Of a stretch of 64,000 nucleotides of DNA, positions 1 to 64,000 are shown in pieces (position 1 is the first letter of the stretch; each line of letters opens with the position of its first letter). The position numbers and the translations under genes were made by a program. The notes beneath the pieces are model-generated. The model had not been told where the DNA came from. It worked only from the letters and a program-made list of their open reading frames with translations, and searched no databases. This DNA is from an uncultured Alphaproteobacteria bacterium (lineage in GTDB: Bacteria > Pseudomonadota > Alphaproteobacteria > Puniceispirillales > Marisalimonadaceae). The stretch lies in NCBI GenBank assembly GCA_937142855.1, contig CAKZQZ010000090.1, forward strand, positions 1-64,000. Reading direction: 5' to 3'.

Positions 1-819
1 AGTGACTGTCAGAATGTTATTAAATCATCAACAAAAATCAAAGGTATTAGTAAAGTTTTATCTTGTGATAATGAAATATACAAAAACCCACTAGCAGAGA
101 ATATATCAACTTTAATTAAGTCTATTGCAGCAGATTATTCTCATATTTTATTTTCAAATACAGCTAATGGCAAAAATATTGCTCCTAGGCTTGCGGCTCT
201 CCTCGATGTAATGATTATACCTGATATAATTGAAATTATTGATGAGGATACATTTAAAAGACCTATATATGCTGGAAACGCCATTGCCACATGTAAAAGT
301 AAAGACTCTTGTAAAGTTATTACTGTAAGAACAACAGCTTTTGAAAAAGTAGACATAAGTGATCAAGAAGTTGATGTTACAAATATTGAACCATCATTAA
401 ATTCTGAGTTATCAAAGTATATTAGCTCAGAACTTTCAAAAAGCGAACGCCCTGAACTAACAGCTGCTGATATTGTTGTTTCTGGTGGAAGAGGCCTGGG
501 ATCAAGTGAAAATTTTAAAGTTCTTGAAAAGCTAGCAGACAAGCTTGGGGCGGCAATGGGAGCAAGCAGAGCTGCTGTCGACGCCGGATATGTTCCAAAT
601 GACTGGCAGGTTGGACAAACTGGGAAAGTGGTTGCGCCCAACTTATATATTGCAGCAGGTATTTCTGGAGCTATTCAACATTTAGCCGGAATGAAAGATA
701 GTAAAGTTATAGTAGCAATTAACAAGGATGAAGAAGCGCCTATTTTTACTGTTTCTGATTATGGGCTATCTGATGATTTATTTAAAGCAGTTCCAGAAAT
801 GGAAAAGCTAATTGAATAA
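1..819 (+). CDS. etfA: Electron transfer flavoprotein subunit alpha (5' truncated by window edge)
   Basis: The frame is open from base 1 with no start, so the N-terminus (about 35-40 residues against the usual ~310) lies outside the window; 272 residues are visible. ETF alpha pairs with ETF beta and passes electrons from acyl-CoA and other dehydrogenases to ETF-ubiquinone oxidoreductase. The C-terminal FAD domain is clear: [12 protein letters not shown] near visible residue 160, then [23 protein letters not shown] and [15 protein letters not shown], with the terminal [19 protein letters not shown] segment. The stop overlaps the convergent tlpA stop by 12 bp. Sitting next to tlpA-argH matches alphaproteobacterial order (family knowledge). 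Identity is secure. Confidence 0.96.
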
Positions 820-1341
820 ATTTTTTATTTCACTGACAATCAAATCATCTCCCCATTTCATTATACCTTCATGAATGGATATAACTTGGCCTTGACTATC
901 AACTAAAATAGTTGTTGGAATACCCCTTAGCTTTAATGATTTGTAAACAAGCATTTTTTTATCAAAGTAATGCGTTAAATTAGATGCACCGTTTTTTGAT
1001 AAAAAACTAATCTGTTCTTCTATATTTTTTTGGTCTATTGAGATAGTTAAAACATCTATATTATATTTTTTGATTTTAGACTTAAGCAATCCTAAGTCTG
1101 GAAGCTCTTTTTTACATGGAACACACCAAGTAGCCCAAAAATTTATCACATAACTTTTTTTTCTAAAATTTTCATTAAACTTTAAAATTATAGGTTTTCC
1201 ATTACCATCCAAAACATTTTTCTTCGGGAAAATTATAGGTTTATCAAGTTTTTTGAAATTTTCAGTGGCATTGGAGTGGGTGGTAAAAATTATTAAAGAA
1301 AATAATAATAATATTTTTTTGTATAAATTTGATGTATGCAT
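808..1341 (-). CDS. tlpA: TlpA/ResA-family periplasmic thioredoxin
   Basis: A 177-residue secreted thiol-disulfide oxidoreductase. Residues 1-26 look like a signal peptide or anchor (KKILLLFSLIIFTTHSNA). The thioredoxin fold carries the active site FWATWCVPC with Cys73 and Cys76, and the cis-proline motif GIPTT follows about 85 residues later. TlpA proteins keep cysteines of cytochrome oxidase or cytochrome c maturation partners reduced in the periplasm; the substrate here cannot be read from sequence. It diverges from argH with only 54 bp between the starts, so both promoters must lie there or inside the genes. It ends inside etfA. No clear Shine-Dalgarno precedes the ATG, so the start is only likely. 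Confidence 0.9.
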   Translation of the reverse strand: MHTSNLYKKILLLFSLIIFTTHSNATENFKKLDKPIIFPKKNVLDGNGKPIILKFNENFRKKSYVINFWATWCVPCKKELPDLGLLKSKIKKYNIDVLTISIDQKNIEEQISFLSKNGASNLTHYFDKKMLVYKSLKLRGIPTTILVDSQGQVISIHEGIMKWGDDLIVSEIKNLFN

Positions 1342-1395
1342 GTTAAAAATTGGATTAAGTTTAATAATAGATTGTTGCCTAATATAGATAAAAAA

Positions 1396-2811
1396 ATGGA
1401 AAATGATAGCTCGGAAAAAAAAATTAATAATATATGGGGCGGAAGGTTCTCTTCCTCAACTGATGGAATAATGGAAGAATTTAATTCCTCTATCCAGTTT
1501 GATAAAATTTTATATTTAGAAGACATAGAAGGATCTCTAGCTCATTCTGAAATGCTATCCAAACAAAAAATAATTTCTAATAAAGATTTTGAACTTATTA
1601 AAACCGGCCTGAATCAAATAAAAGACGAAATATCTAAAAATGAATTTACTTTCTCTATGAAATTAGAGGATATTCATATGAATATTGAAAATAGGCTTGT
1701 TGAGATTATTGGTGATCCTGGAAAAAAACTACACACTGCTAGATCAAGAAATGACCAAGTTGCAACAGATATAAAGTTATGGCTTCGTAAAGAAATTGAC
1801 GAGATTGATTTGAACCTTCTTAGCCTTCAAAAATCATTAATAGAAAAAGCAGAAATGTACTATGATTTATTAATGCCAGGATATACTCATCTTCAAGTAG
1901 CACAACCAATAACGTTTGGTCATCATTTATTATCATATGTTGAAATGTTAGGAAGAGATAGAGGACGTTTAGCTGACTGCAGAAAAAGGTTGAATGAATC
2001 ACCTCTTGGGTCTGCGGCGTTAGCAGGAACTAGCTATCCTATTGATAGAGATTTCGTAGCGAGAAAATTGAAATTTGATAAACCAACTGACAACTCAATG
2101 GATGCTGTATCAGACAGAGATTTTGCAATTGAATTTATGTCAGCTTCTTCTTTAATTGCCATTCATTTGTCAAGATTAGCTGAAGAGTTAGTTATTTGGT
2201 CGTCTGATAGGTTCAATTTTATTAAACTACCAGAAAGTTTTACTACTGGCTCAAGTATAATGCCTCAAAAAAGAAACCCAGATGCAGCAGAATTGATACG
2301 AGCTAAACCAGGACGAATATTTGGAAATCTTTTTAGTCTAATGACAGTACTAAAAGGCCTTCCAATGACATATGGGAAAGATATGCAAGAAGATAAAGAA
2401 CCAATATTTGATACCGTTAAAACAATTAAACTTTGTTTGATTATTATGACTGGAATGGTTAAGAAATTAGAACCAATTCCTCATAAAATGATGGAAGCTT
2501 TACAAAATGGATTTCCAACAGCTACTGATTTAGCAGATTACCTAGTAACTAATTTAGCTATTCCTTTTAGAGATGCACATCATTTTACCGGGAAAGTTGT
2601 TTTATTAGCCGAAAGCAAAAGTTGTTCTCTTGAAAATTTAACCTTAGAAGATATTAGAACAGTAATACCAAATGCTGATAACAATATATTAAATGTATTA
2701 AAAATAGAAAATTCCGTTTCTAAAAGAACGTCTTATGGTGGCACAGCCCCCAAAAATGTTTTAATGGCAATTAAAAAAGCTAAGTTGAAATTTCTAGGGA
2801 ACAAAAAATGA
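1396..2811 (+). CDS. argH: Argininosuccinate lyase
   Basis: Cleaves argininosuccinate to arginine and fumarate, the last step of arginine synthesis. The 471-residue protein has the family marks: IWGGRFSS at the N-terminus, TARSRNDQ near residues 114-121, and the fumarase/aspartase signature GSSIMPQKRNP near 285-295. The open frame extends to a TTG at 1336, but homologues begin just before WGGRF, so the ATG at 1396 (MENDSSEKK) is chosen; no strong ribosome site is visible. Its stop overlaps the next small gene's ATG (ATGA at 2808-2811), indicating translational coupling with the lipoprotein gene. Length is normal for the family. Confidence 0.96.
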   Translation: MENDSSEKKINNIWGGRFSSSTDGIMEEFNSSIQFDKILYLEDIEGSLAHSEMLSKQKIISNKDFELIKTGLNQIKDEISKNEFTFSMKLEDIHMNIENRLVEIIGDPGKKLHTARSRNDQVATDIKLWLRKEIDEIDLNLLSLQKSLIEKAEMYYDLLMPGYTHLQVAQPITFGHHLLSYVEMLGRDRGRLADCRKRLNESPLGSAALAGTSYPIDRDFVARKLKFDKPTDNSMDAVSDRDFAIEFMSASSLIAIHLSRLAEELVIWSSDRFNFIKLPESFTTGSSIMPQKRNPDAAELIRAKPGRIFGNLFSLMTVLKGLPMTYGKDMQEDKEPIFDTVKTIKLCLIIMTGMVKKLEPIPHKMMEALQNGFPTATDLADYLVTNLAIPFRDAHHFTGKVVLLAESKSCSLENLTLEDIRTVIPNADNNILNVLKIENSVSKRTSYGGTAPKNVLMAIKKAKLKFLGNKK

Positions 2812-2918
2812 AGTTTAAAATAATAGTTTTAATTATATTATTTTTCTCAGTAACTTTAAGTAGTTGTGGAAGAAAAGCGGAACCACTAAAGCCCTCCGAA
2901 ATAATCGAAAAAAAATAG
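2808..2918 (+). CDS. lptM: Small LptM-like (YifL family) lipoprotein, 36 aa
   Basis: A 36-codon gene between argH and lysA, overlapping the argH stop as ATGA. The product has a basic start (MKFK), a hydrophobic stretch (IIVLIILFFSVTL) and a lipobox LSSC with the lipidated cysteine at residue 20, followed by GRKAEPLKPSE. LptM/YifL proteins show the pattern C-G-x-K-G-P-L-x-x-P just after the lipid anchor and sit between argH and lysA in many proteobacteria; here the glycine before PL is replaced by glutamate. In Escherichia coli LptM assists oxidative maturation of the LptDE translocon. Assignment rests on lipobox, motif and position; the role is inferred. Confidence 0.82.
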   Translation: MKFKIIVLIILFFSVTLSSCGRKAEPLKPSEIIEKK

Positions 2919-2926
2919 TTTTGATT

Positions 2927-4189
2927 ATGTATCCTTTAGGTTTTTATAGAGATAAAAATGGTGAGTTAAGCGTTCAGAATATAAAAGTATCTGAACTAGC
3001 TAAAAAATACGGAACACCTTTATATATTTATGACTCTGAAATAATGAAAGAACGTTATGATATATTTTTTGATACTGTAAAAGAAGTAAAAGGGAGTATT
3101 CATTATGCAGTTAAAGCCAATGATTCCATTAATGTAATTAAATTTTTTTCTAAATTGGGTTGTGGTGCTGATATAGTTTCCATAGGTGAGTTTGAAAAAT
3201 GTATTGCAGCTGGCGTGCCTGCAAATAAAATAATTTTTTCTGGTGTAGGTAAAGCAAAAAACGAGATTGAAATTGCTTTAAGAAATAATATTTTACAATT
3301 TAACATCGAATCCGAAGAAGAGCTATATGATATCCATTATATTGCTTCAAAAATTAAAAAAAAGGCTAATATATGTTTGAGAGTTAATCCAGATATAGCA
3401 CCAAGAACACATAAAAAAATATCAACAGGTGAAAAAGAAACTAAATTTGGTATAGATTTCCAAAACGTTAAAGAAATTTATAAAAAATTACACGAACTTG
3501 ACTATATAAGTCCTGTTGGATTAGGAGTTCACATAGGTTCACAAATATTTGATTTTAATTTTTTTAATAAGGCATATTTTAATTTAAAAGTTTTAGCGGA
3601 TGATCTACGAAAAAGCGGTTTTATGGTCCCATCTCTAGATCTAGGAGGAGGAATAGGTGTTGATTACAAAGATGATATAGAGCCTAATTTTATTGAATAT
3701 AAAAGAATTCTTTCTAACTTGTTTTTAAAATCTGATTATAAACTTAGCTTTGAACCAGGAAGGAGTCTCATTGCTCAAGCTGGTATCTTGGTAACAAAAG
3801 TAATTAGGAATAAAAAAACTAAAGATAAAAATTTTATAATTGTTGATGCAGCTATGAATAACTTAATAAGGCCTACCTTGTATGACGCATATCATAAGAT
3901 CGAGCATGTAGAAAAAAGTGAAAGTCCAAAAGTAACAGCAGATATTGTAGGCCCTATTTGTGAAACTGGAGATTATCTTGCGTTAGAAAGAAATCTTAAT
4001 TATATCGATAACAATAAATTTTTAGCAATTAAGACAACTGGAGCATACTCTTCTGTAATGAGTTCTAACTATAATTCACGAGCTGATGCTGTTGAGGTAA
4101 TGATTGTAAATAATAAAGATCATCAGATTAAAAAAATAGACACAATTAAAGATATTATTGCAAAAGAAAAACTAATTGATTTTGACTAA
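2927..4189 (+). CDS. lysA: Diaminopimelate decarboxylase
   Basis: A PLP enzyme of the alanine-racemase fold that decarboxylates meso-diaminopimelate to lysine. The chosen start is ATG 2927 (MYPLGFYRDKNGELSV), giving 420 residues, the normal size; an upstream GTG-initiated reading at 2864 would overlap the lipoprotein gene in another frame and adds sequence unlike the family. The PLP lysine is Lys63 in HYAVKAND. GLGVHIGSQ, LDLGGGIGV, FEPGRSLIAQAG and the CETGD motif contributing the partner-subunit active site are all present. It closes the argH-lptM-lysA unit 8 bp after the lipoprotein gene. Its stop overlaps the convergent zinc-ribbon gene by 4 bp. Confidence 0.96.
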   Translation: MYPLGFYRDKNGELSVQNIKVSELAKKYGTPLYIYDSEIMKERYDIFFDTVKEVKGSIHYAVKANDSINVIKFFSKLGCGADIVSIGEFEKCIAAGVPANKIIFSGVGKAKNEIEIALRNNILQFNIESEEELYDIHYIASKIKKKANICLRVNPDIAPRTHKKISTGEKETKFGIDFQNVKEIYKKLHELDYISPVGLGVHIGSQIFDFNFFNKAYFNLKVLADDLRKSGFMVPSLDLGGGIGVDYKDDIEPNFIEYKRILSNLFLKSDYKLSFEPGRSLIAQAGILVTKVIRNKKTKDKNFIIVDAAMNNLIRPTLYDAYHKIEHVEKSESPKVTADIVGPICETGDYLALERNLNYIDNNKFLAIKTTGAYSSVMSSNYNSRADAVEVMIVNNKDHQIKKIDTIKDIIAKEKLIDFD

Positions 4190-5025
4190 AAATTTATTAA
4201 TTCTTTTAATAATCTAACTTTTACACTGATATTTTCATTGTTTGACTTAAACTGAACACTATCTTGAAATTTTATCATAGAATTTGGCTTAATGATTTTA
4301 GGGCCAAGAACTAAAATTTTTTCTAAAATTATTTTTCTATCTTCTCTTACAGCTAAAATTTTAATTCTTGGAACTAATATTGGTCTTTTTGAGTCGTTAG
4401 TAATCATACCAGAAAATTTAATTTCTCTATCTTTAGAAGTAGCAACAAAGTCTTTTAAATTTAAATAATTCAGTTCTACTAATATTGGAGATTTAATTTT
4501 TAATGAAATCAGATTTATTTGTTTAGAGTAAAAATCAGCATATTTAGGAAAATAAAAGTAAGTATAAGCTAAAATAAGAGGTCGAAAGAATATGACCATA
4601 GCAGTAAGCATAATTAAAGAGATAACAAAATATAAAAAATATACCTTTCTAAACCTACTTTTTTTATTAGGTTTAGAAACTGGTTTATCATTGGGTTTTA
4701 ATTTGGAGGCAGATAACTCTGAAGCTATTTCAACAACTGTTTTATTTTTTTGTTCCAAAGCAGAGCTTTTTTGCAATGACATTGTTTTTGTTTTTTTTTC
4801 TACTACTGACTTTATAGATGCTAAATCTTGTTTTACTTTTAGAGATTGATCATTAGATTTATGATTTTTCGTTTCAATAATATCATTATCAAAGTCTTTT
4901 TTACCTTCCTTAGAAACATTCCACTTTTGATTACAAACACTACATTTAAGCCATTTAACATTTGTAGAAAGTAATCCTTCATCAATTTCAAAAACTGTTC
5001 CACAAGATTTACATGTCTGTAGCAT
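4186..5025 (-). CDS. MJ0042-type zinc-ribbon, single-pass membrane protein
   Basis: A 279-residue protein of unknown function. The N-terminus is a zinc ribbon with Cys5-x2-Cys8 and Cys28-x2-Cys31 (MJ0042/zinc_ribbon_5 type). Then comes a long lysine- and serine-rich linker (about 40-125), one membrane segment (about 128-147, VYFLYFVISLIMLTAMVIFF) and a C-terminal region predicted outside the cytoplasm that resembles DUF3426-like beta domains. In many alphaproteobacteria this protein is encoded next to ftsE-ftsX; here no ftsEX lies on either side. It is convergent with lysA and divergent from the YdcF gene across a 99-bp gap. Domain reading is good, function unknown. Confidence 0.8.
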   Translation of the reverse strand: MLQTCKSCGTVFEIDEGLLSTNVKWLKCSVCNQKWNVSKEGKKDFDNDIIETKNHKSNDQSLKVKQDLASIKSVVEKKTKTMSLQKSSALEQKNKTVVEIASELSASKLKPNDKPVSKPNKKSRFRKVYFLYFVISLIMLTAMVIFFRPLILAYTYFYFPKYADFYSKQINLISLKIKSPILVELNYLNLKDFVATSKDREIKFSGMITNDSKRPILVPRIKILAVREDRKIILEKILVLGPKIIKPNSMIKFQDSVQFKSNNENISVKVRLLKELINF

Positions 5026-5124
5026 TTTTTATTTCTCGATAAATAGATAAGAATTAATAATTACAGTATACTAAGAGATATTTTTTTGCCAACATGATTA
5101 AAATTTAATTATGATAATTTTTAT

Positions 5125-5733
5125 ATGGTATTAACTTTTAAAAAGACTTTTTTCACCACGGTATTAACGTTACTTGTTAGCTATTTTTTTCTTGAGTTAT
5201 TTAATTTTAAAGAAAAAATTATGACAATCCAAAAAAACCAAGTGAGTATAACCTCACAAATTGTTATTCTTACTGGTGGAACAAATAGAATAAAAAAAGG
5301 TTTTGAAATAATTAATAAATTTGATGAAAAATCAAAAAAGAATATTAAAATACTAGTTAGTGGAACAGGAAAAGGATTTACAAAATTAAGTTTACAGAAA
5401 AAATTAAATTCTAATTTTTACTTAGAGCTAATAGAATGCTGTGTAGAACTCGACGGCGTCTCTAAAGATACTTATTCTAATGCTAATGAAACTTCAAAGT
5501 GGGTAAATAAAAATAATATAAAAGAAATTTTGCTTATAACTAGTAACTATCATATGCCAAGATCAATTTTAGAATTTAATAATATAATGCCAAATTTAAA
5601 AATTTTACCTTATCCCATCAAACCTGAACAACATAAAATAAATGAATGGCTCAAATCTTTTGAGACATTTTCATTGGTTTTTATTGAATACTGTAAATAT
5701 ATTGTTTCAAATATAAGAGTTAAAACTTTATAA
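5125..5733 (+). CDS. YdcF/SanA-like DUF218 membrane protein
   Basis: A 202-residue protein of the DUF218 (ElyC/SanA/YdcF) family. An N-terminal membrane anchor (about residues 8-25) is followed by the Rossmann-like domain with IVILTGGTNRIKKGFE, ILVSGTGKGF, the conserved acidic and asparagine cluster KDTYSNANET, and LLITSNYHMPRS. Members act in envelope processes such as lipid-carrier or vancomycin-sensitivity phenotypes in enterobacteria, but biochemical activity is not established. In alphaproteobacteria it commonly follows ftsX; here it stands alone between the zinc-ribbon gene and the convergent tyrA, with 13 bp to the latter. The ATG at 5125 has no evident Shine-Dalgarno. Confidence 0.82.
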   Translation: MVLTFKKTFFTTVLTLLVSYFFLELFNFKEKIMTIQKNQVSITSQIVILTGGTNRIKKGFEIINKFDEKSKKNIKILVSGTGKGFTKLSLQKKLNSNFYLELIECCVELDGVSKDTYSNANETSKWVNKNNIKEILLITSNYHMPRSILEFNNIMPNLKILPYPIKPEQHKINEWLKSFETFSLVFIEYCKYIVSNIRVKTL

Positions 5734-5746
5734 GTTTAATAAATTT

Positions 5747-6625
5747 TTATAGTTGACCGGCATCTATTATTTTTTTTCTGATGTTTCTAGTCCTAGAGAA
5801 AAAAGATTCTAATTTTTTTCCATCCTTTTTTCTTATTGCTTTTTGTAAATCAGATAGATCTTCATTAAACCTTTGCAACATTTCAAGAACTGCTTCACTG
5901 TTATTAAGGAAAATATCTCGCCACATAATAGGATTTGAAGATGCAATACGAGTAAAATCTCTAAAACCAGATGCAGAGTACTTAATAACATCATTTTTTA
6001 GATCTGTTTCCAAATCAGATGCTGTTCCAACAATTGTATAAGCAATTAAGTGAGGCAAATGAGAAGTTATTGCTAATATTCTATCATGGTATTCAATACT
6101 TACTCTTTCAACTTTTGAACCTAATTTAGTAAAAAAATTAGATAATTTATCTGAATTCTCTGTTTCCATCTCTGAAACTAATAGCCAGTATCTATTTTCA
6201 AATAAAGAACTAAAACCCGCGTTAGGACCAGAATATTCAGTGCCAGCAATTGGATGTGAGGGAATAAAAAAAACATTTTCTGGCAAATAAGTGTTTACAT
6301 CTTTTATAACTGAAGCTTTTGTGGAACCAGTATCCGTGATTAATGTATTTGATTTTAAATGAGGGGATATTGACCTTGCAACAGTTTCCATCGCACCTAC
6401 TGGTATTGCAAGGATAACTAATTCTGCATCTTTCACTGCCTCAGAAATATTGTCACATACAAAAGTGGCTATACCCATTTCTGAAACTATATTTCTATGG
6501 TCAGACTCAATATCATAGGCAAAAGTAATAATTTCTTTATCTAATTTTTTTTTAATAGCATGTAAGATAGAGGTTCCTATTAAACCCAAACCTAAAATTG
6601 AAATTTTCTTAAAACTAGAATTCAT
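5747..6625 (-). CDS. tyrA: Prephenate/arogenate dehydrogenase
   Basis: NAD(P)-dependent oxidative decarboxylation of prephenate (or arogenate) in tyrosine synthesis. The 292-residue protein starts with a Rossmann fold (GLGLIG at residues 12-17) and has the family's active-site segments DTGSTKASV, PSHPIAGTEYSG and SHLPHLIAY. There is no chorismate-mutase or ACT domain, so it is the free-standing cyclohexadienyl dehydrogenase type common in alphaproteobacteria. Its ATG lies 11 bp inside the end of the upstream hisC, so aroQ-hisC-tyrA form one translationally coupled operon. Substrate choice between prephenate and arogenate cannot be told. Confidence 0.93.
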   Translation of the reverse strand: MNSSFKKISILGLGLIGTSILHAIKKKLDKEIITFAYDIESDHRNIVSEMGIATFVCDNISEAVKDAELVILAIPVGAMETVARSISPHLKSNTLITDTGSTKASVIKDVNTYLPENVFFIPSHPIAGTEYSGPNAGFSSLFENRYWLLVSEMETENSDKLSNFFTKLGSKVERVSIEYHDRILAITSHLPHLIAYTIVGTASDLETDLKNDVIKYSASGFRDFTRIASSNPIMWRDIFLNNSEAVLEMLQRFNEDLSDLQKAIRKKDGKKLESFFSRTRNIRKKIIDAGQL

Positions 6626-7715
6626 GACTGTTTTCTAAAAAACTTTTTAATTCTCTAATTAAAACTATATTTTCTTTTTCATTTCCAATAGATATTCTTA
6701 AATGGTTTGGAAGACCATAAACTTTCATTCCTCTAACCAATATACCCCTATCAGCTAAAAATTTTTCAGCGTTTGTCGCATTATGATTTTTTGTTTCAGG
6801 AAATTTAACTAATAAAAAATTAGTTATAGATGTTTGAAAATCTAGCCTTAATAATCGGAATTCATTTTTAAGCCATTGCATCCATTTTTTATTATGTTGA
6901 AAAGATTTTTCTTGAAACTTTATATCTTGGATTGCAGCAGTCCCTGCTAACATTGCAGCTATATTTACACTAAATGGACCACGTACTTTCATAAGAGTAT
7001 TTAAAATATATTCAGAACAATAACCCCAGCCCAACCTTAAAGACGCTAAACCATGTAATTTTGAGAATGTTCTTAACATTATAACATTATTAAATTTATC
7101 AACTAACTCACTTCCATCAATGTATAAATCATTATTAATGTACTCAGAGTAAGCCGCATCATAAACTAATATTACATTCGAAGGTATTGAATTATAAAGC
7201 CTAAATACTTCTTTTTTGGGAATATAAGTGCCTGTAGGATTATTAGCATTAGCTAAAAAAATTATTTTAGTTTTTTTATTAATTTTTGCTAAAATATTAT
7301 CAACGCTAACTGTAAAATCAATATCTTTTGCAACTACAGGTTTAGCCCCTGTAATAGAGATAGCTTGAGGAAATTGTAGAAACCCATACTCAGTATGAAT
7401 GGCTTCATCTTCAGGTTCTAAAAAAGCTTGAGCTATTATAGATATAAGTTCATCTGATCCGTTCCCCAAAATAATATTATTTTTATTTAGTGAATATCTA
7501 TCTGCTATGGCATTAATTAGATCTTCGCTAACTTGTGGAGGATATCTGTTTAAATTATTTGAAAACTCATTAAGAACTCTAACTGCCTCTAAGGATGTGC
7601 CTAGAGCGCTCTCATTTGCTGACAATCTAATTAAATTTTTTTTAATTGTCTTACCAAAGTTTGGTTTATAAGTTTCTAATTTTTCTACACTTGCTTTAGC
7701 TGAAGGAGAAGTCAT
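6615..7715 (-). CDS. hisC: Histidinol-phosphate / aromatic aminotransferase
   Basis: A 366-residue class I/II PLP aminotransferase. NGSDELI, NANNPTGTY, VYDAAYSEY and the PLP-lysine motif TFSKLHGLASLRLGW (Lys219) mark the HisC branch. Family members transaminate histidinol phosphate, and those lying between chorismate mutase and tyrA are widely thought to serve phenylalanine and tyrosine synthesis as well; the position here supports that double role but does not prove it. It begins with ATG overlapping the aroQ stop (4 bp) and ends 11 bp inside tyrA. Length is normal. Confidence 0.92.
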   Translation of the reverse strand: MTSPSAKASVEKLETYKPNFGKTIKKNLIRLSANESALGTSLEAVRVLNEFSNNLNRYPPQVSEDLINAIADRYSLNKNNIILGNGSDELISIIAQAFLEPEDEAIHTEYGFLQFPQAISITGAKPVVAKDIDFTVSVDNILAKINKKTKIIFLANANNPTGTYIPKKEVFRLYNSIPSNVILVYDAAYSEYINNDLYIDGSELVDKFNNVIMLRTFSKLHGLASLRLGWGYCSEYILNTLMKVRGPFSVNIAAMLAGTAAIQDIKFQEKSFQHNKKWMQWLKNEFRLLRLDFQTSITNFLLVKFPETKNHNATNAEKFLADRGILVRGMKVYGLPNHLRISIGNEKENIVLIRELKSFLENSHEF

Positions 7716-8257
7716 CCATTATCCTTTATCGTATCATCTTTAAGCTTTATAATATTATACTCTTTTTGGTTGGGACTTTTAAAAAGCGGAACTTTTGCTA
7801 TAATCAGAAAATTAACTTTAACATCTGCATGTAATTTTAGCTTAGCAATGCTTGCGCTATCAATAAAACCAATTTCTATATCTTTCTTACTTAAAGCAGC
7901 AAGCAAGCTAATGACGCTTAAAAAGTAAGTGGTTTTAAAATAGTTGCCAAAATGCGATAGATAGGCCGATTTAATTTCATCATCATTGCCCGCAACACCA
8001 ATCTTGATAGCTTTTTGCATAGATAAATTAGAAGAAATTATTTGGCGCCATACTTTTTCAACCAGAAATTTATCTAAACCCAAACTTACTAACTTTTTAA
8101 TCAGTTCTTCTTCTCTATTAGGATCAAAGGGGAAAGCACCTTCTTTAGCATTCATAATTTTTGAAGCTAAAGATTGTCTTTCTTTTATCAATTGACACAA
8201 CTTAGTATCAATCTCATCAATTTGAGATCTTAGTGTATCTAGTTCTAAATTATTCAT
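7712..8257 (-). CDS. AroQ-type chorismate mutase with unusual C-terminal extension
   Basis: A 181-residue protein. Residues 1-90 form an AroQ chorismate-mutase helix bundle (LDTLRSQIDEIDTKLCQLIKERQSLASKI, then a basic and acidic pattern up to FLVEKVWRQIISSNLSMQ), converting chorismate to prephenate. Residues 91-181 (AIKIGVAGNDDEIKSAYLSHFG onward) do not belong to that fold. They loosely resemble the start of a prephenate-dehydratase domain but are too short and lack its TRF signature. It is the first gene of aroQ-hisC-tyrA, with ATG 8257 and an AGGAC-like ribosome site just upstream. The mutase call is solid; the tail's role is unknown. Confidence 0.85.
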   Translation of the reverse strand: MNNLELDTLRSQIDEIDTKLCQLIKERQSLASKIMNAKEGAFPFDPNREEELIKKLVSLGLDKFLVEKVWRQIISSNLSMQKAIKIGVAGNDDEIKSAYLSHFGNYFKTTYFLSVISLLAALSKKDIEIGFIDSASIAKLKLHADVKVNFLIIAKVPLFKSPNQKEYNIIKLKDDTIKDNG

Positions 8258-8342
8258 TTTAGTCCTTTTATCATTTACACATATATATATAATTTAAAAA
8301 ATAAATAAACTTTTTGATTATACATCTATCAAATTATTTTAG

Positions 8343-8371
8343 CTTAATGTGAATGTTTCACTAAAATTAAG
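8343..8371. promoter_or_regulatory. Interrupted palindrome upstream of gloB
   Basis: In the 131-bp divergent gap between aroQ and gloB lies CTTAAT-GTGAA-TGT-TTCAC-taaa-ATTAAG, an inverted repeat of 11 bases per arm with a four-base insertion in the right arm. It sits 17 bp before the gloB ATG, just ahead of the ribosome site AAAGGGA. It could be an operator or an mRNA hairpin. There is no poly-T tract, so it is not an intrinsic terminator. Confidence 0.4.
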
Positions 8372-8388
8372 AGTTTTAAAGGGAAAAA

Positions 8389-9153
8389 ATGATTAGTATA
8401 AATATAATTAAAGCATTCTCAGACAATTATATCTACTTACTCAGAAATGAATCGAAAAATATTACCAGTGTGATTGATCCTGGAGAATCAGAGCCTGTAT
8501 TAAAATATTTAAATGAAAAAGGTTGGCATTTAGATGAAATAATTAATACTCATCATCATAATGATCACATAGGTGGTAATTCTAAACTCCAAGAAATATT
8601 TAATTCAAAATTAATAGCTCCTCTATATGATAAACATAGAATAAATAATGTAGATATTTATATATCAGATAACGATATAATTGAGATTGCAGGAGTTAAA
8701 ACAAAAGTAATTCATACACCAGGTCATACGCTTGGACACGTATGCCTTTATTTAGAAGAAGAAAAGTGCCTTTTTTCTGGAGACACTTTATTTTATCTTG
8801 GTTGTGGTCGCGTTTTTGAGGGTTCAATGGAGCAAATGTGGTTAAGTTTACTAAAATTAAGAGATTTACCTGATGAAACATTGGTTTATTGTGGACATGA
8901 ATATACTTTATCGAATGCTAAGTTTTCTTCATATATTGATCCAAAAAATGAATCATTGAAAATTGCAATTCAAAAAATTATTGAAAAAAGTGATAGAAAA
9001 ATACCAACTATCCCTTTTGAGTTAGGAAAAGAAAAATTTATTAATCCATTCTTGAGAGCTGATGAGAAAGATTTTACTAATTCTATTGGCTTAGGATCAA
9101 ATGTTCCTGCAGAGTGCTTTTCTATAATTCGCAAACAAAAGGATAACTTTTAG
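8389..9153 (+). CDS. gloB: Hydroxyacylglutathione hydrolase (glyoxalase II)
   Basis: Hydrolyses S-lactoylglutathione to lactate and glutathione, the second step of methylglyoxal detoxification. The 254-residue protein has the metallo-beta-lactamase metal motif THHHNDH (residues 54-60), a further ligand motif TPGHTLGH, the aspartate bridging the metals in LFSGDTLF, and YCGHEYT. The C-terminal helical domain ends with NPFLRADE, typical of glutathione-specific GloB. The start is ATG 8389, preceded by AAAGGGA at good spacing. Its stop overlaps convergent folB by 4 bp. It is monocistronic, with a palindrome in its leader. Confidence 0.95.
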   Translation: MISINIIKAFSDNYIYLLRNESKNITSVIDPGESEPVLKYLNEKGWHLDEIINTHHHNDHIGGNSKLQEIFNSKLIAPLYDKHRINNVDIYISDNDIIEIAGVKTKVIHTPGHTLGHVCLYLEEEKCLFSGDTLFYLGCGRVFEGSMEQMWLSLLKLRDLPDETLVYCGHEYTLSNAKFSSYIDPKNESLKIAIQKIIEKSDRKIPTIPFELGKEKFINPFLRADEKDFTNSIGLGSNVPAECFSIIRKQKDNF

Positions 9154-9506
9154 ATATCTGATAACTCATAGGCTACTTCAGCGTCTGGGAAGATAGTAGG
9201 TTTTGAAATTTTTACAGTAGCACCTATTACAAAATCTTTTTTGATTAAATTACTGTGTATTTTTTCTACTAGAATTTCAAGCAATTGAAAATGTTGACTT
9301 TGAACTATATTTTTAATTTCATTTCTAAATTGACTATAATCTTGAGTTTCCATTAAATCGTCAGCCTTAGGTTCGGAACTGTTAGTCAGCAATATATCTA
9401 AGTTTATAATAATTTTCTGTTTATTTTTTCTTTCATTTTCATAAACACCAATTGAAGCCATCATTTCAAAGTTATGTATAAATATTTTTCGTTTTCTATT
9501 TACCAT
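9150..9506 (-). CDS. folB: Dihydroneopterin aldolase family (FolB)
   Basis: A 118-residue tunnelling-fold protein. The N-terminal IFIHNFEMMASIGVYENERKNKQ matches the FolB pattern (IGVYxxER-xxxQ), followed by a LEILVEKI segment and the terminal VKISKPTIFPDAEVAYEL strand. FolB converts dihydroneopterin to 6-hydroxymethyl-dihydropterin and glycolaldehyde in folate synthesis. The gene follows an SDR of the pteridine-reductase-like type with 13 bp between them, a pairing seen in other alphaproteobacteria that supports a pterin role. The ATG at 9506 is clear. Small tunnelling-fold enzymes are similar to one another, so FolX-like activity is possible. Confidence 0.85.
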   Translation of the reverse strand: MVNRKRKIFIHNFEMMASIGVYENERKNKQKIIINLDILLTNSSEPKADDLMETQDYSQFRNEIKNIVQSQHFQLLEILVEKIHSNLIKKDFVIGATVKISKPTIFPDAEVAYELSDI

Positions 9507-9519
9507 GATTTTTTCCTAA

Positions 9520-10293
9520 TTATAATCCAACATCTCTTCTTGGTGGAGCAAGGTGTGCCCCACCATCAAGAAGAATAACGTGACCAGTCATAGATTTAGA
9601 CTTTATAAGCAGTTGAACTGCGTCCAGTATTTCTTCTGTAGTAGATGATGATTTTAATAAATTATTTTTATGTGATTTTTTAAATTGTTTTTCGTCTTGT
9701 CCTGGAGCAGATAAAGTAATACCTGGAGCTATCCCATTTACCCTTAAACAGGCAGAGTAAGACAATGCCGACATTTTTGTTAAACCATACATTGCCTGTT
9801 TTGACAATGTATATGAATAATAATCAGGATTTAATCCAAAGATTTTTGCATCTAAAATATTTATAACAAAGCCCTGTTTATTTTTTCTCTCTTTTTTCAT
9901 TTTTAAAGTAAAATTAGCTAAAGCTTTTGTTAATATTGTGGGGGCCATAAAATTAACTGACATATGATCATTAAGATTTTTAATATCAAAATTGGTACCA
10001 CTATCATAATTAAAATACCCTGCATTATTAATAAGTCCTGACCAAGTTGATTTGCTGTTTTCTAAATTATAAATTAATTTTTCAACATCTGAGTTCTTCG
10101 TCAAGTCAGCCTGAAATAATGTTACATTACCTCCGATTTTTGTTAAATCATTAGCTGTTTCTTCCGCTAACTGTTTTGATTTATTATAATGAATTGCAAC
10201 TGACCAACCAAATTTGACCAAGTCAGTAGCTATAACTTTTCCTAGCCTTTTGGCTGAAGCAGTCACTAAAATTGTTTTATTTTTGTTTTTCAA
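9520..10293 (-). CDS. Short-chain dehydrogenase, FolM/PTR1-like
   Basis: A 257-residue SDR. The cofactor motif is TASAKRLGK (residues 11-19), NNAG is at 89-92 and the catalytic pair is Tyr161/Lys165 in YTLSK. RLG in the glycine loop, INILDAKIFGLNPD, and the terminal LLDGGAHLAPPRRDVGL resemble the pteridine reductase/FolM subgroup, and folB is next door, so reduction of a dihydropterin or dihydrofolate is a reasonable inference. It starts at TTG 10293, with AGGA nine bases upstream; this start lies 17 bp inside the ABC ATPase gene. The exact substrate is not determinable. Confidence 0.82.
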   Translation of the reverse strand: MKNKNKTILVTASAKRLGKVIATDLVKFGWSVAIHYNKSKQLAEETANDLTKIGGNVTLFQADLTKNSDVEKLIYNLENSKSTWSGLINNAGYFNYDSGTNFDIKNLNDHMSVNFMAPTILTKALANFTLKMKKERKNKQGFVINILDAKIFGLNPDYYSYTLSKQAMYGLTKMSALSYSACLRVNGIAPGITLSAPGQDEKQFKKSHKNNLLKSSSTTEEILDAVQLLIKSKSMTGHVILLDGGAHLAPPRRDVGL

Positions 10294-11083
10294 AGCTTAA
10301 TTTCCTTTTTAAAACTTTATATGAAGTGTCTCTGATTAACGTTATATAATTTTGAAAGTCTTTATTCTGTAGAGATTTTCTAAGTCCTATTTTTTGCCAA
10401 GATAGATCTCTGCTGTTTTTTGGCGGAACAAATTTTTTGATTACTGATATTGGGGCAATTCCTGTTACTAACACTTCATCGCTTAATAAAGCAGCTTCTT
10501 CAACGGAATGAGTAACCATAATAACAGTCATTGATTTTTTTTTAATTAAAGAAACTAATTCAGTTGATATTATTTCTCTACTCAAATTATCTAAAGCAGC
10601 GAATGGCTCATCTAAAAGTAATAATCTCGGTTGAAATAAAATGGCTCTAGCAATTACTGTCCTCTGTACAAGGCCTCCAGATAATTGATATGGATAATGT
10701 TCTGCAAAACCATCTAATCCAATGTCTTGGATTAATTTATCTACACAATTTTTTTTTTTATTTAAATTACCTAAGTGTATATTTTGAAAAACATTTAACC
10801 AAGGCATTAAAGACATATTTTGCTGAACTAAAGTTACATGCTTAATTAAATCTGTCGTGCTTTTATTTTCAAATTTAATTTGACCACTTTCACATTCATT
10901 AAGGCCAGAAATTAATTTCAACAAGGATGTTTTACCTGAACCAGAAGGACCAATTATGCTTGTAAATTTTCCTTTCTTAATTACGTAATTAAAGTTTTTA
11001 AGAATTGTTTGAGTGATGAACCTCTTTTTATATGAAAAATTAATATTTTCTAGAATCAAATCATCTGCTTCTTTTATTAACAT
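10277..11083 (-). CDS. ABC transporter ATPase, NitT/TauT-like, orphan
   Basis: A 268-residue ABC ATPase. Walker A GPSGSGKT (45-52), Q-loop VQQNMSLMPW, signature LSGG (136-139), Walker B LLLLDEP and the switch histidine in VTHSVEEAALLSDEV are all intact. The architecture resembles the nitrate/sulfonate/taurine (COG1116) group, which also includes thiamine-precursor importers. No permease or binding-protein gene is adjacent, so its partner must be elsewhere or it does a different job. It overlaps the SDR by 17 bp and follows the HAD gene by 3 bp, implying one operon HAD-ABC-SDR-folB. The transported substrate is unknown. Confidence 0.85.
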   Translation of the reverse strand: MLIKEADDLILENINFSYKKRFITQTILKNFNYVIKKGKFTSIIGPSGSGKTSLLKLISGLNECESGQIKFENKSTTDLIKHVTLVQQNMSLMPWLNVFQNIHLGNLNKKKNCVDKLIQDIGLDGFAEHYPYQLSGGLVQRTVIARAILFQPRLLLLDEPFAALDNLSREIISTELVSLIKKKSMTVIMVTHSVEEAALLSDEVLVTGIAPISVIKKFVPPKNSRDLSWQKIGLRKSLQNKDFQNYITLIRDTSYKVLKRKLSFEKQK

Positions 11084-11086
11084 TTT

Positions 11087-12082
11087 TTAAGGGCTCTCTA
11101 CAATATAGTCAGGAATGATGTTTGTTTTTTTTATCATTTCTCCAATATTTGACTTTCTTAACAAGCCATGTTTTGTCATTAAAATAGATTTTAAACCAAA
11201 ACTATTTGCACCTAAAATATCAGTATGAAGAGTGTCTCCTACCATTCCTATTCGGGATAAGGGTACATGTCTACCTGATAACTCATTTATTCTACTAAGA
11301 GCAATTTCAAATATTGTAGGAAATGGTTTACCAAGCCAAAATGGAAGATGTACACCATTTTTGATTAGAAGAGACATATAATATGCAGGTTCAATACTAA
11401 ATTTTTTCTCATGTGGTGCTACTAGATCAGGATTAGCAACAAATAAAGGTCTAGGATAGTCTTTTAGAGAGTTCAAGAGTATTTCTTGCCATACAGGATC
11501 CCAGTGAAGAGTGCCCAGCAAAACAAATGATTTCATTTGATCGAACATTGAGTAATCTTGTTCTAACTCTACACAATCTATATTTGGTATTTTAAAAGGG
11601 TTTCCGATATTACCTATTACACCCAAAGGGCCTTCAGGCTTATTGAAAGACAAAAAAATTTCAGTTGCATCTCTACTTGAAATAATTTCATCATCTGAAA
11701 ACTCCAAACCCAAAGAAGATAATTGATCCCTCTTTTTAAATGAATTATTACTAGCTCCATTAGTAACTACTAATAATGTAACTCCTTTATTTCTTGCTTT
11801 ATTTAATGTTGAAATAATTCCAGGCACCAATTCTGAACCGACATTAAGTACTCCAAATGCGTCTAATAGTAATGCGTCAAAATGATCTAAAATATTTTCT
11901 AGTTTTGGAGCTATTGTTGTTTGCTCGCCTAAGGCTTGATAGGGTGGGAAAAAGCCCCGCATTGCCTCATAAATATTAATTACAGCTTCTGCATCTATGT
12001 TCTTAACTGAGGGTATTTTGAAATTATCTTCAAATTTAAACTTTTCTAGTATAAAATCTGAACTCACAAAAAAGTTACCCAT
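11087..12082 (-). CDS. HAD superfamily class IIA phosphatase (TIGR01459-like)
   Basis: A 331-residue NagD-type HAD phosphatase. Motif I LLLDAFGVLN has its nucleophile near Asp74. Motif II is VVTNGASN, a lysine lies in WLGKPFP, and motif IV is GMVGDTLHTDILGAN. It falls in the alphaproteobacterial TIGR01459 group of unknown substrate. It has about 65 residues before motif I, more than usual; the start at ATG 12082 is supported by AGGA at good spacing, so the extension is probably real. It heads the HAD-ABC-SDR-folB run and diverges from the renalase-like gene across 42 bp. Confidence 0.82.
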   Translation of the reverse strand: MGNFFVSSDFILEKFKFEDNFKIPSVKNIDAEAVINIYEAMRGFFPPYQALGEQTTIAPKLENILDHFDALLLDAFGVLNVGSELVPGIISTLNKARNKGVTLLVVTNGASNNSFKKRDQLSSLGLEFSDDEIISSRDATEIFLSFNKPEGPLGVIGNIGNPFKIPNIDCVELEQDYSMFDQMKSFVLLGTLHWDPVWQEILLNSLKDYPRPLFVANPDLVAPHEKKFSIEPAYYMSLLIKNGVHLPFWLGKPFPTIFEIALSRINELSGRHVPLSRIGMVGDTLHTDILGANSFGLKSILMTKHGLLRKSNIGEMIKKTNIIPDYIVESP

Positions 12083-12124
12083 GATAATTTTTCCTAAAAT
12101 TTAATCTTAAATCAGAGTTTTAAA

Positions 12125-13078
12125 ATGCAAAAAAAAGTTTTAATTATTGGATCAGGGATAGCAGGTATTTCTTCATCTTTAAAGTTAAAAACTTATGGTA
12201 TAGATTCTGTTTTAGTTGATAAAGGCCGTTTTTTAGGAGGTAGGATTAGTTCAAGAGAAGTAAAAAATATAGATAATATTGATTATTTTTTTCATGGTGC
12301 ACAATTTTTTACTGCTAAGAGTGATAATTTCAAAAAAATTATAGAGCAAGGTATCAAAAATAATTTTATAGAGGAATTTGGAAGATTTAACCCTCCAAGA
12401 TATAGGGGGTATAAATCTATGAGAAATTTTTTATCAAATTTAACGTTTAATTTAAATATTAAACAAAATAATACGATTATTGATCTAAAACCAAATAAAA
12501 AACAAATCACTGCTCTAAATGAGAAAACAAAAACATGGCAAAGTTTTGATGGTGTAATATCAACTATTCCATCTCCTCAAAATTATGATTTAATGGAAAA
12601 TTTTCCTAAATTAAGAAAAACCCTTGTTACATCTTCATATGATTCATGTATAGCTTTTATGTTTTCTATCAACAAAAGGCCAGAAAATTTTCCGATTTAT
12701 TTTGATTTGTATAAAAAAAGAGGCATTTTAAGTTGGATGGCTTCAGGAAGTAATTTAAATTTATGGACAGCCCATACCAAAGGATCATATGCAAATAAAA
12801 ATTTAAATCAAAACAAAAACCAACTTCAAAATGAAATTTTCTCTGCAATCCAAAAAGTATTTTCTAAATGGGAAAACTCAATAGAAGTTTATTTTCATAG
12901 CTTGCATATTTGGAAATACGCTAAAGTTAAAAAGATATCGAGTGGTCTTCAAATTGATCCAGATTTTCCTGTTGCTTTAGCAGGTGACTTTATGGAAGGT
13001 TCCAATATTGAGTCAGCCTTTATTTCTGGTGAAAAAGCTGCCAATTTAATATTTAATAGACTTAACCAGGTTTCTTAA
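12125..13078 (+). CDS. Renalase-like FAD-dependent oxidoreductase
   Basis: A 317-residue flavoprotein of the COG3380 (renalase/amine-oxidase-like) family. The N-terminal dinucleotide-binding motif is VLIIGSGIAGISSSLKLK, with DKGRFLGGRISSRE completing the FAD-binding pattern (GGR). Near the C-terminus VALAGDFMEGSNIESAFISGEKAA is the usual FAD motif that closes such enzymes. Some relatives oxidise dihydropyridine cofactor isomers, but substrates of bacterial members are mostly unknown. It begins at ATG 12125 with no close Shine-Dalgarno and is followed 37 bp later by the rhodanese gene on the same strand. Confidence 0.83.
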   Translation: MQKKVLIIGSGIAGISSSLKLKTYGIDSVLVDKGRFLGGRISSREVKNIDNIDYFFHGAQFFTAKSDNFKKIIEQGIKNNFIEEFGRFNPPRYRGYKSMRNFLSNLTFNLNIKQNNTIIDLKPNKKQITALNEKTKTWQSFDGVISTIPSPQNYDLMENFPKLRKTLVTSSYDSCIAFMFSINKRPENFPIYFDLYKKRGILSWMASGSNLNLWTAHTKGSYANKNLNQNKNQLQNEIFSAIQKVFSKWENSIEVYFHSLHIWKYAKVKKISSGLQIDPDFPVALAGDFMEGSNIESAFISGEKAANLIFNRLNQVS

Positions 13079-13115
13079 TTACTGTAAGTTATTTAAATAT
13101 TTTAAGTGACTTTTG

Positions 13116-13511
13116 ATGATAACCATAAAAAATTCAGTTCAAGAATTAGTCAATCTTGCTAAAACGAATATTAATAATGTAGAAGTTAAAGATGCTCTAA
13201 AACTTCATTCAAATAAGAATTATTTATTTATTGATATCAGAGATATAAGAGAAATACAGAAATCTGGGCGTATTTTGGGAGCAAAGCATGTTCCTAGAGG
13301 TATGTTAGAGTTCTGGATTGATCCAAATAGCCCTTACCACAAAGATTTTTTTAATGATGATTTAAACTTTATTTTTTATTGTGCGTCTGACTGGAGATCA
13401 GCTTTAGCCACTGAAGCTGCAAATAAAATTGGTCTTTTAAATACCTCTCATTTAGTAGGTGGTTTTAATAAATGGTTAGAATTTAATGGTCCAATCGAAG
13501 AACCAAAATAA
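13116..13511 (+). CDS. Rhodanese-like domain protein
   Basis: A 131-residue single-domain rhodanese. FIDIRDIREIQKSGRILGAKHVPRG is the conserved N-terminal strand-loop. The active-site loop is YCASDWRSALA with the persulfide-carrying cysteine at residue 89, and LVGGFNKWLEFNGPIE closes the domain. Such proteins move sulfane sulfur; acceptor unknown. The ATG at 13116 is preferred over the adjoining TTG at 13113. It lies between the renalase-like and EamA genes, and the 40-bp gap to the next gene holds no terminator, so co-transcription of all three is plausible. Confidence 0.87.
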   Translation: MITIKNSVQELVNLAKTNINNVEVKDALKLHSNKNYLFIDIRDIREIQKSGRILGAKHVPRGMLEFWIDPNSPYHKDFFNDDLNFIFYCASDWRSALATEAANKIGLLNTSHLVGGFNKWLEFNGPIEEPK

Positions 13512-13551
13512 CATTTTATTACATATATTCCTAAGATAAAGAGAAATAAAC

Positions 13552-14415
13552 ATTTATAATTTAGTACCATTAATTTTTGTTATTCTTTGGTCATCTGCCT
13601 TCATAACAAGCAAAATAATAGTAGATAATGCATCCCCTTTCTTTTCTCTTTCTTTCAGATTTGGTCTAGTTACTATCTTATTTTTTATCTTTTTTTTAAT
13701 TTTTTCTAATAGAAAAAAAATTACTATTAGAAGTTTTTTAGATGCATCAATTAGCGGTCTACTCTTTCATGGCTTTTATTTAGGAGGAGTATTTTTTGCT
13801 TTATCGAAAGGTATTTCTGCGAGTTTAATAGCTCTAATAGTCTCGTTAACGCCTATTTTAACGTCAATATTGGCTAAAATTTATTTAAATGAAATGTTTT
13901 CTAAAATGCAATGGATTGGTACCTTATTAGGATTTACTGGTGCTGTTATTATTATTTTTTCTGATCTGAAAGAAGGTTTGAGCTTAATTGCTTTTTTTGC
14001 AGGATTAATAGGATTAATCTCTTCTTCTATAGGCATGATATGGCAAAAAAAAATTAGCTCTGATTTATCACTTTCAGGCAATAATTTTATTCAAGCCTTA
14101 AGCGCTTCTATTTTTCACTTAATACTTGCACTTTTATTTGAGAATTACTTTATGAACTTTACTGATGAATTTATATTTGCAATGTCTTGGCAAATTATTG
14201 CTATTTCATTAGGAGCTTTTTTAATTTTAATGTGGCTTTTAAAAAACAAACAAGCAAATCAAACTTCTTCATTGTATTTTCTAATCCCACCTTTTTCAGC
14301 GATAATGGCATACTTTGTATTAAATGAGCAAATTTCATATTTAGATATAACAGGTCTTTTAATTACAAGTATTGGTGTTTTCTTTGTTATTCAATTTAAG
14401 CATAAGACATTTTAG
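13552..14415 (+). CDS. EamA/DMT-family transporter, apparent ATT start
   Basis: A drug/metabolite transporter of about 287 residues with roughly ten membrane segments in two EamA repeats. The first repeat opens with PLIFVILWSSAFITSK and FSLSFRFGLV; the second includes GALILMWLLKNKQA-like and PPFSAIMAYFVLNEQIS motifs. The frame opens after a stop at 13537-13539 and contains no ATG, GTG or TTG until 13870, which would remove the first three or so helices. The best placed codon is ATT 13552, eight bases after a purine-rich AAAGAG; ATA 13546 is a lesser choice. Substrate unknown. The family call is secure, the start is not. Confidence 0.78.
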   Translation: MYNLVPLIFVILWSSAFITSKIIVDNASPFFSLSFRFGLVTILFFIFFLIFSNRKKITIRSFLDASISGLLFHGFYLGGVFFALSKGISASLIALIVSLTPILTSILAKIYLNEMFSKMQWIGTLLGFTGAVIIIFSDLKEGLSLIAFFAGLIGLISSSIGMIWQKKISSDLSLSGNNFIQALSASIFHLILALLFENYFMNFTDEFIFAMSWQIIAISLGAFLILMWLLKNKQANQTSSLYFLIPPFSAIMAYFVLNEQISYLDITGLLITSIGVFFVIQFKHKTF

Positions 14416-14473
14416 ATAAATAATATTGTTTTTATTTTTACTTTTGTTAGTATTAACTAATCAGAGCCTTTTT

Positions 14474-14624
14474 ATGTGAGAGAGCTATATAGCCACCGAA
14501 GGAGCAACCACCCCGGAATCTCTCAGGTCACTGGAACATAAAAAGTTGATAATCTGGAGAGTGATGATTTTATCATCCACCGAAGGGGTAAGCCAATTAT
14601 TTTGGTCAATCTCTCAGGTTCCAT
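14474..14624 (+). ncRNA. Tandem glycine riboswitch
   Basis: Two consecutive glycine aptamers. The first (about 14474-14536) has GAGAGAG, CACCGAAGGAGCAA and CTCTCAGG; the second (about 14551-14624) has GGAGAG, CACCGAAGGGGTAAGCC and CTCTCAGG. These conserved blocks, in order and spacing, define the gcvT-type glycine switch. The short linker between copies (about 14537-14550) is typical of the cooperative tandem form. A weak promoter (TTGTTT at 14426, TAGTAT at 14448) could start the RNA near 14460. The next gene is the DadA-family flavoprotein, so the switch should respond to glycine and tune that gene. Confidence 0.95.
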
Positions 14625-14670
14625 GACAGATGGGGTTTTGCAATTTTGCAAATACTTATTAATGGAGCCT
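14616..14670 (+). promoter_or_regulatory. Anti-Shine-Dalgarno expression platform of the glycine switch
   Basis: AGGTTCCAT (14616-14624), partly the 3' strand of aptamer-2 P1, is complementary over nine pairs (one G-U) to ATGGAGCCT (14662-14670), which contains the dadA ribosome site GGAG. The loop between them carries its own hairpin TTTGCA-ATTT-TGCAAA (14637-14652). P1 pairing (14551-14561 with 14611-14620) and this helix both need 14616-14620, so they exclude each other. Glycine would free the ribosome site. This is read from base pairing only. Confidence 0.65.
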
Positions 14671-14673
14671 ATG

Positions 14674-15903
14674 ATGAAAAATCTCGCAGTAATTGGCGCT
14701 GGAATAACTGGAATTACAACAGCATATCAACTTAAAGAAAGAGGCTATGATGTTTGTGTTTTTGATAAAAACCGTTACGCCGCAATGGAAACAAGTTTTG
14801 CAAATGGTGGGCAACTCTCAGCATGTAATGCTGAGGTGTGGACTAGTTGGTCTACAATCAGTAAAGGTATATTATGGATGCTTAAAAAGGATGCCCCCCT
14901 TTTGTTCAATCCAAAACTAAATTTTCACAAAATTAGCTGGTTACTTAGTTTTATAAGGAACATCCCTAATCACAAGCAGAATACAATTTTAACTGCACGT
15001 ATGGCAATTGCAAGTAGAGAAGAGTTTAAAAGAATTCTCAATCAAGAAGATATAAAATTGGATCTTGAAGAAAAAGGTATTCTTCATTTGTGTAATAATC
15101 ATAAATCTTTAAAACACGGTAGAATAATAAATAAATGGTTAATGGAGGCAGGATTACATCGTAAAGAGGTGTCTATAGAGGAAATGTTAAAAATTGAACC
15201 AACATTGAATTTAAAAAACTTTGTAGGAGGTTTTTATACACAAAGTGATATGTCTGGGGATATACATAAATTCACAAAATTGCTTGCAGAAGCTTCTGAA
15301 AAAAAAGGTGTCAAATTTAATTATGAAACGGAAGTCATTAATATTAAGCACAACAGTAAACAACAAATTATTTCTTTTAAAAATTCAATTGGAGTAAATG
15401 AGGCTAAATTTGATGGAGTGGTTATTTGTGCTGGGGTTGCTAGCAAGTTCCTAGCTGGAAAACTTGGTGATAAAGTAAACATTTATCCTGTAAAGGGTTA
15501 TTCTATAACGGTGTTACTAGACGATCAAGATAGTATAGAGAGTGCACCTTATGTGTCTTTATTAGATGACGAAGCTAAGATAGTTTCAAGTAGATTAGGT
15601 GAAAATAGGTTTAGAGTTGCTGGCACAGCAGAGTTCAATGGTTACAACAAAGATATTAGAGCAGATAGAATAAACCCTTTAGTAAAGTGGTGTAATGAAT
15701 TGTTTCCTAGAGTGTCTACAGAGCATGCTATTCCATGGGCAGGTTTACGGCCTATGACACCAAGTATGGTTCCTAAAGTCGGTAGCGGGAAGCTGCCTGG
15801 AGTTTTTTATAATACAGGTCATGGGCATCTTGGTTGGACTTTGAGCGCTTTTACATCCAAACAAATATCAGATCATATAGTACGAAAAGATAATGCTTTA
15901 TAA
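14674..15903 (+). CDS. dadA: DadA-family FAD-dependent D-amino-acid (or glycine) dehydrogenase
   Basis: A 409-residue flavoprotein. It has VIGAGITGITTAYQL at the N-terminus, then METSFANGGQLSACNAEVW, YPVKGYSIT, WAGLRPMTPSMVPKVG and NTGHGHLGWT, all matching DadA-type D-amino-acid dehydrogenases. These oxidise D-alanine and other amino acids to keto acids with quinone as acceptor. The open frame extends back to TTG 14602 through the riboswitch; GGAG at 14664-14667 selects ATG 14674 (or 14671). Control by a glycine aptamer suggests the physiological substrate may be glycine or a compound metabolised with it. The stop faces gyrB with 6 bp between. Confidence 0.9.
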   Translation: MKNLAVIGAGITGITTAYQLKERGYDVCVFDKNRYAAMETSFANGGQLSACNAEVWTSWSTISKGILWMLKKDAPLLFNPKLNFHKISWLLSFIRNIPNHKQNTILTARMAIASREEFKRILNQEDIKLDLEEKGILHLCNNHKSLKHGRIINKWLMEAGLHRKEVSIEEMLKIEPTLNLKNFVGGFYTQSDMSGDIHKFTKLLAEASEKKGVKFNYETEVINIKHNSKQQIISFKNSIGVNEAKFDGVVICAGVASKFLAGKLGDKVNIYPVKGYSITVLLDDQDSIESAPYVSLLDDEAKIVSSRLGENRFRVAGTAEFNGYNKDIRADRINPLVKWCNELFPRVSTEHAIPWAGLRPMTPSMVPKVGSGKLPGVFYNTGHGHLGWTLSAFTSKQISDHIVRKDNAL

Positions 15904-15909
15904 CTAAAT

Positions 15910-18342
<2,433 letters not shown>

Positions 18343-19563
18343 TTAAATTTCTCCATGGCGAAAATCATATTTGGCGTTAGTAGATTCCATAATTTTGGGA
18401 AGATTAATCTTTCTAATTAAACCTGGATAATCATCAAAAGCTTCTTTGCTTGTGCTCGTAAACCAGGTTTGAGCATGATGCCTGGAAACTTCTAAAAAAA
18501 GAGAGTTTCTATGTTTTTTATCTAAATGTTCTATTATATCATCCAATAATAGGATAGGTGCCATATTAAATTTAAAATTTAACAGTCTCGCATGAGCTAA
18601 TATTAAAGAAATTAAAATTAATTTTTGCTCTCCGGTAGACGAAATGTCAGTATTTTTATTATTTGTTCTATTTAAAAATTGTATTATTGTATTACTAGGG
18701 CCAAAATTAAAATTTTCTGAAGAAAGCCTAGATTCTTTTAACATTAATTTAACGTAATTTTCTACTTCTAAAGCTGGTCTTTCAGAAAGTAAAGTTTCAA
18801 TATTGCCAATTAATTTAATTTCTACTGGAGGAAAATTATTTGTAAGTAAATTATTTTTTAGCTCATTATTATATAAATTATTTAATTCATATATTAAATC
18901 AACTCTTGTCGCTGTTATTGCAACTGCTAATTCTGATATTTGACTTTCAATTGTGTCTAACCACGCTTGATCACTATTATAACCCATCAAGATTTTACTT
19001 CTATTCCTTAGAAGAGTTTCAAACTTATATACCCTATTCAGGTGTAAGTTATCCAATGATAATGCAAGCTGATCTATAAAACGTCTTTTTGAACTCATTC
19101 CAGACTGAAACAACATGCACATCTGGGGAGTGACCCATAATATTTTTATAATTGTTTCTAACGAACTTAGTAGAAAGTTTTCAGAATTAACCTTTGCAAC
19201 TCTAGATCTTTTAATTGAATTTTCCCTTAAGCCCGTTCCAATATTAAATTTGCCATTAGGAGTTTTAACATCAGCATTAATCCCCCATAGATAATTTGTA
19301 TGATCTCCAGTATTTTGATATAAAAAATCTTCCAGATTTGACTTCCTAAGGCCCCTTCCCTGATTTAGTAAAGAGATTGCCTCTAAAATATTGGTTTTAC
19401 CGCAGCCATTTTCTCCATATATTAATATTGGTAAATTATTTATATGTAGATTTAATTCAACGTGATTTCTAAAGTTTTTTAAGCTAAGCTTTTCTAGATA
19501 AAATTTGTGAGATTTTTGATTTCTATTTTCAGCATGTTCAAAGGGTAAAATGTTGTTACTCAT
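18343..19563 (-). CDS. recF: DNA replication and repair protein RecF
   Basis: An SMC-like ATPase that helps load RecA at single-strand gaps. Of 406 residues, about 20 precede the usual start at LEKLSLKNFRNH. Walker A is YGENGCGKTNILEA, the signature region is SSTGEQKLILISLILAHARLL and Walker B is PILLLDDIIEHLD. The ATG at 19563 follows dnaN by 37 bp. The N-terminal extension (MSNNILPFEHAENRNQ) is unusual, but no internal ATG precedes the conserved region. It is coupled to gyrB with no spacing. Confidence 0.95.
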   Translation of the reverse strand: MSNNILPFEHAENRNQKSHKFYLEKLSLKNFRNHVELNLHINNLPILIYGENGCGKTNILEAISLLNQGRGLRKSNLEDFLYQNTGDHTNYLWGINADVKTPNGKFNIGTGLRENSIKRSRVAKVNSENFLLSSLETIIKILWVTPQMCMLFQSGMSSKRRFIDQLALSLDNLHLNRVYKFETLLRNRSKILMGYNSDQAWLDTIESQISELAVAITATRVDLIYELNNLYNNELKNNLLTNNFPPVEIKLIGNIETLLSERPALEVENYVKLMLKESRLSSENFNFGPSNTIIQFLNRTNNKNTDISSTGEQKLILISLILAHARLLNFKFNMAPILLLDDIIEHLDKKHRNSLFLEVSRHHAQTWFTSTSKEAFDDYPGLIRKINLPKIMESTNAKYDFRHGEI

Positions 19564-19600
19564 ATCGATCCTAAATTTACAAATTAAATTTTGTAAACAA

Positions 19601-20710
19601 TTATACTCTCATAGGCATTAGTACAAAAATAACACCATCTTGATCTGGGTCAGTAATTAATGCCGGAGAAGCTGAATCTGATAATAATATTTCGATGTCT
19701 TTACCTTGTATTTGGGAAGATATATCTAACAAGTATTTTGAGTTAAAGCCAATGTCTAAATTTTGACTATTATAGTCTATTTCTAATTCTTCAAATGCGT
19801 TACCCAAGTCATGACTATTTACATTTAAAGATAATAAATTTTTGTTAAGTGATAGTTTTATAGCTCTTGATTTTTCCATAGAAACTGTGGAAACTCTATC
19901 CACCGCCTTTGAAAAATCTGCGTTTGCAACCACTAATTTATTTAAATTTTCTTTTGGGATAACTCTTTGATAATCAGGAAAAGAACCATCAATTAATTTA
20001 GTTGTTAAAATTGAATTTGGAAAAATAAATTTAACTTTTGTATTAGAAACAATAATCTTAACTTTTTCTTCCGTTCCTTCTGCCAATTTTCTAATCTCAC
20101 CAACAGCCTTACGAGGAATTATAATACCTGGTATAGACTCTGCTCCTTCAGGAATTGGTATTTCTGCCTGAGCAAGGCGATGTCCATCTGTAGCTACAGC
20201 CCTTAGTTTATCCTTATTATCTTCAGGAACATGTAAAAAAATACCATTTAAATAATATCTCGTTTCCTCTGAAGAAATAGCAAATTTTGTGTTGTCAATT
20301 AGATTTAACAGATCAACAGACTGAAGAGAAAATTCATTCCCTTTTTCTATTTCTGTCATAACAGGGTAATCATCAACGGGTAAAGTAGGAAGTATGAACT
20401 TAGACTTACCTGCTGAGACCTCAACGTTTAAATCTAAAAGTTCTATTTTTATTTCTCCTCCATCTGGTAATTTTCTAACAATGTCGTATAAAGTGTGAGC
20501 TGATAAAGTTGCTTTTCCTTGTTTAGAAACAATACAACCAGTAACTTCAACTATGTCCATATCCATATCAGTTGCTGTTAGTGATATTTTAGATGAATTA
20601 GTTTCTATAAGCACATTAGATAAGATAGGTATTGTGTTTCTTCTCTCCACTACTGAGTATATATGTCCCAATGGTTTAAGAAGAGAATTTCTATCTATAG
20701 TAAAATGCAT
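19601..20710 (-). CDS. dnaN: DNA polymerase III sliding clamp (beta subunit)
   Basis: The 369-residue beta clamp that tethers the replicative polymerase. MHFTIDRNSLLKPLGHIYSVVERRNTIPILSN is the standard N-terminus; ATDGHRLA in the middle domain and the C-terminal VLMPMRV are diagnostic. Three clamp domains fit the length. It lies 110 bp downstream of dnaA on the same strand, and the gap carries a good extended -10 promoter, so it probably has its own transcript in addition to any read-through from dnaA. The ATG at 20710 is conserved. Confidence 0.97.
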   Translation of the reverse strand: MHFTIDRNSLLKPLGHIYSVVERRNTIPILSNVLIETNSSKISLTATDMDMDIVEVTGCIVSKQGKATLSAHTLYDIVRKLPDGGEIKIELLDLNVEVSAGKSKFILPTLPVDDYPVMTEIEKGNEFSLQSVDLLNLIDNTKFAISSEETRYYLNGIFLHVPEDNKDKLRAVATDGHRLAQAEIPIPEGAESIPGIIIPRKAVGEIRKLAEGTEEKVKIIVSNTKVKFIFPNSILTTKLIDGSFPDYQRVIPKENLNKLVVANADFSKAVDRVSTVSMEKSRAIKLSLNKNLLSLNVNSHDLGNAFEELEIDYNSQNLDIGFNSKYLLDISSQIQGKDIEILLSDSASPALITDPDQDGVIFVLMPMRV

Positions 20711-20750
20711 TATCTAACCTCAATTACATTATGAAAAACTTTTCACTAAA

Positions 20751-20780
20751 ATTATAACACGTTTAACTTTGTTTCAGCAA
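20751..20780 (-). promoter_or_regulatory. Probable sigma-70-type promoter for dnaN
   Basis: On the minus strand, between dnaA and dnaN, TGTTATAAT forms an extended -10 (TATAAT at 20756-20751), with a weak -35 TTGCTG (20780-20775) 18 bases upstream. Transcription would begin near 20744, about 34 bases before the dnaN ATG. The perfect -10 hexamer with its TGn extension makes this one of the better promoter candidates in the window, though the AT-rich setting raises chance matches. Confidence 0.5.
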
Positions 20781-20820
20781 GTTATTACATTCTAGTTTTT
20801 GTATGTAGATTAAACAATAA

Positions 20821-22257
20821 TTAAGAAGACAGGATTGATTTTTTTAAATCAAAAAGTTGATTTCTAAGTTTTTGATCAGTAACTAATAAAGCCTCTATTT
20901 TTTTAACTGCATGCATAACAGTTGTATGATCTTTTCCTCCAAAATTCTTTCCAATTTCTGGATAAGAAAAAGTAGTTAGTGATTTGCAAAGGTACATAGC
21001 TATTTGTCTAGGTCTAGCAATATTAATGGATCTTCTTGAAGTGCTCATATCAGATAAGTTTAAATTAAAATATGTGGTAACTATTTCTTGTATATAACTT
21101 ATGGAAATTTTTTTCTCATTCTTTTTTAAAACGTCAGAAAGCAACTCTTCTGAATTAGAAACACTAATATCTTTACCAGTAAGTTCATGGTTGGCCCATA
21201 TGCGGTTTAAAGCACCTTCCAATTCTCTAATATTATTAATAATTTTAGATGCTAAAAAATCTAAAACTTCGAATGGAACATTTATATTATGCAAATCAAC
21301 TTTCTTTTTCAGTATATCCAGTCTGAGATTATAATCTGTAGCAATAAAATCAACAACAAGGCCACCTCCTAATCTTGATTTTAGTTTTTCGTCTAAATCT
21401 AATAATTCGAAAGGTGATTTATTAGAGGATATAATTATTTGTTTTCCTAAATTTATTAAATCATTAAAAGTATAAAAAAACTCTTCCTGAGTAGATCCCT
21501 TACCTCCGATAAACTGAATATCATCTATCATTAATATATCAACAGATCTAAATTGATCTTTAAAACTTATAGTATCTTTAAGCCTAATTGCCTTTATAAA
21601 TTGGTACATGAAACGCTCAGCCGACATCAATACTATTTGCAGATTAGGTGAACGTTGTCTCAAATCAATAGCAATTGCATTTAATAAATGTGTTTTACCC
21701 ATACCAACATTGCCATGAATATACAAAGGGTTATAAGTTAATGATTTACTTTCACATATTCTCTTTGAAGCTGCGTAGGCCATTCTATTAGATTCACCAA
21801 CAACAAAATTATCAAAAGTGAATGAAGGATTTATTTTCATGGAAACACTATCCACAAATGATAAATCTTTATGAAATATGGCTTGAGGTTTATGAGTTAA
21901 AGATACCTTGTTAATATTTTTTTCAACATTATTTTGATTATCACCTGTATTTATTTTAATTTTTTTTAAGTTTTGGAAATGATTGGAAGCTTCACTAAAA
22001 ATAGTTTCATAATATTGAGTTTCAGCCCTATTAGCAATCAAAGAGGATTTAGCTTTTATATATAATACACCATCTTTGTATCTTTCATAATAAAGAGGTT
22101 CAATCCATGCTTTCCAGACAATTTGTTTTATATTTTTCGAAATAATTTCTTTTGATTTAGCCCAATTTTCTTTTTGCAACTCTTCTGATTGAAATAAGTT
22201 ATCTTTATTAACATTTTTGTTAATATTTTCATTCAAATTGGGTACAACTTCATTCAT
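20821..22257 (-). CDS. dnaA: Chromosomal replication initiator DnaA
   Basis: The initiator ATPase that opens oriC. The 478-residue protein has the N-terminal DnaB-interaction domain (WIEPLYYERYKDGVLYIKA), a variable linker, the AAA+ domain with Walker A HGNVGMGKTHLLNA and Walker B ILMIDDIQFIGGKGSTQEEFF, and the C-terminal DnaA-box-binding helix-turn-helix with the signature GGKDHTTVMHAVKKIE. All key motifs are intact. Its ATG at 22257 follows a long AT-rich leader after the rpsT terminator. Gene order rpsT-dnaA-dnaN-recF-gyrB is conserved in related bacteria. Confidence 0.97.
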   Translation of the reverse strand: MNEVVPNLNENINKNVNKDNLFQSEELQKENWAKSKEIISKNIKQIVWKAWIEPLYYERYKDGVLYIKAKSSLIANRAETQYYETIFSEASNHFQNLKKIKINTGDNQNNVEKNINKVSLTHKPQAIFHKDLSFVDSVSMKINPSFTFDNFVVGESNRMAYAASKRICESKSLTYNPLYIHGNVGMGKTHLLNAIAIDLRQRSPNLQIVLMSAERFMYQFIKAIRLKDTISFKDQFRSVDILMIDDIQFIGGKGSTQEEFFYTFNDLINLGKQIIISSNKSPFELLDLDEKLKSRLGGGLVVDFIATDYNLRLDILKKKVDLHNINVPFEVLDFLASKIINNIRELEGALNRIWANHELTGKDISVSNSEELLSDVLKKNEKKISISYIQEIVTTYFNLNLSDMSTSRRSINIARPRQIAMYLCKSLTTFSYPEIGKNFGGKDHTTVMHAVKKIEALLVTDQKLRNQLFDLKKSILSS

Positions 22258-22678
22258 TTAAAAGGTAACTCTAATACAAAATTAAATTTATTATTTATAA
22301 GTTTTATTTGATTTAAATAATGAATATATATTTACGTCATAGATAAGCAACGTGTAGGTACAATAATAAAATTAAAAAAAAGATTGATTTTTCTTTTTTA
22401 TAAAAAAGATCATTAATAACAATAATTTATAATTAATAAAAAAAAAATTTTGTTAACAGTATTAAATTTCTTTAAAATAATTTGAAATGTTATCCTAAGA
22501 TTTTCTAATAAAATTTTATGATATTGTGTTGAATTTATTACGATTCTCTTCAAGTAATAAATTTATAAGAAAAAAGATAAAATGAAAAACGAAGAGTTAG
22601 TTTTTATATAAAAATTCAATATATATTTTTGATTAATTTCTATATATGTGCGAATCGTTTGTTTTATTCTTTTTGAAC
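22258..22678. other. AT-rich gene-free region upstream of dnaA
   Basis: The dnaA-rpsT gap (468 bp in all) is the only gene-free stretch over 300 bp in the window. No ORF with coding character is visible. It is extremely AT-rich with long A and T runs and contains two GANTC sites (22542-22546 and 22653-22657). I found no consensus DnaA box (TTATNCACA); TTATCCTAA at 22490-22498 is only a partial match. It must contain the dnaA promoter and could contain the replication origin, but the sequence alone does not establish that. Confidence 0.4.
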
Positions 22679-22704
22679 AAAAAAAAAGAGGCTAAAGCCT
22701 CTTT
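22679..22704 (-). terminator. Intrinsic terminator of rpsT
   Basis: Downstream of rpsT on the minus strand: stem AAAGAGGC, loop TTTA, stem GCCTCTTT (22704-22685), continued by a T-run of about six (22684-22679). It is a perfect 8-bp stem with GC at its inner end and a U-tract, which makes a textbook Rho-independent terminator. It separates rpsT from dnaA. Confidence 0.92.
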
Positions 22705-22725
22705 ATTAATAAAATATTAATATTA

Positions 22726-22989
22726 TTATGCTATTTGTTTTATTCTAGCTGAGAGTCTTGATAACTTTCTTGAAATGGTGTTTTTCTTAAAAACACCTTT
22801 CGTCACCGCTCTATGCATTTCAGGCTGGGCTTCTTTAAATGCATTAGTAGCTAAAGTTTTATCCGATTTTTCAATAGCAAGTTCTACTTTTTTTATAAAA
22901 GTTCTAACTCTATTCTTTCTTACTTTATTAACAATTTCCATCCTAGAGTTACGTCTTATTCTTTTTTTAGCAGAAATATGATTAGCCAT
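22726..22989 (-). CDS. rpsT: 30S ribosomal protein S20
   Basis: An 87-residue, lysine- and arginine-rich protein with the S20 pattern: MANHISAKKRIRRNSR at the start, then helices ending SRKLSRLSARIKQIA. S20 binds 16S rRNA early in 30S assembly. It starts at ATG 22989 preceded by AAGGTG. A TTGACA -35 element lies upstream and a strong terminator downstream, so it is a one-gene transcript between mutM and dnaA, the usual place in alphaproteobacteria. Confidence 0.96.
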   Translation of the reverse strand: MANHISAKKRIRRNSRMEIVNKVRKNRVRTFIKKVELAIEKSDKTLATNAFKEAQPEMHRAVTKGVFKKNTISRKLSRLSARIKQIA

Positions 22990-23018
22990 TACTACACCTT
23001 AATTAAATTTGAATTATC

Positions 23019-23046
23019 AATTAGTTATTTCTACAAGAGATGTCAA
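23019..23046 (-). promoter_or_regulatory. Possible rpsT promoter
   Basis: On the minus strand a perfect -35 hexamer TTGACA (23046-23041) is followed after 16 bases by TAATTG (23024-23019), a poor -10. A better -10 (GATAAT) lies too far downstream. The perfect -35 in front of a ribosomal-protein gene, in a 92-bp gap with no other purpose, is the evidence; the -10 assignment is weak. Confidence 0.4.
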
Positions 23047-23081
23047 GTGAAATTAGGTGTTTATTAATTATTAGCGGTCAG

Positions 23082-23915
23082 TCATATTTGGCAATGGTCA
23101 CAATAGAAAGTTGATCTTTTTGTAATAAGCATATTAATAATGTTATTTTTACAATAAAAGCATTTTTGCCCTGCTCTTCCATAAACTTTTAATTTTTGAC
23201 TGAAATATCCTAATTTTCCATCTGGTTGAGCATGATTTTTTATTGTTGTACCACCTACCTTAATAGCTTTTTTTAATATAAATCTGCATGCTTTAATAAT
23301 AGTATCTACTTCTTGATTACTTAAACTATTAGCACTTCTTTTAGGATGTATTTTTGCTCTATACAATATTTCACTAGCATAGATATTTCCAATTCCAGCA
23401 ATGACTCTTTGATCTATTAAAGTGTTCTTAATACTTTTTTTTCTATTATTAATAAGTGGTTTTAATTTATTTACTGTCAATTCTTTACTAAGAGCTTCAA
23501 TACCTAAGTTTTTTAACAAAAAGTGATGATATATATCCTTTTTATTAAAAAAATCTACAAAACCAAATCGTCTTGGATCATTGTAAGTTATGGAGTACGT
23601 TAATTTGTTTTCTGCTTGAACAACTATGTCAATATGATCATGCTTAGATTTTAAATGATTTTTTTTTTGGATTTTAATTTGTCCACTCATTCCTAAATGA
23701 ATAAGAAGTATTTTATTTTTTATTGTTGGAATTAGTATATACTTTCCCATTCTGAATGGTTTTTTTAAAATATCTTTTTCTAAGTTTACCTTTAAATTAT
23801 CTTTTACTTTCCACCTTAAGTCATACCTATAAATTTCTACTTTTTTAACCAGTGCGTTTTTTACAATTTTATCCAAAGCCAAACGAACAGTCTCTACTTC
23901 TGGCAATTCTGGCAT
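23082..23915 (-). CDS. mutM: Formamidopyrimidine-DNA glycosylase (Fpg)
   Basis: Removes 8-oxoguanine and formamidopyrimidines and nicks the DNA. The 277-residue protein starts MPELPEVE, where Pro2 is the catalytic nucleophile and Glu3 assists. It has the conserved lysine segment GKYILIPT, the helix-two-turn-helix region DQRVIAGIGNIYASEILYRAKIHP, and a C-terminal zinc finger CFYC...CDHC. All catalytic parts are intact. It is divergent from ubiE across 82 bp and followed by rpsT with 92 bp between. Confidence 0.96.
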   Translation of the reverse strand: MPELPEVETVRLALDKIVKNALVKKVEIYRYDLRWKVKDNLKVNLEKDILKKPFRMGKYILIPTIKNKILLIHLGMSGQIKIQKKNHLKSKHDHIDIVVQAENKLTYSITYNDPRRFGFVDFFNKKDIYHHFLLKNLGIEALSKELTVNKLKPLINNRKKSIKNTLIDQRVIAGIGNIYASEILYRAKIHPKRSANSLSNQEVDTIIKACRFILKKAIKVGGTTIKNHAQPDGKLGYFSQKLKVYGRAGQKCFYCKNNIINMLITKRSTFYCDHCQI

Positions 23916-23997
23916 TTTTTTATCCTTTTATAGCTATCTTTAAATAAATTAAAAAAGTATATTTACTATAATCATAAATATAACATCTGAGTTCTAA

Positions 23998-24738
23998 ATG
24001 TTAAATAATGAAGAAAAAAATATAGATTTTGGTAACAAAAAAGTTAAGAAAACTGAAAAGCAGACTTTAGTAAATAATGTTTTTAATTCTGTTGCTGACA
24101 AGTATGATTTAATGAATGATCTAACAAGCCTCGGTATTCATAGATTATGGAAGGACAGTCTAATAAATTGGCTAGCACCGCAACCTTATCAAAAATTAGC
24201 TGATATTGCAGGGGGTACTGGAGATATTTCTATGAAATTTTTATTAGCAGGTGGTTGTTCAGCACATATTATTGATATTAACAAGGAAATGATCACTAAA
24301 GGCAAATTAAAAAATAATAATAATAACAATTTATCATGGACAATTGCTAGCGCAGAAAACTTACCAATGGCCGACAACTCATATGAAAGAGCATCCATGG
24401 GATTTGGTCTTAGAAACATAACAAATAGAGTTCTGGCATTAAAAGAAGTTTATAGAATACTCAAACCTGGTGGCCGTTTTATTTGTTTAGAATTTAGCCA
24501 TGTTGAAAACAGTTTATTAAAAAAAATATATGATGTTTGGTCATTTCAGTTTATGCCAAGAATAGGACAAAAAATCACCGGAGATAAAGAGGCCTATAAC
24601 TATTTAGTTGAATCAATAAGGCAATTCCCTTCCCAACCTGAGCTTACGCAGATGTTTTCAGAAGCTGGATTCTCTCGTGTCAAATATAGAAATTTATCAA
24701 ATGGAATAGTCACTCTACATTCAGGTTGGAAACTATAA
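23998..24738 (+). CDS. ubiE: Ubiquinone/menaquinone methyltransferase UbiE
   Basis: The SAM-dependent C-methyltransferase of ubiquinone synthesis. The 246 residues include VADKYDLMNDLTSLGIHRLWK, the SAM-binding motif ADIAGGTGDISMKF, SMGFGLRNITNRVLALKEVYRILKPGGRF and the terminal NGIVTLHSGWKL, all typical of UbiE. The stop TAA shares its last base with the ubiB ATG (TAATG at 24736-24740), so the two are translationally coupled. The order next to mutM and rpsT is the common alphaproteobacterial one. Confidence 0.97.
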   Translation: MLNNEEKNIDFGNKKVKKTEKQTLVNNVFNSVADKYDLMNDLTSLGIHRLWKDSLINWLAPQPYQKLADIAGGTGDISMKFLLAGGCSAHIIDINKEMITKGKLKNNNNNNLSWTIASAENLPMADNSYERASMGFGLRNITNRVLALKEVYRILKPGGRFICLEFSHVENSLLKKIYDVWSFQFMPRIGQKITGDKEAYNYLVESIRQFPSQPELTQMFSEAGFSRVKYRNLSNGIVTLHSGWKL

Positions 24739-26192
24739 TGTCTATTCAAAAAAAGCTTAATTATCCATTGTGGCAAGGGCCATACTTTGTGTTTAAGTGT
24801 TTTTTGATATTGCTGAAATTAGGTAGATCAGGTGTTTTTTCTCTAATAGTTAATAATGATTCTTTCAATAAAAAAACTATTTTCTTATTTAAATTGGTTG
24901 ATTTTATTTTTTATAAAAAAAAAGAGGAGCACGTTGGAAGTTTACTTCTTAAATGCCTTACCAATCTGGGTCCTGGATTTATTAAATTTGGACAAGCTTT
25001 ATCTACTAGGCCAGACTTAATTGGCATCGAAACTTGTGAATATCTTAAGAAGCTACAAGATGATATTAAACCTTTTCCAGGATCAATTGCAAAACAAATT
25101 ATTGAAGCTGAAACAAAAGAATCTATTGATAATATTTTTGCTTCTTTTGAAGAAAAACCCATTGCGAACGCTTCAGTCGCTCAAGTTCATAAAGCTATTC
25201 TTAAAAATGGAGAAATAGTTGCTGTCAAGATATTGAGGCCAAATATTGAAAAATTACTATTTAATGATTTTCGTTTTTTTTATTGGTTTGCAAAATGTTT
25301 AGAACTTTGTGTTCCAAACTTTAAAAGGTTTAAGCTTTCAAAAAATGTTGAAGTTTTATCTGAAATTTCTCTTAATGAACTTGATTTAACAATGGAAGCT
25401 GCGGCTGCAGAAGAACTTAGTGAAAATTTTAACGATCACCTTAATTACAAAGTGCCCAAAATATATTGGGAAATAACCAGTACTAATATTCTCGTTCTTG
25501 AATATGTTGATGGGATTAGAATTGATGATTTAGAAACTTTGAAAAAAAATAATCATAATATAAGAAAAATTACTGAAACAGGAACTGAAGTTTTTTTTCT
25601 ACAAGTGTTTAGAGACGGTTTCTTTCATGGAGACATGCATCCAGGAAATATTTTAATAAACGATGATGGAATACTCGTTCCAATTGATTTTGGAATAATG
25701 GGCAGATTATCAAATAAAGATCGTCAATTTTTAGCTCTACTTCTTGTCCATCTTTTGAACAAAAACTATAAAAAAGTTGTTGAAATTCACTCTCAAGCCA
25801 ACATGTTAGGTGAAAACATTTCTCATGATCATCTTGCGCAAGCTATTAGGGCAATTTCAACACCTATTTTAAATAAACCAATAGGTGAAGTTTCCTTAGC
25901 AAAACTATTAGGACAAATATTAACATTATCAAAGGAGTTTAATATTGAGGTTCAACCACAATTTACTTTACTCCAAAAAACAATGCTAATGGCAGAAGGT
26001 ACAACAAGACAGATAAACCCAAACATCAATATGTGGAATTTATCAAGACCATTAATTGAGAAATGGATCAATGAGGCAGACGACCCTTTTAAAATTTTTG
26101 AAGACTGGGTTCAAAAAAACAAATTAGCATTACTTAAAATTCCTGAATTAATTGAAAAATTTGATGAATTTCTATCAAAAAAAATGAATTAA
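24738..26192 (+). CDS. ubiB: Ubiquinone biosynthesis accessory kinase-like protein UbiB
   Basis: An atypical ADCK/UbiB-family protein kinase-like ATPase required for ubiquinone synthesis. The 484 residues include the inhibitory KxGQ motif in FIKFGQALSTRPDLI, the P-loop replacement ASVAQVHKA, catalytic lysine VAVKILRP, GDMHPGNILI and the metal-binding DFGIMGRL. The ATG at 24738 shares a base with the ubiE stop; an upstream in-frame TTG at 24726 is inside ubiE and unlikely. The C-terminal region carries hydrophobic and amphipathic helices. No terminator is seen before coaBC, 55 bp on. Confidence 0.95.
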   Translation: MSIQKKLNYPLWQGPYFVFKCFLILLKLGRSGVFSLIVNNDSFNKKTIFLFKLVDFIFYKKKEEHVGSLLLKCLTNLGPGFIKFGQALSTRPDLIGIETCEYLKKLQDDIKPFPGSIAKQIIEAETKESIDNIFASFEEKPIANASVAQVHKAILKNGEIVAVKILRPNIEKLLFNDFRFFYWFAKCLELCVPNFKRFKLSKNVEVLSEISLNELDLTMEAAAAEELSENFNDHLNYKVPKIYWEITSTNILVLEYVDGIRIDDLETLKKNNHNIRKITETGTEVFFLQVFRDGFFHGDMHPGNILINDDGILVPIDFGIMGRLSNKDRQFLALLLVHLLNKNYKKVVEIHSQANMLGENISHDHLAQAIRAISTPILNKPIGEVSLAKLLGQILTLSKEFNIEVQPQFTLLQKTMLMAEGTTRQINPNINMWNLSRPLIEKWINEADDPFKIFEDWVQKNKLALLKIPELIEKFDEFLSKKMN

Positions 26193-26247
26193 TTTGTTTT
26201 TATATGAATTTGTTTTTAGTATATATTTTTTAGGGTAACAAAATAAA

Positions 26248-27669
26248 ATGAAAGATATTTCGGATTTAATCTCTTTACTTGGTGGTACTGGAGCAATTGC
26301 TCGCAAGTTAGGTATTAACCCATCTGCCATATCGAATTGGAAAAAGCAAAATAAAATTCCTAAAACAAAATATGAGGCTATTTCAAAACTGAGTTTGGAT
26401 CTTAATATTAATATTGAAGAATATCTATTTCCTAATGATTACAAAGGGTCCAAATTTAGTATACTTTTGATTATATGCGGAGGTATAGCATCTTACAAAT
26501 CTCTTGAAATTATTAGATTAATTAAAAAGAATAATATTGAGCTAGATGTTGTCATGACTAAATCAGCCCAAAAATTTCTTACCCCTTTGCTTGTTACAAG
26601 TTTAAATGAAAAAAAATGCTACACCGACCTTTTTTCCATTGAAGATGAAGCAAATATGAACCACATCACACTAGCGAGAAAAGCAGACATAATTTTAGTG
26701 GCACCTGCTACAGCAAATATAATGGGAAAGTTTGCAAATGGGATTGCTGACGATCTTGCAAGTACTATTTTGCTTGCAACTTTTTCTACTGTTTTTTTAG
26801 CTCCTTCAATGAACCCTGTAATGTGGGAAAATTTAGCAACACAAGAGAACTATCATAAACTATTAGATAGAGGAATTAAGTTCATAGAACCTGAAAGTGG
26901 TGATATGGCTTGCGGTGAATTTGGAACTGGAAGGTTACCTGAGCCAAAACATATTATTGATGAAATAGTGAATAATCTCAATTACAAAAAAAAAATACAA
27001 AAACAATTTAATAATGTCTCTGTTGTTATCACAGCAGGCCCAACCATTGAAAACATTGACCCCGTAAGATTTATATCGAACAAGTCCTCTGGAAAGCAAG
27101 GTTATGCAATAGCTTCAGAATTATCAAATAGAGGAGCAGATGTTACTGTGATTTCAGGGCCCGTAGATATACCCCCTCCAAAATGTAACAAATTAATCAA
27201 AATAACATCAGCTCAGGAAATGTACGATAAAACTATTTCAATATTACCTGCTGATATTGTGATTTGTTCAGCAGCTGTTGCGGACTGGAGGCTCATTCCT
27301 GAAATTAATAATAATCACAGCTTGAATACGAAGCACAAAATTAAAAAGTCTAATCATAACTTAAGATTTACAACACTAAAAAACCCAGACATTCTTGAAA
27401 CGATATCTAAATCAAAACGAAGACCCAAGCTTATTGTTGGCTTTTCCGCAGAGACAGAAAATATAATTGAAAATGCAAAATCTAAATTAATATCTAAGAA
27501 ACTTGATCTTATATTAGCCAATGATGTAAGCCAGAATAAAGTCTTTGGTAAAGATACAAATAAAGTTTATGTTCTAACTAATAATAATTGTGAAGAATGG
27601 AGCGAACAGAGTAAAAAATCTGTTGCATCAAATTTAGCTAACAAAATAAATGAAATGTTCTTTTCTTAA
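26248..27669 (+). CDS. coaBC: CoaBC (PPC decarboxylase / PPC synthetase) with N-terminal HTH domain
   Basis: Two steps of coenzyme A synthesis in one 473-residue chain. The flavin-dependent CoaC part starts near residue 68 (FSILLIICGGIASYKS) with NHITLARKADIILVAPATAN, APSMNPVMW and the catalytic-cysteine loop MACGEFGTGRL. The CoaB part follows (VITAGPTIENIDPVRFISNKSSGKQG, AAVADWR). Uncommonly, residues 1-60 form a Cro-like helix-turn-helix, GAIARKLGINPSAISNWKK, in the same uninterrupted frame. The start ATG 26248 follows AGGG. Homologues usually begin at the flavoprotein domain. Enzyme call secure; HTH role unknown. Confidence 0.94.
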   Translation: MKDISDLISLLGGTGAIARKLGINPSAISNWKKQNKIPKTKYEAISKLSLDLNINIEEYLFPNDYKGSKFSILLIICGGIASYKSLEIIRLIKKNNIELDVVMTKSAQKFLTPLLVTSLNEKKCYTDLFSIEDEANMNHITLARKADIILVAPATANIMGKFANGIADDLASTILLATFSTVFLAPSMNPVMWENLATQENYHKLLDRGIKFIEPESGDMACGEFGTGRLPEPKHIIDEIVNNLNYKKKIQKQFNNVSVVITAGPTIENIDPVRFISNKSSGKQGYAIASELSNRGADVTVISGPVDIPPPKCNKLIKITSAQEMYDKTISILPADIVICSAAVADWRLIPEINNNHSLNTKHKIKKSNHNLRFTTLKNPDILETISKSKRRPKLIVGFSAETENIIENAKSKLISKKLDLILANDVSQNKVFGKDTNKVYVLTNNNCEEWSEQSKKSVASNLANKINEMFFS

Positions 27670-27699
27670 TTTTAACTACTTGCTGGATTAAAACAAAAA

Positions 27700-28449
27700 A
27701 TGCTGAATGAGAATGATTTACATAGATATGCAAGACAAATTATTATTCAAAATTTTGATGAAGAAGGCCAAGAAAAGATATTAAAAACAAAATGCCTAAT
27801 TGTTGGTGCTGGAGGATTAGGTTGCCCAGTTGCACTATATGCTGCAGCTGCAGGTTTTGGACATATTGAAATTTATGATGAAGATTTAATAGAAACAACA
27901 AACTTAAACAGACAAATTGCTCATCAAAATAAAGATATTGGGTTAAACAAAGCTGAAAATTTAGCAGAAAAATGTCTTAGTATAAATCCAGACATTTATT
28001 TAAAACCTCACAAAAAAAACTTTGATAAATCTACAAATATAAATTCTTTTGATTTAGTATTTGATTGTTCTGACAATGCTGGAACCAAGTACTTACTTAA
28101 CTATTTATGTCATTCATTTAAAAAAATATTAATTTCTGGTTCGGCTGTTCAAATGGAAGGTCAATTTTCTGTCTGGAAAAGTGGTGTAAACAAAAACCTT
28201 CCGTGCTATGAATGTGTTTTTCCTAAAACAAAAGAAACAGCACCAATAACCAATTGTAGGGAAGCTGGTATAATTGGACCTATTACAGGATTAATTGGGT
28301 GTATGCAGGTTAACGAAGCAATTAAGGAAATAGCCTTAAAAGAATATGCTTCAATGGCAGGTTATTTGTTTTTATACGATGGATTACTTCAGAATTTAGA
28401 TAAAATCAAACTTTCTAAAAAAGATAACTGTTTAGTATGCTCAACGTAG
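27700..28449 (+). CDS. MoeB/ThiF/HesA-family adenylyltransferase
   Basis: A 249-residue E1-like enzyme that adenylates the C-terminal glycine of a small sulfur-carrier protein such as MoaD or ThiS. It has the ATP site VGAGGLGCPVALYAAAAG (from residue 35), the NLNRQIAHQNKDIG arginine-glutamine motif, and two zinc cysteine pairs, CYEC and CLVC. There is no C-terminal rhodanese domain. Whether molybdopterin or thiamine synthesis is served cannot be told, as no partner gene lies nearby. It overlaps the SH3 gene by 13 bp and follows coaBC by 30 bp. Confidence 0.87.
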   Translation: MLNENDLHRYARQIIIQNFDEEGQEKILKTKCLIVGAGGLGCPVALYAAAAGFGHIEIYDEDLIETTNLNRQIAHQNKDIGLNKAENLAEKCLSINPDIYLKPHKKNFDKSTNINSFDLVFDCSDNAGTKYLLNYLCHSFKKILISGSAVQMEGQFSVWKSGVNKNLPCYECVFPKTKETAPITNCREAGIIGPITGLIGCMQVNEAIKEIALKEYASMAGYLFLYDGLLQNLDKIKLSKKDNCLVCST

Positions 28450-29000
28450 ATCATTTTTTCCATTTAAAGTTAAATCAGCCAAACCAAATTAATGTATCTT
28501 TGGTTGGTTATCTTTTTTTATTTTTAGGTTTTTTATTTTTATCAGACAAGGCTTTATCTAATGATAACAATATAAAAAATTCTATAAATGGAAGCGGTTT
28601 GAGTATACCAAGAATAGTCTCTTCAAAAAACTCATTAACCTACTTTCGAACAGGTCCAGGTAAAGAGTTTCCTATAAAGTATGAATTAAAACAAAAGAAT
28701 TATCCCTTAAAAATAGTAGCTGAGTTTAATAATTGGAGAAAAGTTAATACTTACAATAATTTATCAGGGTGGGTGCATACACAATTACTATCTTCCTTTA
28801 AATCAGGTTTAATAATTAATGAGACATTTTTAAAAAGGATACCTTCCATTCCAAGCCGTTCAAAAGCCAAACTTTTAAAAGGCTTGTTGATAAATATTAA
28901 AGAATGCAAAGCAAAATGGTGTAAGATAGAAGTTAATCAAAACAATAGTTTTGAAGGGTGGGTAAAAAAAGAAAAAATTTGGGGATCCATAGATAAATAA
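28437..29000 (+). CDS. Secreted bacterial SH3-domain protein
   Basis: A 187-residue protein with a hydrophobic signal or anchor near residues 21-42 and two SH3b-like segments. The first includes TYFRTGPGKEFPIKYELKQKNYPLKI...WRKV...SGWVHTQLLS; the second runs LKRIPSIPSRSKAKLLKG...CKAKWCKIEV...GWVKKEKIWG. This matches alphaproteobacterial DUF1058-type SH3 proteins, thought to bind peptidoglycan or envelope partners. Start ATG 28437 is inside the end of the MoeB-like gene. Function beyond a periplasmic binding role is unknown. Confidence 0.8.
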   Translation: MLNVDHFFHLKLNQPNQINVSLVGYLFLFLGFLFLSDKALSNDNNIKNSINGSGLSIPRIVSSKNSLTYFRTGPGKEFPIKYELKQKNYPLKIVAEFNNWRKVNTYNNLSGWVHTQLLSSFKSGLIINETFLKRIPSIPSRSKAKLLKGLLINIKECKAKWCKIEVNQNNSFEGWVKKEKIWGSIDK

Positions 29001-29073
29001 AATTCTATAAAAGTTTTATTTTTTCTCTTTTAAGGATAATGTAAAATAAATAATTAAATAAGGATTTTGTATA

Positions 29074-29580
29074 GTGCCTTTATTCAAAAAATCGTTTAGC
29101 TATAAAGAATTAATCGACTGCGCCAAGGGTCAACTTGCTGGTGTAGATTTTCCAAAGCTACCTTTGCCTCCTATGCTAATGTTTGATGAAGTAACTAAAA
29201 TTGAAGAGACTGGTGGCGCCTATAATAAAGGAACTGCTCACGCTACATATAAAATAACACCTGATAAATGGTTTTTCCCTTGTCACTTTAAAGATGACCC
29301 GGTTATGCCTGGATGTCTAGGAATGGATGCCTTATGGCAACTTCTTGGTTTTTCATTAGGTAATATGGGTGGACGAGGCAAGGGAAGAGCAATATCCGTG
29401 GGAGAAGTAAAATTTACTGGCCAAATACTCCCAATTGCAAAAAAAGTGGAATATTTTTTAGATTTCAAACGAATTATTATGAGAAAACTAATATTAGGCA
29501 TAGCAGATGGTAGAGTGGTATGTGACAATAATATTGTTTTTGAAGCTTCTGATATTAGAGTTGGGCTTTTTCAGGATTAA
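29074..29580 (+). CDS. fabA: 3-hydroxydecanoyl-ACP dehydratase/isomerase
   Basis: Dehydrates 3-hydroxydecanoyl-ACP and isomerises the product to the cis-3 form, the branch point of unsaturated fatty acid synthesis. The 168-residue hot-dog-fold protein has the active-site histidine in WFFPCHFKDDPVMPG (His71) and the partner acidic residue in CLGMDALWQLLGF. It starts at GTG 29074 with AGGA about ten bases upstream; no ATG is available. It is the first gene of fabA-fabB-fabI, which faces pnp as in other alphaproteobacteria. The usual neighbouring irr regulator is not present here. Confidence 0.96.
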   Translation: MPLFKKSFSYKELIDCAKGQLAGVDFPKLPLPPMLMFDEVTKIEETGGAYNKGTAHATYKITPDKWFFPCHFKDDPVMPGCLGMDALWQLLGFSLGNMGGRGKGRAISVGEVKFTGQILPIAKKVEYFLDFKRIIMRKLILGIADGRVVCDNNIVFEASDIRVGLFQD

Positions 29581-29606
29581 ACTAACTAAAATAAGTAGGT
29601 ATTATT

Positions 29607-30836
29607 ATGAGTAAAACTAAAAGAGTTGTAGTTACAGGTATGGGAATAGTTAGTTCTATTGGCAATAATGTAGAAACTGTCAAAAATTCACTAATGAACC
29701 AAAAATCAGGTATTGTTAGTTCTGATATATATAAAGAAATGGGATTTAGAAGCCAAATCCATGGAGAGGTAAAAATTAATTTAGAAGACCATATTGATAA
29801 AAAGCAGTTAAGATTTATGGGAGCAGGAGCAGCATACTCAGTTCTATCTATGGAACAGGCAATCGCAGACGCAGGATTAACAAACGATGAGGTTTCAAAT
29901 CCTAGAACTGGCCTTATTGCCGGCTCTGGAGGACCTAGCACAGCTAACTTACTTCAAGCCTTTGACGTAGCAAGAGAAAAAGGCCCTAAAAGAGTTGGCC
30001 CTTTTATGGTTCCAAGATGTATGAGCTCAACTGTTTCTGCATGTATAGCAACTTTTTTCAAAATTAAGGGTGTCAATTTTTCTATAACATCTGCATGTTC
30101 TACTTCCGCTCATTGTATCGGTATTGGAACTGATCAAATAAAGTATGGAAATCAAGATATTGTATTTGCTGGCGGTGGCGAAGAGCTTGATTGGACACTT
30201 TCTGTATTGTTTGATGCAATGGGTGCTATGTCTAGTAAATATAATAATACGCCTGAATTAGCATCTAGGCCATATGATGTTAACAGAGATGGGTTTGTTA
30301 TAGCTGGTGGTGGAGGAATGCTTGTTTTAGAGGAATTAGAGCATGCAAAAGCAAGAGGCGCAAAAATATATGGAGAAATAGTTGGACATTGCGCTAACTC
30401 TGATGGTTTTGACATGGTGGCACCAAGCGGAGAAGGAGCCATTAGATGTATGAAACAAGCACTAGCGAATACTGATCAAAACGTTGATTATATAAATGCT
30501 CATGGAACAAGCACTCCAGTTGGAGATATGCAAGAACTCCACGCTGTAAGAGAAGTTTTTAAGGATTATGATTATCTTCCAAAATTAACAAGCACTAAAT
30601 CATTAACAGGACATTCTTTAGGGGCAACAGGTGTCCAAGAGGCTATTTATACGCTTATTATGATGAATAATAATTTTATTTCAGGCTCAGCTAATATTGA
30701 AAATGAGGATCCTGAAATAGGAAATATTGAAATACCAAGGAAAACTCTACAAAACATAGACATTAACCTAGCCTTATCAAATTCTTTTGGATTTGGTGGA
30801 ACTAATGCTTGTCTTGCAATATCTAAATATAATTAA
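29607..30836 (+). CDS. fabB: 3-oxoacyl-ACP synthase I
   Basis: Condensing enzyme that elongates the cis-unsaturated acyl-ACP made by FabA. The 409 residues have the active-site cysteine in [14 protein letters not shown] (Cys164), and the two histidines in [11 protein letters not shown] and [33 protein letters not shown] and [11 protein letters not shown] complete the beta-ketoacyl synthase pattern. The FabB rather than FabF assignment rests on the fabA partner 26 bp upstream. The next gene, fabI, follows after 14 bp. Confidence 0.95.
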
Positions 30837-30850
30837 TTTATGAGATTATT

Positions 30851-31654
30851 ATGAAGATAATGAAAAATAAAAAAGGCCTTATAATGGGCGTTGCAAATGA
30901 GCGCTCTATAGCATGGGGTATTGCAAAGAAATTGTCTGAGGAAGGGGCAGAATTAGCTTTTTCTTATCAAAATGAAGGATTTAAGAAGAGGTTGATTCCT
31001 CTAATGGAATCTATAAATGCCAAGAAATGTTATGAGTGTGATGTTTCAACAGATATTAATGATGAAAGTTCAATAGAAAAATTATTTGAAAAAATTTCTA
31101 AGGATTGGAAAGAAATTGATTTTGTTGTTCATGCACTTGCTTACTCCGATAAAGAAGAGTTAAAAGGTAAATATGTAGATTGTAGTAGAGAGAATTTTTT
31201 AAATTCCCTAGATATTTCGGCGTTTAGTTTTACGAGAACAGCAAAGTCGTCTTTCCCTCTGATGGTTTCAAAAGGTGGAAGTCTTTTAACTCTTTCTTAT
31301 CTTGGGGCAGAAAGAACAACACCAAACTACAATGTAATGGGTGTGGCTAAGTCAGCTTTAGAGGCATCGATAAAATATTTAGCAATGGATTTAGGGAAAA
31401 GCAATATTAGGGTCAATGGTTTATCTGCTGGTCCAGTAAAAACGTTAGCTGGAGCAGCTATCTCAGGAGCAAGACATGTTTATAGATACTCTGAAAATGT
31501 CGCTCCCCTCAAATTCAATCCCGAGCTACAAGAAATAAGCAATTCAGCTTTGTACCTACTTTCAAATCTATCGAGTGGTGTTACTGGTAACATTCATCAT
31601 GTAGATGGAGGGCTTCATAGCGTTGCTATTCCAAGATCAAACGATTTAGAATAA
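30851..31654 (+). CDS. fabI: Enoyl-ACP reductase (NADH)
   Basis: Reduces trans-2-enoyl-ACP in each elongation cycle. The 267-residue SDR-like enzyme has the FabI-specific cofactor motif GVANERSIAWGIAKKL and the catalytic Tyr-x6-Lys pair Tyr160/Lys167 in NYNVMGVAK, followed by RVNGLSAGPVKTLA. The C-terminal VDGGLHS region is standard. Start ATG 30851 has no strong ribosome site; ATG 30860 is an alternative. It is the last gene of the fab unit and ends 6 bp from the convergent crotonase gene. Confidence 0.95.
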   Translation: MKIMKNKKGLIMGVANERSIAWGIAKKLSEEGAELAFSYQNEGFKKRLIPLMESINAKKCYECDVSTDINDESSIEKLFEKISKDWKEIDFVVHALAYSDKEELKGKYVDCSRENFLNSLDISAFSFTRTAKSSFPLMVSKGGSLLTLSYLGAERTTPNYNVMGVAKSALEASIKYLAMDLGKSNIRVNGLSAGPVKTLAGAAISGARHVYRYSENVAPLKFNPELQEISNSALYLLSNLSSGVTGNIHHVDGGLHSVAIPRSNDLE

Positions 31655-31660
31655 TTCTAA

Positions 31661-32452
31661 TTATTTATTTCGCCAAGTCGGTTTTCTTTTTTCAGAAAAT
31701 GCTTGCATGCCCTCAACATGATCCTCGAGAGCAAAAGTTGAGTAAAACAAGGCTCTCTCTGATCTAACACCTTCTTCAAGGGTTGTTTCATAGGCAACAT
31801 TGACAGCTTGTTTAGCTAATTTTGCCAAAGGCTTTGATTGATTAGCAATTTTTAAAGCTATTTCTTTGAGAGAATTATCAAAATTGGCATTATTAAATAC
31901 CTTAGCAACTAACCCAGATTTTTCTGCTTCTTGGGCTGAAAGCATATCCCCAGTTAGAATAGCTAACATTGCTTTGGATTTACCAATTGATCTTGTTAAT
32001 CTTTGGGTTCCTCCAGCACCTGGAATTGCACCAATATTTATTTCTGGCTGACCAAATTTTGCATTTTCTGAGGCCACTATAAAGTCACACATCATAGCTA
32101 ATTCACATCCACCACCCAAAGCGTAACCTTTTACTCCGGCTATAATTGGTGTTTGTATTTTGGGGATGTCTAACCAACCATTTTCAATATATCTATTTTG
32201 TGAAACTGTTGCATAATTGAGGCTAACCATTTCTTTAAGATCAGCACCTGCAGCAAAAGCTTTATCTGATCCAATTAGTACTATGCAACCAACAGAATCA
32301 TCATGGTCAAATTTAGTAGTAGCTTCTTTTATTGCAAGAATAAAACCTGCTGATAGTGGATTAAGTTTGTTTTCATGGTTAAGCTGGACCCAACCTATAC
32401 CATCCTCAGACCATGATTTAACCCATTCAGTTTTTGGAATGACATTACTCAT
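31661..32452 (-). CDS. Enoyl-CoA hydratase/isomerase (crotonase family)
   Basis: A 263-residue crotonase. The oxyanion-hole segment [11 protein letters not shown], the first catalytic glutamate in [11 protein letters not shown] and the second in [19 protein letters not shown] are all present, so hydratase activity is expected, typically on short-chain 2-enoyl-CoA in beta-oxidation. The C-terminal [11 protein letters not shown] motif is typical. Its ATG overlaps the end of pnp by 8 bp, so it rides on the rpsO-pnp transcript, an odd partner for an RNA enzyme. It is convergent with fabI. Confidence 0.92.
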
Positions 32453-34556
32453 CTTTTTTACTCTCTATATCCTCGCCGGTCTCTTGATTAACCCTTTTCA
32501 TTGACAACTTTACTTTACCTCTATCATCAAAACCTATAACTTTAACTTTAACTATATCTCCTTCTTTACAAATGTCTGTGGTTTTTTCAGTGCGTGCATC
32601 TTGCAGTTCTGAAATATGAACCAAACCATCTTTTGTCCCCAGAAAGTTAACAAATGCTCCGAAGTCTACAGTTTTTACAACCTTGCCACTATAAATAACA
32701 CCAAGTTCTGCCTCAGCTACAATATCATTAATTCTTTTTTGTGCCGCTTCCGCTGATTCGGTGTCAGAAGCTGCAATTTTGATGGTACCGTCGTCCTCTA
32801 TATCAACTTTTGCACCAGTAGATTCACATATTTCTCTAATCATTTTTCCACCTGGCCCAATAACATCGCGTATTTTTTCTAGTTTAATTTTCATTGTTGT
32901 TATTTTAGGTGCAGATTCTGCTAACACCTCTCTAGAATTACTAATAGCTTTGCCCATTTCATTTAAAATATGAATTCTACCATCTTTTGCTTGGTCCAAA
33001 GCAATTTCCATAATTTCCTTAGTAATAGAGGTGATTTTAATATCCATCTGAAGGCTAGTTATTCCATCTTTTGTTCCAGCAACTTTAAAGTCCATATCGC
33101 CTAAATGATCTTCATCACCTAAAATATCTGATAAAACTGAAAATTCTTTTTTCTCTTTAATTAGCCCCATTGCAATGCCGGCAACTGGCTTCTTTATTGG
33201 AACTCCCGCGTCCATGAGAGCTAGAGAGGTGCCACAAACAGTCGCCATAGATGAAGATCCGTTAGATTCTGTTACCTCGGACACTATTCTAACTGTGTAG
33301 GGAAAGTCCTCTCCCTTAGGTAATAGTGGATTGACTGCTCTCCATGCTAACTTTCCGTGACCAATCTCTCTTCTACCAGGAGACCCTACTCTTCCTGCTT
33401 CTCCAACTGAGTAAGGGGGGAAATTATAATGCAACATAAACTTAGATCTATATTCACCCTCTAAAGAATCTATTATTTGTTCATCTTGACCCGTTCCTAA
33501 AGTTGCTACAACTAAAGCTTGTGTCTCACCTCTAGTAAATAGAGCTGATCCATGAGCCCTTGGCAAAGTCCCTACTTCAGCAACGATTGGTCTTACAGTT
33601 TTAGTATCTCTGCCGTCTATTCTTTCTTTAGTTTTTAGAATATTTCCTCTAACTATATCAGCCTCTAAGTCTTTTATTAAAGTTGAAGCCAGAGTAACAT
33701 TAACAAGTTCTCCAAGTTCATTTATAATTTCATTTCTAATTTCATTTAAAATTTTAGAACGCTTAGATTTATCTGTTTCTTTATAAGCTTTTTCAAACTT
33801 CTTCTTGTATGGCTTTATGGCTTTTAAATATTGATCTTTTTCAACTGGTTCTTCTGGTAAAGGACGCGGTTCTTTTGCTGCCACTTCAGCTAATTCAATA
33901 ATAGCATCAATTACATTTTCTATTTCTTTATGCCCATAGTCAACAGCTCCTAACATCACTTCTTCTGAAAGCTCAGAAGCTTCAGACTCAACCATTAAAA
34001 CACCTTCCTTGGTTCCCGCAACAACCAAATCTAAAGTTGCTTCTTTCATCTGTTCAACTGTTGGATTTAATATATATTCACTACCACTCCAGCCAACTCT
34101 ACAAGCACCAATTGGACCCATAAATGGTAAACCTGAAATAGTTAATGCTGCTGAGGCCCCTATAATTGCTACGATATCTGGATCATTTTCCATATCATGT
34201 GAAAGAACAGTTGCAATAACCTGGGTTTCATTTTTATAATTTTTATGAAAAAGAGGTCTAATTGGTCTATCAATTAATCTAGAAACTAATGTTTCTTTTT
34301 CTGAAGGCCTACCTTCTCTCTTAAAAAAACCACCTGGGATTCTACCTGCAGCAAATGTTTTTTCTTGGTAGTTGACTGTTAAGGGAAAAAAATCAATGCC
34401 TGGTTTGGCAGATGAAGCTCCAACTGCCGTACATAAGACTGTAGTGCCTCCATAGGTAACCATTACAGCCCCGTCAGCTTGCCGTGCAATCTTTCCAGTT
34501 TCAAAAGTCAGTAATTTTCCACCCCAAGTTAACTCTTTTCTATAAACCTCAAACAT
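32445..34556 (-). CDS. pnp: Polynucleotide phosphorylase
   Basis: The 3'-5' phosphorolytic exoribonuclease of mRNA decay. The 703-residue chain has two RNase PH domains separated by a helical domain, then KH ([22 protein letters not shown]) and S1 ([31 protein letters not shown]) RNA-binding domains. [15 protein letters not shown] and the active-site segment [15 protein letters not shown] are diagnostic. It lies 69 bp downstream of rpsO, the near-universal arrangement. The leader has only weak AT-only inverted repeats, with no clear processing stem. Confidence 0.97.
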
Positions 34557-34625
34557 AATTATATCCTCTAATACCTAACTCTATAAAACAAACATTGTTT
34601 ATTATTTAAAATAATTTAAAGCAAA

Positions 34626-34895
34626 CTATCTTCTTAATCCTAATTTTTTAATTAGATCGGTATAACGATCTTCATTTTTATTTTTAATATACTGTAATAA
34701 ATTTCTTCTCTGGCCAACCATACTTAACAGCCCTCTTCTAGAGCCAAAATCTTTTTTATGAGTTTTAAGGTGTTCAGTTAAGTTTTTTATCCTTTCAGAT
34801 AAAATAGCAACCTGGACATCTGCTGAACCAGAATCATTTTCATTAGTTCCAAAATTCTTAATAATTTCTAATGTCTTATCTTTTTCTATCGACAT
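34626..34895 (-). CDS. rpsO: 30S ribosomal protein S15
   Basis: An 89-residue S15 with the diagnostic [44 protein letters not shown] core, which binds the central domain of 16S rRNA. AGAAGGGA lies upstream of ATG 34895 as ribosome site. It sits between truB (19 bp) and pnp (69 bp) at the end of the rimP-nusA-infB-rbfA-truB-rpsO-pnp series. Length and pattern are normal. Confidence 0.97.
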
Positions 34896-34914
34896 CTTAA
34901 TGTTCCCTTCTTTT

Positions 34915-35838
34915 CTAATAGTTAATTATACGTTTTGGCTTAACTAAACCTTCTTCAATTTCTATTAAAGCTACTAAATGATTATCATTTATTGCACAAA
35001 TTTTTTTAAATTTATTATAACATGGATAGAGTGTAATAAATTTATTTTTAAATTCTAAACTATTTAGTTGAATCTTTTGCCCTAGTTTTAATTTCCTTGC
35101 TTCATGTTTAGTTATAGGCAATGCCGGGATGTCGTCTAGCACAGCCTCAATCGGTAATATATTGTTCAAAACCGATGGACTATGTATTATTTCATTAGAA
35201 AAATCCATAAAAATCGTATTTTTTTCAACAAAATTTCCAACAGACAACCTCCTTAGAGCGCTAATATGACCAGTTGTATTTAATTTTTCAGCAATGTCTC
35301 TTGCTAAAGAACGAATATAAGTTCCCTTACTACAAGTAACTTCAAAATGGGCGCAATCATTATTTGGGATTTTTTTTAAAATTAACTTATGGATTTTTAC
35401 ACTTCTCAATTTATGCTCAACAAAAATTTTTTTTCTTGCTAGCTTATAAGATCGCTGGCCATTTATTTTAATTGCAGAATAAATGGGTGGTTTTTGGAAT
35501 ATTTCTCCTAAAAAAGAACTTATGACTTTTAGTATCTGATCTTCTGTTGGTCTATTATCCGATTTTTGGATTACCTTACCTTCTGAATCGTCTGTTTCCG
35601 TTCTTTCACCCCATTTTACAGTAAAAGAGTATTTTTTATTTTTTTCCTGAACAAATGAAATACATTTTGTTGCTTCGCCAACAGCTATAGGCAAAACGCC
35701 AGTAGCCATAGGATCCAAGGTGCCTGCATGACCAACTTTTTTAATATTCAACAACTTGGAAATACGAGTAACTGCCTGCCTAGAAGTCACGCCAATTTGT
35801 TTGTCTAGGATTATCCACCCATTAATTTTGTTGATGAT
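34915..35838 (-). CDS. truB: tRNA pseudouridine-55 synthase, apparent non-AUG (ATC) start
   Basis: Makes pseudouridine 55 in the tRNA T-loop. The catalytic aspartate is in [24 protein letters not shown]; later motifs [20 protein letters not shown] and [15 protein letters not shown] are typical. Homologues start at a strand NGWxxLDKPxGxTS. That strand ([15 protein letters not shown]) is encoded here, in frame, upstream of the first conventional start (GTG 35790), yet the stretch has no ATG, GTG or TTG. Tandem ATC codons at 35838 and 35835 lie 5 and 8 bases after AGGA, giving about 307 residues; I use the first. Enzyme sure, start uncertain. Confidence 0.85.
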
Positions 35839-35867
35839 AAATTTCCTTTTATCAAGTGAAAATAATG

Positions 35868-36263
35868 TTATTTTTTTAGATTTTTTAAAATATTCTCAAT
35901 ATTTTTGGCATTTTCAAATGAATTATCTATTTTAAAATAAAGTTTAGGCATTTGCCTAAGCTTAATACTGCTTGATATTAGTTTTTTTATTCTTCCAGTG
36001 ACCTTATTAAGATTCTCAACCACCTCATTCTGATGTTCTCCACCTAGAGGCATTATAAATACTTTTGCGTTTTTGAGGTCGGGACTTACATTAACTTCTG
36101 TAATAGTTACGTTATTATTATTAATATGTTCATTGTAAAAACTTTCTTTAAGCAATACATTTGAGATTAAAAATCTTAATTCCTCTCCAACTTTAAGTTG
36201 TCTTTGTGATTTAATAGAACTGTCTTTAGTTTTTCTTTTAGGTTTAAAATTAAATTCACTCAT
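35868..36263 (-). CDS. rbfA: Ribosome-binding factor A
   Basis: A 131-residue KH-like protein that helps mature the 5' end of 16S rRNA and is important in the cold. SQRQLKVGEELRFLISNVLLKE at the N-terminus, VTITEVNVSPDLKNAKVFIMPLGG, and LRQMPKLYFKIDNSFENAKNIENIL match RbfA across its length. The N-terminal basic tail KPKRKTKDSS is usual in alphaproteobacteria. It lies 10 bp after infB and 29 bp before the truB start within one operon. Confidence 0.94.
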   Translation of the reverse strand: MSEFNFKPKRKTKDSSIKSQRQLKVGEELRFLISNVLLKESFYNEHINNNNVTITEVNVSPDLKNAKVFIMPLGGEHQNEVVENLNKVTGRIKKLISSSIKLRQMPKLYFKIDNSFENAKNIENILKNLKK

Positions 36264-36273
36264 ATGAAAAATT

Positions 36274-38850
36274 TTATCCTACTTTTTTGTCAACAGATTC
36301 CAAACTTCTTGCAACTTCTTTTACCTCAAAACATTCCATTACATCATTTTCTTGAATGTCATTGTAATTTTCAAAGCCCATGCCACATTCAGTACCCTCA
36401 CGTACTTCTTTTACCTCATCTTTAAAACGTCTTAATGTTTTAAGCTTTCCTTGATGAATTACTGTATTATCTCTAAGCAATCTAAAGCTACAACCCTTTT
36501 TAACAATCCCTTCAGTAACATAACATCCTGCAATCTTACCAATTTTAGATACGGAGAATACCTGTCTAATTTCAGCGTAGCCTATAAAATTTTCTTGTAA
36601 GTCGGGATCTAACATACCTGTTAATGCTAACTTTGCGTCCTCTATTAATTCATAAATTATAGAATGGTACCTGATTTCCACACCATCTCTTCTAGACAAG
36701 TCTCTCGCCTGAGGAATAGCCCTAACATTAAAAGCAAATACAAGCGCAGAAGAGGCTGAAGCCAAAGTTATATCTGACTCACTAATAGCACCAACTCCTC
36801 CAGATAAAACTCTGACTTTTACAGAAGAGTTTCCTAATTTATCTAATGCTACTTTTATTGCTTCTAGAGAACCATGAACATCTGTCTTAATAATAACAGG
36901 AAGTTCAGAAGCCTCTCCTGCTTGAATATTTGCCATCATTTGTTCTACAGATCCTCTCGCAGTCAAAGTTGCTTCTTTTTGCTTTGACTTTCTTGATCTG
37001 TATTCAGCAATCTCTCTAGCTTTTGATTCGGAATCAACAACATTAGCTAAATCACCTGCATTTGGAGTTCCTGACAATCCTAAAACCTCAACAGGTGTGG
37101 ATGGACCAGCTGACTGAACTCTTTTCCCTGAATCGTTTAACAAAGCTCTAACTTTACCTGACTCACTCCCAACAACTAAAATATCACCAACATTTAAGGT
37201 CCCAGCTTTAACAAGCATAGTTATTACGGATCCCTTACCTCTTTCTACTTTTGATTCTATTACAACACCGTTTGCACTTATAGTTGGGTCACTCTTTAAT
37301 TCCATCAGCTCAGATTGTAACTCTAAGGCTTCTATCAGATTATCTAGTCCTTCCTTATTTTTTGCAGAAACATTTATACATTGAATATCTCCACCCATTT
37401 CTTCAGGAATAATGTCATGTTGTAGCAATTCTGTTCTAACTTTTTGGGGATTAGCTTCCGGTTTATCACATTTATTAACAGCAACAATAATTGGACATGA
37501 TGCAGCCTTAGCATGTTTTATTGCCTCAACTGTTTGTGGTTTAATTCCATCATCAGCAGCAACCACCAAAATCACAATATCCGTAACGTTAGCCCCTCTT
37601 GCTCTCATCTCAGTGAAAGCTTCATGTCCTGGAGTATCTATAAAAGATATTTTTGAGTTGGATTTTGTTGTAATTTGATATGCCCCAATATGTTGAGTTA
37701 TACCTCCTGCTTCACTATCAACAACCTTGCTTTGTCTTAGCGCGTCTAATAAAGATGTTTTCCCATGATCAACATGACCCATGATAGTAACTATTGGCGG
37801 CCTTGATGTCATATTCTTTGGGTCACCTTCTTGAATCTCTAAGTCTAACTCAACATCAGATTCTGATATTCTTTTGGGCTTATGACCAAATTCAGTTGTG
37901 ATTAATTCTGCAGTTTCTGCATCAATAACCTCCGTGGCAGTAGCCATTATACCGTTTTTCATAAGCTCCCTTACAACATCTGCAGTTTTTTCTGTCATTC
38001 TGTTAGCTAATTCAGAGACTGTAATTGTATCTGGTATTGTAACTTCCCTGAACTGTTTTACCGCAGGAGTTTGATCAGCTTGCATTCTTGCTTTTTCTCG
38101 TCTCCTTTTAATTGAAGCCAAGGACCTAACTCTAACATTGTCTGAATCTAAAGCACGGGCTATAGTCATTTTTCCCTGTCTTTTTTCTTCAAACCCTTTA
38201 TTCCATGAAGGTTTTTTTAAATTTTCTCTATATATCTCTTTTTCTTGAACTTTATTTACTGTCCACAACTTTGTGTTAGCAGGAATAGTTTCAGCATCAG
38301 CTATTTTTTGTCTATCTTTTTCAGCCTGTAACGCCGCTTCCTCTGCTTTTCTAGCATCTATTTGAAGTTGTTTTTGCTCTTCTTCAATTTTTTTGATCTC
38401 TAAAATTTCTTCTGTTTCAGCTTTCCTTCTAGCTAACATTTTATCTTTAGGCGCCAGCGAAGATGCTGCTTTAGATGCCTCATCAGCTGTAGCAGCAATA
38501 CGGGCTTCTTCTAATTTTGCTTTTTCGTATTTTTCAGCTGCAATTTCCTCTGCTTGAGCAGCAGTCTTAGCTAGACCCTCTTGCAACATCCTACTTCTAG
38601 CTTGAATTTCTTGTGAACTAAGACCAGTATTATTATCTATGGTTTTTTTAATTTGGGTCGTATCATTAACACTCATCCTGGCAGACGGCCTTTTAGTTCT
38701 TTTTACTTCAACCTGAACTGTTCCTCTGCCTGACCTGGTGTTAGTAGAAATACTACTAGAAGCTTTGGAAGTGACAGAGGTTTTCAATGTTAATTTACCG
38801 CCCAAAGAAAGACTTAACTTTTTTCTTTCTCCATTTTTATTATCTTCCAT
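36274..38850 (-). CDS. infB: Translation initiation factor IF-2
   Basis: The GTPase that brings initiator tRNA to the 30S subunit. The 858-residue protein begins with the alphaproteobacterial KLSLSLGGKLTLKT segment. A charged, alanine- and glutamate-rich coiled-coil region (about 75-190) and the IF2-N domain follow. The G domain comes next: GHVDHGKTSLLDALR (G1), DTPGHEAFTEMRARGANV (G3) and NKCDKP (G4), then the C-terminal beta-barrel domains. ATG 38850 is only 30 bp after the nusA stop; the ylxR gene often found between them is absent. Confidence 0.97.
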   Translation of the reverse strand: MEDNKNGERKKLSLSLGGKLTLKTSVTSKASSSISTNTRSGRGTVQVEVKRTKRPSARMSVNDTTQIKKTIDNNTGLSSQEIQARSRMLQEGLAKTAAQAEEIAAEKYEKAKLEEARIAATADEASKAASSLAPKDKMLARRKAETEEILEIKKIEEEQKQLQIDARKAEEAALQAEKDRQKIADAETIPANTKLWTVNKVQEKEIYRENLKKPSWNKGFEEKRQGKMTIARALDSDNVRVRSLASIKRRREKARMQADQTPAVKQFREVTIPDTITVSELANRMTEKTADVVRELMKNGIMATATEVIDAETAELITTEFGHKPKRISESDVELDLEIQEGDPKNMTSRPPIVTIMGHVDHGKTSLLDALRQSKVVDSEAGGITQHIGAYQITTKSNSKISFIDTPGHEAFTEMRARGANVTDIVILVVAADDGIKPQTVEAIKHAKAASCPIIVAVNKCDKPEANPQKVRTELLQHDIIPEEMGGDIQCINVSAKNKEGLDNLIEALELQSELMELKSDPTISANGVVIESKVERGKGSVITMLVKAGTLNVGDILVVGSESGKVRALLNDSGKRVQSAGPSTPVEVLGLSGTPNAGDLANVVDSESKAREIAEYRSRKSKQKEATLTARGSVEQMMANIQAGEASELPVIIKTDVHGSLEAIKVALDKLGNSSVKVRVLSGGVGAISESDITLASASSALVFAFNVRAIPQARDLSRRDGVEIRYHSIIYELIEDAKLALTGMLDPDLQENFIGYAEIRQVFSVSKIGKIAGCYVTEGIVKKGCSFRLLRDNTVIHQGKLKTLRRFKDEVKEVREGTECGMGFENYNDIQENDVMECFEVKEVARSLESVDKKVG

Positions 38851-38880
38851 AATCTTTTTTCCTCAAGCTATGAATTAATT

Positions 38881-40395
38881 CTATTTTTCGTCTTCAGTAA
38901 ACCAGTGTTCTCTAGCTCTCATAATAACTGACCCTGCATCATCTTCACTAGCAAAAACCGTTGACCCAAGAATATTAAATAATTCTTCACTATCTAACTC
39001 AGCAAGATCATCTAAAGTTTTAATGTTATTTTCAGCTAGCAATAATATGCTTGGTTTATTTAACTGCTCAAAATTATATAAATCGTCTTTTACTTTAAGT
39101 TGTTTTAATTTGTTTTCAACCCGTTGAGCTTCAGCTTTAACAAAGTTATTTGCTCTATTACTTAATTCGTTAGCTATATCTTCGTCAAAACCCTCTATTG
39201 ATAAAAGTTCATCTATTGAAGCTTCGGCTATATCAGAGATTGTAACAAAACCTTCTCCGACCATCAAATGTGCAATAACATCGTCTATATCAAGAGCATC
39301 AATAAAAATTTTGCTTCTTTCAGTAAACTCCTCTTGTCTTTTCTCAGACTCTTCTGCTTCAGTCATAATATCTACAAACCAACCTGTTAACTGTGAGGCT
39401 AGCCTAACATTCTGTCCACGCCTTCCTATAGCTAGGGACAATTGATCATCAGGAACAATTACTTCCATTCTACCTGCATCCTCATCCATTACAACTTTAG
39501 ATGGTACAGCTGGAGCTAAGGCATTAATAACAAAAGTGACAGGATCTTCTGACCAGGGAATTATCTCAATTTTTTCACCTTGAAGCTCACTGACAACAGC
39601 CTGCACCCTTGAACCCCTCATTCCAACACAAGCACCAACAGGGTCAATGGTTGGATCATTTGAAAATGCAGAAATTTTTGCTCGGCTTCCAGGCTCTCTT
39701 GCAACACCTTTTACTTCTATTATGCCATCATAAATTTCAGGGACTTCTTGGGTAAACAATGCAGCTAAAAACTCATTTGATGCTCTTGACAAAAATATCT
39801 GCGGTCCTTTTAACTCTTCGGAAACGTCAATTATAAAACACCTCAACCTATCTCCAGGTCTTAGTTGTTCTCTAGGTATCATATGATCTTTTTTTATTAC
39901 TGCCTCTGCCCTACCGAGATCAATAGAAATAGAGTGATTATCAACTCTTTTGATTGTGCCAACAACAATTTCACCAACGCGGTCTTTATATTCTAAATAC
40001 TGCCTTTGTCTTTCAGCTTCACGTACTTTTTGGGCAATCACTTGTTTAGCGGTTTGAGCAGCAATACGACCAAAGTCTATAGGAGGTAGTGGTTGTTTAT
40101 AAAATTGACCTATTTCAATACCTAAATTTCTCCTTTCAGCTTCCTTGAAAGACATTTGAGTTATGTCATTTTCGACTATATCTACAACTTCAGTAAACTG
40201 AGCAATATTGATTGAACCATTTTTTCTATCAATGTTTGCTCTAATGTCTCTTTCCAAACCATATTTAGACCTTGCTGCTTTCTGAATTGCCTCTTCCATT
40301 GCAACAATCACTTCTTCTTTTTCAATTGATTTTTCTCTAGAAACAGCTTCTGCAACTTGTATTAACTCTAATCTAGCTATGGATTTTGCTTCCAT
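38881..40395 (-). CDS. nusA: Transcription termination/antitermination factor NusA
   Basis: Binds RNA polymerase and modulates pausing, intrinsic termination and antitermination. The 504 residues contain an N-terminal polymerase-binding domain (to about 130), S1 (VGEIVVGTIKRVDNHSISIDLG), two KH domains (PVGACVGMRGSRVQAVVSEL, LSLAIGRRGQNVRLASQLTGW) and C-terminal acidic helix-hairpin repeats, of the longer proteobacterial type. The gene lies 21 bp after rimP. A terminator in the rimP leader could allow NusA to control its own synthesis. Confidence 0.97.
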   Translation of the reverse strand: MEAKSIARLELIQVAEAVSREKSIEKEEVIVAMEEAIQKAARSKYGLERDIRANIDRKNGSINIAQFTEVVDIVENDITQMSFKEAERRNLGIEIGQFYKQPLPPIDFGRIAAQTAKQVIAQKVREAERQRQYLEYKDRVGEIVVGTIKRVDNHSISIDLGRAEAVIKKDHMIPREQLRPGDRLRCFIIDVSEELKGPQIFLSRASNEFLAALFTQEVPEIYDGIIEVKGVAREPGSRAKISAFSNDPTIDPVGACVGMRGSRVQAVVSELQGEKIEIIPWSEDPVTFVINALAPAVPSKVVMDEDAGRMEVIVPDDQLSLAIGRRGQNVRLASQLTGWFVDIMTEAEESEKRQEEFTERSKIFIDALDIDDVIAHLMVGEGFVTISDIAEASIDELLSIEGFDEDIANELSNRANNFVKAEAQRVENKLKQLKVKDDLYNFEQLNKPSILLLAENNIKTLDDLAELDSEELFNILGSTVFASEDDAGSVIMRAREHWFTEDEK

Positions 40396-40416
40396 GTCAC
40401 TTCCCTATTTTAAATT

Positions 40417-40899
40417 TTAATTAATTCTATTATTTTCGATTGCCCATTCAGGATCAATATTAGCTCTTTCAATTTCAAAAAAATTTATTTTTATTTCATG
40501 TTCATCAGTTTTCAATACTATGTTTTGTTTTTCATCTACTGCGTTTATAAAACCTTTATAAGTCTTTCTTCCCAAAAAGCTTTCTTTAAGAACAATTTTG
40601 ACTTTGTTATCCTTAAAAAAAAAGTAATCATCCAAACATGTTAGTGGCCTTGAAAGTCCTCCTGAAGAAACTTCTAAAACATAAGAGGAGCTAATTGGAT
40701 CATCAACTTCTAAATAAGATGAAATTTCTTTACTAAGAAAAGTACAATCATCAATTCCCATTGTCCTGTCTTTAATTCTTTCTGCCATTATCTGCAATGT
40801 TTTTTTATTATTAACGTTTATGATTTTTACACGGATAAGATGATAACCTAGGTTTTTTAACCTCGTAAATAATAAATCTCTTATACGATCAACAACCAA
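40417..40899 (-). CDS. rimP: Ribosome maturation factor RimP
   Basis: A 160-residue protein needed for 30S subunit maturation. The pattern LGYHLIRVKIINVNNKKTLQIMAER..MGIDDCTFLSKEISSYLEVDDPISSSYVLEVSSGGLSRPL is the RimP signature. The C-terminal domain follows (FLGRKTYKGFINAVDEKQNIVLKT). The start is TTG 40899, eight bases after AGGA (40911-40908); no ATG is available near the N-terminus. It heads the rimP-nusA-infB-rbfA-truB-rpsO-pnp series, and an intrinsic terminator sits directly before its ribosome site. Confidence 0.93.
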   Translation of the reverse strand: MVVDRIRDLLFTRLKNLGYHLIRVKIINVNNKKTLQIMAERIKDRTMGIDDCTFLSKEISSYLEVDDPISSSYVLEVSSGGLSRPLTCLDDYFFFKDNKVKIVLKESFLGRKTYKGFINAVDEKQNIVLKTDEHEIKINFFEIERANIDPEWAIENNRIN

Positions 40900-40914
40900 A
40901 CTTATTTTCCTAAT

Positions 40915-40942
40915 AAAAAAAGTGAGTTTTTAGGCTCACTTT
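40915..40942 (-). terminator. Intrinsic terminator in the rimP-nusA leader
   Basis: Minus strand: stem AAAGTGAG (40942-40935), loop CCTAAAAA, stem CTCACTTT (40926-40919), continued by a T-run to 40915. The 8-bp stem is perfect. It ends trmB transcription, but the U-tract stops only three bases before the rimP Shine-Dalgarno, leaving no room for a promoter between terminator and gene. rimP-nusA expression must therefore come through it. Confidence 0.88.
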
Positions 40943-41002
40943 ACATTTATTATAATTTCAATTTTAGAATAAATCAATAACTTTGAATTTGTTTGAAATT
41001 TA

Positions 41003-41695
41003 CTAGTTCTTTATTTTTTTATAAATAAACCAACTTGGAACCCTGTTTTCTTTATAAGCTTTTTTCTCATACTTTGTTGAAAAACAATCCGAAGGACGAG
41101 TTCTCCAATCATTTGCATCATTTGCAAGCCATTCTAAACCTTGATTAGATTGAAATTGTTCTAATACCCAGCTTTTTAAAACTGGGTGGTCAGTTCCAAC
41201 TGTGATTGTACCATTTTGAGTCAAAATCAAACTAAGATATTCTATAAATATTGGTTGTATTAATCTACGAGACCTATGTTTTGTTTTTGGCCAAGGATCA
41301 GGAAAAAGTATTTTTATTTCTGAAATACTATTAGGTGGGATAAAGTTTATAATTTTCTTTATATCATCATGCCAGATTTTTACATTGGTTATATTATTTT
41401 TTTTTAACTTTTGAATGCATTGAACAGTACTATTCAAAAATGGTTCAGCTCCAATGTAAAGGCTTTTCGGATAATTTCTTGCTGACTGGACTAAGTTATC
41501 TCCATTTCCAAAGCCAATCTCTAATATTATTGTTTTTTTTTTATAAAAAGAAAATAATTCTAAAAGATTTTGTTCCAGATTTGATTGTTTTATAAAATAT
41601 TTACCTCCTTCTTTTAAAGCCAAATTCGCAGTTGGGGTTAATTTTCTACCTTTTCTTCTTCCATAAAACTTAGATGAATTAATAGTAGAATCCAA
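41003..41695 (-). CDS. trmB: tRNA (guanine-N7)-methyltransferase
   Basis: Methylates G46 in the tRNA variable loop using SAM. The 230-residue protein begins with FYGRRKGRKLTP, usual in alphaproteobacterial TrmB, then the SAM motif TIILEIGFGNGDNLV, IGAEPF, and the catalytic region EIKILFPDPWPKTKHRSRRLIQ. The start is TTG 41695, placed right after the metK stop at 41698. The terminator at 40915-40942 lies downstream, closing the long run from tsaB to trmB. All conserved motifs are present. Confidence 0.94.
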   Translation of the reverse strand: MDSTINSSKFYGRRKGRKLTPTANLALKEGGKYFIKQSNLEQNLLELFSFYKKKTIILEIGFGNGDNLVQSARNYPKSLYIGAEPFLNSTVQCIQKLKKNNITNVKIWHDDIKKIINFIPPNSISEIKILFPDPWPKTKHRSRRLIQPIFIEYLSLILTQNGTITVGTDHPVLKSWVLEQFQSNQGLEWLANDANDWRTRPSDCFSTKYEKKAYKENRVPSWFIYKKIKN

Positions 41696-41697
41696 AC

Positions 41698-42882
41698 TTA
41701 AGAAACTCCTAGTTCTTTTTTAATGGAGGTAACTAAATCAGTTTTTTCCCATGTAAATGTGCCCTCAATAATTTCATTTGGCTTTCTTCCAAAATGACCA
41801 TATGAAGAGGTTGGCACGTATATAGGGTTATTTAATTTTAAATGTTCTCTTATACCTCTTGGAGACATATCTATTAAATTACTTAGGATTTTTTCAATCT
41901 TACTGTCTTCTATTTTACCTGTTCCTTGAGTGTTAACGTATAATGAAAGTGGTTTAGAGACACCAATCGCATATGCAATTTGAATTGTACATTTTGAAGC
42001 AAGGCCAGAAGCAACTACATTTTTAGCTAAATATCTTGTTAAATACGCTGCTGATCTATCTACTTTTGTAGGATCTTTCCCAGAAAAAGCGCCACCTCCA
42101 TGAGGTGACGCTCCTCCATAAGTATCAACTATTATTTTTCTCCCTGTTAGACCAGCATCACCATCTGGTCCGCCTATTTCAAATATACCGGTTGGGTTAA
42201 CATAAAATTCTTCTTCAGGGCACATCCAACCGTCAGGTAAAACTTTAATTACTATTTCTCTAACTAAGTTTTTAATATCTTCTTGTGAGCTATTTTTAAT
42301 ATGTTGAGTTGAGACAACAACAGACTTGGCTTTGTAGGGTATTCCATCTCTATATTCTAAAGTAATTTGTGATTTACTATCTGGGAGTAAAATACAGTTT
42401 TTGTCATCATGCCTAATTTTAGACATTTCTTTTAAAATTTTGTGTGAGTAGTAAATTGGAGCAGGCATTAAATCTTCTGTTTCGTCACATGCATAACCAA
42501 ACATTAGGCCTTGGTCCCCAGCTCCTTCATCTTTGTTACCAGATTTATCTACCCCTACGGCAATGTTTGAGGATTGTGAATGAAGATAACATTGAAAATC
42601 CATTTTTTGCCAATGATATCCATCTTGCTCGTATCCAATATCTTTTACGGCTTGTCTAACATGATATTCAATTTCTTCGTTATCTATACTTATGCCTTCT
42701 GGAAGTCTATACTCACCAGCAAGAATAGTTCTATTTGTTGAAACCATAGTTTCACATGCCACCCTTGCCTCTGGGTATTTTTTTATGAGTAGATCTACAA
42801 CAGTGTCTGATATTTTATCACATATTTTATCTGGGTGGCCCTCAGAGACTGACTCTGAGGTAAATAGATATGTATTCATCAT
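41698..42882 (-). CDS. metK: S-adenosylmethionine synthetase
   Basis: Makes SAM from methionine and ATP. The 394 residues include the ATP-site [26 protein letters not shown] and the phosphate loop [19 protein letters not shown]. Its tandem ATG codons overlap the lnt stop (42879-42882), so it depends on lnt translation. No SAM or other methionine riboswitch is present because no leader exists, so regulation at this site must be operon-wide. Sequence and length are normal. Confidence 0.97.
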
Positions 42883-44387
42883 TTACATTCCTTTATTTGT
42901 ATATATTTTCTATTTACTATAACTAATGATAATAATAAAAGGAAAAATATGCTGTTTCCAAACTTAGCATAATGTGTACTTTTTAACCTAGACACTATTT
43001 CAATAGTTTTTGCTTCTTCTTGATTTAAATCAATCTTTACTAACTCTTCTCCAAAAGGTGATATAAAAGCAGAAATTCCTGTATTGGCTACCCTTACTAT
43101 TGGCAAACCTAACTCTACAGCTTTTATTTGAGCTAAAGCTAAATGCTGATAAGGACCAACAGTCTTTCCAAACCATGCATCGTTTGTAATGTTTATTATT
43201 AAGTTAGTTTCTTTTGAAATTCTTTTATTAATTTCATCAGAAAATAAAATCTCGTAGCATATAAGTGTTATGATATCGCCAAAACTATCTAAATTAATAT
43301 TGGGTTTTAAATTACCGCCTGTAAAATCTTTTTGACTAAAGTAATTTGCTACTTTGCTAAAAACATACCTAAGAGGGATGTATTCTCCAAAAGGTACTAA
43401 GTGCAATTTATCATATTCATAAATGATTTTTCCATCAGAGTTTAAAAATACTAGTGAGTTATAAATATTGTTTTGATTAACTCTTAATAATCCAACAACT
43501 AATTTTGTTTTTGGATTTTTTATAATGCTTTTAGCAATTGAAGATAAAACTAGTTTTTCGTTTGGAATAAACCCGGCGAAACTTGTTTCCGGCCATATAA
43601 TCAGTCTTTCCAAATCATTTTGTTTGCCTTGTTCATTATTAGATAAATCTATTAATTTCTTTAAATGTGTTTCTCTTTTGCTAATATTCCACTTGTCTTT
43701 TTGTTTTATATTGGGCTGCACAATTGTAACTAATTGATTATTAGTTTTTTGAATTTCTTTATTGTAAAGTCTTAAAAAACTAGAAATGAATAAGATTGTA
43801 ATTGGGACAAAAAATATAAAAAAAAGGATAACCTTTTTATGAAGGTTAGAAAAAATCAAAAAAGGCAAGACAGACAAAGTAATAACAACTAAATTACCTC
43901 CATAACTTCCAATAAACGAAAAAATTTGAATAAAATATTCGTTTCCTGACAGGACCATGGATGGCATTAGCCAAGGAAAACCAGTAAATACAAAAGCTCT
44001 GAAATATTCAGCCAAAGATAGAAAAAGTATAACTAACACTAAAGATGAAACTTTATTCCTTGTTAATAGTTTAGCAAACAAAAAAGCTAATCCCCAAAAA
44101 ATTGCTAATAAACTTGGCAATAAAATAACAGCAAACGGCATGAAATAAATATGATAGGTATCTGCTACTATAAACGCAGAACCAATCCAGTATAAACCAA
44201 ATAGAAACCAACCAAAACCTAGAACCCAGCCAGTTAAAAAAGTTTCCCTCAATGATGAAAGAAAGGATATTTTATAGATGCCAAATCCTAAAAAGAAAAT
44301 TGTTAGAAAAAAAGAAAATGGAGGAATAGCAAAAGTTGAAACTGCTCCTGCAGAAAAAATCATTACCACTTTATAAATTTTTTTCAT
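42879..44387 (-). CDS. lnt: Apolipoprotein N-acyltransferase
   Basis: Adds the third acyl chain to lipoproteins in the inner membrane. The 502 residues have about seven N-terminal membrane helices, then a periplasmic nitrilase-fold domain from about residue 210 with the catalytic triad: glutamate in [11 protein letters not shown], lysine in [16 protein letters not shown] and cysteine in [14 protein letters not shown] final membrane helix precedes the C-terminus. It lies 7 bp after corC and overlaps metK. Its presence agrees with the LptM-like and other lipoproteins needing triacylation. Confidence 0.95.
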
Positions 44388-44394
44388 TTAGTAA

Positions 44395-45264
44395 TTAAAA
44401 AGCAGGCTGATCTAAATTTGAAATATTATTTAGACCAATTATTTTAACTAAAATTATTTTTCGAGGATCCGCTTCTAAAATTTCAAATTTCAATCCTGAA
44501 GGTGAATATCTTATAACCTCTCCTTTAACAGGAACCCTTCCTGCTATACTGATTATAAAACCTCCTAGTGTTTCAATTTCATCATTTAAATCTTCTTTCC
44601 TTATTGAGTTAATAAGATCTTCAAATAAATCAATCACTATTCTTGCTTCTACTATGATGGAGCCGTCTTCTATTTTATCTAACCTAATTTCTGAAGAAGA
44701 TTCATGTTCATCTTCTATTTCACCAACTAACTCCTCTACTAAATCTTCAATGGTTACCAAGCCATCAATACCCCCATACTCATCCACAACAAGTGCTAAA
44801 TGACGCCTTTTAACTCTCATTTCATACAACAAATCAAGAAGACTAATTGATGGTGAAACAAAAAAAGGTTTTTTTAGTAAAGATTTAATGTTTGGTTTTT
44901 CTTTTAGAGACAAGTTAGCAAGAACATCTTTAATATGCAGAATACCAACAATATCATCTAAACTTTCATTTCTGACTGGTACTCTACTATGATTGGTTTT
45001 TATCAATTGTTTAACTATATCTTTAAAATTATCAGACATTGCGACTGATACAATATTAACTCTTGGTACCATTACATCTGAAGCAGTAATTCCTCTAAGT
45101 CCCGCAAGATTTTTTAATAATTCATTTTCATGGCTTAGAGAGTTTCCATTCAAATCATCCGCACTAATTCTTTTAGCAACAAACTGCTCTAATTCTTTAT
45201 CAAAATTTGTATCAATATTGTCTAGTTTATTTTTTTTAAAAAAACTGGGAAATTTAATTTTCAT
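44395..45264 (-). CDS. corC: CorC/HlyC-type CBS domain protein
   Basis: A 289-residue soluble protein with two CBS domains (ASDVMVPRVNIVSVAM..., VPVRNESLDDIVGILHIKDVL; then the second repeat through RRHLALVVDEYGGIDGLVTIEDLVEELVGEIEDEHE) and a C-terminal CorC_HlyC domain. There is no membrane DUF21 domain. It is the YbeX/CorC type found beside ybeY and lnt. Implicated in magnesium/cobalt efflux or ribosome-related functions, its precise activity is unsettled. ATG 45264 lies 11 bp inside the end of ybeY. Confidence 0.92.
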   Translation of the reverse strand: MKIKFPSFFKKNKLDNIDTNFDKELEQFVAKRISADDLNGNSLSHENELLKNLAGLRGITASDVMVPRVNIVSVAMSDNFKDIVKQLIKTNHSRVPVRNESLDDIVGILHIKDVLANLSLKEKPNIKSLLKKPFFVSPSISLLDLLYEMRVKRRHLALVVDEYGGIDGLVTIEDLVEELVGEIEDEHESSSEIRLDKIEDGSIIVEARIVIDLFEDLINSIRKEDLNDEIETLGGFIISIAGRVPVKGEVIRYSPSGLKFEILEADPRKIILVKIIGLNNISNLDQPAF

Positions 45265-45793
45265 TTTTTATTTCATAAGGGTTAGATATACTTAATTTAT
45301 TTAAGATACAAATTTCTAAATCTTCCATCATTCTAGCTTCATCTTCTGTCTTATGATCATACCCTAGTAAATGTAACAAGCCATGAATAAATAAGTGTGT
45401 CAAATGATCAATTGTACTTTTGTTATTTGCTTTAGCTTCTGATATAATCGTCTCTAGAGAAAATATAATATCACCTAAAAAAACATTTTTAAAATTTGTA
45501 GAAGTATCAGTTGACGACGGAAATGAGAGGACATTCGTAGGTTTATTAATCTTTCTGAACTGACTATTTAATTCCATAACTTTTTTATCACCAGAAAACA
45601 TTATTGAAATCAAAATTTTATCTTCAGGAGTGATGTTTATGACCTCATCTGGAAATTCTTTTAAAATCTTATATATTTTTTTTTCAAAACTATTTACAAG
45701 ATCTTGGCACCATAAGTCTGTATCTATATTGGCTTCAATTGTATAGAAGCTATCATTCCATATCTTATAACTGTTAACCAATTCTTTTTTCAC
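45254..45793 (-). CDS. ybeY: Endoribonuclease/rRNA maturation factor YbeY
   Basis: A 179-residue metalloprotein for 16S rRNA 3'-end maturation and ribosome quality control. The zinc site is HGLLHLLGYDH (three histidines), preceded by FLGDIIFSLETI and followed by KTEDEARMMEDLE. KPTNVLSFPS is also conserved. The gene follows phoH by 20 bp and overlaps corC by 11 bp, in the usual phoH-ybeY-corC-lnt order. All zinc ligands are present. Confidence 0.94.
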   Translation of the reverse strand: MKKELVNSYKIWNDSFYTIEANIDTDLWCQDLVNSFEKKIYKILKEFPDEVINITPEDKILISIMFSGDKKVMELNSQFRKINKPTNVLSFPSSTDTSTNFKNVFLGDIIFSLETIISEAKANNKSTIDHLTHLFIHGLLHLLGYDHKTEDEARMMEDLEICILNKLSISNPYEIKNEN

Positions 45794-45813
45794 ACGAATA
45801 ATTTTGTTTATAA

Positions 45814-46806
45814 TTAATTTTTATTTTTTTGATCATAAGCTTTAATAATTTTTGCAACTATTGGGTGCCTTATCACATCCTCAGCTTCAAGAGATACTAT
45901 CTTTATATCGTTAATTTTGCTAAGAATTTTTTGGGACTCTTGTAATCCGGAAATCTGGCCAGATGGAAGATCAACTTGGCTTAAATCACCATTTATTACC
46001 ATTCGGGACCCTTCACCAATTCGTGTTAAAACCATTTTCATCTGTACTGAAGTAGTATTTTGTGCCTCATCAACTATAACGTAAGCATTATTAAAGGTTC
46101 TACCCCTCATAAAAGCCAAAGGAGCTATCTCAATTTCTCCAGACTGTATTTTTTTTTCTACCCTATCTGAAGGCATCATTTCATATAATGCATCATATAT
46201 TGGTCTCAAATAAGGATCTATTTTTTCTTTCATATCACCTGGCAAAAAACCAAGTCTTTCTCCTGCTTCTACTGCAGGTCTAGTGAGTATTATTTTTTCA
46301 ACCAATCCTTTCTTTAACATATCTATACCTTTAGCTACTGCCAAGTAAGATTTGCCTGTGCCTGCAGGTCCCAAACCAAATACTAATTCATAATTATTAA
46401 GTGCTTCAAAATAGCTATTTTGTCCCAAACTTTTTGGAATAATAGTTTTCTTCCAAGTTTCAAATTTGTATTTAATGACTTCTTTTGCTTTATTTGCATT
46501 TGAATTAACCTTCTTTTTCCTTTCAAACATCCTTAGCTCTGTTTGAAAATATGAAAAGTTTAGGTTTAAGTCTTCTATTTCTTGATTTGACAATTTATTA
46601 TAGATATTTGTTAGAATAGTTTTTCCCAAATTTATATCTTTATTATCTCCAAAGATCTTAAATTGGTTTCCAAACTGGTTTATACTAACGTTTAATAATT
46701 TCTCAAGTTTTACTATATTTATACTATGCTGACCTATTAATAAGGCTAATAATGAATTATTAGGAAATTCAATTGTTATTTCTTCTTTATAAGATTGGTT
46801 GTTCAA
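45814..46806 (-). CDS. phoH: PhoH-family ATPase (YbeZ)
   Basis: A 330-residue PhoH-like P-loop NTPase. After an N-terminal KH-like region of about 120 residues comes Walker A GLGPAGTGKSYLAVAKG, then ILTRPAVEAGERLGFLPGD and Walker B AYVIVDEAQNTT. The family partners YbeY in rRNA or RNA metabolism. The only start near the expected N-terminus is TTG 46806, with no clear Shine-Dalgarno, 13 bp after miaB; translation probably depends on coupling. Function is inferred from the conserved neighbourhood. Confidence 0.92.
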   Translation of the reverse strand: MNNQSYKEEITIEFPNNSLLALLIGQHSINIVKLEKLLNVSINQFGNQFKIFGDNKDINLGKTILTNIYNKLSNQEIEDLNLNFSYFQTELRMFERKKKVNSNANKAKEVIKYKFETWKKTIIPKSLGQNSYFEALNNYELVFGLGPAGTGKSYLAVAKGIDMLKKGLVEKIILTRPAVEAGERLGFLPGDMKEKIDPYLRPIYDALYEMMPSDRVEKKIQSGEIEIAPLAFMRGRTFNNAYVIVDEAQNTTSVQMKMVLTRIGEGSRMVINGDLSQVDLPSGQISGLQESQKILSKINDIKIVSLEAEDVIRHPIVAKIIKAYDQKNKN

Positions 46807-46819
46807 TATTAAAAAACTT

Positions 46820-48172
46820 TTAAATACTCTTATTTTGTATAATTATACCAGTTAAACTGTTTTGGAAAGCATCTGTTATGTCAATGTCAACTGTAGAACC
46901 AATTAAATCTGTATGCTCTGAATTAAAATAAATCGATTGATTGTAAGGTGACCTTCCCAAATACTGCCCCTTTTTTTTGCCATTTCTTAAAACTAAAACT
47001 TTCAAAGTTGAGTTTACAAATTTTTTATTAAATTCCATTTGTTGAGCTCTCAAAATTTCTTGAACCTCTTGTAATCTTGAATTTTTTATGCTCTCACCCA
47101 CGTGATCATAAAAAGCACCAGCGGGTGTTCCAGGCCTAATAGAATACTTAAAAGAATAAGCTTGTGAGTATTTAATTTCACTTATTAAATCAATTGTTGC
47201 TTGATGATCTTTATTCGTTTCCCCAGGAAAGCCAATAATAAAATCACCCGAGATGGCTATTTCTGGTTTGTAATACCTAACCTTTTCAATAACTTTAATA
47301 TATTCAAGCGCTGTATGTTTTCTATTCATTAATTTAAGAATGTTATTGGAACCAGATTGAATCGGGAGATGCAAATAAGGCATAAGTTTTTTTATATCTC
47401 TGTGAGCCTCTAAGAGTTCTAAATCCATATCTAAAGGATGAGAAGTAGTGTACCTTATTGACTCCAATTCTTTAATTTTGGCTAACTCATTTATTAATTT
47501 TCCTAACCCCCAAACACTTTTATCATAACCACTTCCATTCCAAGCATTTACGTTTTGTCCTAAAAGAGTAATTTCTTTTGCACCACCATCTATCAATTTT
47601 TTAGCTTCATCAATAATGGATTTAATTGGTCTTGAATACTCTGCGCCTCTTGTGTAGGGAACTACACAAAATGTACAAAATTTGTCACAACCTTCTTGAA
47701 TAGTTAAAAATGCCGAGGGACCTCTATCAAAAAACTGATTTTCCAACTGATCAAATTTAGGTATTGTAGGAAAGTCGATATTTATATGTTTATTCTTTTT
47801 AATTGGATCAACTTTAGCTATCAGTTCAGGTAAATTTTGGTATGACTGAGGTCCTACAACTATATCTACCCAAGGTGACCTTTTCATTATTTCTTTACCC
47901 TGGGCTTGAGCCACACAACCTGCAACAGCAACTATAGACTTTTTACCAGTCTTTTCTTTCCTTAAATTTATTTGTTTTCTAATACGCCCAAGCTCTGAAT
48001 AAGTTTTCTCAACCGCTTTTTCACGAATATGACATGTATTTAAGACAATCAAGTCAGCATCTTCAGCTGTATTATCTAACTCATAACCATGAGGCTTGAG
48101 TAAGTCTGTCATTCTTTCAGAATCATAAAAATTCATTTGACAGCCATGGGTTTTAATAAATAGTTTTTTCAT
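46820..48172 (-). CDS. miaB: tRNA-2-methylthio-N6-dimethylallyladenosine synthase
   Basis: Radical-SAM methylthiotransferase that thiolates i6A37 in tRNAs. The 450 residues include the N-terminal MTTase cluster cysteines (KTHGCQMNFYDSE, VLNTCHIREKA, AVAGCVAQAQG), the radical-SAM motif CDKFCTFCVVPYTRG, and a C-terminal TRAM domain. Two iron-sulfur clusters are thus supported. It starts at ATG 48172 and lies 56 bp downstream of the PlsC-like gene. Identity rather than MtaB or RimO is favoured by the KTHGCQMN start and the phoH neighbour. Confidence 0.95.
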   Translation of the reverse strand: MKKLFIKTHGCQMNFYDSERMTDLLKPHGYELDNTAEDADLIVLNTCHIREKAVEKTYSELGRIRKQINLRKEKTGKKSIVAVAGCVAQAQGKEIMKRSPWVDIVVGPQSYQNLPELIAKVDPIKKNKHINIDFPTIPKFDQLENQFFDRGPSAFLTIQEGCDKFCTFCVVPYTRGAEYSRPIKSIIDEAKKLIDGGAKEITLLGQNVNAWNGSGYDKSVWGLGKLINELAKIKELESIRYTTSHPLDMDLELLEAHRDIKKLMPYLHLPIQSGSNNILKLMNRKHTALEYIKVIEKVRYYKPEIAISGDFIIGFPGETNKDHQATIDLISEIKYSQAYSFKYSIRPGTPAGAFYDHVGESIKNSRLQEVQEILRAQQMEFNKKFVNSTLKVLVLRNGKKKGQYLGRSPYNQSIYFNSEHTDLIGSTVDIDITDAFQNSLTGIIIQNKSI

Positions 48173-48228
48173 TTACCTAGCTATTTAATTGAAATTATCT
48201 ACTGCCAGTTATATTTATATATTGCAAG

Positions 48229-49050
48229 TTATTTTGATAAAACACTATTGTAATTTGTTTTGATAATTTTTTCTAAAAAATTATTTAAATCTTTTCTATT
48301 GGAAAATAATTTTGAATTAACTGGATCTGAAAAAATCAATCTTACCTTTATTGGTCTTAAACTTACCAAAGTTGATAAATGCGGTTGAAGTTCCATGTCA
48401 CCATACCAAGCAATTACAGGTCTTAACCATCGATTAACTGGGATTCCATTTATTTCAGAGTATAAAAGTGTAATTGGTTGAATCAAAAAGTCTTCTTTTT
48501 CTACAGCTGATAATAAGCTTGATTTAAAACCAAGTACTCTATTGCCATCTGATGTAGTTCCTTCTGGAAAAATTAAAACTTGTTCTTTTAATAATAATGC
48601 TTTTTTGATTTTATTTATTTGGCTAATTGTATCATGCCTGTTTCTTTTTATAAAAATAGTTCTAGCAAGCTTAGCTAAAAAACCAAACAAATTCCAAGAG
48701 GCAACTTCTGATTTTGCCACAAATCTTAAAGGAAAATTTGATCCTAAAATAGGTACATCTAAATAAGATATATGATTACTTACAAAAAGATTACAATCTT
48801 TTGCTCTGTCTATATGGCCTTCTGTTTCAACCTTTACAGATAATAACCATAATAGTAGTTTATGGAATAAAATAGACAAATAATTTTGAATTGGTTTTAC
48901 AAAATTACCCAAGAAAAAAGATATGGAAATTAATGGTATCGTTGAAATTATAAAAAATAAGAGTTTAAAATTAAAAATCAAGTGATCTAAAAAAGTTAAA
49001 TCATCTATTGGGTTTGTATATGAATTTTGTTTAATTACATGCTTATCCAT
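48229..49050 (-). CDS. 1-acyl-glycerol-phosphate acyltransferase-like (PlsC/OlsA family)
   Basis: A 273-residue membrane acyltransferase. Two hydrophobic stretches (about 25-65) precede the catalytic HX4D motif in SNHISYLDVPIL. FPEGTTSDGNRVLGFKSSL is the phosphate-binding block. It transfers an acyl chain to lysophosphatidic acid, or, when paired with OlsB, to lyso-ornithine lipid. It begins 1 bp after the OlsB-like gene, suggesting they function together. The choice between PlsC and OlsA roles cannot be made by sequence alone; the cell also needs a general PlsC. Confidence 0.88.
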   Translation of the reverse strand: MDKHVIKQNSYTNPIDDLTFLDHLIFNFKLLFFIISTIPLISISFFLGNFVKPIQNYLSILFHKLLLWLLSVKVETEGHIDRAKDCNLFVSNHISYLDVPILGSNFPLRFVAKSEVASWNLFGFLAKLARTIFIKRNRHDTISQINKIKKALLLKEQVLIFPEGTTSDGNRVLGFKSSLLSAVEKEDFLIQPITLLYSEINGIPVNRWLRPVIAWYGDMELQPHLSTLVSLRPIKVRLIFSDPVNSKLFSNRKDLNNFLEKIIKTNYNSVLSK

Positions 49051-49051
49051 T

Positions 49052-49936
49052 TTAATTTAAGTATTTTTTTCTGTATTTTTCATCAATATCACTTGTGTTG
49101 ACAACAACACATAGATCAATTGTATTAAAATTATGGTCAACATAAAAATTCTGACTTACCTTGCCTCCAATTCTAAGATATCCTTTTAAAAGAGGTGGAA
49201 GCTTTGCAAAGATTCTTAATTGGTTTGAGTTGTTTTCTTTTAATTTATAAACCGGGTAAATATTTTTATCAAAACTTTCAACTGATAAATGTTTGGGAAG
49301 ACAAAAATTTTGCCTTAAGTAAGATAATTCATCGGAATATTTAGTTGGCTCTATTCCTGAAAAACTTGCACATCCCAATAATATTTTTATATCATATAAT
49401 TTAACATACTCGGCAATTGCTTTCCAAAGTAAATTCATTATAGATCCATTTCTATAATCTTGATGAACACAAGATCTGCCTAGTTCTAATATATGTTTAT
49501 CTTTATAATTATTGGTAATATTAATAAGGTTAAACTCAGATGATGAATAATAGCCTCCAAATAATTTAGCTACATCACCTCTTATTAATCTATAAGTTCC
49601 AACAATTTTATTTTTTGTGTTTTTTTTATCTAAAACAATTAAGTGATCAGCATATTTGTCTATTTTGTCATAGTCTAATTTGATTATTTTTTTTGTAAAA
49701 GTTGGTTTGGCTTTTTTTTCTTTATAAAAAACAGAATACCTAAGAGCCTGAGCCTGCTTTAATTCTGACTTTGTTTCTGCTAATTTAATAGAATAGTTCT
49801 CAGATTCTAATATTATAAATGAATTACTGGGTAAAATAGGTTTAGAAAAGAAAATCTTTGGATCAAAAGAATATTTCATTCTATCTTTTTTAAAAGTGTT
49901 TAAACCTACAGTATCTTTTACTTTGTTTAAAAACAT
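49052..49936 (-). CDS. OlsB-like N-acyltransferase (acyl-ACP-dependent, GNAT fold)
   Basis: A 294-residue protein of the acetyltransferase-like family that includes ornithine-acyl-ACP acyltransferase OlsB and hemolysin-like proteins. Recognisable blocks are QAQALRYSVFYKEKKA, DKYADHLIVLDKK, IVGTYRLIR, ELGRSCVHQDYRNGSIMNLLWKAIAEY, LLGCASFSGI and PPLLKGYLRIGGKV. OlsB adds a 3-hydroxyacyl chain to ornithine, the first step of phosphorus-free ornithine lipids. The downstream acyltransferase fits OlsA. That pairing makes ornithine lipid synthesis plausible; other amino-acid lipids are possible. Confidence 0.78.
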   Translation of the reverse strand: MFLNKVKDTVGLNTFKKDRMKYSFDPKIFFSKPILPSNSFIILESENYSIKLAETKSELKQAQALRYSVFYKEKKAKPTFTKKIIKLDYDKIDKYADHLIVLDKKNTKNKIVGTYRLIRGDVAKLFGGYYSSSEFNLINITNNYKDKHILELGRSCVHQDYRNGSIMNLLWKAIAEYVKLYDIKILLGCASFSGIEPTKYSDELSYLRQNFCLPKHLSVESFDKNIYPVYKLKENNSNQLRIFAKLPPLLKGYLRIGGKVSQNFYVDHNFNTIDLCVVVNTSDIDEKYRKKYLN

Positions 49937-49991
49937 TTCATCACCATCAAATTTACTTTACCCACAATACAAGAAAGCTATTGCATTTTTA

Positions 49992-50426
49992 TTAAGGTTC
50001 ACATGATAGTCTCAATGCATCAGTTCTAGAGTTGTTTTTCAAAATATAATAATTTTTTCTTATTCCAATCTTCTTAAAACCATTTTTAATATAAAAATTT
50101 ATGGCTATTTTATTAAGACAAGAAACTTCTATAAATATTTTTTTTATGGGTAGACTTTTAATTTTTTGAATTAAGTATGAACCATAGTTTTTACCTTGAT
50201 GAGATTTCATTATACCTAATTTAATAATCTCAACTTCGTCTTTGACATGGAAATAACAAATATAGCCTATTAAATAGTCTCCATGAATTTTCCAAGTTTT
50301 AAATGATTTTTGTGAATTCATAGTCTCTAAGTCATTTATTGATAAAGGAGAATCAAAAAGATTTTTTTCTATATCTGCTATGAAAGGGTATTCAGATTTT
50401 TTACATTGACTAATTTTTAACTTCAT
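49992..50426 (-). CDS. rimI: GNAT N-acetyltransferase (RimI-like)
   Basis: A 144-residue GNAT. FIADIEKNLFDSPLS at the N-terminus and the acetyl-CoA motif IIKLGIMKSHQGKNYGSYLIQKI followed by FIEVSCLNKIAINFYIKNGFKKIGIRKNYY resemble RimI, which acetylates ribosomal protein S18. Its ATG shares a base with the tsaB stop (TAATG), the familiar tsaB-rimI coupling. It is more diverged than most RimI proteins, so the substrate is not certain. The gap to the OlsB-like gene is 55 bp. Confidence 0.82.
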   Translation of the reverse strand: MKLKISQCKKSEYPFIADIEKNLFDSPLSINDLETMNSQKSFKTWKIHGDYLIGYICYFHVKDEVEIIKLGIMKSHQGKNYGSYLIQKIKSLPIKKIFIEVSCLNKIAINFYIKNGFKKIGIRKNYYILKNNSRTDALRLSCEP

Positions 50427-51139
50427 TAATTAATATCTGCAAATCTTACATACAAAGGTTTAAATTTATTATAGCCAATTTTTGATTGAGTAATATTAGC
50501 TTTGCTATTTATCAAAGAATAAGACAGTTTTGCAACACCTAGAGCATCAGAAAATTGATTTTTTGATTCTAATAAATGTAAATTCATTCTTTCGTTTACT
50601 AGTAATTTCTGATTATGACCAACAAACAAAATATCTTTTGTGTGTAAGTTGTTTTCTAATAAATATTTTTTTAAATCTTGAACTTTAACTGTTTTAATCT
50701 CGTTTGTTGGATTAAGTTTTGAATTATTTTCGAAATCACCTATCTCAAAAGTTTGGAGAAAAGGTTCTTGTCTTTTTGAGTCTATAGACGAAACAATATA
50801 TTTTATATTTTTTATTTCAGCCTCTTCTATAAATGACATTGCTAGTGCGGCTAATGAGTTTATGCCAATACTTTTTATATGTTTATTGGATATTATAATT
50901 CCTTTTGCCGCTGCAATAAGGGTTCTAATGCTTGTAAAGCTTCCAGGACCACATCCTATAGCTAAAAAAGATATATCTTTAAGGGTTATAGTATTTTTTT
51001 TTAAGAAGTTATTAATCGAAGGAATTAAAATTTCCGACAAATCATTTTTAAATGATAATGAAAAATTACTAATTAACTTTCCATCATTTAAAAGACAGAG
51101 AGTTAATTTTAAAGAGTTGCTTTCAATAGCAAGTATCAT
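50426..51139 (-). CDS. tsaB: tRNA threonylcarbamoyladenosine biosynthesis protein TsaB
   Basis: A 237-residue ASKHA-fold partner of TsaD in t6A37 synthesis. It has MILAIESNSLKLTLCLL at the N-terminus, and FLAIGCGPGSFTSIRTLIAAAKGI, the family's most diagnostic block (usually GPGSFTGxR). The second half is diverged, as is usual for TsaB. It is coupled to rimI through TAATG and divergent from the polysaccharide deacetylase gene across 104 bp. Confidence 0.93.
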   Translation of the reverse strand: MILAIESNSLKLTLCLLNDGKLISNFSLSFKNDLSEILIPSINNFLKKNTITLKDISFLAIGCGPGSFTSIRTLIAAAKGIIISNKHIKSIGINSLAALAMSFIEEAEIKNIKYIVSSIDSKRQEPFLQTFEIGDFENNSKLNPTNEIKTVKVQDLKKYLLENNLHTKDILFVGHNQKLLVNERMNLHLLESKNQFSDALGVAKLSYSLINSKANITQSKIGYNKFKPLYVRFADIN

Positions 51140-51243
51140 AATTTTCTTTTTTCTAAAATTTAAAAAATTTCTATAATTATATGAAATTTCAATATATATC
51201 TAAACAAATTTGAAATTTCTTAATATCAAACTTTGAGGAAAAT

Positions 51244-52269
51244 ATGCATTACTTTTTAGTATTTTTATTTCTAATATTCCCCAAAATATCAATTTCACAA
51301 ACAACTGAAATAAAAGAAATATCTAAAGCCAACTACGTGTCTGTTATTATGTATCACAGATTTGGAGATAGTAGATATCCCTCCACAAATATAACAAAAG
51401 AACAATTTGAAAAACATATTAAAGAAATAACCAAACCAAAATATAATGTAATAGATATCAAAAAAGCTCTAGAAGCCATCAATGAAGAAGAACTTACTAA
51501 GGATAGATCCATTGTGATAACCATAGATGACGCTTATTCCTCCGTCTTTGATTATGCCTGGCCAATATTGAAAAAACATAATCTACCTTTTACTTTATTT
51601 GTGTCTACAGACGTAATAGATAACAAAATACCTGGGTATATGAGTTGGGAAGAAATCAGGATATTAAGAGACAATGGAGTTGTTATAGGAAGTCAAACAA
51701 AGTCACATCCACATTTACATAAGTTAAACAAGTCACAAGTAATTAATGAACTTTCAGTTTCTAATAAAAGGTTTGTTGATGAAATCGGAAGTAAACCCTC
51801 ATATTTTGCTTATCCATACGGAGAATATAGTTTAGAAGTTCTAGAATTAGTTAAAGCGAACGGTTTTTTAGCAGCATTCGGTCAGCATTCAGGAGTTGCT
51901 CACAAAAGTCTTGGTCTATATGAATTACCTCGTTTTGCCATGAATGAGCAATATGGAGGGATGGATAGATTTATTTTGGCATTAAATGCCTTACCTATCC
52001 CAATTTCTGATCTTTCCCCTATAGATCCAATCATTAATAAAAACCCTCCTAATTATGGGTTCACGTTATCCAAATCTATACAACCCAAGAATGCAGTGAA
52101 ATGTTTCGCAAGCAAGGGTATCAAATCTGAAACAATGAGATTAGGTAAAACAAGAATAGAAGTTAGGTTAAGAAAGCCTTTTCCAATAGGTAGGGGTAGA
52201 ATAAATTGTACAATGGCTGCTGACGATAATAGATGGAGGTGGTTAGGAAGACAATTTATTATCAAATAA
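51244..52269 (+). CDS. Secreted polysaccharide deacetylase (NodB homology domain)
   Basis: A 341-residue protein with a signal peptide (about 1-18, MHYFLVFLFLIFPKISIS). The NodB domain shows SVIMYHRFGD, the metal-site ITIDDAY, SQTKSHPHLHKL with its histidines, and FAYPYGEYS. A C-terminal domain of about 80 residues with two cysteines ends in RWRWLGRQFII. Such enzymes remove acetyl groups from peptidoglycan or exopolysaccharide sugars. It is the only plus-strand gene between 31.7 and 62.0 kb and faces the Bax-like glucosaminidase with 8 bp between stops. Start ATG 51244 follows GAGGA. Confidence 0.9.
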   Translation: MHYFLVFLFLIFPKISISQTTEIKEISKANYVSVIMYHRFGDSRYPSTNITKEQFEKHIKEITKPKYNVIDIKKALEAINEEELTKDRSIVITIDDAYSSVFDYAWPILKKHNLPFTLFVSTDVIDNKIPGYMSWEEIRILRDNGVVIGSQTKSHPHLHKLNKSQVINELSVSNKRFVDEIGSKPSYFAYPYGEYSLEVLELVKANGFLAAFGQHSGVAHKSLGLYELPRFAMNEQYGGMDRFILALNALPIPISDLSPIDPIINKNPPNYGFTLSKSIQPKNAVKCFASKGIKSETMRLGKTRIEVRLRKPFPIGRGRINCTMAADDNRWRWLGRQFIIK

Positions 52270-52277
52270 AATGTTAA

Positions 52278-53252
52278 TTATTCTAGAACTAAATTCTCAA
52301 ACCTTTCCAATTTATTAAATTTTATCATATCTTTAACTTTAGTTACGTATTGATAACCTATTTCAGCATAACCACTCAAAAAATTTGCTGCCTCATAGCC
52401 AGTTATAGGATCTCCATTTCTATATTTTTTATTTCTATAATTTCTCATTTCATTATATGCCTCATGTCTATTTAAATTCAAAATATAAGAATTTAGAGAG
52501 GCTGATATATTACTAAAGCTTTTAACTGCATAATTTGCATCTAATTTTTCTTGTGGTTTAATTCCTATTCCTTTTTGCCATGTCCATTCTCCAAATAAAG
52601 CATTTCCTTCTTTAGCAAATCTGGAACTCCCCCAGCCACTTTCTATAATTGCTTGAGCAAGGATCATTGAGATTGGAATCTTGTTAACTTTAATAAGTAA
52701 TTTAGATTTTATTTCTTCTACTTGTTTGACACTTAGCTTAGCAAAATTGATTTTTTTATAATCTTTAATCTTATATCTTTTTGAAAAATACTCTATTTGG
52801 GATAAATCATTTGAACTAATAGCATCTTTTATAAATTCTCTTTCTTCTAAAACTAATTCATTACCTCTCAAAGCAATAGGTAATAAAATACTTATGAAAA
52901 TATTTTTTTTATCAACAGTATTAATTTCATTCATTTTTTTTGGTATATGATTAAAAAACTCTCTTGAAACAGTTCCTTTTTTATGAACTTGGGTTAGAGT
53001 TTTTTTTGACCATTCAAGAACAAAATCATTATTATTTATTTGTTCGTCTGTAAATTCAATACTATGCTTTTTTAATTTTGTTACATTAAATTCATATTGT
53101 TTTTGCAGCAATTGGTCTGGATCAGGTTTTTTATCTTTTGGAACTAAAAAGCCTAAAATAAAAAGAGTAAGTGTTATTAAAAAAAAATAAAGATCATACG
53201 CGTACCTAGAACTGTTATGTCCGACTATAAAACTTTTAAATTTAGTGAACAT
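52278..53252 (-). CDS. Bax-like glucosaminidase domain membrane protein
   Basis: An inferred 324-residue protein. The reading frame extends to 53372 over the end of nfuA, but ATG 53252 (MFTKFKSF), 14 bp after the nfuA stop, is the plausible start. One membrane anchor lies near residues 20-40 (YDLYFFLITLTLFILGFLV). The C-terminal glucosaminidase domain has ISMILAQAIIESGWGSSRFAKEGNALFGEWTW with the catalytic glutamate in ESGWG, then the AYNEMR...GYAEIGYQYV segment, matching E. coli Bax. It probably cuts peptidoglycan; the physiological role is unknown. Confidence 0.86.
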   Translation of the reverse strand: MFTKFKSFIVGHNSSRYAYDLYFFLITLTLFILGFLVPKDKKPDPDQLLQKQYEFNVTKLKKHSIEFTDEQINNNDFVLEWSKKTLTQVHKKGTVSREFFNHIPKKMNEINTVDKKNIFISILLPIALRGNELVLEEREFIKDAISSNDLSQIEYFSKRYKIKDYKKINFAKLSVKQVEEIKSKLLIKVNKIPISMILAQAIIESGWGSSRFAKEGNALFGEWTWQKGIGIKPQEKLDANYAVKSFSNISASLNSYILNLNRHEAYNEMRNYRNKKYRNGDPITGYEAANFLSGYAEIGYQYVTKVKDMIKFNKLERFENLVLE

Positions 53253-53266
53253 AAAATTGAATTTAG

Positions 53267-53824
53267 TTATAGTTCCGCAGCTCGCACCTCTGTAACCTCT
53301 GGTATATAATGCCTTAGCATATTTTCTATACCCATTTTTAAAGTAGCAGTGCTTGAAGGACAACCTGCACAAGCACCCTTCATTTGCAAAGTTACTACTC
53401 CTGATTCAAATGAACAAAAGGAGATATCGCCTCCATCCATCGCAACAGCTGGTCTTACACGAGTTTCTAACAAGTCTTTAATCTGTTTTATTGTCTCACT
53501 GTCCTCAGAATTAGTATATTCTGTGTTATCTTCTTCGCTCTTGTTTAGAACTGGAAGTCCACTTGAAAAGTGTTCCATTATACCAGTAAGTATAGAAGGT
53601 TTAAGAACATTCCAATCTAATTCAGATTGTTTTGTTACAGAAATAAAATCAGATGCTAAAAACACTCTGCTAACACCATCAATTGTAAACAATCTTGAAG
53701 CAAGTGGTGAATCATTTGCGGAGTCTGAACTAGAAAAATCTGCTGTACCTTTATTTAAAATTGTAGTTCCAGGCATAAATTTTAATGTGTCTGGATTAGG
53801 TGTGTCTTCTGTTTGAATAAACAT
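53267..53824 (-). CDS. nfuA: Fe-S cluster scaffold/carrier NfuA (Nfu family)
   Basis: A 185-residue Nfu protein. The N-terminal Nfu_N domain has the pattern MFIQTEDTPNPDTLKFMPG, and the C-terminal NifU-like domain carries the cluster cysteines in MKGACAGCPSSTATLK (CxxC), preceded by RPAVAMDGGDISF. It carries 4Fe-4S clusters to target enzymes. GGAG lies just ahead of ATG 53824. It follows trpS by 62 bp in the usual alphaproteobacterial order; the often adjacent universal-stress-protein gene is absent. Confidence 0.95.
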   Translation of the reverse strand: MFIQTEDTPNPDTLKFMPGTTILNKGTADFSSSDSANDSPLASRLFTIDGVSRVFLASDFISVTKQSELDWNVLKPSILTGIMEHFSSGLPVLNKSEEDNTEYTNSEDSETIKQIKDLLETRVRPAVAMDGGDISFCSFESGVVTLQMKGACAGCPSSTATLKMGIENMLRHYIPEVTEVRAAEL

Positions 53825-53886
53825 ATTTATTCTCCTTACTTACATCATATAGTGTATTTTTTTAAAATTCCTATATTTTTTTAACA

Positions 53887-54918
53887 TTAATTAATAAAGC
53901 CAACTAAATTTTTAACCTTTTTTAATACTGGTTCTGCAATATTTTTGGCTTTTTCTTCTCCAATTTTCAAAATTTTGTCTATTTCTTTAGTATCTTTTAA
54001 TAAAACTCTCATTTCTGATGAAATTGGGCTTAATGTCTCTACTGCTAATTCAATTAGTAGAGGTTTAAAATGTGAAAAACCTTTTCCACTAAACTGTTCC
54101 AAAGTAATTGATATTGTTTGAGACGATAAAGCTGCATAAATATTAAGGAGATTTAATGCCTCTGGCCTGGATTTTAATTCATCCATTGTTTCTGGTAAAG
54201 GGTTAGGATCTGTTTTTGCTTTTTTGATTTTATTAGATATTTGTTCCTTAGTATCTGTTAGGTTAATGCGTGACGCATCAGATGCATCAGATTTGCTCAT
54301 TTTTTTTGTTCCATCTCTTAAACTCATAACGCGTGTAGCTGTACCCAGTATTTGAGGTTCAGGTAAACTAAAAAAGTCTTCCTCGTTTTCCTTAGTAAAC
54401 ATACTGTTAAAAGCAGAAGCTATATCCCTTGCTAACTCTATATGTTGTTTTTGGTCCTCACCTACGGGAACATGGGTAGCTTTATAAAGTAAAATATCTG
54501 CCGCCATTAAAACAGGGTAACTATAAAGACCTACAGTAGCTTTTTCTCTATTTTTCCCTGCTTTTTCTTTAAACTGTGTCATTCTGTTTAACCAGCCAAT
54601 TCTACAAACACAATTAAAAATCCAGGCTAATTCGGTGTGTTCTTTTACCGAGGATTGATTAAACAAAATAGATTTTTTAACATCTACTCCTGATGCAATA
54701 ATAGCAGCTGTTACCTCATGAATTGAATCTCTTAATTTCATTGGGTCTTGAGGGACGGTAATGGCATGCAAATCAACAATTGAGAAAATTGAAGGAATGT
54801 CTCTTTGGAGATTTACCCAATTTTTAATTGCGCCCAGATAATTTCCAAGATGAAGATTGCCAGTAGGTTGAATACCAGAAAAAATTCTTTTTTGGTTATT
54901 AGTTATCTCATTTTTCAT
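53887..54918 (-). CDS. trpS: Tryptophanyl-tRNA synthetase
   Basis: A 343-residue class I aminoacyl-tRNA synthetase charging tRNA-Trp. The HIGH-type motif is in [22 protein letters not shown] and the KMSKS motif is exact ([10 protein letters not shown]). [34 protein letters not shown] is characteristic of TrpRS. It lies 3 bp after murJ. All catalytic motifs are intact and the length is normal. Confidence 0.97.
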
Positions 54919-54921
54919 ATA

Positions 54922-56544
54922 TTATTTAGCTTTCTTAAATTTAGAAATATAAAAGTTTAACAATTGTTGAGGAATATATCCTAAAATAAAAGTTGTCAAA
55001 ACATACGTTAAAAGACCAAAAAACACTATAACACTTATCGATAATATTTCGTTAATTTGATAAATTAATAAAATATGAAAAAATAATTTCATAATTGCCA
55101 ACATTATAAGAGATACCATAAAAATTTTAAAAAAATAAACCACTAGTGAATTAAAACTCAAATGCCTGTTAAGTTGGTTATTACCTGACTTTAAAATCTT
55201 GCCACCTTTAATTAATAATAATAGATAAATTATCACACCAATCCAGGACGATATTGAAGTCGCAAGAGCTATACCAGCATGACGCCAATAATACATAAAC
55301 AATATTGATAGAAACACATTAAGAGTTAATAAAATGATACCAACATATAATGGAGTTTTAGTGTTACCTTCAGCAAAAAATGCAGGTTGACATGATTTAA
55401 GTATAATAAAGGCAGGAATACCAAATGAGTAAGCAATTAAGGCATAAGATGTTTGAGTTGTTTCTAAGGAAGTAAACTCACCTCTTTCAAATAAAACTCT
55501 AATAAATAAGTCAGAGAAATTTATAAAAACTACAGCGGTTGGAATGGAAAAAAAAAGTCCAATTGTAAAAGACGTTATTAGGTCGTTTGAAAAACTCTTT
55601 TTGTCTTTACTTGCATTTGATTTTGACAAAGAGGTTAGCAAAACTGAACCTAAAGCTATACCAATTATGCCTAATGGTAACTGAGCAATTCTATCTGCAA
55701 AATAAAGAAAAGATATTGACCCGAACCCTAATAGACTTGCTAGGATGGTGTCCACCAATAAATTAATCTGTAAGATGCCACCTCCAAAGGCAGCAGGTAA
55801 AAATTTGTTCCAGGTTTTTTTTAAATAAAATTTAATTTCATTTTGGTCCTTTAGAATATCCTTTTTATTATTTATTTTTTCAACTTCCATAAAATTGAAG
55901 TTTTTAATAATTACTATCATAAAGACTAATTGGAAAAAACCAGCCAATACTGTTCCTATGGCAAGAGGGAGAGATTTAATTATCAAATCTTCACTGATAA
56001 AAAAACAACTTATTATTAGACAGGAATTTAAAATTATAGGTGTAAAGGATAAAGCCCAAAATTTACCAGAAACATTTGTTGCAACTCCTAATAATGCAAC
56101 AATTGAAACTAACGGCATAAAAAAAATTGTTATCCTAGTCATAACTATTATTTGATTCATAATGACATTATTATTTGAGAAACCTGGAGCTAAAAAATAA
56201 ACCACAAAAGGCATAATAATTTGAAAAATGATTACAATGAAACAAAGTAATATTGCTAACCTAAAAATTAATGATCTAAGAAATTTATCTGCTAAAAGTT
56301 TACTTTTTTGTTCTTTTAATTTTGAGTAGATTGGTACAACAGCTGACGTTAACGCACCTTCTGCCGTTATACGTCGAAACAAATTTGGTAATTTAAATGC
56401 AATAAAAAATATATCTGAAAAAATTCCAGCTCCTAAAAAAGCAGCAATAAAAATATCTCTAATGAAACCAGATATACGACTCATGAATGTTAGTATTGCG
56501 GATTGTGCAAAACCTCTAATAAAAAAAGAATTTTTATCTTTCAT
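54922..56544 (-). CDS. murJ: Lipid II flippase MurJ
   Basis: A 540-residue polytopic MOP-superfamily transporter with about 14 membrane segments. It moves lipid II across the inner membrane for peptidoglycan synthesis. The N-terminal block SAILTFMSRISGFIRDIFIAAFLGAG..DIFFIAFKLPNLFRRITAEGALTSAVVPIYSK is the MurJ signature. LPLGIIGIALGSVLLTSLSK occurs in the middle. It lies 8 bp after glnD and 3 bp before trpS in the conserved mutS-glnD-murJ-trpS series. Confidence 0.96.
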   Translation of the reverse strand: MKDKNSFFIRGFAQSAILTFMSRISGFIRDIFIAAFLGAGIFSDIFFIAFKLPNLFRRITAEGALTSAVVPIYSKLKEQKSKLLADKFLRSLIFRLAILLCFIVIIFQIIMPFVVYFLAPGFSNNNVIMNQIIVMTRITIFFMPLVSIVALLGVATNVSGKFWALSFTPIILNSCLIISCFFISEDLIIKSLPLAIGTVLAGFFQLVFMIVIIKNFNFMEVEKINNKKDILKDQNEIKFYLKKTWNKFLPAAFGGGILQINLLVDTILASLLGFGSISFLYFADRIAQLPLGIIGIALGSVLLTSLSKSNASKDKKSFSNDLITSFTIGLFFSIPTAVVFINFSDLFIRVLFERGEFTSLETTQTSYALIAYSFGIPAFIILKSCQPAFFAEGNTKTPLYVGIILLTLNVFLSILFMYYWRHAGIALATSISSWIGVIIYLLLLIKGGKILKSGNNQLNRHLSFNSLVVYFFKIFMVSLIMLAIMKLFFHILLIYQINEILSISVIVFFGLLTYVLTTFILGYIPQQLLNFYISKFKKAK

Positions 56545-56552
56545 ACATTAAC

Positions 56553-59429
56553 TCAAGGTTTAATAGTTTGATTTGCTGGGTCCGACTCTTCAAGAATATT
56601 AAAAATGCTATTTCTAACTTTTTCTATTGTTGTATTATCCTCTATTTTTAAACCAAACGCATTTTTTAAATAAAAAATATCAACAACCCTATCTCCATAA
56701 GTTGAGACATTGGCAGTATTAATCTGACATCCTAAATTTGTTATAATTTTTGTTATTCTATATAACACTCCTGGAGCGTTTTTACATTTTACCTCTAAAA
56801 TTGTATAATTATTACTTGTTTTATTATCAAAAATTACTCTAACTGGAGCCTTAATGGCTCTATATCGAGCGGGAGTTTCTTTCCATTTGATATTTAATTC
56901 TTTTTCTACGTTTAGACCACCTTCTAAGCCTGTTGATATATTTTTAATTAATTTTTTTCTGATATAATCATCAGCTATTGGTTTCTTGTCTTTATTTTGC
57001 AAATAAAAAGTATCTAGCGCATACCCGTCAGATCTAGTAATTATTTTAGCGCTAACGACATCAAAACCAGAGGCGGCTACTAAACCGGAAATTAGAGAAA
57101 ATAAACCGTGATGATCTGGCGCAATAACTAAAAGTTCGGTGGCTTCAATTTTTGCTTCACCGAAGACGTGTACTTTAAACTTTAAACCTTCGTTTTCCAT
57201 TTTAGAATAAATTTGAAAATGATCTATAATCGTCGAAAGATTAAATATCTGCCAATAATTTGAATAATATTTCTTTGAATAATTAATGAAATCTTTTTGT
57301 AAATATCCATTTTTCAAGAAGTATTTTTCAAGAGAGTTCTTTGTATCTAACGTACTTTGAATTGTTACCAAAGAAGATTTTTTCTTTTTAAGAAAATCTA
57401 ATGACTTCAAAAATAGTTCTGAAATAAGAGAACCTTTCCAATCATTCCATATCTCAGGGCCAACACCTTTTATATCAGCGACAGTCAAAACTAATAATAG
57501 CTTTAGCCTTTCTACTGTCATTACATTATTAGAAAAATCTTCTATAATTTTAGGATCACCTAACTCATATCGAAAAGCTATCTTGCTCATTAGTAAATGA
57601 TTTAACACTAACCACTCAACAGTTTTAGTTTCTTCTTTGTTAAGGCCTAACCTAGGACAAACTACAGAAGCTATTATTGCACCATTTTCTGAGTGATCTC
57701 CTTTCTTACCTTTTGCTATGTCATGCAAAAACATAGCTACGAATAAACATCTATATGAGTTGATTTGTAAAATAACTTCACTGGCAAGAGGAGCAAAAGT
57801 TTTAAACTTTCCATTTTTTAAAGAGTGAAGGTTAGAAATTGTAAAAAGGGTATGCTCATCAACTGTAAAAGAGTGGTACATGTCAAACTGCATAAGACAC
57901 ACAATTTTCTGAAACTCTGGTATGAATTTACCTAGCACATTGGATTCATTCATAGCCCTTAACGTTCTAGACGGGTCTTTTTCACTGGTTAAAATATCCA
58001 AAAATAATTTATTCGCTTGAAAATCATGTCGAACTTCACGATTTATTAAAGATGTTAAGCTGGCTACTTGTCTTATTGTTTTAGGGTGAATATCTATATT
58101 TTTGTTATGGGAAATATGAAATAACTTTAATATATTGATAGGATTTTCAGAAAAAATTTCTTTGTTTTTTGTAAACAAGCGTCCTATAGATATAGAAAAA
58201 GGTTCTACATTTACCTTTTTTTTAAAACTCAAAAAATTTAATCGTAGGGGTTTATTAAATTCAGCTTCAATCTCAGCACAAAAAATTCTTGTCAAGTTAC
58301 CAACTGCTTTTGTCGCAAGAAAATACCTTTTCATAAACCTCTCGACATCTTTATGAGTTAGGGTGTTTTTGAAGTTCATAATACTAGCAATTTCAAGTTG
58401 AGCATCCATTGCCAGTCGATCATCTTCTCTTTTGGCTCTGAAATGAAGGTGGCACCTTACAGATAAAAGAAATCTTTGAGCCTCTGCAAATGCAAATGCT
58501 TCACGTTTTGACAAAACACCCATATTTATTAATTTAGAAATAGAGTCTATTTGATACACAAATTTAGATATCCAACCAAGTGTATGAATGTCTCTTAAAC
58601 CGCCTTTACCATCCTTTACGTTTGGCTCAACAACATATCTAGATCCTCCAAATTTATTATGTCTAAAGTCAGATTCTTCTAACTTTGCATGAACAAAATC
58701 TAGCGTCCTAGTACTATTGATTAAGCTTTTAAAGTTATCATTTAATGCGTCAAAAGCTTCTTGATTTCCAATTATTAACCTTTTTTCAAGTAAACTAGTA
58801 GAAATGGTCAAATCCTCACTACTTTTTTGAATACAGTCTTGAATTGATCTGGTAGAATGACCGACTGTAAACCCTAAGTCCCATAGAAAATAGAGTATTG
58901 ATTGAACAACATTTTCTATTTTTTGATTATCACTTTTATTTAAAAAATCTGGTAATAAGAACAATAAGTCTAGATCCGAATATGGTGCCAACTCCCCACG
59001 ACCATACCCACCAACAGCAACCATCGAAAACCTATAACTGTCGTCATTGAAAATAGATAAGTAAATATTTTTAAATATGACTTTTAATAGACTATCTATT
59101 AAAATTACATTTTGACCAACGCACAAAGAACCATCAGAGGTTTTTAAAAAATTTTCCCTTATTAATTCTTTTTTATTATCAAAGTCTTTTTTTAGTTTTT
59201 TAAAAAGTTTTTCTTTAAACAGTTTTTTATCAACTTCATTTAATAAAAAATCTTGAATTTCATATAGTTTTTGAGAATTTTTTTTTGCATAAATTATTGG
59301 CTCTATACTTTGAAACCATAAAGAGTTTTGATTAAGATTTTTGTCTGCTAAAAAATTACTCGGAATTATTTTTTCAAATTTTTTTTTATGAAAAAGAGTA
59401 AAAGTATTTTTGAAAGTAATTTTAGTCAT
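56553..59429 (-). CDS. glnD: PII uridylyltransferase/uridylyl-removing enzyme GlnD
   Basis: The sensor of glutamine that uridylylates or deuridylylates PII proteins. The 958-residue chain has a nucleotidyltransferase domain (AVGGYGRGELAPYSDLDLLFLLP), the HD domain (FVAMFLHDIAKGKKGDHSENG) and two C-terminal ACT domains (DHHGLFSLISGLVAASGFDVVSAKI, KNAPGVLYRITKIITNLGCQINTANV). All four domains are intact, so PII-based nitrogen sensing is probably working. The ATG at 59429 overlaps the mutS stop by 8 bp. Confidence 0.96.
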   Translation of the reverse strand: MTKITFKNTFTLFHKKKFEKIIPSNFLADKNLNQNSLWFQSIEPIIYAKKNSQKLYEIQDFLLNEVDKKLFKEKLFKKLKKDFDNKKELIRENFLKTSDGSLCVGQNVILIDSLLKVIFKNIYLSIFNDDSYRFSMVAVGGYGRGELAPYSDLDLLFLLPDFLNKSDNQKIENVVQSILYFLWDLGFTVGHSTRSIQDCIQKSSEDLTISTSLLEKRLIIGNQEAFDALNDNFKSLINSTRTLDFVHAKLEESDFRHNKFGGSRYVVEPNVKDGKGGLRDIHTLGWISKFVYQIDSISKLINMGVLSKREAFAFAEAQRFLLSVRCHLHFRAKREDDRLAMDAQLEIASIMNFKNTLTHKDVERFMKRYFLATKAVGNLTRIFCAEIEAEFNKPLRLNFLSFKKKVNVEPFSISIGRLFTKNKEIFSENPINILKLFHISHNKNIDIHPKTIRQVASLTSLINREVRHDFQANKLFLDILTSEKDPSRTLRAMNESNVLGKFIPEFQKIVCLMQFDMYHSFTVDEHTLFTISNLHSLKNGKFKTFAPLASEVILQINSYRCLFVAMFLHDIAKGKKGDHSENGAIIASVVCPRLGLNKEETKTVEWLVLNHLLMSKIAFRYELGDPKIIEDFSNNVMTVERLKLLLVLTVADIKGVGPEIWNDWKGSLISELFLKSLDFLKKKKSSLVTIQSTLDTKNSLEKYFLKNGYLQKDFINYSKKYYSNYWQIFNLSTIIDHFQIYSKMENEGLKFKVHVFGEAKIEATELLVIAPDHHGLFSLISGLVAASGFDVVSAKIITRSDGYALDTFYLQNKDKKPIADDYIRKKLIKNISTGLEGGLNVEKELNIKWKETPARYRAIKAPVRVIFDNKTSNNYTILEVKCKNAPGVLYRITKIITNLGCQINTANVSTYGDRVVDIFYLKNAFGLKIEDNTTIEKVRNSIFNILEESDPANQTIKP

Positions 59430-62046
59430 TAGAGTTTCTTAATAATTTAAGTTTGTTTAAAATATTTAATGAATCAAGTGGGCTCATATTATTAATATCA
59501 ATCTTATCAAATTCTTCAAAAAATTTTTCAGATACTTTAATTTCTGAACTTTGTGTTTTATCAATTTTTTTTAAATTTTTATTTTTCTTATCATTTTCAA
59601 GATGATTCAAAATCTGTGAGGCTTTTTTAGTGACGGAAAAAGGTAGTCCGGCTAATTTTGCGACATGTATACCGTATGATTTATCTGCTTCTCCATCTAA
59701 AATTTTGTGCATAAAGATAATTGAGTTATTCCATTCCTTAATTGACATTTTGTGACATGATATGTTGTTTAGGCTTTCTTTAAGTTCTGTCAATTCATGG
59801 TAATGAGTAGCAAAAAGTGTTCTTGGTTTTATGACATTATGTAGATGTTCTAACACTGACCAAGCTATGGCCAAGCCATCAAAGGTAGCTGTTCCCCTTC
59901 CTATTTCATCAAGAATAACCAAAGACCTGTCAGTGGAGGTGTTTAAAATTAGAGAAGTCTCAATCATTTCAATCATAAAGGTAGATTGACCTTTTGCTAA
60001 ATCATCAGAGGCGCCAACACGCGAAAATATTTTATCAACAAGACCTATATTTGCTTTTTGGGCTGGAACAAATAACCCAGCTTGGGCCATAATTACAATC
60101 AAAGCGTTTTGCCTCAAATAAGTTGATTTTCCTGCCATGTTGGGACCCGTAATAAGCCATATTATTTCTTCCTTATTTAAAGAACAATTATTTGAGACAA
60201 AAGAATTTTTATGAAATCTCATGTTTTGTTCAACAACAGGATGTCTGCCTTCATATATTTCTAAAACTTTTTCTTTTGACATTTTCGGACATGTATAATT
60301 TCTATCGCTGACCTGATTACTAACCATAATAGCGATATCTAACTCTGAGATTGAGTGTGCTATACTTAATATACTTTGTCCTTTATGAATTATTTCATTG
60401 ATGAATTTATTAAAAATTTCATTCTCTATTTTAATAGCCTCATCAAATGAGTTTAATATTTTTGTTTCTAAATCATTTAGTTCAATGGTGGTAAATCTTG
60501 ATGTTTGAGCAGTCGTTTGTCTGTGGATAAACATATCTACATTTCTTATAGATTGATCATGAATAGCCCTCACTTCGATGTGGTAACCTAACATTCTGTT
60601 ATGCTTAATTTTTAATGAGTTAATATTTGTTAGTTCGGAATATTTTTTTTGAAGTTTTGATATTTGTTCAATTTCACTACTTCTAAGCATTCTTAAATAA
60701 TCAAGCTCAGCATCAAAGCCGTCTCTAATGAAGCCTCCTTCTTTTGAAGACAAAGGAAGCTCTTGTTTTAGTGAATTTTTAATTTTTAAGAATAAACTAT
60801 AATCTATGTTAATATTAGAAATAATTAAGTTTAAAAGGGATGGTTTTGTTTCAGAACATTCTCCGGATGTTAAGGTTTTTAAAATATTTTCAACATTCAG
60901 GAGACCTTCTGAAAGTGACAAAAGATCTTTTGGGGTACCTCTTAACAAAGATATTCTTGATAAAGATCTCTCAAAATCTGGTATGTTTTTGAGAAAGATT
61001 TGATAGTCAGCAATTTTACTACTTGATATTAAAAACCAATTTATTAAATCATGTCTATCTTTTATATGATTTATTTGAAAAAAAGGCTCTATTAACCTTT
61101 GTTTTAATAAACGAGAACCACCAGCTGTTTTCGTCTCGTCAATACAGGATATTAAGCTGCCTTCAGTTTCTCCTGACAGGTTTGTTAGGATTTCAAGAGA
61201 TTTTTGAGTAAAGTAATCAATCTCTAAATTCTCGCTATCTGTTTCAGATTGAATTAAAGAAAGCAATGGAATTTTTCCACACTGCGTTAACTTTAGATAT
61301 GATAACAAAACTCCTGCCGCTATAATTTCACCTTCATTAAACGTTCCCAAACCTTCAATAGAATGAATTTCATAATATTTACATATTTGTTCTAGTGAAG
61401 ATTTAAAATGAAACAAACTAGGCGACTGCTTTTTTAAAAGATGATGCCACTCTTCTGCGATTATATTAAATTCTATATCGTCAGAAACTAAAATTTCTGA
61501 GAAATTCATTCTCAATAAAAAGTTTGTCAGGACTTGCTTTTGATTAGAGAGATTTTTCTGTTTTGATAGTTGTCTTGATTTAAAGCATCCTGTAGAAATA
61601 TCAACCCAAGCTATACAAATTGAATCTTTTAAAATTGATATTGCACCTAAAAAATTATTCTTTGTTCTCTCTAACAAAATATCTTCTGTTAGAGTGCCAG
61701 GAGAAATTATTCTAACCACCTCTCTTTTAAGGGGACCTTTCTTGAGTTTTGACTTAGCTTCCTCTACTGTCTCAGTTTGTTCACAAACAGCTACATTAAA
61801 GCCTTTTTTGATTAATTTTGGTAAATAATTATCAGCTGAATGGAAAGGCACACCACACATTGGAATATCTTTGCCATTTGACTTCCCACGTTTTGTTAGC
61901 GCAATATCTAGAGCCTTTGAAGCAACAACCGCGTCTTCAAAGAATAACTCATAAAAATCACCCATTCTGTAAAATAATAAAGCGTCTCTATGTTGATTTT
62001 TAATCGCTAAATATTGTTCCATCATTGGAGTATTTACGCTTTTCAA
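59422..62046 (-). CDS. mutS: DNA mismatch repair protein MutS
   Basis: Recognises mismatches and starts repair with MutL. The 874 residues run from the mismatch-binding domain (NTPMMEQYLAIK, LLFYRMGDFYELFFEDA with the mismatch-wedging Phe-x-Glu) through connector, lever and clamp domains to the ATPase (GPNMAGKSTYLRQN, SLVILDEIGRGTATFDG, FATHYHELTE). The start is taken as TTG 62046, 12 bases after AAAGGA; the first ATG (62025) would cut into a conserved N-terminus. An ATT at 62049 is also well placed. It is divergent from maeB. Confidence 0.96.
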   Translation of the reverse strand: MKSVNTPMMEQYLAIKNQHRDALLFYRMGDFYELFFEDAVVASKALDIALTKRGKSNGKDIPMCGVPFHSADNYLPKLIKKGFNVAVCEQTETVEEAKSKLKKGPLKREVVRIISPGTLTEDILLERTKNNFLGAISILKDSICIAWVDISTGCFKSRQLSKQKNLSNQKQVLTNFLLRMNFSEILVSDDIEFNIIAEEWHHLLKKQSPSLFHFKSSLEQICKYYEIHSIEGLGTFNEGEIIAAGVLLSYLKLTQCGKIPLLSLIQSETDSENLEIDYFTQKSLEILTNLSGETEGSLISCIDETKTAGGSRLLKQRLIEPFFQINHIKDRHDLINWFLISSSKIADYQIFLKNIPDFERSLSRISLLRGTPKDLLSLSEGLLNVENILKTLTSGECSETKPSLLNLIISNINIDYSLFLKIKNSLKQELPLSSKEGGFIRDGFDAELDYLRMLRSSEIEQISKLQKKYSELTNINSLKIKHNRMLGYHIEVRAIHDQSIRNVDMFIHRQTTAQTSRFTTIELNDLETKILNSFDEAIKIENEIFNKFINEIIHKGQSILSIAHSISELDIAIMVSNQVSDRNYTCPKMSKEKVLEIYEGRHPVVEQNMRFHKNSFVSNNCSLNKEEIIWLITGPNMAGKSTYLRQNALIVIMAQAGLFVPAQKANIGLVDKIFSRVGASDDLAKGQSTFMIEMIETSLILNTSTDRSLVILDEIGRGTATFDGLAIAWSVLEHLHNVIKPRTLFATHYHELTELKESLNNISCHKMSIKEWNNSIIFMHKILDGEADKSYGIHVAKLAGLPFSVTKKASQILNHLENDKKNKNLKKIDKTQSSEIKVSEKFFEEFDKIDINNMSPLDSLNILNKLKLLRNSND

Positions 62047-62174
62047 AATAAACTGGTTTCCTTTTAAAGTTAAATGTTCTAATTAAAATTGTTATTAAAT
62101 AAAATTTAGTTAAGATATTTTTAGCAAATTCATTTAAAATATAAATGGGATTATATTAAGTTTTAGAGGATAAA

Positions 62175-64000
62175 ATGTCTACTAACAAAAAAGAGAATAC
62201 TGCCCAATCTAATTTAGAAAAAGAAGCTTTAGAATATCATAAAAAGGGACGCCCTGGGAAACTGGAGATCACACCGACAACACCTTTAATAGGATCGCAT
62301 GATTTATCATTGGCTTATTCTCCTGGGGTGGCAACTCCTTGTCTTGAAATTGAAAAAAGTCCTGACACAATTTATGATTATACCTCAAAAGGCAATCTAG
62401 TAGCTGTTATTTCAAATGGTACAGCTGTCTTAGGTTTAGGAAATATTGGCGCAGCGGCATCTAAACCTGTTATGGAAGGTAAAGCTGTATTATTTAAAAA
62501 ATTTGCAGATGTAGACGGAATTGATTTAGAGATAAATACAGAGGATACTGATAAATTTGTTGAAGCTGTTTCTTTACTCGAGCCTACTTTTGGAGGAGTA
62601 AATCTTGAGGACATTAAAGCACCAGATTGTTTTATAATAGAACAGAAGTTAAGAGAAATCATGAAGGTTCCGGTTTTTCATGATGATCAACATGGAACAG
62701 CAATTGTTACTGCTGCTGGTGTAATCAATGCACTTCACCTTACAAATAGGAATATAAAAGACACGACATTTGTATGTAATGGAGCGGGAGCGGCTTCAAT
62801 TGCCTGTGTAGAGCTTTTGAAAGCAATGGGTGCTCAAAGTCAAAATGTTATTTTAGTTGATAGAGAAGGTGTAATATTTACTGGTCGACAAACTAATATG
62901 AATCAGTGGAAATCAGGACATACAACTGATACAAAATCGAGAACATTAGAAGAAGCCCTTAAAGGCGCAGATGTATTCTTAGGTCTTTCCGTACCAGGGT
63001 CTGTCACCAAAAAAATGGTAAAGAATATGGCTGATAAACCTATAATATTTGCTATGGCAAATCCTATACCAGAAATTATGCCTGAAGAAATTAAAAGTGT
63101 TAGATCAGATGCTATCATCGCCACAGGGCGGTCTGATTATCCCAATCAGGTCAATAATGTTCTTGGGTTCCCTTATATTTTTAGAGGCGCCCTTGATGTT
63201 CGAGCAACTACAATTAATGAAGAAATGAAGATTGCTGCTGCAAAAGCCATAGCATCATTAGCCAGAGAGGATGTGCCAGATGAAGTAAATGCTGCTTATC
63301 ACGGAGTACAATTACATTATGGTAACGACTACATAATACCAGCTCCATTTGACCCAAGGCTTATATCTTTTGTTTCATCAGCAGTTGCGAAAGCTGCTAT
63401 GGATAGTGGTGTTGCCAAAAAACCAATTAAAAATATTGATATATACAAAAGAGAGTTAGAGGGTAGAACCAACCCAATTGCATCTATATTAGAACCTATT
63501 AAATCCAGAATTAAAAATAAAAAACAAAGAGTTGTATTTGCAGAGGGAGAAGAAGAAAAAACCATCAGAGCTGCATTATCATTTTACAATTCAGGATTTG
63601 GGATACCTATCCTCATTGGAAGAGAAAACATAGTTAAAGAAACTATGAAAAAAGTAAATTTAGAAGGTTTGAGCGAGCTTATTATTCATAATTCTAGATT
63701 GAGCAAAAATAATAAAAAATATACAGATAATCTATACAAACTTCTTCACAGACAAGGTCATTTAAGAAGAGACTGTCAAAGATTGATAAATCAAGATAGA
63801 AATGTATTTGCTGCATCTATGGTATCTTGTGGTGATGCAGATGCAATGATTACTGGTGTTACCAGACCATTTGGTAGATGTTTTAATGATATTACAAAAG
63901 TAATTTCTTCTTCTAAAGACCAAGGTTTTTTATCAATGTCAATGATGGTTTCTAAAGAAAGAACCGTATTCATTGGAGACGTAAACATTCATGACACACC
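62175..64000 (+). CDS. maeB: NADP-dependent malic enzyme with phosphotransacetylase-like domain (3' truncated)
   Basis: Oxidative decarboxylation of malate to pyruvate with NADP. Translation from ATG 62175 gives 608 residues and stays open to the window edge, against about 760 in full. Malic-enzyme motifs are [69 protein letters not shown] and AMANPIPEI. From about residue 450 the phosphotransacetylase-like regulatory domain begins ([16 protein letters not shown]). The AGAGGA ribosome site supports the start. It faces away from mutS across 128 bp, the usual alphaproteobacterial order. Confidence 0.95.

Follow-up and report, generated by a model that had tools for sequence, protein, structure and literature searches.

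Glycine riboswitches precede PRK12409-family FAD amino-acid dehydrogenase genes in SAR116 and other Proteobacteria

The DNA analysed here (the window, a stretch of 64,000 nucleotides) comes from an uncultured alphaproteobacterium that belongs to the SAR116 cluster, and it carries a tandem glycine riboswitch ahead of a gene whose family is named for D-amino acids. The question raised by this locus is why a glycine sensor should be placed on such an enzyme. Targets given in the open main texts of earlier reports include gcv genes, transporters, glcB, serC, sdaA and others (PMC2211319, PMC3766115, PMC12452182), and the main text of Sun et al. 2013 counts twelve glycine-metabolism orthologues (PMC3766115). 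A search of main texts, with supplements and subscription papers outside its scope, found no report of a glycine riboswitch paired with dadA or PRK12409, and the pairing may already be listed in regulon tables or in the survey of 145 genomes. The reading that we favour, at a probability of roughly 0.65, is that the tandem riboswitch is a translational ON switch for a PRK12409 FAD dehydrogenase that oxidises surplus glycine to glyoxylate for malate synthase, replacing the cleavage system lost in this genus.

A covariance-model search of the whole 2.32-Mb genome with RF00504 (gathering score 32 bits) gave two matches exceeding that score, which lie in tandem and are complete with conserved cores and P1 stems (Table 1); no third glycine aptamer was found elsewhere in the genome. 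The initial annotation, which was made from the letters alone and proposed this search as a check, had called both aptamers intact by their conserved blocks, and the matches over the cut-off at 14465-14639 bear this out. It had placed the whole unit at 14474-15903; the end is right, while the start cuts into the 5' strand of the aptamer 1 P1 stem. A cmscan of the window reports aptamer 2 alone and omits aptamer 1 from its output, apparently owing to a 5-nt overlap between the matches. The glycine-GGAnGA variant (RF03166) was rejected, the tandem unit scoring 61.9 bits against a cut-off of 110. Among leaders of the genus the P1 of aptamer 1 is paired in 23/23, with A-U/G-C compensation at 14474-14539, and that of aptamer 2 is invariant and paired in all 23. 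The element is an ordinary, canonical tandem glycine riboswitch, and it is the target gene that is under-described. Judging by its conserved features, the leader would bind glycine.

Table 1. Coordinates of the aptamers, the predicted switch helix and the controlled gene within the window
Feature	Position	Strand	Basis or remarks
Glycine aptamer 1	14465..14548	+	RF00504 60.0 bits, E 5.6e-12; P1 = 14469-14477 with 14536-14544
Glycine aptamer 2	14544..14639	+	RF00504 61.9 bits, E 1.8e-12; P1 = 14552-14556 with 14627-14631
Anti-Shine-Dalgarno strand AGGUUCCAU	14616..14624	+	Within the 3' part of aptamer 2; paired to 14662-14670 when the leader is folded without ligand (minimum energy)
Shine-Dalgarno region AUGGAGCCU (GGAG 14664-14667)	14662..14670	+	Partner of the anti-Shine-Dalgarno strand
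dadA-like gene, 409-aa FAD amino-acid dehydrogenase, PRK12409/NF009074	14674..15903	+	NF009074, PF01266, structure model

Without ligand, the lowest-energy structure of the leader contains aptamer 1 and a disrupted aptamer 2, and its Shine-Dalgarno (SD) sequence is covered. The anti-SD strand spans the core of aptamer 2 and the joining region ahead of the 3' strand of its P1. Most other members of the genus have a helix of 13-16 bp at this place (AGGUUCCGUGACAGA with UUUGUCACGGAGUUU), which competes directly with P1, and within the genus a compensatory A-U to G-C change at 14623-14663 involves both strands. Cognate anti-SD/SD duplexes were compared with swapped ones for a dereplicated set of 24 alpha-, beta- and gammaproteobacterial leaders; the cognate duplexes had a mean of -13.6 kcal/mol versus -10.2 for the swapped ones (z -6.8), and 0 of 20,000 permutations reached the observed mean. 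Some leaders (L150, L153 and L154 among them) have little SD complementarity, and the mechanism is therefore not uniform. Control by a transcription terminator was rejected, as the leader contains no terminator-like site from aptamer 2 to the start codon. Because the anti-SD strand belongs to the aptamer, so that ligand binding would free the SD, an ON switch is expected and glycine should turn translation on in vivo. Glycine-induced expression of the DadA-family enzyme, as put forward in the initial annotation, is a well-supported prediction, resting on the covariance-model matches, on conservation at both genus and family level and on the covariation of the anti-SD/SD helix. The arrangement resembles the gcvTHP tandem riboswitch (RF00504) in its two complete aptamers, the same cores, a presumed glycine catabolic target and the expected ON direction. 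It differs from that system in that a single flavoenzyme gene follows and control looks translational, the SD helix being built into aptamer 2.

The start codon is taken as ATG 14674, with an alternative ATG at 14671, and is preceded by the GGAG listed in Table 1. A 433-aa open reading frame from TTG 14602 is spurious and begins within the aptamer. The product had been described from the sequence as a DadA-family flavoprotein, which agrees with its matches to PF01266 (DAO fold, 213.9 bits) and to NF009074 (PRK12409, "D-amino acid dehydrogenase"; 628.4 bits, cut-off 494). Classical DadA (NF001933/PRK00711) shares the DAO-fold branch and the active-site signature GHG-LGWT, Y271, K274, Y276 and R359, and most of the conserved active-site columns of PRK12409 match classical DadA too; however, classical DadA forms a separate clade and its model gives the window protein only 324.6 bits against a cut-off of 383. 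The AlphaFold model (pLDDT 86.5) has glycine oxidases as its nearest solved folds (4ysh, Z 39.2, rmsd 2.3 over 345 residues); L-proline dehydrogenase (Z 37.7) and sarcosine oxidase (Z 37.5) follow closely, and dimethylglycine dehydrogenase is also among the nearest. Since these scores lie so close together, the substrate cannot be read from the fold. R359 aligns with the WAGLRP arginine of the glycine oxidase ThiO, a residue that binds the substrate carboxylate in ThiO, and it is invariant across 90 members of the PRK12409 family; the GHGHLGWT motif is almost wholly invariant across the same members. Despite the likeness in fold and arginine, the protein is not assigned to ThiO (TIGR02352, 131.2 bits against a cut-off of 250.8), an enzyme whose role is in thiamin synthesis.

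The initial annotation had treated the pairing as local to the window and had suggested a survey of homologues. That survey makes the pairing a trait of the PRK12409 family. Among 84,980 species genomes scanned, the best 80 PRK12409 loci come from SAR116, Roseobacteraceae, Rhizobiales, Acetobacteraceae, Burkholderiaceae, Comamonadaceae, Halomonadaceae, Marinobacter, Stutzerimonas and Granulosicoccus. RF00504 exceeds its cut-off just upstream of the gene in 79 of these 80 alpha-, beta- and gammaproteobacterial loci, and the sole exception (L128) retains a remnant of aptamer 2, whereas a glycine aptamer was found at 0/20 classical dadA (PRK00711) control loci. Two classes were also sampled evenly, which reduces the bias of this set. 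In the alphaproteobacterial sample all PRK12409 members above 600 bits carry the riboswitch, including five loci outside SAR116; in the sample of the other class six of seven members do, and in the seventh (G830), whose gene is split over contig ends, the aptamer was not found. None of the divergent members L155, L156, L198 and L199, which score 433-518 bits and lie near or below the family cut-off, has the riboswitch. In a tree built with FastTree only, the genes with a riboswitch fall into a single clade that excludes L155 and L156, and the gammaproteobacterial genes nest among the betaproteobacterial ones, which suggests that gene and riboswitch may have been transferred jointly. Conserved neighbours that might point to a pathway were absent beyond local synteny within clades, and because neighbouring genes are not conserved, synteny cannot explain the pairing. 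The gene copy of Comamonas testosteroni NFYY023 (L138, 3001-4209) has an in-frame stop after 181 codons and is either a pseudogene or a sequencing error.

Within the SAR116 order 50 of 61 genomes contain a glycine riboswitch, one site each; by coordinates 10 of these sites precede gcvT and 40 precede a dadA-like gene. In the genus of the window gcvP and gcvH are missing from 37/37 genomes and none of the 37 has gcvT over the cut-off, the source genome itself being rated 100% complete. A weak GcvT-like protein in one genome of the genus resembles DMSP demethylase instead (393.7 bits, slightly under the cut-off of 410 for that model). Two genomes elsewhere in the order (G046 and G059) likewise have the riboswitch and dadA without gcvP, and several SAR116 genomes have neither the glycine cleavage system nor the riboswitch-dadA pair. 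Because the same sensor sits on either the cleavage operon or the dadA-like enzyme, these data suggest that the two are alternative outlets for the same glycine surplus in SAR116. A general rule that dadA replaces the glycine cleavage system was rejected: it is valid within SAR116, one exception aside, but not outside the cluster. In genomes with a PRK12409 gene outside SAR116, gcvP is present in 32 of 42, and the enzyme therefore usually works beside the cleavage system and is not a simple replacement for it. Two genomes of one SAR116 genus, G039 and G053, both have riboswitch-dadA; G053 is without gcvP, while G039 retains a full cleavage pathway for glycine, its riboswitch being at dadA, with none at its gcvT. 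In another genome of the cluster, G060 (L040), the dadA-like gene is in the same place, with a gap of some 100 nt ahead of it but no riboswitch, so that control has been lost naturally.

Malate synthase is present in 23/23 high-quality genomes of the order, including that of the window, and isocitrate lyase in 0/37 genomes of the genus. The glyoxylate used by malate synthase must therefore have another source in this genus, for which glycine is a candidate and glycolate another. As the PRK12409 family is so consistently under glycine control, it most likely handles glycine, and conversion to glyoxylate and ammonia is proposed because no simpler reaction offers itself for an amino-acid dehydrogenase of the DAO fold. 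In the scheme that we favour, the anti-SD strand in the 3' part of aptamer 2 would pair with the SD region when glycine is absent and block initiation. With glycine bound, aptamer 2 would close its P1 and take up that strand, the SD would be freed and the PRK12409 enzyme made. The enzyme would then oxidise surplus glycine to glyoxylate and ammonia, and malate synthase would convert the glyoxylate to malate, so that in this SAR116 genus the enzyme could substitute for the lost glycine cleavage system. The aptamers, the switch helix, the linkage and the gene content are computational observations; the electron acceptor and metabolic role of the enzyme are what we infer from them. The substrate is the weakest link of the interpretation. 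It is probably glycine, with glyoxylate as product, and the case is strong but circumstantial, drawn from the family-wide linkage, the loss of the cleavage system and the occurrence of malate synthase where isocitrate lyase is missing; a different amino acid, such as D-alanine or D-serine, is less likely.

The last point is the main alternative, in which the riboswitch is real and the enzyme acts on D-alanine, D-serine or a mixture, glycine merely signalling amino-acid surplus or cell-wall stress. The curated family name, the signature shared with classical DadA and a fold that does not by itself fix the substrate all agree with it, and no PRK12409 member of known substrate was found, which counts against glycine oxidation. 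However, a riboswitch that is near-universal in PRK12409 and absent from the sampled classical dadA loci is most simply explained if glycine is the substrate, and the single riboswitch of SAR116 is attached in some genomes to the glycine cleavage operon and in others to the PRK12409 gene. We regard this alternative as unlikely, though worth keeping in mind. A dehydrogenase for sarcosine or another N-methylglycine, with the riboswitch sensing the glycine produced, would fit the nearness of sarcosine oxidase and dimethylglycine dehydrogenase in fold, but under the predicted ON switch product sensing would be positive feedback, and the sarcosine oxidase beta model gives 34 bits where 529 are required; we consider it very improbable. 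That the aptamers are a relic of a lost gcvT operon and dadA is no longer controlled is the least credible account: the same element does precede gcvT in other SAR116 families and gcvT is missing from this genus, yet 23 leaders show conserved aptamer cores and P1 stems with compensatory changes, covariation ties the switch helix to the SD of dadA, and riboswitch and gene are found together again in Burkholderiaceae, Halomonadaceae and Roseobacteraceae.

If surplus glycine is indeed oxidised by this enzyme, a widespread family annotated by homology alone gains a testable function, and it would be easy to see how SAR116 bacteria that lack a cleavage system and isocitrate lyase could draw on glycine and supply malate synthase with substrate. 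In SAR11 a glycine riboswitch precedes the malate synthase gene glcB (PMC2211319, PMC5069720), so that malate synthase itself is coupled to the glycine sensor there. The parallel is that in both cases marine alphaproteobacteria connect the sensing of glycine with the metabolism of glyoxylate and malate; unlike in SAR11, the sensor here would sit on the presumed glycine-to-glyoxylate step, and the malate synthase gene that is present carries no glycine aptamer. At about even odds, the whole PRK12409 family is misnamed and would consist of FAD glycine dehydrogenases that are induced by glycine, probably respiratory, and provide a cleavage-independent path from glycine through glyoxylate to malate, with the sole glycine riboswitch of SAR116 taken over after loss of the cleavage system.

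Upstream of the riboswitch, the EamA transporter gene (13537-14415), which has no ATG, GTG or TTG ahead of 13870, is open and similar to its relatives over the full length.
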